From a virus: a stretch of 20,976 bases of DNA. The first letter of the stretch is position 1. Every line of letters begins with the position of its first letter. The position numbers were made by a program, and so were the translations under genes. Under the pieces are notes generated by a model. It searched no databases. It was not told where the DNA came from and saw nothing but the letters and a program-made list of their open reading frames with translations. The stretch is taken from positions 1 through 20,976 of IMG/VR virus record IMGVR_UViG_3300001589_008726; one strand, 5' to 3'. Below, piece by piece: positions 1-20,976 of this stretch.

Positions 1-2163
1 CGCCGCATCCTGGAGGTGGGCACCCCCGGGCGGTTGGGCCTCCACATGAAAGCCGCTCCCTATGTACTCATCAAAAAAGGCGACGTGGGCGACTGGGCCA
101 TGTTTGTGCAGACCTTTGGCGAGCCCATCATAGATGCCGTGTGGGACGGACTGGAGGATGCCCAGCGCACCGCACTCATCACCGCCATCAAATCCCGCGG
201 ACCGGGTGGAGCACTGGTGCGGCCTGCGGGCACAGACGTGCAGCTGCTGGCACCCTCAGGCACCGCCAATGGCGACCTACAGGAGAAGCTCATGACCGCC
301 TGCAACAGGGAGATCAGCAAAGCCTACATAGGCAGCACCGAGACCACCGAGAGCTCCAGCAGCTCCGGCTATGCACAGAGCAAGACCCACGAGGGCCAGG
401 ATGAGCGCAAACACGCCCGATACATCACCTTTGCGCGCAAGATCCTCAATACCCGATTCACCCGCATCCTACAGGCCGCAGGCTTCGATACCGCAGGCGG
501 CAAGTTTGTGGTGGCGGGTGAGGACAACGAGCTCTCCAAGAAGGAAATGTTTGATGTCCACCTGAAGATGGGACTCCCCGCTGCCAAAGGCGGACTGGAG
601 ATGCCCATAGACCACAAGTGGATGTATGAGACCTATGGCATGCAGATGCCAGAGGACTATGATCAGCAGATGGCCGAGCGTGCCGAGCTGAAAAAGCAAA
701 ACCAGCTCCAGCACGACCAGGACATCACCCAGGCGAAAAAGACCCCCAAGGCCAAACCCAAGGGCGAGCCCGCCACCAACAAAGACGATGAGGTGGAACT
801 GGCAGAGCAGCGCGCCTGGTGGATGAAGCTCTTTGATCGGTTACCTTTTTTTCCGGCAGCCCCGGCGCAGATCGGGGCAGTGGAGACGAGCTGCTGTGGG
901 ACTCCCCGCATACAGCTGAGTGAGGCTGATGCCGGGCGCATGGCCGCCACTGATGCGCTGGTCATACAGCGCGTATGGGATGCCGCAGGCTCCCTCACCT
1001 TCGATCCGCTGCTGCACTTCAGCACTGCTGATGTCCTTTTAAATGCCTTTAAAATGGGGTGGGATGCAGACGTGCGCGTGGAGCTGATGGATGCCGGATT
1101 TACCTATGGCGTGAATGACCCTGCGCTCATCACTGCCTTTGAGCAAAACATCTTCCGGTTTTCAGCCGCCAAAACTCTGGCACAGGTGCAGGAGCTCAAT
1201 GCCCTCTTCAGACAGGCCGGGAGCTTCCGAGACTTTGAGCGGCTGGCACGCCAGACCCTGGTGAAGTATAACCGCTCCTGGCTGGAGAGTGAGTATAACA
1301 CCGCCCTGCTCACAGGAGAGGCCGCCGCCACCTACCAGCGCCTCATTGCCAAGTCCGGGCTGTTCACCCACTGGGAGTACCGCACCGTGGGCGATGAGCA
1401 TGTGCGCAAAGAGCACCGGGCACTCCACGGCCTCATACTGCCCTGGGATGATCCCCGATGGAACAAACTATTTCCCCCAAACGGGTGGAACTGTAGGTGC
1501 TTCATCCTGCCGCGTATGGCCGGAGAACTCTCTGCCTATGACCTACAGGCCATGCAGGCGCGGGCAGATGCCTACTTTGGCACCATAGAGTATAAGCGAA
1601 ACGCCGCCCAGGGATGGGGGGTAAATAGGGGAGCCGTGGCGGAGATCTTCACCGCCAACCAGCAGTATGTCACCAAGCAGCCCGGTATGGCTGCCAAGAT
1701 GCTCAATGCCCTGGGCCGTGCAGACTACCAGCTGCCCAGCTACAGCCAGATGAAAAAAGGCGCTACCAGCAGCCTGCCCGTGGAGCCGATCAGCCCCGCA
1801 GACTTCTACCATGGGCTGGAGGTGCAGCAGGGCCAGAGCCTCCTGCGAGACTATCACCAGAGGCCTGTGAGCCTGGAGGCCGCCCGCTATCAGCAGCAGG
1901 TGGATCAGGCAGACAAAGCTCGCCTGCTGGCTGCCATGCGCCAGACCATGAGCAGCCCCGATGAGGTGTGGATCCACGGAGCCCCCGGCACTCAGCAGCT
2001 CAGCCAGATGGTCTATATCAGATACTATCAGGATCACGCCATGGTGGTGGTGGGTGACCTCAGCAAAAACCAGATAGCCCTCAGCCAGTGGTTCACCCTG
2101 CCAGAGGTGAAATCCACCATACAGCAGTACCGCAGGGGTATCCTCATCAAAAGCCGCGACTGA
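1..2163 (+). CDS. Portal (DUF935) - MuF head protein - C-terminal nuclease-like fusion, 5' partial
   Basis: The frame is open at base 1, so the gene starts outside the window; the GTG at 16 is internal. The first ~260 residues resemble the C-terminal half of Mu gp29-type portals (motif KAAPYVLIKKGDVGDWAMF). After a Lys/Pro/Glu-rich linker, residues ~340-510 are a MuF minor head domain with the hallmark H-x3-H-x2-L-H-G and PPNGWNCRC motifs (nt ~1400-1505). The last ~100 residues (from nt ~1850) resemble phage Barnase/EndoU/ColicinE5-like (PBECR) domains: a DEVWIHG strand, a VYIRYY strand, and a terminal YRRGILI. Mu encodes portal and F protein as separate genes, so the fusion is notable. The portal forms the dodecameric DNA gate and MuF a minor capsid component; the tail domain may be an injected toxin or nuclease. 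Portal and MuF are secure; the nuclease call is inference. Confidence 0.85.
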   Translation, partial: RRILEVGTPGRLGLHMKAAPYVLIKKGDVGDWAMFVQTFGEPIIDAVWDGLEDAQRTALITAIKSRGPGGALVRPAGTDVQLLAPSGTANGDLQEKLMTACNREISKAYIGSTETTESSSSSGYAQSKTHEGQDERKHARYITFARKILNTRFTRILQAAGFDTAGGKFVVAGEDNELSKKEMFDVHLKMGLPAAKGGLEMPIDHKWMYETYGMQMPEDYDQQMAERAELKKQNQLQHDQDITQAKKTPKAKPKGEPATNKDDEVELAEQRAWWMKLFDRLPFFPAAPAQIGAVETSCCGTPRIQLSEADAGRMAATDALVIQRVWDAAGSLTFDPLLHFSTADVLLNAFKMGWDADVRVELMDAGFTYGVNDPALITAFEQNIFRFSAAKTLAQVQELNALFRQAGSFRDFERLARQTLVKYNRSWLESEYNTALLTGEAAATYQRLIAKSGLFTHWEYRTVGDEHVRKEHRALHGLILPWDDPRWNKLFPPNGWNCRCFILPRMAGELSAYDLQAMQARADAYFGTIEYKRNAAQGWGVNRGAVAEIFTANQQYVTKQPGMAAKMLNALGRADYQLPSYSQMKKGATSSLPVEPISPADFYHGLEVQQGQSLLRDYHQRPVSLEAARYQQQVDQADKARLLAAMRQTMSSPDEVWIHGAPGTQQLSQMVYIRYYQDHAMVVVGDLSKNQIALSQWFTLPEVKSTIQQYRRGILIKSRD

Positions 2164-2663
2164 TGGACTACTCACAGCAGATCAATGCCTGGTTTGATGA
2201 CTTTGACCGTACCATGACCCGCGTGGTGCCAGACATCATAGCGGAGACCGCCGTGGAGTACTACCTGGAGAACTTCCAGCGCGAAGCCTGGAACGGCCAC
2301 CCCTGGCAGCCGCTCAGTCCCAAATATGCCGCCCGCAAGCGCTACGGACGTGGCCGCATACTCACCGCCAGAGCCAACCTACAGCGGTCTATCAGACCCG
2401 GAGAGGTCACCCCCAGGCAGGTGCGGATCAGCGCGGGCAATGCCAAAGTACCCTATGCCAGGGTGCACAATGAGGGGTTTTATGGACGGGTCACAGTGCC
2501 CGCCTATGTCAACCCCAACTTTATGGGCAGAGGGCAGTCCGTGCCCATCAAAGCCCACACCAGACAAATGCGCATACCGCAGCGCCAGTTTATCGGGATC
2601 ACCCGTCCACTGAACGACCGCATACGTGACCGCATCATTATCGGAACAAAACAAAGGCGATAG
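2163..2663 (+). CDS. Phage virion morphogenesis protein (Mu gpG-like)
   Basis: This 166-aa protein starts at the ATG that overlaps the upstream stop (TGATG), which argues for translational coupling. An in-frame extension back to 2088 lies wholly inside the portal-MuF gene and was not used. Features typical of the gpG/tail-completion family are visible: an early W-x-PL-S..Y..RK stretch, ILTARANLQRSI (the usual L-x-T-G-x-L-x-x-S-I region), VPYARVHNEG, and a C-terminal MRIPQRQFIG motif. Proteins of this family help finish heads or join tails in Mu-like phages. Its place straight after MuF matches Mu gene order. Confidence 0.8.
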   Translation: MDYSQQINAWFDDFDRTMTRVVPDIIAETAVEYYLENFQREAWNGHPWQPLSPKYAARKRYGRGRILTARANLQRSIRPGEVTPRQVRISAGNAKVPYARVHNEGFYGRVTVPAYVNPNFMGRGQSVPIKAHTRQMRIPQRQFIGITRPLNDRIRDRIIIGTKQRR

Positions 2664-2675
2664 CCACCAAAGACT

Positions 2676-3125
2676 ATGAAAACCCTCTATCTCAAAACCC
2701 TGGCAAAGCTCCAGGAGATCACCGATCTGAAATACATAGACCTGGACACAGGCCAGCTGGACGCTCCAGATGCCGATGGCCGATACCCGGTAAACTTCCC
2801 CTGTGCACTCATAGGCGTGCAGATCCCCCGTGCGCGGGATCACAACCAGGCTGGCTCCAAGCAGGAGGTGGAGGCCCTCATCAACATACGGCTGGGCGTG
2901 GATTTTAGTGGCAACACCAGCAGCACCACCCCGGAGGGCGTGCGCGCAGAGTCGCTCGGGTACTTTGAGCTGGCAGATCTCATCTGGGAGAAGCTCCAGG
3001 GGTGGAAGGACAGCGAGCTGAGTCAGTTTTCGAGAGTGAGTGCGCGCGAGGAGCGCCGGGGCGACAGGGTGAAGGTGGTCAATATCCCCTTCAGCACGGG
3101 ATACATACAGACCAAAACCACCTAG
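2676..3125 (+). CDS. Neck/tail-terminator-like structural protein candidate
   Basis: This 149-aa protein starts 12 nt after the gpG-like gene and is the last gene of the rightward late operon. It begins with a helix that could be LKTLAKLQEI, followed by a FPCALIGVQI strand, a long variable segment, and a C-terminal VKVVNIPFSTGYI strand. This helix plus beta layout, and the position after gpG, suit a tail-terminator or neck protein. I see no catalytic motif, and the functional call rests mainly on context. Its stop codon lies in a CTAG that also supplies the stop of the converging minus-strand gene. Confidence 0.6.
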   Translation: MKTLYLKTLAKLQEITDLKYIDLDTGQLDAPDADGRYPVNFPCALIGVQIPRARDHNQAGSKQEVEALINIRLGVDFSGNTSSTTPEGVRAESLGYFELADLIWEKLQGWKDSELSQFSRVSAREERRGDRVKVVNIPFSTGYIQTKTT

Positions 3126-3442
3126 CGCACGGTCATCACAGACCAGTTCAGATAAGGATACTTGCGGCTAAGATCTTTGGGCGTGGGGGCGGTGGCTTTC
3201 AGCTCCTGGAGCAGCTCCTGGCGCTCGCCCAGCTTGTCTATGATGGTGCGGTGTGTGAGGTCAAACTCGTTTTCGAGCTCCTCCAGGCATTTGGTAAACC
3301 CGAAGCGGTTCATGGTGCCATAGTAGTAAAAGCGGATGGCGATCTTGTCTTTTTGGCGCTCTTGGAAGACCGACCGCTGGCCCTGCTCTCCGGCAGTCTC
3401 CAGCGGTGTGTCTATCAGATTGTACAGGCGCTCACCCTTCAT
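3122..3442 (-). CDS. Small conserved phage protein with HTH-like middle
   Basis: This 106-aa protein is the last minus-strand gene before the converging late operon, overlapping it by 4 bases. It has an RFYYYGTMNRFGFTKCLEEL segment followed by an FDLTHRTIIDKL segment, which reads like a helix-turn-helix recognition region, and a C-terminal KYPYLNW. I have a recollection of similar short proteins with an aromatic RYYYY-type motif in Bacteroidota phages, but cannot name a function. A DNA-binding or regulatory role at the early/late junction, comparable in position to Mu middle or late activators, is only a guess. Confidence 0.6.
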   Translation of the reverse strand: MKGERLYNLIDTPLETAGEQGQRSVFQERQKDKIAIRFYYYGTMNRFGFTKCLEELENEFDLTHRTIIDKLGERQELLQELKATAPTPKDLSRKYPYLNWSVMTVR

Positions 3443-3483
3443 AGGGTAAAAATACGTAGCTGAGGCTGAAAAGGGTAATAAAG

Positions 3484-3924
3484 TTAGTTGGAGGCGCTTA
3501 GGTTTAGCTCATCAGCCACCTCATTTGCAAGCTTTACCATTTTATTCCACACCCTCTCTGTTAAAGGCCAACTGCACGGCCCTCCATTATGGCTTATCAA
3601 CAGTTTTGCTTCATCAAACCACCCATAACTTCTAATGCCGTGAGCATTATCCTCACGTACCACACTTATCTCAAAGGCGCTACTGTTTGCTTTCCCTTTT
3701 ATGTTTACAATCCATTTGCCCACATAATTGTCGTCGGGCTCCTGCTGGAGCATATCTATAATTTGCAATCCTTGAATAGACTTAAATAGCTCTTTGAATG
3801 AACCAGGAACAATCGGAATCACCGGAGTGTTGTACGAATTTCCTTTTGTATCCTCGTGTCTAAACGATACCAAATGGCTGTAATATTCGCCCCCTATGAA
3901 TTGTCTAAATACCTTCATTTTCAT
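3484..3924 (-). CDS. Hypothetical protein
   Basis: This 146-aa protein has no motif I recognise. It is a mixed alpha/beta sequence rich in Asn and Lys, with codon use more AT-rich than the phage core genes. It ends in SASN, and its last codons lie in a sequence (3483-3495) nearly identical to the ends of the two genes upstream in transcription (see the 17-bp repeats). Start choice is between the ATG at 3924 and the one two codons later. It probably belongs to the operon 5209-3484, separated by 8 nt from the previous gene. It may be accessory cargo. Confidence 0.6.
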   Translation of the reverse strand: MKMKVFRQFIGGEYYSHLVSFRHEDTKGNSYNTPVIPIVPGSFKELFKSIQGLQIIDMLQQEPDDNYVGKWIVNIKGKANSSAFEISVVREDNAHGIRSYGWFDEAKLLISHNGGPCSWPLTERVWNKMVKLANEVADELNLSASN

Positions 3925-3930
3925 CTCACA

Positions 3931-3947
3931 GTTTAGTTGGAGGCAGG
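3931..3947 (-). repeat. 17-bp gene-end repeat, copy 1
   Basis: The sequence GTTTAGTTGGAGGCAGG (plus strand) occurs exactly here and at 4236-4252. On the coding strand it supplies the C-terminal PASN and TAA of the 3933-4226 gene. A shortened version (13 bp, one T missing) lies at 3483-3495 at the end of the next gene. Confidence 0.9.
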
Positions 3948-4226
3948 CTGTGCGGACTTACAGCGAGCTATAAAATCCGCATCGCTTTCATTCACTCCCT
4001 GCTGCACGATCACCTCCTCCATGTCCTCACTTCTCATTTGCCATAGGCCACTATCTTTGTATAGCGGCATATTCTCGGGAAAATCATAAAGGAGGCCACT
4101 CATATTGGAGGCTGCCAGCTTCAATATTTCGGCTGCTGCCGCCTCTTCGCTCCAGTCTTCTAATTTGATGTAGGAAATCAGTTCTTTCAACTTCCTTCCC
4201 TCGCTCACTTGATCCATTGCGTTCAT
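3933..4226 (-). CDS. Hypothetical protein
   Basis: This 97-aa acidic protein is predicted to be mostly helical (EEAAAAEILKLAAS; EDMEEVIVQQG). No known domain is visible. The start could be the first ATG at 4226 or the Met three residues later. It lies 11 nt downstream of the 4238-4630 gene and 8 nt upstream of the 3484-3924 gene, so all three are probably co-transcribed. It ends in PASN, encoded by the 17-bp repeat that also ends its upstream neighbour, although the rest of the two proteins is not alike. Confidence 0.6.
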   Translation of the reverse strand: MNAMDQVSEGRKLKELISYIKLEDWSEEAAAAEILKLAASNMSGLLYDFPENMPLYKDSGLWQMRSEDMEEVIVQQGVNESDADFIARCKSAQPASN

Positions 4227-4235
4227 AATTCAGTT

Positions 4236-4252
4236 GTTTAGTTGGAGGCAGG
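4236..4252 (-). repeat. 17-bp gene-end repeat, copy 2
   Basis: This is the second exact copy of the repeat at 3931-3947. It encodes PASN plus TAA at the end of the 4238-4630 gene and runs into the leader of the next gene. The flanks of the two copies differ, so the repeat boundaries are sharp. Confidence 0.9.
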
Positions 4253-4630
4253 TGGCTCACCTATGATACACGTAAACTTAGATCCGTCATTCTCATACCT
4301 AACAGTTTCCCACCACTCACAAAGAATCCTCCCGTCTACCCTCAGCACATTGAGCTGGTTGGGGTACCGCTCCAGGAGGCATCTGGTCTTTAAGAAATGC
4401 ACCAGCTCCATTCTATTTTCAAACTCAAAGCCGTTTTCCTTCAGTTTGCCCAACAATTGATCCTCTCGGGACTTTATAGTCTGCTGCACCATGCTGGTAC
4501 GTAATTCGCTCACTTTATTATAGGCCAGTTCGGCCATTGCGTTCAGAGCCTCTATGGTCTCAGGCTTCACGTTTTTATCGACCACCGCAGTACCATACTT
4601 GAGTGGGATTCGTTTTTCATTTTCTTGCAT
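4238..4630 (-). CDS. Hypothetical protein
   Basis: This 130-aa protein has a helical N-terminal half (PETIEALNAMAELAYNKVSEL) and a C-terminal half with alternating strands (VLRVDGRILCEWWETV). No catalytic motif or membrane segment is visible. It follows the 80-aa gene by 4 nt. Its C-terminus PPASN and stop come from the 17-bp repeat shared with its downstream neighbour. Function unknown; probable accessory gene of the minus-strand operon. Confidence 0.6.
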   Translation of the reverse strand: MQENEKRIPLKYGTAVVDKNVKPETIEALNAMAELAYNKVSELRTSMVQQTIKSREDQLLGKLKENGFEFENRMELVHFLKTRCLLERYPNQLNVLRVDGRILCEWWETVRYENDGSKFTCIIGEPPASN

Positions 4631-4634
4631 GGGC

Positions 4635-4877
4635 TTAAAAAAGGTTGTTTAAAAACTGAACTGATATTTCTTTGACTCCTATATACATCCACTCACCCTC
4701 TATTTTTTCAAATAAGACCTCCCCATCGCCAAAGGGTATCCAGCAAGTCCTTCGCATCATGGCCGCCTCGTCTATCTCGGCCCGTGTTTTTCCTATTCGC
4801 AGCAGCACTCCGTCGGTGTATGCTCTCCAGTCCTCCATTTCCATTCTATGACTGGGAATTTCAAGTGAAAGGCTCAC
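4635..4877 (-). CDS. Hypothetical 80-aa protein
   Basis: The start overlaps the stop of the lipoprotein gene by ATGA (4874-4877), supporting coupled translation and this start. The protein has an amphipathic helix (GKTRAEIDEAAMMRR) and a beta-like C-terminus (GDGEVLFEKIEGEWMYIGV). No family recognised and no export signal. It sits between a lipoprotein and cytoplasmic hypotheticals, which may form a small accessory operon. Confidence 0.6.
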   Translation of the reverse strand: MSLSLEIPSHRMEMEDWRAYTDGVLLRIGKTRAEIDEAAMMRRTCWIPFGDGEVLFEKIEGEWMYIGVKEISVQFLNNLF

Positions 4878-5209
4878 AGTCGCTCATAGTCTTTGTCCAG
4901 TATGCGGATGAAGCCCTCGCCCACGGTGCCGGTGTACACAGCCCCGGCCAGGGTGATGGAGAGGTGCGGGTGGTCATAGGCGTATGGCAGGGAGACCGGG
5001 GTGTTGAGGATGTCGGTCTTTTCGCGGGCGGCGTACCGCTGCACCTCCGTCTCAGAGGTGAAGGTGAGGATCTGATAGACCTGGCTGCCATCCAGCGAGC
5101 TGGAGTAGTCAAAGGCGGCCCATCGGGAGCCCTCCAGCGAGGGCTGCGGCTCCTCCTGGTGGCAGGCGGCCAGCAGCAGGAGCAGGAGTAGTGTCAGTAT
5201 GTTTTTCAT
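4874..5209 (-). CDS. Small predicted lipoprotein
   Basis: This 111-aa protein opens with a lipoprotein signal peptide: MKN, a run of leucines, then a LAAC lipobox with the acceptor Cys at about residue 16. The mature part (~95 aa) is polar and beta-rich (YQILTFTSETEVQRYA; HLSITLAGAVYTGTVG), like a small beta-barrel or lipocalin-like fold, with no clear family. Lipid-anchored proteins made by prophages often alter the host surface or block superinfection, but nothing here proves that role. It is probably the first gene of the 5209-3484 group; the AT-rich leader at 5210-5260 may hold its promoter, though I found no convincing box. Confidence 0.7.
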   Translation of the reverse strand: MKNILTLLLLLLLAACHQEEPQPSLEGSRWAAFDYSSSLDGSQVYQILTFTSETEVQRYAAREKTDILNTPVSLPYAYDHPHLSITLAGAVYTGTVGEGFIRILDKDYERL

Positions 5210-5282
5210 GGTGGTTAATTAAGTTATACGTAAATCTAAAAGGTTTTAACGGTATTTTAAAAGGGGTGGTTATTGGGGTGAA

Positions 5283-5390
5283 TCACCTGCGTTTGCGCTT
5301 CTTTCTTTTCTTTCTGTTTTTAGCACAGGTACGTTGGTGCTTTCTGTAGTTATGAATTTGAACATTTCGATCAATCCAAATTTCAGGCAC
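5283..5390 (-). CDS. Very basic 35-aa ORF (tentative)
   Basis: A GTG codon at 5390, one base after the stop of the 53-aa ORF, opens a 35-codon frame that ends in a strongly basic tail with repeated KKRKKRKRR residues. The frame extends upstream without a stop to 5418, but no ATG is present. The coupled position and biased composition make it plausible, but a 35-aa frame can occur by chance. It could be a nucleic-acid-binding peptide or the remnant of a longer frameshifted gene. Confidence 0.3.
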   Translation of the reverse strand: MPEIWIDRNVQIHNYRKHQRTCAKNRKKRKKRKRR

Positions 5391-5391
5391 T

Positions 5392-5553
5392 TCAGGCAGC
5401 CTGTGGCGATTCCGGTTCTATTGGTTCAGTAAGGTGAACATTAACACCTCTCAATAAAACGTGGCGCGAAAGGGCTTCAGCTAATGCCATATCACCACGA
5501 GCTCCAACTATCTGAAGAGTGTTCTTGTCTGTATTTGATTCTTCTGTTTCCAT
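5392..5553 (-). CDS. Hypothetical 53-aa protein
   Basis: An ATG at 5553 opens a 53-codon frame. The peptide has an acidic N-terminus (METEESNTDKN), a hydrophobic middle (LQIVGARGDMALAEALSRHVLLRG) and an acidic Pro-rich end. The coding strand upstream of the ATG carries AAAAAAATAACCCTTAGAAA-like A-rich sequence, common in leaders here. No family recognised. It lies between the lipoprotein and the palindrome chain, so it may be phage accessory DNA or the edge of an inserted segment. Confidence 0.45.
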   Translation of the reverse strand: METEESNTDKNTLQIVGARGDMALAEALSRHVLLRGVNVHLTEPIEPESPQAA

Positions 5554-5589
5554 TCTTTTCTAAGGGTTATTTTTTTCTTGGCGCGGCCC

Positions 5590-5643
5590 CCGCTTATCCC
5601 GATCATGCCGCTCGTCGCTACGCGCACTCCGGCACAGATCGTT
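5590..5643. repeat. Imperfect hairpin at left edge of the palindrome chain
   Basis: CGATC-ATGCCG near 5600 and CGGCACA-GATCG ending near 5641 form an imperfect inverted repeat around a GC-rich loop (CTCGTCGCTACGCGCACT). No ORF is visible. The loop resembles those of neighbouring hairpins (pattern CTTCGCT / GCTACGC). It is taken as the left limit of the palindrome chain, but the exact edge is uncertain. Confidence 0.5.
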
Positions 5644-5695
5644 AACAGCCGCTAAGAATCACTTCGCTGCGCTACGCAATTCCAAGCTTGGTGTT
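5644..5695. repeat. AAC...GTT hairpin (52 bp), attC-like in size
   Basis: This element begins with AAC (5644-5646) and ends with GTT (5693-5695). Its arms pair imperfectly (GAAT at 5656 with ATTC at 5679; outer AACA.CC with the end GGTGTT) around the loop CACTTCGCTGCGCTACGC. Size and AAC...GTT polarity resemble a short attC, but the cores do not match RYYYAAC/GTTRRRY. Confidence 0.45.
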
Positions 5696-5950
5696 GTGCG
5701 CAATTTAGCTCACGCACACAGCATTTGTTTCGCTTTCATCTCTTTCCCAATCTTCATATTGTTCAGACGAAATGAAATCTCTGTCCTCAAAAATCCCTTT
5801 ACTTGGTGAGTAATAAACCAAATTATATCCATTACCCTCATCGTCTTTGCTTGTAACTACTTGCATTTCTAATGTTTCGGGATTTTCTTCTGCGAACTTT
5901 TGTAGTCCTTCAATGTATTCTTTTAATGTCATAATAAAACTGCGCACAAC
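5693..5950. mobile_element. Inverted-repeat module carrying the 75-aa gene
   Basis: A perfect 10-bp inverted repeat, GTTGTGCGCA at 5693-5702 and TGCGCACAAC at 5941-5950, tightly encloses the gene at 5705-5932. The module runs GTT...AAC. The gene stop is only two bases inside the left arm. Adjacent hairpins share its terminal GTT and AAC. It is interpreted as a mobile gene cassette by analogy only. Confidence 0.55.
5705..5932 (-). CDS. Conserved small protein of the KDDEGNG type
   Basis: This 75-aa acidic protein has a helical N-terminus (LKEYIEGLQKFAEENPE), a central strand with VVTSKDDEGNGYNLVYYSP and a C-terminal NAVCVS. I recall very similar small proteins in Bacteroidota genomes and phages, always as unknowns. 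The ATG at 5932 is preferred over the GTG at 5947, because the GTG lies in the inverted repeat bounding the module. It is the only gene of its IR module, so it was probably acquired as a unit separately from its neighbours. Function unknown. Confidence 0.75.
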   Translation of the reverse strand: MTLKEYIEGLQKFAEENPETLEMQVVTSKDDEGNGYNLVYYSPSKGIFEDRDFISSEQYEDWERDESETNAVCVS

Positions 5951-6070
5951 ATTGTATATAAATCAGTGGCGTTGTACGTCTATTTTGAACCACCTTTGCT
6001 GTTAATTTAGTTTTGTACGGTTAGCAATATTACAGCTATCAATCGCCACCGCTTCATATACTTAGCCGTT
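5948..6070. repeat. AAC...GTT hairpin element, 123 bp, no gene
   Basis: This spacer lies between two gene modules. It starts with the AAC that ends the previous module and ends with the GTT that starts the next. Its arms pair in two blocks: TATAT (5955-5959) with ATATA (6056-6060), and GTGGCG (5966-5971) with CGCCAC (6044-6049), with six unpaired bases between blocks on each side. The inside is AT-rich with GTTGTACG / TTGTACGGTT repeats. The two-block stem with an internal bulge is like the L/R boxes of integron attC sites. Confidence 0.55.
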
Positions 6071-6918
6071 AGCATTCAGTTTTAAGAAATAAATAAAAGC
6101 CAACCCTCCTAGACGCATAGCTGTATTGCTTTAAATATCTCATAAGCCACTTGTGGCACTATCGCATTACCTACTCCTTTAATTCTGTCCACCCTATCGG
6201 GTATCCCATCAATATCTCTGAAAACTCTGGGGTCAGTTCCTTTCCGTACACGTTCCGAAACCAGCGATCCAGGGAGACGGATTTGTTCGTGTTGAAATTC
6301 AGCATCTCTTTTGATGTGCATTCCCTCTTGATATGATCTGAGGCTGTCGGTGTTGGTATCATGTGTGTTGCTTTTAAAACCGATGATCCAAATTCTATCT
6401 CGGTTATGGTACGCTCCGACCGTGTAAGCTGGTAGATGATACGTTTCTGTTTGATACCCCAGAGCTTCCAAGTCATCAAGCACTTGGTCGAGTGCCATGT
6501 CAATGAGGCCATACACGTTTTCGCCAATAACAAAGGCTGGTTTAACCTCTCTAATAACTCTAAGCATTTCTGGCCAGAGATAGCGATTGTCTTTTTTCCC
6601 TTGCTTTTTCCCAGCCTTTGAGAATGGCTGGCAGGGAAAGCCTCCTGAAATAATATCAACTGGTTCGAGGTTATGTCCTCCGATGTTTCTAATGTCATCT
6701 TGTATAATTTTATGATTGAAGTTTTTCCTCAACACTTTACAGCAAAAGGGATCTAATTCATTTGACCAAACTGGGGTTATTCCTGCCCATTGTGCAGCAA
6801 GTGGAAATCCTCCGATTCCTTCAAATAATCCCCCAAGTTTTAACGTATTTTTTCCCACGCTTCTTTTTATTTATTTCTTAAAACCGTCCTACCCTCAATG
6901 CCTTCGCTCAATGCTAAC
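6068..6918. mobile_element. Inverted-repeat module carrying the DNA methyltransferase
   Basis: An 8-bp outer repeat (GTTAGCAT at 6068-6075; ATGCTAAC at 6911-6918) and a perfect 20-bp inner repeat (6079-6098; 6865-6884) enclose the methyltransferase gene. On the left the two repeats are 3 bp apart; on the right a 26-bp spacer (6885-6910) separates them. The same contiguous/split asymmetry occurs in the two hypothetical-gene modules to the right, there on the opposite side. Confidence 0.65.
6109..6858 (-). CDS. DNA (cytosine-5) methyltransferase
   Basis: This 249-aa enzyme carries the C5-methyltransferase motifs in order: motif I LFEGIGGFPLA (11-21), the catalytic PCQ in GGFPCQPFS (Cys76), motif VI ENV (113-115), motif VIII NRDRIWIIG (152-160) and motif X GVGNAIVPQVAYEIF (228-242). 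It transfers methyl groups from S-adenosylmethionine to cytosine in a short DNA site. The target-recognition region between VIII and X is short, as in compact phage enzymes, and no restriction gene lies beside it. It therefore looks like an orphan methyltransferase, perhaps protecting phage DNA. The only available start is the GTG at 6858; an in-frame stop precedes it. It sits alone inside a 20-bp inverted repeat, in AT-richer DNA than the phage core. Confidence 0.92.
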   Translation of the reverse strand: MGKNTLKLGGLFEGIGGFPLAAQWAGITPVWSNELDPFCCKVLRKNFNHKIIQDDIRNIGGHNLEPVDIISGGFPCQPFSKAGKKQGKKDNRYLWPEMLRVIREVKPAFVIGENVYGLIDMALDQVLDDLEALGYQTETYHLPAYTVGAYHNRDRIWIIGFKSNTHDTNTDSLRSYQEGMHIKRDAEFQHEQIRLPGSLVSERVRKGTDPRVFRDIDGIPDRVDRIKGVGNAIVPQVAYEIFKAIQLCV

Positions 6919-6986
6919 AATACGTATGGGTGCATTTACCCACGCTCAAATCATTCCTACCGCACACGCACCATACGATCAGCGTT
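6916..6986. repeat. AAC...GTT hairpin element, 71 bp, no gene
   Basis: The element begins with the AAC ending the methyltransferase module and ends with the GTT starting the next hairpin. CGTATGGGTGC (6923-6933) pairs with GCACCATACG (6968-6977) with one bulged G. An extra-helical base in one arm is also typical of folded attC sites. No ORF. Confidence 0.55.
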
Positions 6987-7064
6987 GTGATAGAATGGCT
7001 CGGCTTTCAGCCTCACTATTCCGACCGCCCTTGCAGGGCTTTACTCGGAACATTCTATCACAAC
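6984..7064. repeat. GTT...AAC hairpin element, 81 bp, 14-bp perfect arms
   Basis: GTTGTGATAGAATG (6984-6997) and CATTCTATCACAAC (7051-7064) are perfect inverted repeats around a GC-rich 53-nt loop that contains CGGCTTTCAGCCTCACTA. It has the same size and polarity as the hairpin at 7418-7500, whose arms are unrelated in sequence. No ORF. Confidence 0.8.
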
Positions 7065-7420
7065 AGCCCACGCACGGCCAAGCCTCGCCACTCTACACAA
7101 CACGCAGTATCTGCAATGGGAATCAGGCCCCGCAAATAATGAAGTCCTCTGAAGCTCCCGGCTTGTCCGTCTGCTGTTCCACACTCTCAGATTTTAAAAC
7201 CTCAATTGCTGCTATAATCGAGGCAAAAGCGGATGCTTCTCCGCTGCTAAAATTCCTTTGAGGTGAATTGATCCCATCAATACTTTCCCAATGTCTCTTT
7301 TCAGCTTTCGCCTCCTGGAGACGTGCTTCTAATTTCTGTTTAAGTCTTTCTAATGTATCCATTTCATAAATCGTCTTTAAAATCTTACGTGTTCCCACAG
7401 CAGATACTGCGTGGGCTGTT
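7062..7420. mobile_element. Inverted-repeat module carrying the 79-aa gene
   Basis: The outer repeat AACAGCCCACGC (7062-7073) matches GCGTGGGCTGTT (7409-7420), and the inner repeat CACGCAGTATCTGC (7101-7114) matches GCAGATACTGCGTG (7400-7413); both are perfect. On the right the two overlap in one 21-bp block; on the left a 27-nt spacer splits them. The gene at 7123-7362 fills the inside. It is read as one unit of the palindrome chain. Confidence 0.7.
7123..7362 (-). CDS. Small coiled-coil-like hypothetical, paralogue of the 7575-7787 protein
   Basis: This 79-aa protein (start at the ATG 7362; an upstream in-frame GTG at 7398 lies beside the inverted repeat and is disfavoured) begins with a charged helix (LERLKQKLEARLQEAKAEKRHWE), then SSGEASAFASIIAAIEVLKSESVEQQT. 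The order of helix, aromatic turn, SEA-SAFA helix and K-SE-V-Q tail matches the protein of the neighbouring module, so the two are paralogues. No enzyme motif. The N-terminal heptads suggest oligomerisation. Function unknown. Confidence 0.65.
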   Translation of the reverse strand: MDTLERLKQKLEARLQEAKAEKRHWESIDGINSPQRNFSSGEASAFASIIAAIEVLKSESVEQQTDKPGASEDFIICGA

Positions 7421-7500
7421 AGGGAATGAATATGTTCCGCTTCGCTCCACTACGAAAATCGTTCGTGCCTCACTTTCCTTTTCGATATTCATTCCCTAAC
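7418..7500. repeat. GTT...AAC hairpin element, 83 bp, 16-bp perfect arms
   Basis: GTTAGGGAATGAATAT (7418-7433) and ATATTCATTCCCTAAC (7485-7500) are perfect inverted repeats enclosing 51 nt with CCGCTTCGCTCCACTA in the loop, similar to the loop of the 6984-7064 element. Its terminal GTT and AAC are shared with the gene modules on both sides. No ORF. Confidence 0.85.
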
Positions 7501-7842
7501 GAGCCACGTCAAAGCTCTTGGAGCATCTAATCGAGCAGGTGCGAAACGAAACATACTCACCCTAACAACGTGTATCAACTACGAGAGGCGAGCTTTGTCT
7601 CCTGCTTCACATTCTCGGAATTTTTAAATTCCAATATCTTTTCTTCAACTAGAGCAAAAGCACTCATAGCAGCTTCAGAACACTCCATTGCATGGTATCT
7701 CTGTTTGTTGTTCCAGTAGGTAACCTCACTTTCGGCTTTTGCTCTTTCAGCTTTTACAAAAGCTATCAAATCATCAATTGTATTCATATTCTAATCATTT
7801 AAAATTCCTTCATGTTCTCGCAGTAGATACACGTGGCTCGTT
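7498..7842. mobile_element. Inverted-repeat module carrying the 70-aa gene
   Basis: The outer repeat AACGAGCCACGT (7498-7509) matches ACGTGGCTCGTT (7831-7842), and the inner repeat ACGTGTATC (7568-7576) matches GATACACGT (7826-7834), extendable to 12 bp with one mismatch. The right arm is contiguous; the left is split by a 58-nt spacer that ends in CCCTAACA. This is the same design as the 7062-7420 module. From 7843 to 7936 I see no further repeat or gene. Confidence 0.7.
7575..7787 (-). CDS. Small helical hypothetical, paralogue of the 7123-7362 protein
   Basis: This 70-aa protein starts at an ATG (7787) with an AT-rich leader. It contains LIAFVKAERAKAESEVTYW, then SEAAMSAFALVEEKILEFKNSENVKQET, which aligns with the paralogue (AKAE, W, SEA-SAFA, K-SE-V-Q-T). 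Its stop codon lies inside the inner left inverted repeat. The two paralogues occupy adjacent modules with unrelated boundary repeats, so they look like separately captured family members rather than a simple tandem duplication. Function unknown. Confidence 0.65.
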   Translation of the reverse strand: MNTIDDLIAFVKAERAKAESEVTYWNNKQRYHAMECSEAAMSAFALVEEKILEFKNSENVKQETKLASRS

Positions 7843-7936
7843 ATGGCACATACACACCAAGCACTTTGCAAATCATATCATCAGCGTGTCTAATACAATC
7901 TATTGGATCACTTTAATGCTGGAGATGTGGTGGTAT

Positions 7937-8257
7937 TTAGGTTCCGCCTACAGTCTGATGCACAGGTATTACTTGTGCCATTTTTGGTTCAAACCAACTA
8001 AGAAATACAGTATTCGGGTCTGCCCTGAGATACTCAGGAAACTGCGACACCCGGCAGTAGGCACTCAGGTGCTCATGCAGGGGCGTGTACAGGTTGGAGC
8101 CCGCCATGATCTGCACGGGCATACCCTCGGATCTCACTATCTCGGCGGCTTCAGCGCTCCACGACTCCAGCACCCGGGCAAAGGCCTCCGCCATAGACGG
8201 GGGCTGCTCCAGTCCGGCCAGCATGGCCTTTAGGTCTTCAAGGTTTAGTGTCTCCAT
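7937..8257 (-). CDS. Hypothetical phage early protein
   Basis: This 106-aa protein has a helical N-terminus (LNLEDLKAMLAGLEQ; AEAFARVLESWSAEAAEIVRSEG) and a C-terminal half with FPEYLRADPNTVFLSWFEP. It returns to the GC-rich codon use of the phage core, so it marks the right side of the inserted palindrome chain. The ATG at 8257 overlaps the end of the 42-aa ORF by 13 nt. No family recognised. Confidence 0.6.
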   Translation of the reverse strand: METLNLEDLKAMLAGLEQPPSMAEAFARVLESWSAEAAEIVRSEGMPVQIMAGSNLYTPLHEHLSAYCRVSQFPEYLRADPNTVFLSWFEPKMAQVIPVHQTVGGT

Positions 8258-8373
8258 TCCGTTTTCATCTGTGTGGTATGAAAACCGTAGCTTCCATAAG
8301 CGCTTTCAAGTTGTTTGATGTATTCAGTTAAATCAGCCATATATGTAAAATTTAAAGTTTTGTCAGTTTTCAT
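8245..8373 (-). CDS. Hypothetical 42-aa protein
   Basis: A short frame starts at 8373, where its ATG overlaps the stop of the 44-aa membrane protein (ATGA), and ends inside the next gene. A second Met at 8340 (residue 12, MADLTEYIKQLESAYG) has a more AT-rich leader and may be the true start. The peptide is hydrophilic with one helix. The tight coupling on both sides is the main support. Confidence 0.45.
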   Translation of the reverse strand: MKTDKTLNFTYMADLTEYIKQLESAYGSYGFHTTQMKTEWRH

Positions 8374-8504
8374 TTATCCTCATCGATGCTCCTGGAGGCC
8401 TGTATCAGAGACTTGATCCCCTCAAAAATCAGGTAGCTGATAATCGCTATTCCCATCCAGGTGTTATGATCCTGGTTCTTTAGGTATTCTATTGTCTCTA
8501 TCAT
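8370..8504 (-). CDS. Small single-pass membrane protein, 44 aa
   Basis: An ATG at 8504 overlaps the stop of the preceding gene by ATGA and opens a 44-codon frame. Residues 16-29 form a short hydrophobic segment (WMGIAIISYLIFEGI) between a polar N-terminus and a charged C-terminus (SRSIDEDK). It resembles phage small membrane proteins of the holin or inhibitor size class, but lies in the early operon, where a holin would be unexpected. Overlaps with both neighbours support it as real. Confidence 0.55.
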   Translation of the reverse strand: MIETIEYLKNQDHNTWMGIAIISYLIFEGIKSLIQASRSIDEDK

Positions 8505-8830
8505 CTCTCTACCCGCTCATAGCCACACCGCTCCATCTCTGCCTGGAGCACCTCCACAGACTCGCCCACCAGCCCTCCATAGGGCACTGGCGCGCGCTGC
8601 ACCGAGCCTTCAAATACCCAAAAGGTCACATCCTGCCGCCGCACGGTGTTTCGCACCCTGCGCATGTACTTGTGAAACTCACAGTAGATCACAAAGGCGA
8701 TGCCCTGCTCATCGCGGTGTTTGATGCAGTGCTCACACCGGGACTTGTAGCTGCCCGGAGCCTTCTCCCCACAGGGGCGCTGCTGGCAGATGGGGCATGT
8801 AGGCGGGGTAATGGAATTAAATATGCTCAT
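8501..8830 (-). CDS. Small zinc-ribbon-like protein
   Basis: This 109-aa protein begins with a cysteine-rich segment: CPIC at 12-15, C20, then CEHC at ~32-35 and a later Cys/His pair (YCEFH). Such CxxC pairs usually bind zinc. The remainder is basic (YMRRVRNTVRRQDVTFWVF), suggesting nucleic-acid contact. It overlaps the GemA-like gene by ATGA upstream and the 44-aa gene downstream. Specific function unknown. Confidence 0.6.
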   Translation of the reverse strand: MSIFNSITPPTCPICQQRPCGEKAPGSYKSRCEHCIKHRDEQGIAFVIYCEFHKYMRRVRNTVRRQDVTFWVFEGSVQRAPVPYGGLVGESVEVLQAEMERCGYERVER

Positions 8831-9219
8831 ATCGATTTCATAAATGACTGATGTACTCGCTCAAACACGGTGAGCACCCGCCCCAGCTCGTGGGTGGTGA
8901 TCTTATCCAGTGGCACCTTGGCAGGGCTGTAGTTTTGACACCAGGCATTGATGCGCTGCATGTCCACCTTGCCATCTTCCACCTCCCAGCCCATGTCGTG
9001 GGCCAGGCTCAGCAGCTTATTGACCATGCGCTGGCGACCAGTATCGCCCTGGAAGGCCGTCACCAGGGCATTGCACTCCCGGTGGGTCATCTCTGCTATG
9101 TGGGTGGTGCGCCCGCCCGTGTACTCGCGCACGGTGGCTTCCTTCTCCGGGGTGTCTGACAGCCCGTGGGCATGCAGGATGGCTCGTATCATTTTGATCT
9201 GTTTGGCATTGATGCTCAT
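8827..9219 (-). CDS. Gp16/GemA-like regulatory protein (DUF1018-like)
   Basis: This 130-aa protein has the layout of Mu gp16/GemA: an N-terminal QIKMIRAILHAHGLSD helix pair, a short turn with T/H residues, EMTHRECNALVTAF, and a C-terminal LLSLAHDMGWEV..MQRINAWCQ region. In Mu this family modulates host gene expression and DNA supercoiling. Its place late in the early operon agrees with Mu. Start at 9219 follows the previous stop by 3 nt. The match is by pattern only. Confidence 0.55.
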   Translation of the reverse strand: MSINAKQIKMIRAILHAHGLSDTPEKEATVREYTGGRTTHIAEMTHRECNALVTAFQGDTGRQRMVNKLLSLAHDMGWEVEDGKVDMQRINAWCQNYSPAKVPLDKITTHELGRVLTVFERVHQSFMKSI

Positions 9220-9222
9220 GAC

Positions 9223-9735
9223 TCAGTATTTAAGGGTTGTCCAGTGAATGATTTTTCCCACGAAGCACTGATGTGCTTTGTCTTTTTTGCACTCCCTTAT
9301 GAAATACTCCTCAAATTCTTGAATAGAGGTGAACCCGTCATTTATGGCCAGAGTACTAGTCCTCCAGTAGTGATACCGACCATTGATAGATATTTCCAGC
9401 CCGTTGATTCTGTCGTAAGACATGAATATATTCTGCACACCCAGGCAGGGGAGCACCGGGGCAAACTGATAGCGCCATTTCTGTTGGTTGCCCACCACCA
9501 TGTGGATGTCCAGGCCCACGCGCCATCTGTCTGTGGCATCGGTGCGGATGGTGTGGATCTTCGGGGTGGGCCAGTCAAACTGCCACGGGTAGTCTGGCAG
9601 GAGCTCCCGCAGGCCCTCGCGGAGGGCAGGCATGTGGTGCGGGTAGTCCTGGGCGATGCCCGCCAGTATCCGCTCTGGAAAGTGCGTGGGCACGGTCTGT
9701 GCTTTGTCGTGATAAAGTGAATATCCTAGTGTCAT
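9223..9735 (-). CDS. Hypothetical phage protein
   Basis: This protein has 170 aa if the ATG at 9735 is used. A longer start at 9780 would overlap the previous gene by 32 nt; the shorter start has an AT-rich leader and is preferred. The sequence is rich in Trp, Tyr and His (YPWQFDWPTPKIHTIRTD; RWRVGLDIHMVVG; YHYWRTSTLAIN), suggesting a beta-rich fold. I cannot name a family. It lies between a replication-associated gene and the GemA-like gene. Confidence 0.55.
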   Translation of the reverse strand: MTLGYSLYHDKAQTVPTHFPERILAGIAQDYPHHMPALREGLRELLPDYPWQFDWPTPKIHTIRTDATDRWRVGLDIHMVVGNQQKWRYQFAPVLPCLGVQNIFMSYDRINGLEISINGRYHYWRTSTLAINDGFTSIQEFEEYFIRECKKDKAHQCFVGKIIHWTTLKY

Positions 9736-9748
9736 AAATCTATCGTTT

Positions 9749-10201
9749 TTAGCTATTAAGTGTATTCCAATTGTTTTCAAATGCCCGCCGCTTCAGGTAG
9801 TTTTCAGGGTCGAGCTTGGCCCGGCCATTCATGCGCTGGAGGTACAGGTCGTATGGTTTGATGCTGAGGATGCACTGGATGCGCTCCGGCTCGCTCAGCT
9901 TGTCCCACAGGGGCTCACAGCGCTTTCGATTCACCTTCTTGTTATACAAGCTCCAGAAGGCCTCAAACGACGTGTCTGGCGGGATGAGCTCCACCTTGCA
10001 GTGGCGGCCTTTGTCATTCATGAAGGCCGCCACCCGGCGCAGCTGCTCTGGGGTGAGGGGCAGCTTGTCAAACATCCACTCCAGCGCAGCACTGTCCATC
10101 TCTGCCTCGTTGTGGTAGAAGACCAGCACCCCACTGCTAAATCCGTAGATGATGGAGCCCTTCACTTTGGTGAAACTCAGCACATGCTTTTCCATGCTCA
10201 T
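9749..10201 (-). CDS. Replication-associated protein with FWxLY helper-type C-terminus
   Basis: This 150-aa protein overlaps the ATPase gene by ATGA. Its C-terminal ~70 residues (SFEAFWSLYNKKVNRKRCEPLWDKLSEPER ... LDPENYLKRRAFENNW) follow the pattern of phage primosome or helicase-loader-associated proteins: FW.LY.KKV.K....W.KLS, then DP..YL....W. The N-terminal part contains a strand-rich region and LPLTPEQLRRVAAFMNDKG. Together with the ATPase immediately upstream it may act in replication or transposition target handling. Role inferred. Confidence 0.55.
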   Translation of the reverse strand: MSMEKHVLSFTKVKGSIIYGFSSGVLVFYHNEAEMDSAALEWMFDKLPLTPEQLRRVAAFMNDKGRHCKVELIPPDTSFEAFWSLYNKKVNRKRCEPLWDKLSEPERIQCILSIKPYDLYLQRMNGRAKLDPENYLKRRAFENNWNTLNS

Positions 10202-10920
10202 GACTTCTTGGTTTTTTTGGTGGCTTTCTTCTCTGCGCGCATGCGCTTGCTGAAAAACACGGGGTTCAGCTCCCGGGCTTTCTCCTCCCAGATCACGTAG
10301 GGCTCAAAGCCCCCGTATCGGTTTTTCTCCACATGAGCGATGTACTTGCTCACGAATATGCCCATGCCGCCATCGAAGATGATCTGCTCACTGATGCGCT
10401 TGCTCACTATGCCAGACTTGCTGCTGTGGGCCAGAAAGATGAAGGTGATGCGCCCGGCATACTTCTCCTTCAGAAAGATGTAGTCCTCCCACTTAAACCC
10501 CGTGTAGTCCAGGCTATCGATCACCAGCACATCCGGGGCATTGCGTTTGATCTTGCCACTGGGTGAGGAGAGGTAGTTGTCCAGGTCTTCCAGGTAGGTC
10601 ACGTTGGCCCCTTTTTTCTCTGCCGGGGCTATGGGATAGAAAAACCCATTGACCTCCTCCATGCGGTTTCGGCTGGTGGCCATTTGGAGGTCAAAGCCGT
10701 GGCCCTGCTCGTAGGAGAGCCAGGCCACTTTCAGTCCCATGCTGGCCAGGGCTTTGGCCAGTCTCACGGCAAACTCTGTCTTGCCATTGCCGGAGTATCC
10801 ATAGATGACCAGGATAAAATACTTGGTGACGCGCCCCAGCGTGGCAGCAAAGGCCGCGTCCCTGATGTTGAGCAGTTTAAACTTGGTCTGATGAAATTGT
10901 TTGATGCCGAGTACTTTCAT
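10198..10920 (-). CDS. P-loop ATPase, RecA/KaiC-like fold
   Basis: This 240-aa protein has a Walker A motif GYSGNGKT (41-48) and a Walker B strand DVLVIDSLDY (130-139). A conserved WLSYEQG segment (~67-73) resembles the acidic region after strand 2 in RecA-family ATPases, and a sensor-like ITFIFLAHSSKSG (Ser/His) follows. The Lys-rich tail (RAEKKATKKTKK) may bind DNA. It is distinct from MuB, which has its own gene. A role in replication or recombination of the phage is likely from context, with the next gene as partner. It abuts the HNH-type gene with no gap. Confidence 0.75.
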   Translation of the reverse strand: MKVLGIKQFHQTKFKLLNIRDAAFAATLGRVTKYFILVIYGYSGNGKTEFAVRLAKALASMGLKVAWLSYEQGHGFDLQMATSRNRMEEVNGFFYPIAPAEKKGANVTYLEDLDNYLSSPSGKIKRNAPDVLVIDSLDYTGFKWEDYIFLKEKYAGRITFIFLAHSSKSGIVSKRISEQIIFDGGMGIFVSKYIAHVEKNRYGGFEPYVIWEEKARELNPVFFSKRMRAEKKATKKTKKS

Positions 10921-11583
10921 TTAATAGTTTGTAGGTATGGTGATGATAGATTTATCCGCTCTGGCTCTCTGGGCTTTTCGCTCCATCTTTTGGCGAATCA
11001 TTTTGGTTTTGGGAGCGAGTCCGTTTCGCACACGCAGGGCTTCCATCTGGTAGGTACGGCGCAGCCCGGCAGAGATAGCTGCGGGGTTGTTGTTTCTGCG
11101 GGCATTCTCCTCCATGCTGATATTCTCCAGATTTTCTATGGTGCAGTTGAGCGGGTTACCGTCGCGGTAGGAGATCATGCCGCTGGTAGGCAGACTACCA
11201 TAGTGCAGCCACCAGGTGAGGTAGCTGAGTCGCTCATATCTGCCGCCGCTTATAGACCCTCCAGACCACTTTACCATCACGGTCTGGCGGCCATCCTGCT
11301 CCCATAGGGCTATAGCTCCCTGTGGGCGGGCATCGCGGGTTTTCCATACCTTGTGGTGGTTATATCTGCCTTGCTTAGCGTTTTTGCGGTGGATCGCCAC
11401 TATCTGCTCACGGGTACGCTTCAGGCCCATGTAGTGCCTTTTTTTCTCTATGTGCTTTTTCGTCCATGTAAATCCCTTGGGGTATAGCGCCTCCATGATC
11501 TCAGCGATCTCCACATCTCCTATCAGCGGATAGTAAGCCAGCAGAAAGTCGGTTTGCTCTTTGGTCCAGTAGGTATAGTTCAT
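10921..11583 (-). CDS. HNH-family DNA-binding protein, probably lacking catalytic His
   Basis: This 220-aa protein starts with a SANT/Myb-like region (YWTKEQTDFLLAYYPLIGDVEI) and has a central HNH_3-like segment: RLSYLTWWLHYGSLPTSG, ISYRDGNPLN, CTIENLENIS. In active members the position before DGNPLN is usually His-His-K; here it is S-Y-R, so metal-dependent cleavage may be lost and a binding role kept. The C-terminus is very basic. Its ATG overlaps the PAPS-reductase-like stop by ATGA. Many phages carry such genes as homing endonucleases, but the tight operon position suggests integration into phage regulation or replication. Confidence 0.7.
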   Translation of the reverse strand: MNYTYWTKEQTDFLLAYYPLIGDVEIAEIMEALYPKGFTWTKKHIEKKRHYMGLKRTREQIVAIHRKNAKQGRYNHHKVWKTRDARPQGAIALWEQDGRQTVMVKWSGGSISGGRYERLSYLTWWLHYGSLPTSGMISYRDGNPLNCTIENLENISMEENARRNNNPAAISAGLRRTYQMEALRVRNGLAPKTKMIRQKMERKAQRARADKSIITIPTNY

Positions 11584-12311
11584 GACTCTAATATTTGTTT
11601 GATTGATTTGCCCTGAAACATGGTATAGCCTATCTCATCCTCGAAGGACATCATCTTCTCGGCATGCTCAGGATCTATCTCAGCAGATGTTTTCACATCA
11701 CTGCTGCACGCCAGAAGGCATATTTTACAGGATTTCCTCTTCATCCCGGCTGCATAGGTATAGAAGAGCTCCTGTCCATGCTCTGCCACTTTATTTCTTA
11801 CCCACGATTCCTTCCTGGCATGGATAGGTAGGCAATCCACCACAAATCGCCCAGGGATAGTAAGTCGCTTATTCACTTTGAAGGGCTTCTTTTTTGCCCT
11901 GGAGGTAGACTCCTCTGCCCGGATACCCATACAGTTGAATACTGTTTTCCATCCCTCATCACGGCATATTTTTCGGACTACCTTCTCTATGGGATCTCTC
12001 TTCAAATCTGAGGTGCATTGGCGTGAAGAGGATGAGGGGAAGGATGGCACATCAGGGCGATTCATCTTTCTGGATCTCACCATGTCAAAGAAGGTCTTCT
12101 TTGCCTGGGTAAATATCACCCTATACCCTTCACAGTTCTTTATGATATACTCCTCGGTGCCTTCCCAATCCATCCCAGGGAGAATTGCATGCACGACTAT
12201 AATCTGACTGGGTGGTATCCTCATATCTTGGGTTATGTATAGAAACATAGCCCTGGAGTCTTTCCCTCCAGAATCATTAATCACGTAAAGTCGCCTATCT
12301 CTCAAACTCAT
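11580..12311 (-). CDS. PAPS-reductase-family PP-loop ATPase-like protein
   Basis: This 243-aa protein has the PP-loop SGGKDS at 14-19, RQCTSDLKRDP at 97-107, GIRAEESTSRA at 129-139 and a cluster CKIC-LLAC (Cys195, 198, 202). These are the hallmarks of phage and defence-associated PAPS-reductase-like proteins that adenylate a substrate. The family includes sulfur-transfer enzymes, DndC-like DNA-sulfur proteins and uncharacterised phage members. No other sulfur gene is visible in the window. It is the first gene after the terminator/tRNA-like block; its ATG is preceded by AAAGGAG at a suitable distance, a rare good Shine-Dalgarno here. Substrate unknown. Confidence 0.8.
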   Translation of the reverse strand: MSLRDRRLYVINDSGGKDSRAMFLYITQDMRIPPSQIIVVHAILPGMDWEGTEEYIIKNCEGYRVIFTQAKKTFFDMVRSRKMNRPDVPSFPSSSSRQCTSDLKRDPIEKVVRKICRDEGWKTVFNCMGIRAEESTSRAKKKPFKVNKRLTIPGRFVVDCLPIHARKESWVRNKVAEHGQELFYTYAAGMKRKSCKICLLACSSDVKTSAEIDPEHAEKMMSFEDEIGYTMFQGKSIKQILES

Positions 12312-12329
12312 TTTAAAACTCCTTTAAAA

Positions 12330-12353
12330 GGGAGCCGCCCTGTTGCGGCTCCC
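12330..12353 (-). terminator. Stem-loop terminator or attenuator
   Basis: A perfect 9-bp stem, GGGAGCCGC (12330-12338) with GCGGCTCCC (12345-12353), has a 6-nt loop. On the minus strand it is followed by TTTT and then AAAGGAG and the ATG at 12311. It would end the RNA carrying the tRNA-like element, or attenuate read-through into the PAPS-reductase-like gene. The U-run is short, so termination may be partial. Confidence 0.7.
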
Positions 12354-12403
12354 GGTTTATTTGGCCCCTGAAAAGGAGCGCTACTACTCTGTCGTGGTTT
12401 TTG

Positions 12404-12483
12404 CACCGGAGGCAGGACTCGAACCTGCGGCTGGCTTCTTTGGAGCCCGTCACCAAGCAGCTTTGGTAGCTGCTCACTCCGGC
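12404..12483 (-). ncRNA. tRNA-like cloverleaf with atypical D and anticodon arms
   Basis: On the minus strand a 7-bp acceptor stem forms between GCCGGAG (5' end 12483) and CTCCGGT (12411-12405), with one G-U pair. It stacks on a perfect T arm, GCAGG-TTCGAGT-CCTGC (12428-12412), with the canonical TTCRANY loop. T8 is present. Between them are two more hairpins: a 6-bp stem with loop TACCAAA (12474-12456), and a 4-bp stem with loop CCAAAGA (12447-12433). The first hairpin lacks the D-loop GG, the second has no U33, and an 8-nt linker separates them; total length is 80 nt. The acceptor sequence resembles bacterial leucine tRNAs. No CCA is encoded. It could be a divergent phage tRNA, a decayed one, or a tRNA-mimicking RNA. 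Confidence 0.6.
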
Positions 12484-12489
12484 TGGTTG

Positions 12490-12511
12490 CCGGGGGTAAC
12501 CACTCCCCCGG
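12490..12511 (-). other. Hairpin upstream of the tRNA-like element
   Basis: CCGGGGG (12490-12496) and CCCCCGG (12505-12511) form a perfect 7-bp GC stem with an 8-nt loop. It lies 6 nt before the 5' end of the tRNA-like element; no U-run follows on either strand. A smaller 5-bp hairpin (12533-12547) lies just upstream. Together they fill the noncoding stretch 12484-12551 and may be a structured leader of the RNA. Confidence 0.6.
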
Positions 12512-12551
12512 ACTTATTCACCCAACAAACACACGGCTATCCGCCGTTTCT

Positions 12552-12722
12552 TCACAGCACCTTCCGGGTCTTCTCCATCAGGGCTTTCAGATCCTCTATG
12601 ATGGCGCTGGCCTCAAATACGTCCACATACTGCCAGTCCATGGCCTTCACCTGGTAGTGCACTCTGCCCATCATCTTGACGATCATGTCTACCTGTGCCT
12701 GGGAGCATGAGGGGCCGTTCAT
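12552..12722 (-). CDS. Hypothetical 56-aa protein
   Basis: The ATG at 12722 overlaps the stop of the Gam-like gene (ATGA), opening a 56-codon frame. The peptide has two predicted helices (SQAQVDMIVKMMGRV; EASAIIEDLKALMEKTRKVL) around a central YQVKAMDWQYVDVF strand. GC-rich codon use fits the phage core. It is the last protein gene before the structured noncoding block. No family recognised; the coupling and codon pattern make it likely real. Confidence 0.6.
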   Translation of the reverse strand: MNGPSCSQAQVDMIVKMMGRVHYQVKAMDWQYVDVFEASAIIEDLKALMEKTRKVL

Positions 12723-13174
12723 GAGGTCTTCACATTAAACTTGTCCACCACCTGCACGCTGATGCCCTCAAAACCCTTGGGCAGCTTGCGCGCCTCTATG
12801 AACACCTTAAACTTCTCCAGCCTGGGGGTGAGCTTCACCAGGTCTCTGAAGCCCTTGCGATTGGCCAGGGTGAGCAGGTCGGTGTTTTCCTCTGTCACCG
12901 CCTCACCATCGGCAGTCACCAGGCCGCTGCTGGCACGCCAGATCAGTTTGCCATGGTCAAAGTCGCAGGTCTTGCCGTCACCCGGCCACCAGGCTTTCAG
13001 GTTGCTCTCTGCCAGCTGGAGCAGCTGCTGGTCTATGTCGGTGATGCTCTCCGTGAGGGCCAGGGTTTTCTTCTTGAAGGCCTCCTGCTTTAGCTCCAGG
13101 GCTTTGCGCGCTTTCAGCAAGTCCTCGACCTGCTGCACGTCGCTCTTTTCCATTGTATTTGCTTTTACTGTCAT
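12719..13174 (-). CDS. Gam-like host-nuclease inhibitor family protein
   Basis: This 151-aa protein has an N-terminal coiled coil (KARKALELKQEAFKKKTLALTESITDIDQQLLQLAES), then a DFDHGKLIWRASSG strand pair, LVKLTPRLEKFKVFIEARKL and an EGISVQVVDKFNVK end. This layout of a long coiled coil, a G-x-I-x-WR beta hairpin and a terminal strand matches the Mu Gam family. Gam dimers cover double-stranded DNA ends and block exonucleases such as RecBCD. Its place in the early operon after the transposition genes agrees with Mu. Call by pattern; the sequence is divergent. Confidence 0.65.
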   Translation of the reverse strand: MTVKANTMEKSDVQQVEDLLKARKALELKQEAFKKKTLALTESITDIDQQLLQLAESNLKAWWPGDGKTCDFDHGKLIWRASSGLVTADGEAVTEENTDLLTLANRKGFRDLVKLTPRLEKFKVFIEARKLPKGFEGISVQVVDKFNVKTS

Positions 13175-13179
13175 AGTCT

Positions 13180-13338
13180 TTAGTCTTTTTCTAAGTTGTC
13201 CAGCTGCTCATTGAGGGCGGCCAGCTCCTGTATCTTGTCATGGCGTGCCTCACGGTCTGCATGGGGGTGGTCTCGCAGCCAGCAGGAGATCACAGCTATC
13301 TGTATCATTATTTCCACGATTTGTTGGTCGTCCTTCAT
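13180..13338 (-). CDS. Hypothetical 52-aa protein
   Basis: The ATG at 13338 overlaps the previous stop (ATGA). A longer open frame reaches 13560 but its first 74 codons are an out-of-frame shadow of the 71-aa gene, with unnatural His/Pro/Gln-rich composition. The 52-aa product has a hydrophobic helix (IVEIMIQIAVISCWL), possibly membrane-associated, then a charged helix (DKIQELAALNEQLDNLEKD). Function unknown. Confidence 0.55.
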   Translation of the reverse strand: MKDDQQIVEIMIQIAVISCWLRDHPHADREARHDKIQELAALNEQLDNLEKD

Positions 13339-13550
13339 TGCTTGATCATTTGTGTGATTTCTTCTTTCATGTTGTCCCACTGGATGGTCTCGGCCAGCTG
13401 CTTGATCCGCTCCATGAGCAGGGTGCGCTCCCTGTTGGTCATGGGGTAGCGCAGCTCGCCGATCATAAAGTCCAGGTAGCGCTGCCTGCGGCTGTAGGTC
13501 TGCACCCGCCTGCGGATAAACCGCCTGATATGGATGGGGATGAGTTTCAT
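13335..13550 (-). CDS. Hypothetical basic 71-aa protein
   Basis: This short protein has a very basic N-terminus (HIRRFIRRRVQTYSRRQRY) followed by a helical acidic end (MKEEITQMIKQ). It starts 2 nt after the previous stop and overlaps the next start by ATGA. The basic helix may bind nucleic acid. No family recognised. Confidence 0.55.
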   Translation of the reverse strand: MKLIPIHIRRFIRRRVQTYSRRQRYLDFMIGELRYPMTNRERTLLMERIKQLAETIQWDNMKEEITQMIKQ

Positions 13551-13552
13551 TA

Positions 13553-13873
13553 TCAGGCATACTCCCGGTCTATCTCGTTAAATATCTGATCTGCCACCAG
13601 CACCTCATACTGGTAGTCATGCTCCATATAGGCCCGCATGGCATTGTACCAGCAGTACAGGGTCATGGCCTCCTGGTCATTGAGTGAGATACTCTTGGGG
13701 GTTTTGGGATCTGTCCAGACCTTGCGGCTCTTTTTGTCCAGTCGGTCAGAGAGCTTTTCCATGAGGGTGCTGATCAGCTTGTCTGCCATGTTGTTGATAG
13801 GCATGATGCGCAGGCCCTCAGATACCAGCAGGGAAAAGCCCTGTAGCTGTGTGCGTGTGAGTTTTATTCGCAT
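13553..13873 (-). CDS. Hypothetical 106-aa protein
   Basis: The chosen ATG at 13873 overlaps the end of the DnaA-like gene by 10 nt; the frame is open further upstream to 13969 but that part is a shadow. The protein is helical: TRTQLQGFSLLVSEGLRIMP, then LISTLMEKLSDRLDKKSRKVW, and an acidic C-terminus (EVLVADQIFNEIDREYA). No catalytic motif. It lies in the block of small coupled early genes. Confidence 0.6.
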   Translation of the reverse strand: MRIKLTRTQLQGFSLLVSEGLRIMPINNMADKLISTLMEKLSDRLDKKSRKVWTDPKTPKSISLNDQEAMTLYCWYNAMRAYMEHDYQYEVLVADQIFNEIDREYA

Positions 13874-14175
13874 TTCTCTAGTTGTTTGGTCAGGGTTGAA
13901 TAATGCTCGCGAGTGTCTGCATACTGTCTCACCCACAGCTGCATGGTCTCCACCCATTCTTTGTAGCACTGGGTGGGCACCTCTATGGCAGCCATGATGG
14001 CGGCCACATCGTGGGTCTGCTGCAAGTGCATCAGGTACACAAACATCTTGCGGGCGTAGGGTAGTGGGCGCTTGCGCGAGCTGCCTTGCAGATCCGCCAC
14101 TGATACGCCATATTCTTTGGCCACGAGCTCCAGTACCTTGCCTGTGCTCACGGGTAGCTGTAGTGTTCTGGTCAT
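13864..14175 (-). CDS. DnaA domain IV-like HTH protein
   Basis: This 103-aa protein contains VAKEYGVSVADLQGSSR (18-34) followed by KRPLPYARKMFVYLM (35-49). This is the pattern of the DnaA C-terminal DNA-binding domain (V-x-x-x-F-x-V-s-x-x-D-L-x-g-x-x-R...aR..a.yL). The ATPase part of DnaA is absent. Such stand-alone domains may bind DnaA boxes or phage sites and influence replication. The C-terminal third is an unrelated helical region (YKEWVETMQLWVRQYA). It overlaps both neighbours, by 4 and 10 nt. Confidence 0.6.
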   Translation of the reverse strand: MTRTLQLPVSTGKVLELVAKEYGVSVADLQGSSRKRPLPYARKMFVYLMHLQQTHDVAAIMAAIEVPTQCYKEWVETMQLWVRQYADTREHYSTLTKQLEKCE

Positions 14176-14573
14176 TTCACTGTCTCTTTGATGATCCGGT
14201 GCATCATGTCGCTGTAGCTGGTCTCCATGATGCGCCTGTGGGGCCTCATGCTGGCCTCTGTGAGGTTGTGCACCTCGTCGCGGTAGTAGGCCTCATATTC
14301 ATGTTTGAAGAGCACAGAGCTCATCTCCATAAAGTGTCTGTCTCGCCGCATCCAGTGCAGTCTCCACCAGCTCCATAGCTCCTTCTGTGCCAGGATAGAC
14401 TCCAGCAGGGCATCGTGCAGGGGCAGGTCAGACATGCGGCGTATATAGGCCACGCCAGTCTCATACTGAAAGGTGGCATACTGCTCATCTGTCCAGCCCA
14501 GGAGGTTCTGCACCTGTAGCTTCACAGCCGCCAGCTCCCTTCGGGTTTTCTCTATGTGCGTGAGTTTTTTCAT
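14172..14573 (-). CDS. Hypothetical phage protein, 133 aa
   Basis: This helical protein is rich in Trp, Tyr, His and Arg (KELWSWWRLHWMRRDRHFMEM; FKHEYEAYYRDEVHNLTEA). It has ATGA overlaps with both neighbours. No signal peptide, membrane segment or metal motif is apparent. Function unknown; the position suggests an early, non-structural role. Confidence 0.6.
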   Translation of the reverse strand: MKKLTHIEKTRRELAAVKLQVQNLLGWTDEQYATFQYETGVAYIRRMSDLPLHDALLESILAQKELWSWWRLHWMRRDRHFMEMSSVLFKHEYEAYYRDEVHNLTEASMRPHRRIMETSYSDMMHRIIKETVK

Positions 14574-14923
14574 TTGGCTATCCCATGTTTGGTCATTAGG
14601 TCATTTACTTCATGCTCCAGGAGGCACTCCTCCAGCAGCGCCCTCACCTGGGATTCACTCCATATACCCTCCTTTTTGTACAGTCCCTTGTGGCAATCCC
14701 CCAGTATGGACTCCACGCCTCTGTCAAAGGCTTCGCTCTCTAGCTGCTCTATGGCTGATGGATCTTTGCAAAATCCCGCATATGCGGCCCGCTCCATGGC
14801 TATCTCCTCATAGAGATGGCGATCTTGCTCTGCCCGCTGTAGGGCTGTCTTCCCTGTTGTGATCAGGTCAACCACTAAGGCCTGCCCACCGACCGCCTGA
14901 CTTGTTTTCTCTCCTGCTTTCAT
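14570..14923 (-). CDS. Hypothetical phage protein, 117 aa
   Basis: The start at 14923 overlaps the stop of the 40-aa membrane protein (ATGA) and is preceded by AGGAGG six bases upstream, one of the few clear Shine-Dalgarno sequences in the window. The protein is mostly helical and acidic (LQRAEQDRHLYEEIAMERAAYAG; VRALLEECLLEHEVNDLM). No family recognised. Confidence 0.6.
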   Translation of the reverse strand: MKAGEKTSQAVGGQALVVDLITTGKTALQRAEQDRHLYEEIAMERAAYAGFCKDPSAIEQLESEAFDRGVESILGDCHKGLYKKEGIWSESQVRALLEECLLEHEVNDLMTKHGIAK

Positions 14924-15042
14924 GCGTTCCCTCCTGCTCCGTGTAAGTGGTCATTGTCGTCGTTGGATGAGGTGCTGCCCCATCGGCCCAGTATGAGTAT
15001 TGCCACACCTAGCAGCACTATGGTGATGAGGTCTTTAAGCAT
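14920..15042 (-). CDS. Small single-pass membrane protein, 40 aa
   Basis: An ATG at 15042 lies five bases after AAGGAGG and overlaps the upstream stop by 8 nt; the frame ends in ATGA with the next gene. Residues 5-19 (LITIVLLGVAILILG) are a clear transmembrane helix, followed by a polar Ser/Asp/Asn/His-rich tail. Strong ribosome binding sequence and overlaps on both sides make it very likely real. It directly follows another membrane protein, and the two may interact. Confidence 0.65.
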   Translation of the reverse strand: MLKDLITIVLLGVAILILGRWGSTSSNDDNDHLHGAGGNA

Positions 15043-15442
15043 GGCGGCCTCCTTTCTCTTTGGCGGGCATGATGACTCCCTGAGACGGCTTGCGCAGTGC
15101 CTCCATCAGCTCCTGGCGCTGGGCCGGAGTGAAGCGGGTGAGGTCTGGACTCACCACCATAAAGGTGTCTGGCAGGTCTGTCTCCAGCGCAAAAAAATGA
15201 TCGTGGATGGCCAGCTCCTCATCGGTGCAAAATTCCCGCATCCAGGCATCAAAGGCCATGAATGGCCAGGCGATGAGATACAGTGGGCTCAGGATCACTA
15301 TAGCCAGCACCAGCAGGTATGCGGATGCCACGCCCAGCGCAAAAAGCACTGCGGCTTTCACCTCGCTGAGGTTGATCTCCAGCAGGTGCTCCTGGCCCCA
15401 CTGGTTACCCATGATGGTTTCGTGTTTCAGTAGTCTGATCAT
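15035..15442 (-). CDS. Membrane-anchored hypothetical protein
   Basis: This 135-aa protein has a hydrophobic stretch at ~29-62 (VKAAVLFALGVASAYLLVLAIVILSPLYLIAWPF), enough for one long or two short membrane helices, followed by a soluble C-terminal domain of ~70 residues. It shares ATGA with the upstream gene and an 8-nt overlap with the 40-aa membrane protein. A pair of early phage membrane proteins could act in superinfection exclusion or membrane tethering, but the sequence does not decide. Confidence 0.6.
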   Translation of the reverse strand: MIRLLKHETIMGNQWGQEHLLEINLSEVKAAVLFALGVASAYLLVLAIVILSPLYLIAWPFMAFDAWMREFCTDEELAIHDHFFALETDLPDTFMVVSPDLTRFTPAQRQELMEALRKPSQGVIMPAKEKGGRHA

Positions 15443-15639
15443 AGTTCGTTTAGTTTGATGATTTCCTCCACGGCCTTGATCTCCGGGCCGTAGTGCTTCA
15501 GGTAGTATTCTTTCTGCGAAGTGCAGCAGGGCGGCACTTTGTCGTGCATCTCACACCACTGGGCCAGTGCCCGGTCTGTGTAGGCTGTGTGGTAGTAGAT
15601 AGGCTTAGGCAAGGGCGGCCTCCTTTCTCTTTTCGGCAA
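15439..15639 (-). CDS. Small Cys-containing hypothetical protein
   Basis: With the ATG at 15639 it has 66 aa and overlaps the MuB-like gene by 35 nt. A TTG at 15612, preceded by AAGGAGG at six bases, is an alternative start that would shorten it to 57 aa and cut the overlap to 8 nt. The sequence is basic at the N-terminus (MPKRERRPPLPKP), with C29 and a CC pair (VPPCC), then a helical end. No family recognised. Confidence 0.55.
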   Translation of the reverse strand: MPKRERRPPLPKPIYYHTAYTDRALAQWCEMHDKVPPCCTSQKEYYLKHYGPEIKAVEEIIKLNEL

Positions 15640-16486
15640 AGACCAGGCGCTTCACACGGCGCAGGTCACTGTCGCTTTTGTTGATGATCTCATTGATGGT
15701 CTGCTCATCATAGATGCCATTGGCCTTGATGATGTCACGCTGCTCATCCTTGCTGGGGGGCTGTATCTCCATAAACTTCTTGCCCAGGCGCGAGTAGATC
15801 TCTGCATAGCCTTTCTTATTGATGGCCACCCCGTTTTTGATGCGCTTTTGCAGATAGTCTGTGGCCATCAGTATCAGCCCACACCTTGCCTCCAGGTGAT
15901 TGTATAGTGATATGAAAAAGTACAGCACGCCATCGCTCAGCTTGTCTGCCTCATCCAGCACGATCACCGGGCGGTCTGCCCGCTCAAAGAAGTCCAGTAT
16001 GGTCTCCATCATGTCGGCCACAGAGTAGCCACTATTGGGCTTGCCTATGGCATCCAGGAGCTTCTGGAGAAAGATGCGCTTATTGAAGTAGTCGGAGCAC
16101 TTCACCATATAGAAGTTTGGCTGACTCATCATATAGGAGGCTGTGGCGGTTTTGCCCGAGCCTGAAAAAGCGATGATCCCAAAGGTGAGCGCGTACTTGG
16201 CTGCATCGTCAAAGAGGTCTTTAAAATCATTGAAAGTCTTGGTCTCCACCATTTTCCACTCGCCCTCATCGCCCACGCTCACCTGCTTTTTCACCTTGCG
16301 CCACATCTCATCGGATATGTTGGCCCATTTATCTCCGGCTTTCAGCATGTTGCTCACTGTGGCGTTGGATATTTTCAGCGATGTACTGGCCGCGTTTGCA
16401 CTTCCTTTGTGGAAGGTCTCTATGTACAGCTGTAGGTCTTGTTTGATCTGTTCTTTCTGATCTGTTGTTAGTGTGTTATTGCTCAT
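15605..16486 (-). CDS. MuB-like AAA ATPase, transposition target activator
   Basis: This 293-aa protein has an N-terminal HTH-like region (~22-50, ANAASTSLKISNATVSNML), a Walker A motif AFSGSGKT (106-113), a Walker B motif PVIVLDEADKL (173-183) and a C-terminal region with SRLGKKFMEI (sensor/arginine area). Size and order match MuB, which coats target DNA as ATP-bound filaments and delivers it to the MuA transpososome while shielding phage DNA. It lies directly after the transposase, as in Mu, separated only by the duplicated MuA-domain ORF. Its first codons lie in the exact 57-bp repeat that also starts that ORF. Confidence 0.9.
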   Translation of the reverse strand: MSNNTLTTDQKEQIKQDLQLYIETFHKGSANAASTSLKISNATVSNMLKAGDKWANISDEMWRKVKKQVSVGDEGEWKMVETKTFNDFKDLFDDAAKYALTFGIIAFSGSGKTATASYMMSQPNFYMVKCSDYFNKRIFLQKLLDAIGKPNSGYSVADMMETILDFFERADRPVIVLDEADKLSDGVLYFFISLYNHLEARCGLILMATDYLQKRIKNGVAINKKGYAEIYSRLGKKFMEIQPPSKDEQRDIIKANGIYDEQTINEIINKSDSDLRRVKRLVFAEKRKEAALA

Positions 16487-16535
16487 TTTTACCTGTGATT
16501 TTGTTGTGAATTATTTGGTTTACTGCTTAGAATCT
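16479..16535. repeat. 57-bp direct repeat, copy at the MuB start
   Basis: It is identical to 16777-16833, 298 bp away. On the minus strand it runs from the last two codons and stop of the MuA-domain ORF through a 40-nt spacer to the first codons of the MuB-like gene (ATG AGC AA). Flanking bases differ on both sides, so the edges are exact. Confidence 0.97.
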
Positions 16536-16784
16536 CCAGTCGCTCCCCCGGTCTCCGGGCTCTGCCAGTGCCCGTGGCACTTGCCTAAACTCATCCAGCA
16601 CCAGGTTCAGGCCTTTGCCATCGGATATCAGCACCTGGCTCAGGTCATGCTCATCGTAGTACACCTGCACTTCCTTCCCTACATTTTCAAGTATTTGCTG
16701 TTGGCTCATCTCGTAGTGTCGTTTCACTCCGCCCAGGGTAAGGGTCACCCCGTCTGCCTTTATCTTGATTTTGTTGTTGCTCAT
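16527..16784 (-). CDS. Duplicate of the MuA C-terminal beta-barrel domain, 85 aa
   Basis: Over 67 residues (from IKADGVT to PRALA) this ORF is identical to MuA residues ~507-573 at 60 positions. It starts with MSNN like MuB and ends with the same Arg-Phe-stop as MuA, because both ends lie in the 57-bp repeats. Relative to MuA it lost two codons (Asp-Tyr), gained 2 bp that shift the frame near the end, and misses the last ~100 residues. Most differences from MuA are amino-acid changing. The domain is the small barrel (Mu transposase C) that follows the catalytic core and binds DNA non-specifically. It could act as a free inhibitor or partner of MuA/MuB, or be a decaying duplicate; the intact frame with its own leader leaves this open. 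Confidence 0.75.
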   Translation of the reverse strand: MSNNKIKIKADGVTLTLGGVKRHYEMSQQQILENVGKEVQVYYDEHDLSQVLISDGKGLNLVLDEFRQVPRALAEPGDRGSDWRF

Positions 16785-16833
16785 TTTTACCTGTGATTTT
16801 GTTGTGAATTATTTGGTTTACTGCTTAGAATCT
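16777..16833. repeat. 57-bp direct repeat, copy at the MuA stop
   Basis: This is the second exact copy of 16479-16535. On the minus strand it covers the MuA C-terminal Arg-Phe-stop, the spacer, and the start of the 85-aa ORF. Recombination between the copies would remove the ORF and restore a plain MuA-MuB junction. Confidence 0.97.
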
Positions 16834-18894
16834 GTCATAAATGCTTTCCTCTACCTTTTGAGGCTGTTTTAAAGGTTTTTTAGGCTCATTTAAAAGCTCA
16901 TTTTGTGCACATACCCCCCCACTTTCGTGACCATTTTGTGCACCATTTTGGGTGCTAGCCCTGCCATTATGCGGGCCTCCGGCTGTCAGTAGCCGGGCAT
17001 CTTCATAGGCTATTTCCTTCACCTGCACCCCCGCCATCAGGCGGCTCTCTGCGTCTATCTTTGCCCTGTCCAGCACCTGGTCTCGCTGGTCTATGAAGCC
17101 GCGCACCATAGGGGCCAGGGTCTTCTTTTCGGCCAGTAGCCTGTCCAGTCGCTCCCGGTCTCCGGGCTCGTAGTCTGCCAGTGCCCGTGGCACTTCCCTA
17201 AACTCATCCAGCACCAGGCGCAGGCCTTTGCCATCGGTGATCAGCACCTGGCTCAGGTCATGCTCATCGTAGTACACCTGCACTTCCTTCCCTACATTTT
17301 CAAATATTTGTTGCTGGCTCAGCTCGTAGTATCGTTTCACTCCGCCCAGGGTAGGGGTCACCCCATCTGCCTTTATCTGGTTGGTTTTGATGTGTTTCTT
17401 GCCAAATATGAACAGCCTCTGGTCCGCGGATAGGAGCATCTTTTTGGCTTTTTCGCTGCTTTCAAATGCCTGTAGCCATTCCTCATGCCGGGTCATATCT
17501 GACCCTTTGCGCTTGGTGTTGCGCATAGCCCATATAAACTGGTCTATCTTTTCGGCTGCCACAGAGATGTCGGGGAAGTTTGCAGGCTTCAGATTATCCC
17601 TGTTGATCTTGGTTTTAGAGTCTATGTTGTGCCCGGAGTAGTGCCCGTTCATCACCAGCTTTAGCATCTGGTGCCATGTAGTACCAAAGGATTGCTCTAT
17701 GTATTTACCGTTAGGGTTGTGCAGCCCTGCGGGTATAAATACGTCCGTGGTGGACTCGTAAAACTCCTGTAGTTCGGTCTTCCCCTTGCTGCTGATTCCC
17801 CAGCGGTCGGTCTTCACCTCCTGCCAGCTGTAGGCCGCACCTGTCAGGTGCATCACATGCCTGTGGGCATTGCGGTAGGCTTCTTTCACCAGCTCTTTGG
17901 TCACAGTATCGCCCCAGGCATAGCCCAGTATGTAGTCGTTATAGGTATCTATCACCACATAGAGCGCGGGCCTGTACCAGTCATTTCCTGGCAGCCTGAA
18001 GAATGCGTCCATATTGTTATCATCACTCTCTACCAGCAGCAGGGGAGCACTTGCGCGCTTGCCTTTGATCTTCTTGGAGGCCAGTTGGTTGAGCGCACCT
18101 ATGCCAGATTTCTCATATTCCAGGCGGGCACGCCACATTTTGCGCCTGTAGCCCACCGTCCCTGGCTTGATCTGCTTCCGTCCGTTCTCTCTGGCCCAGG
18201 CATTATAGGCATCAGCCACTATGGTATCATCGTGCCCTTTGCTCATCATCTTGAAGAGTAGCGCCTCAGCCACATCATCGGCCACCTTCTTGGTGCGGTC
18301 ATTGCCAAACTTATCTTTGTCCACCACCAGGGCCTCATAGCCCACCTCCTGGTAGGTCTTGATCGTGGCGGTCAGGTGCCTGCGGCTCTTGGGCAGATGC
18401 ACCTGGTGTATCTTCATCATCTCGGCCACGCAGCTCCAAAAGGTCATGATAGGGATGTTTAGCTCACGGCGTAGCGCTCGCTTATCGCCTGTCAGTCTGA
18501 TGATCATATTCAGCCATTCGGCATTTCTGGTGTACCGCGCCACATAGTTGATCTGTGGCTTGCCCTGTAGGTCTTTGTCTTGGTTGGGGAGCTTATCGCC
18601 TGTAGGTAGCACGTAGTTGTTGTAAAATTCCAGTGCCGCAGGATCAGGATAAATGCTGTTCAGGATAGGCTGCTTGGCAGCATATTCGTAGGGATCACCA
18701 TAGTGCTTTCTGATAGCCAGCTTGTATTTGTCTGGCATAGATTCCAGCTCTATATACACTTTGCTGCCATTACCACCCCGCCCATGCACGGTCAGGTGCC
18801 CACGCTTGCGCATTTTGTGGTAGTTATCCGGGGAGGTAAACTCCGGCACCAGCTCCTCATAGGTGAGGCACAGTATGTCTCCCAGGTACTGCAT
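16825..18894 (-). CDS. MuA-type DDE transposase
   Basis: The ATG at 18894 overlaps the stop of the HTH gene (TGATG); a TTG nine codons upstream was rejected. The 689-aa product has an N-terminal DNA-binding region with a Mu-like YEELVPEF...MRKRGHLTVHGRGG motif, helical subdomains to ~280, an rve-type catalytic core and a C-terminal barrel (~505-575). Likely catalytic residues are Asp291/292 (VESDD), Asp363 (KTDRWG) and Glu400 (GKYIEQSFG). The spacing between the last two is 37, shorter than the 56 of Mu A. It cuts and joins phage ends during replicative transposition. The C-terminal ~50 residues are low complexity (NG/QN-rich, then K/P-rich) and, by analogy with Mu domain III, may contact MuB. 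Confidence 0.93.
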   Translation of the reverse strand: MQYLGDILCLTYEELVPEFTSPDNYHKMRKRGHLTVHGRGGNGSKVYIELESMPDKYKLAIRKHYGDPYEYAAKQPILNSIYPDPAALEFYNNYVLPTGDKLPNQDKDLQGKPQINYVARYTRNAEWLNMIIRLTGDKRALRRELNIPIMTFWSCVAEMMKIHQVHLPKSRRHLTATIKTYQEVGYEALVVDKDKFGNDRTKKVADDVAEALLFKMMSKGHDDTIVADAYNAWARENGRKQIKPGTVGYRRKMWRARLEYEKSGIGALNQLASKKIKGKRASAPLLLVESDDNNMDAFFRLPGNDWYRPALYVVIDTYNDYILGYAWGDTVTKELVKEAYRNAHRHVMHLTGAAYSWQEVKTDRWGISSKGKTELQEFYESTTDVFIPAGLHNPNGKYIEQSFGTTWHQMLKLVMNGHYSGHNIDSKTKINRDNLKPANFPDISVAAEKIDQFIWAMRNTKRKGSDMTRHEEWLQAFESSEKAKKMLLSADQRLFIFGKKHIKTNQIKADGVTPTLGGVKRYYELSQQQIFENVGKEVQVYYDEHDLSQVLITDGKGLRLVLDEFREVPRALADYEPGDRERLDRLLAEKKTLAPMVRGFIDQRDQVLDRAKIDAESRLMAGVQVKEIAYEDARLLTAGGPHNGRASTQNGAQNGHESGGVCAQNELLNEPKKPLKQPQKVEESIYDRF

Positions 18895-19136
18895 CAGTTC
18901 GCCTTCGTTTCTATGGTGCAAATACGTTCTACCTCCTGTAGGAGCTTGGTGCCCCCATCATATAGCAGGTCATCCACCGCCAGTACCTTCTGAGCTACAA
19001 TACTTTTCTGATCCACCAGCTGCACACGCAGTTTCTTCACATAGGACTCAGATACGCCACATATCTCAGCCACCTCTGCCGCCGTGTAGCGATATTTTTT
19101 GTTACCTCTTGTTTTTTTGTTTTTATATTTACTCAT
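18894..19136 (-). CDS. Small HTH protein, first gene of the early operon (Ner position)
   Basis: This 80-aa protein starts at the ATG 19136; a longer frame to 19229 runs through the operator region and was rejected. After a basic N-terminus (MSKYKNKKTRGNKKYRY) comes a helix-turn-helix, TAAEVAEICGVSESYVKKLRVQ (~18-39), then a helical tail. It is coupled to the transposase by a one-base overlap. The position between repressor and transposase is that of Ner in Mu, a negative regulator of early transcription; no direct sequence match to Ner is claimed. Confidence 0.75.
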   Translation of the reverse strand: MSKYKNKKTRGNKKYRYTAAEVAEICGVSESYVKKLRVQLVDQKSIVAQKVLAVDDLLYDGGTKLLQEVERICTIETKAN

Positions 19137-19234
19137 CTTTATTGTACTTGCGAGTTCAAATATTGTAGTTATTAACTTTAAATGCAAGTCAACAACTACA
19201 ATTTTGTTAGAAAAATTTAAGTGAACCACTGCAA
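19137..19234. promoter_or_regulatory. Divergent early/repressor promoter region with symmetric operator
   Basis: ATTGTAGTT (19162-19170) and AACTACAAT (19194-19202) are perfect inverted repeats 23 bp apart. A second pair, ACTTGC (19146-19151) and GCAAGT (19184-19189), is interleaved. On the minus strand AATATTTG (19164-19157) is one base from the Bacteroidota -7 consensus TAnnTTTG, with a TTG about 20 bp upstream. On the plus strand CAATTTTG (19199-19206) is likewise one base off. Each 9-bp arm thus overlaps one candidate -7 box, so a repressor could control both directions. A smaller palindrome, GTTA-T-TAAC, lies at 19168-19176. Confidence 0.55.
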
Positions 19235-19687
19235 ATGGGCGTTTTTAACCATAACATGCGATTTCTGCGCAATAGGCTAAAGCTGAGTCAACAAAAAATG
19301 GCTGATGCTTTGGGTGAGAAGCGTGGTAAACTGGCAGCTTATGAGGAAAATGCCCACGCCAGACCTGAGTTTTACGAGAAACTGGTAGTGAATTACAGCA
19401 TTAACATGCAAAAATTCCTGTTTATTGAAATGAATGACGACAATTACTCGTCGTTTTTCACTACCAATCAGGATGACGAATCGACCAGTTTGGTCATGGA
19501 GCCGGAGGCCTCCTATCAGAAAAAGGACATGGCCTGGCTACTAAATCAGGTGCGAAATGAAAATGATAAGGCCACCAGGGCACAGCTTGTGGATAGCCTC
19601 AATATCATGATCGGAAAATTGGAAGATGAAAAGAATGAGGTGCAAACAGATCTGATGAACCTCCTCAAAAAGATGCGAAACTTTTAG
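19235..19687 (+). CDS. XRE-family transcriptional repressor (phage c position)
   Basis: This 150-aa protein has an N-terminal HTH_3 domain (RNRLKLSQQKMADALGEKRGKLAAYEENAHARPEF, ~11-45), an acidic linker (~65-88), and a C-terminal coiled coil (DSLNIMIGKLEDEKNEVQTDLMNLLKKM), typical of dimerising repressors. Met1 or Met8 could be the start. It diverges from the early operon across the operator region, as the Mu c repressor does, so it is the likely lysogeny regulator. Its stop overlaps the stop of the converging TPR gene within TTAG (19684-19687). Confidence 0.8.
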   Translation: MGVFNHNMRFLRNRLKLSQQKMADALGEKRGKLAAYEENAHARPEFYEKLVVNYSINMQKFLFIEMNDDNYSSFFTTNQDDESTSLVMEPEASYQKKDMAWLLNQVRNENDKATRAQLVDSLNIMIGKLEDEKNEVQTDLMNLLKKMRNF

Positions 19688-20976
19688 ATCATTGGGTATT
19701 TACCATTCAGCTCCTGGATGGTCTGTTCTATGGCTCTTTTTTTGGCACGTACCCTGCGCACATACCACACCAGTACAGCACTCAGAGCCACTATGATCAG
19801 CAGTAGCCCTCCCAGTTTCACCCAGGTATATATGCGCTGATCCCGTTCCCTGCTGGCTATGTCCTGCATGATTCGTTCATGCTCCAGCTCTATCATTTGC
19901 TGAGCAGTCACAGCCTCCAGCCTGTCCTGGTTGTAGAGTACCTGCCGCACCTTCGCCGCAAACCCCGCCACCAGGGTAGAGTCCTTCACGGCATGTATAT
20001 AGTCCAGATACTCATAGCTCCTGGCCAGCTCCACAGAGGAGTACACCTGCACACTCAGCAGTCTGTCTATCCGGTTGTCCAGGTAGTTTCGGTCTTTTAT
20101 ATTGTGCCGTATGGCCAGCATCAGCATGGAGTCTGCTCGGTTGTAGTCACCAGTCAGGTAGTGTAGCACCCCCATATTATTCAGTGTCGGAATCACCAGG
20201 CTGCCGCTCCCTATGCCTTCACCCACCTTTAAAGCACATTTAAAAGTCGACAAAGCTGTGTCATATTGAGCTTGTTTCATTAGCAGATACCCCGCATTGT
20301 TCAGGGGTTTGTACTTATTCACATCACTATCAGCCCACCTCATAGCCTCCTCAAAGTGAGCCGCTGCTGTGTCGCTATAGGTAGGACTTTCCTCAGCTAT
20401 CAGGGTGTACAGTAGCCCTAGCTCATTGAATATTTTAGAGTACATTCCGGCATCATCTTTGGCGTTACCCTCCACGCGTATCACGTGGTATGCGCTCATA
20501 TACCATTGGAGAGATTCGTCATGGTTGCCTTCCAGCTTGTGGGCCAGTCCCATATCCAGCCGCATTCTGGCTATCAGTTGATAGTCTCCATGGCGTTCAG
20601 CGTGTTTTAGCCCCTTCTCATAAGCCCTCAATGCAGTCTTTGGCACATGATTATTGAGGGCTACCGTGCCTATATTCTCATAAAGTCGTGCGGTGTTGTT
20701 GTCATCCCTCAGTTTATCGTAGATCCTGGCAGCGCCATAGTAGTAGTTTGAGGCATTGATCGGCTGGTTATTCCAGTCATACAGACTGCCCAGCATCCAA
20801 TATACCCGCCCCAGTTCCTTTTTGGTTGTAGCCAATTCCTCAGCCTCCTGGGCATACACAATAGCCAATTCCACAGAATCAGACATTACTGACTTGGCTT
20901 GCTGGATTTTGTTTTCAAACGAATTACTATCATTTGATAGCACGGAAAACCACAGAAGGAGTATATTAATAATCAT
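19684..20976 (-). CDS. TPR protein with C-terminal transmembrane segment, possibly truncated
   Basis: An ATG lies exactly at the window edge, followed by a hydrophobic segment (MIINILLLWFSVLS) that reads as a signal peptide, so the start may be complete, though an upstream start cannot be excluded. The body (~25-370) is a series of TPR motifs, for example LARVYWMLGSLYDW-type helices and AALRAYEKGLKHAERHGDY-like repeats. One membrane helix (~386-406, VKLGGLLLIIVALSAVLVWYV) is followed by only 24 residues, mostly coiled coil. Bacteroidota relatives with this layout usually continue into a histidine kinase or LuxR-type HTH output domain. The missing output suggests truncation, perhaps by the prophage end, or a stand-alone scaffold. 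Confidence 0.75.
   Translation of the reverse strand: MIINILLLWFSVLSNDSNSFENKIQQAKSVMSDSVELAIVYAQEAEELATTKKELGRVYWMLGSLYDWNNQPINASNYYYGAARIYDKLRDDNNTARLYENIGTVALNNHVPKTALRAYEKGLKHAERHGDYQLIARMRLDMGLAHKLEGNHDESLQWYMSAYHVIRVEGNAKDDAGMYSKIFNELGLLYTLIAEESPTYSDTAAAHFEEAMRWADSDVNKYKPLNNAGYLLMKQAQYDTALSTFKCALKVGEGIGSGSLVIPTLNNMGVLHYLTGDYNRADSMLMLAIRHNIKDRNYLDNRIDRLLSVQVYSSVELARSYEYLDYIHAVKDSTLVAGFAAKVRQVLYNQDRLEAVTAQQMIELEHERIMQDIASRERDQRIYTWVKLGGLLLIIVALSAVLVWYVRRVRAKKRAIEQTIQELNGKYPMI

Follow-up and report, generated by a model that had tools for sequence, protein, structure and literature searches.

A probable integron-like array of two-palindrome gene cassettes in a Mu-type prophage

Integrons are the classic gene-capture machines of bacteria. 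The window analysed here, a 20,976-nucleotide stretch of IMG/VR virus record IMGVR_UViG_3300001589_008726, holds a chain of palindromic modules whose 3-bp borders alternate between AAC and GTT, and the question is what kind of system built it. We consider it probable that the window's four cassettes belong to an integron-like system for gene capture in Bacteroidota and their viruses, in which units of a site (P1) and a gene are moved by an IntI/Xer-like recombinase.

The window is a hankyphage-like Mu-type prophage carrying a piece of an array without integrase. The Mu-type markers were PF06074, PF04233 (portal/F protein), a phrog_310 transposase and MuB, the last matching Bacteroides phage p00 at 36%. 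Named matches in the Mu-type prophage test came from Bacteroides, Porphyromonas, Winogradskyella and Elizabethkingia, and the host phylum is probably Bacteroidota. No relatives of the transposase were found in viral contigs. The classical integron integrase model (TIGR02249) had no match in the window or in four related records. The original prediction, which placed the chain in a transposable prophage and saw no integrase in the window, was right on both points.

All nine AAC/GTT junctions of the chain were present (9/9). The best chain in 5401-8100, formed by the four right-hand modules, scored 23 while the best of 100 dinucleotide shuffles scored 6, confirming that the alternating modules are real; as predicted, arm sequences differ in every module. 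Four minus-strand cassettes make up the array, with AAC at each cassette border and the layout AAC - P1 palindrome - GTT - P2 palindrome - AAC, P1 and P2 abutting. P1 (AAC..GTT) is attC-like, P2 runs GTT..AAC, and the gene lies in the loop of one or the other. The junctions alternate because such cassettes, each P1 then P2, stand in a simple tandem array. The hairpins of opposite polarity to attC are the P2 halves of these cassettes, and neither they nor the palindromic gene units form an extra class of site. The features are as follows.

7418..7842, minus strand: cassette 1 (70-aa gene), with AAC borders, module chain and the two-palindrome design of 246 cassettes in relatives
7564..7842, minus strand: P1 of cassette 1, preferred parse; AACG, 5-nt spacer, 19-nt stem, gene in loop, TGTT end (alternative parse 7498-7842, minus strand, with a 12-bp perfect outer arm)
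7575..7787, minus strand: 70-aa ORF in the P1 loop of cassette 1, paralogue of the 79-aa ORF
7418..7566, minus strand: gene-less P2 of cassette 1 (z -4.5), with the perfect hairpin 7418-7500 inside (alone z -5.0)
6984..7420, minus strand: cassette 2 (79-aa gene), with AAC borders and module chain
7099..7420, minus strand: P1 of cassette 2, preferred parse, gene in loop (alternative parse 7062-7420, minus strand, with a 13-bp perfect outer arm)
7123..7362, minus strand: 79-aa ORF in the P1 loop of cassette 2, paralogue of the 70-aa ORF
6984..7101, minus strand: gene-less P2 of cassette 2, with the perfect hairpin 6984-7064 inside (z -8.1)
6068..6986, minus strand: cassette 3 (DNA methyltransferase), arms GTTAGCATT/AATGCTAAC
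6916..6986, minus strand: P1 (attC-like site) of cassette 3, AACG..TGTT
6109..6858, minus strand: C-5 cytosine DNA methyltransferase gene (Pfam PF00145, E 9.7e-48), in P2 (6068-6918)
5693..6070, minus strand: cassette 4 (75-aa gene), with module chain; a homologue of its gene is a cassette in contig L016
5948..6070, minus strand: P1 (attC-like site) of cassette 4, 123 bp, AACG..TGTT
5705..5932, minus strand: 75-aa ORF in P2 (5693-5950), with relatives in 8 viral contigs at no more than 85% identity
5588..5695, minus strand: trailing end beyond the last AAC, a short AAC..GTT segment (5641-5695) and a GATC hairpin; possibly a decayed cassette or phage flank

Counted from the AAC/GTT ends, the perfect outer arms were 10 bp in 5693-5950, 9 bp in 6068-6918 (with an inner 20-bp repeat at 6079-6098/6865-6884), 14 bp in 6984-7064, 13 bp in 7062-7420, 16 bp in 7418-7500 and 12 bp in 7498-7842. 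At the AAC..GTT hairpins 5948-6070 and 6916-6986 only AAC and GTT pair on the outside; inward of them come a short spacer that does not pair and then a stem, as in attC sites. Folding as single-stranded DNA gave z -8.1 and -5.0 for the GTT..AAC hairpins 6984-7064 and 7418-7500; it was weak for the two attC-like sites (z -0.8 and -1.7) and not significant in the trailing end (z -0.1 and -1.4). The window had no match in Rfam and none in a tRNA scan.

Two parses are possible for the 70-aa and 79-aa cassettes, and their fine structure is ambiguous. In the second, an inner GTT lies at 7564-7566 or 7099-7101, and after it the next hairpin recurs as a degenerate copy (0/2000 shuffles each); in cassette 1 this inverted copy of the arm of hairpin 7418-7500 lies at 7537-7566. 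The perfect outer arms of 12-13 bp in the other parse are unusual, since 235 of the 246 relatives have exactly 3. P1 reads AACG..TGTT in window cassettes 1, 3 and 4. At 31% identity, the 79-aa and 70-aa genes are paralogues that have diverged; homology between their AAC..GTT modules covers the first ~75 nt (0/2000 shuffles). Neither ORF matched Pfam or PHROG, and close relatives of the two proteins were absent from viral contigs, GTDB genomes and phages. A pattern scan of GTDB genomes found no member of the 75-aa family. Methyltransferase relatives in 46 viral contigs included no full-length close homologue and no convincing arrays; the chain of one of these contigs (L031) was judged to be chance. 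Three matches to the loop motif of hairpin h2 were all unrelated.

The same design was found elsewhere. L016 carries such module chains, and so do most of 80 contigs retrieved with a 16-nt site pattern; about 70 viral contigs yielded 246 further distinct cassettes. No relative close enough to compare gain or loss of the window's own cassettes was found. P1 starts with AACG in 231/246 (background 17%) and ends with TGTT in 234/246 (background 35%), neither being a detection criterion. Homologous blocks common to related contigs stop at AAC or GTT, the outcome that the original prediction had called for as its own test. Six pairs are informative, about four of them independent, and in these the P1 upstream travels with its gene: the upstream 45 bp are 78-100% identical, and the downstream 45 bp are 51-62% identical, which is chance level. 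The mobile unit appears to be P1+P2 with AAC borders rather than the single module first proposed. This unit is not absolute, as some exchanges fall at GTT: between L085 and L131 the exchange lies at GTT, not AAC, and L195 and L217 have a P2 hairpin in common with different P1. In L195, too, a gene in the P1 loop is combined with a short gene-less P2, immediately before an integrase. An RNA-like sequence in the P1 loop of L203 was negative as a tRNA call. One huge phage matched a leader weakly but showed no clear array.

In these relatives the arrays are linked to a family of tyrosine recombinases of 266 aa. The cassette-exchange system suggested by the original prediction is supported. An array with a chain score >10, a cut-off that no shuffle approached beyond 8.5, lay directly upstream of the recombinase at 44/56 loci and downstream at 0/60; control windows exceeded it in 1/59, and about a fifth of the integrase loci had no clear array. 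The six catalytic residues were present (6/6), and the closest fold was the Vibrio integron integrase 2a3v. Compared to IntI, ~48 residues are missing, the IntI-specific insertion among them: TIGR02249 scored 145-155 bits against a cut-off of 265, in a split match with 28 residues in place of IntI residues 184-259. The XerA model gave 167-206 bits (cut-off 220). Between array and recombinase, AACTATNATATAT is conserved in 52 loci and starts exactly at the AAC of the last cassette, the sequence before that AAC being variable; it lies mostly 45-63 bp before the recombinase match. It forms an attI-like platform that may serve as the integration site. No upstream array accompanied the recombinases of 38-42% identity on Chryseobacterium and Persicobacter plasmids and in a Cellulophaga phage.

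On the coding strand the site reads AACG..TGTT in 227/246 cassettes and the reverse in 3. The class 1 attC used for comparison, which 2,318 plasmid records match across 80% or more of the site, reads AACA..CGTT. The attC is therefore flipped relative to the gene, compared to classical integrons, in 227/246 sites. Array genes lie on the same strand as the recombinase, and only 3/248 cassettes have a minus-strand ORF. As a result of the flip, the site stands at the 5' end of the gene, where it can carry a start codon, a leader or signal peptide, or a whole gene. In about a third of cassettes P1 itself encodes the start codon and a leader peptide, and the reading frame continues across the junction; one protein body occurs with two leaders, MENDNLKTES.. 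(L133) and MTKVSNEEQS.. (L153).

From these arrangements we infer that P1 acts as a folded, attC-like recombination site and P2 as the cassette body with complementary ends. The 266-aa recombinase would most likely fold the coding strand at P1 and cleave on its AAC side, and P1+gene units, the window's own presumably included, would be excised from and inserted into the AAC platform just upstream of the recombinase gene. This would parallel IntI acting on the attC bottom strand at attI.

Like integrons, these loci have cassettes in tandem, sites that are folded hairpins ending in AAC/GTT, borders of shared blocks at the core site, and an integrase at one end, transcribed away from the array, in the order integrase-attI-attC. 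Cassette ends are complementary in both, and complementary P2 ends would be expected for a classical cassette circle too. Unlike integrons, the genes face the integrase with attC at their 5' rather than 3' end, start codons and leader peptides are encoded by the sites, an entire gene may sit in P1, and the recombinase lacks the IntI-specific insertion domain. Few junctions fit the R-box consensus, with R' (GTTRRRY) at 17/248 and R'' (RYYYAAC) at 16/248; instead, junctions read GTTAT/GTTAG and ATAAC/CTAAC. In Treponema, reversed integrons have intI transcribed toward attI and the cassettes (PMC3607928), which places intI upstream of its array. Integrase and cassette genes share a direction there as here, but in the present loci the recombinase follows its array, and it is attC rather than the integrase whose orientation to the genes is turned. 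Archaeal XerA and bacterial XerC-XerD resemble the recombinase in length and domain content; it differs in its score below the XerA cut-off and in being associated with arrays and not with a dif site.

An ordinary CALIN, that is, a cluster of classical attC sites from a normal integron mobilised in trans by a classical IntI, is an unlikely source of the chain. Phages do carry integrase-less cassettes with DNA methyltransferases, including Polaribacter phage P12002L, one attC of which recombined with IntI1 (PMC9892861), and Polaribacter belongs to the Bacteroidota. AAC/GTT borders and hairpin sites are common to both, and IntI has the fold closest to that of the linked recombinase. However, those CALINs were found with classical attC models (PMC9892861), whereas here cassettes have two palindromes, flipped attC and, in relatives, a dedicated recombinase that scores below the TIGR02249 cut-off and lacks what lies between residues 183 and 260 of IntI. 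The rarity of the R-box consensus also argues against it, as does the absence of TIGR02249 matches from both the window and the four related records. In P12002L we found two-module chains only.

MITE-like or hairpin insertion elements (e.g. RAYT/REP, IS200/IS605-derived) inserted side by side could account for the gene-less palindromic hairpins h1 and h2 with their similar loops. This is very improbable: neighbours share one 3-bp junction and no target-site duplications were seen around the modules, alternation is strict, the arms differ in every module, and hundreds of cassettes stand in such chains beside a tyrosine recombinase, with none detected downstream. Still less credible is a reading of the hairpins as terminators or attenuators of transcription that separate ordinary phage genes and share AAC/GTT by accident, as the hairpins have no T-run after them, the chain score is far above shuffles, unrelated contigs show the same design with breakpoints at junctions, and recombinase-linked arrays refute terminators as the sole explanation, although the very stable gene-less P2 hairpins could also end transcription and a secondary terminator role is possible.

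Taken as a whole, the original prediction is partly supported, and the integron-like reading is preferred. Somewhat less firmly, we favour a distinct and widespread cassette-recombination system ('flipped integrons') of Bacteroidota and their viruses, with its own recombinase family lacking the IntI-specific domain and with sites that double as translated 5' exons; no description of such a system was found in the literature searched. Among true Bacteroidetes, IntegronFinder 2.0 reported a complete integron only for Salinibacter ruber (PMC9024848). If our reading is true, a large capture system may be overlooked in Bacteroidota and their viruses, and the IntI insertion domain might not always be required. 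If the sites are 5' exons, a site swap would give the captured gene another start codon, leader or signal peptide, and sites donating start codons and signal peptides would amount to a form of domain shuffling by site-specific recombination.

The 20,976-bp IMG/VR fragment is a Mu-type prophage, since it encodes a Mu portal/F-like protein, a transposase assigned by PHROG and a MuB similar to that of Bacteroides phage p00 (36% identity; named hits all Bacteroidota phages). At its C-terminal end, the Mu portal/F-like protein (16-2163, plus strand) has a nuclease-like domain, PBECR2 (PF18810, E 4.5e-10). An 85-aa ORF adjoining the transposase gene (16527-16784, minus strand) copies part of the transposase C-terminal region (..KADGVTLTLGGVKRHYEMSQQQILENVGKEVQVYYDEHDLSQVL..) and is, judging by sequence, a partial duplicate of the Mu-type transposase gene. 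Another prophage gene (11580-12311, minus strand) resembles phosphoadenosine phosphosulfate reductase (phrog_424).

On the minus strand of 5693-7842, AAC..GTT palindromes (P1, attC-like) alternate with GTT..AAC palindromes (P2), with 3-bp ends in common. The outer arms are perfect over 9-16 bp except in the two attC-like sites, where pairing is confined to AAC and GTT, is lost over a spacer and resumes in an inner stem. The chain score of the alternating palindromes was 23 for the four right-hand modules, whereas the highest of 100 dinucleotide shuffles was 6. The alternation described in the original prediction is therefore correct and not due to chance. A P1 and the following P2 form a cassette with AAC at both borders:

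7842-7418, minus strand: 70-aa cassette, gene in the P1 loop, then a gene-less P2
7420-6984, minus strand: 79-aa cassette, gene in the P1 loop, then a gene-less P2
6986-6068, minus strand: cytosine methyltransferase cassette, typical, AACG..TGTT site and gene in P2
6070-5693, minus strand: 75-aa cassette, typical, AACG..TGTT site and gene in P2

The 70-aa and 79-aa cassettes are homologous to each other across the first 75 nt and can be parsed in two ways with identical cassette borders. The first parse takes outer 12-13-bp arms plus short hairpins, whereas the second takes inner GTTs (7564-7566 and 7099-7101) followed by degenerate hairpin-arm copies (0 of 2000 shuffles). The second is preferred on sequence pattern, because with it each of the window's four P1s ends in TGTT and the usual unpaired spacer is present. 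Changes and indels between the two modules, in both inner and outer arms, compensate on both sides as judged by eye, suggesting that pairing was kept despite sequence change. The gene-in-P1-loop layout was also found in two related viral contigs, L195 (69-aa ORF in P1 and a 51-bp P2 hairpin, immediately before the integrase) and L217, but in L217 the ORF extends a few codons into P2. In contig L203, the P1 loop nearest the integrase (5729-5914) has a T-arm-like stem (GCAAGTTCGAGCCTTGC) in place of an ORF; ARAGORN called no tRNA in this loop.

Relatives of the 75-aa protein were found in 8 viral contigs. In contig L016, a homologue lies within a GTT..AAC palindrome flanked by two AAC..GTT hairpins, and a 16-nt pattern taken from this site (CGCCAATGTGCTGTTA) matched 91 viral contigs, most of which were conserved up to GTTA and contig-specific beyond, with chains of up to 10 modules. 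In all-against-all alignment, homologous blocks had ..TAAC as their right-hand limit and either AAC or GTT as their left-hand limit, confirming in relatives the module presence/absence breakpoints at AAC/GTT that had been proposed as a test. At the left border of the L016 array TTGCGCAT abuts AAC, and at its right border AAC is followed at once by ATCTGTATATGCGCAA (borders at 4845-4857 and 5575-5590). Without the array, this site would form a palindrome, which suggests that arrays may enter phage DNA at AAC-containing hairpins. Just outside this array, direct repeats of ~28 bp (AACAACTAAAAGAGGKAGACAATAAGATT; 4076-4104 and 4822-4850) surround a methyltransferase gene, as if it had been inserted or duplicated at the start of the preceding gene.

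In total, 248 distinct cassettes were parsed, 2 from the window and 246 from elsewhere; nearly all 248 had their ORF running in the P1-to-P2 direction (opposite strand in 3). With a detector keyed on AAC and GTT only, not on AACG/TGTT, P1 of the non-window cassettes started with AACG in 231/246 (background 17%) and ended with TGTT in 234/246 (background 35%). The attC-like site is thus, by sequence comparison, flipped relative to its gene, because the coding strand reads AACG..TGTT in 227/246 (AACA..CGTT in 3), with a G.T wobble adjoining the core, whereas the class 1 attC used for comparison (matched at >=99% in 1,952 plasmid records) reads AACA..CGTT in gene direction. Unlike in classical sites, R boxes were mostly missing (GTTRRRY 17/248, RYYYAAC 16/248). 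Six comparisons were informative, amounting to about four independent ones because L197/L198 and L181/L197/L228 overlap; in them, gene copies had the upstream P1 in common and not the downstream P1, so the usual mobile unit would be a P1+P2 pair bordered by AAC. Departures from this, with breaks at GTT, were L085/L131 and L133/L153 (one gene body, differing leaders) and L195/L217 (P2 hairpin in common, P1 different).

In 87-92 cassettes the ORF started within P1 and read through GTT into P2. The leaders NNANVLL, LNISDV, LHISDV, LNIGAV, ATIGNTLL and the signal-peptide-like FAFAYVLLVAV recurred, each preceding differing protein bodies. By predicted translation, these recombination sites would encode a start codon and N-terminal leader. 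In L078-L157 and L179-L258, the predicted reading frame of the leader-bearing sites continues past the GTT junction into a protein that differs from case to case, and one protein body can carry two different leaders (e.g. L133 5152-5449 and L153 596-892).

A tyrosine recombinase was present in 9/50 pattern-matched records, and a 266-aa family was found repeatedly near arrays (L112, L115/L137, L145); searching with four members gave 80 loci. Scoring 4.5 kb upstream of the recombinase, we found a chain score >10 at 44/56 loci (up to 16-17 modules), and downstream at 0/60. The maximum for any shuffle was 8.5, and 1/59 control windows from unrelated contigs scored >10. Upstream arrays were absent at more distant recombinases (38-42% identity) from named Bacteroidota plasmids and one phage. 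Sequence directly 5' of the last AAC was variable except for a short TT motif ~8 bp upstream, while AACTATNATATAT was conserved after it, mostly 45-63 bp ahead of the recombinase match (52 loci), and looks like an attI platform. Shortly before their terminal AAC (~6-9 bp), cassettes of L179-L257 share a TT motif that frequently reads ATTG, and the window's 75-aa cassette has it too (ATTGCGCACAAC); it may be a second recombinase-binding box. Given the flipped site and the recombinase's location and orientation, the classical order integrase-attI-attC is retained with the genes turned round.

All six catalytic residues of the tyrosine recombinase family are present in the linked recombinase. By HMM it was XerA- and IntI-like, below both cut-offs. 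Its predicted structure (pLDDT 84, pTM 0.62) matched Vibrio IntI4 (2a3v) best. In alignment to IntI4, the recombinase has 28 residues where IntI has 76.

Phage CALINs with methyltransferases, one in a Polaribacter phage (PMC9892861), and Treponema integrons with co-directional integrase (PMC3607928) were already known. The open-access papers searched contained no account of flipped attC served by its own recombinase without the IntI insertion, or of leader-encoding recombination sites. The array system lacked several of the features tested for integron membership, yet appears integron-like in its working. The recombinase probably acts on the folded coding strand, cutting between A and AC and inserting units at its own platform. 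The window array would have been acquired from a recombinase-linked locus and would now rely on an integrase in trans. Protection against restriction has been proposed for other phage cassettes (PMC9892861), and the methyltransferase cassettes suggest that these phages may be protected likewise.
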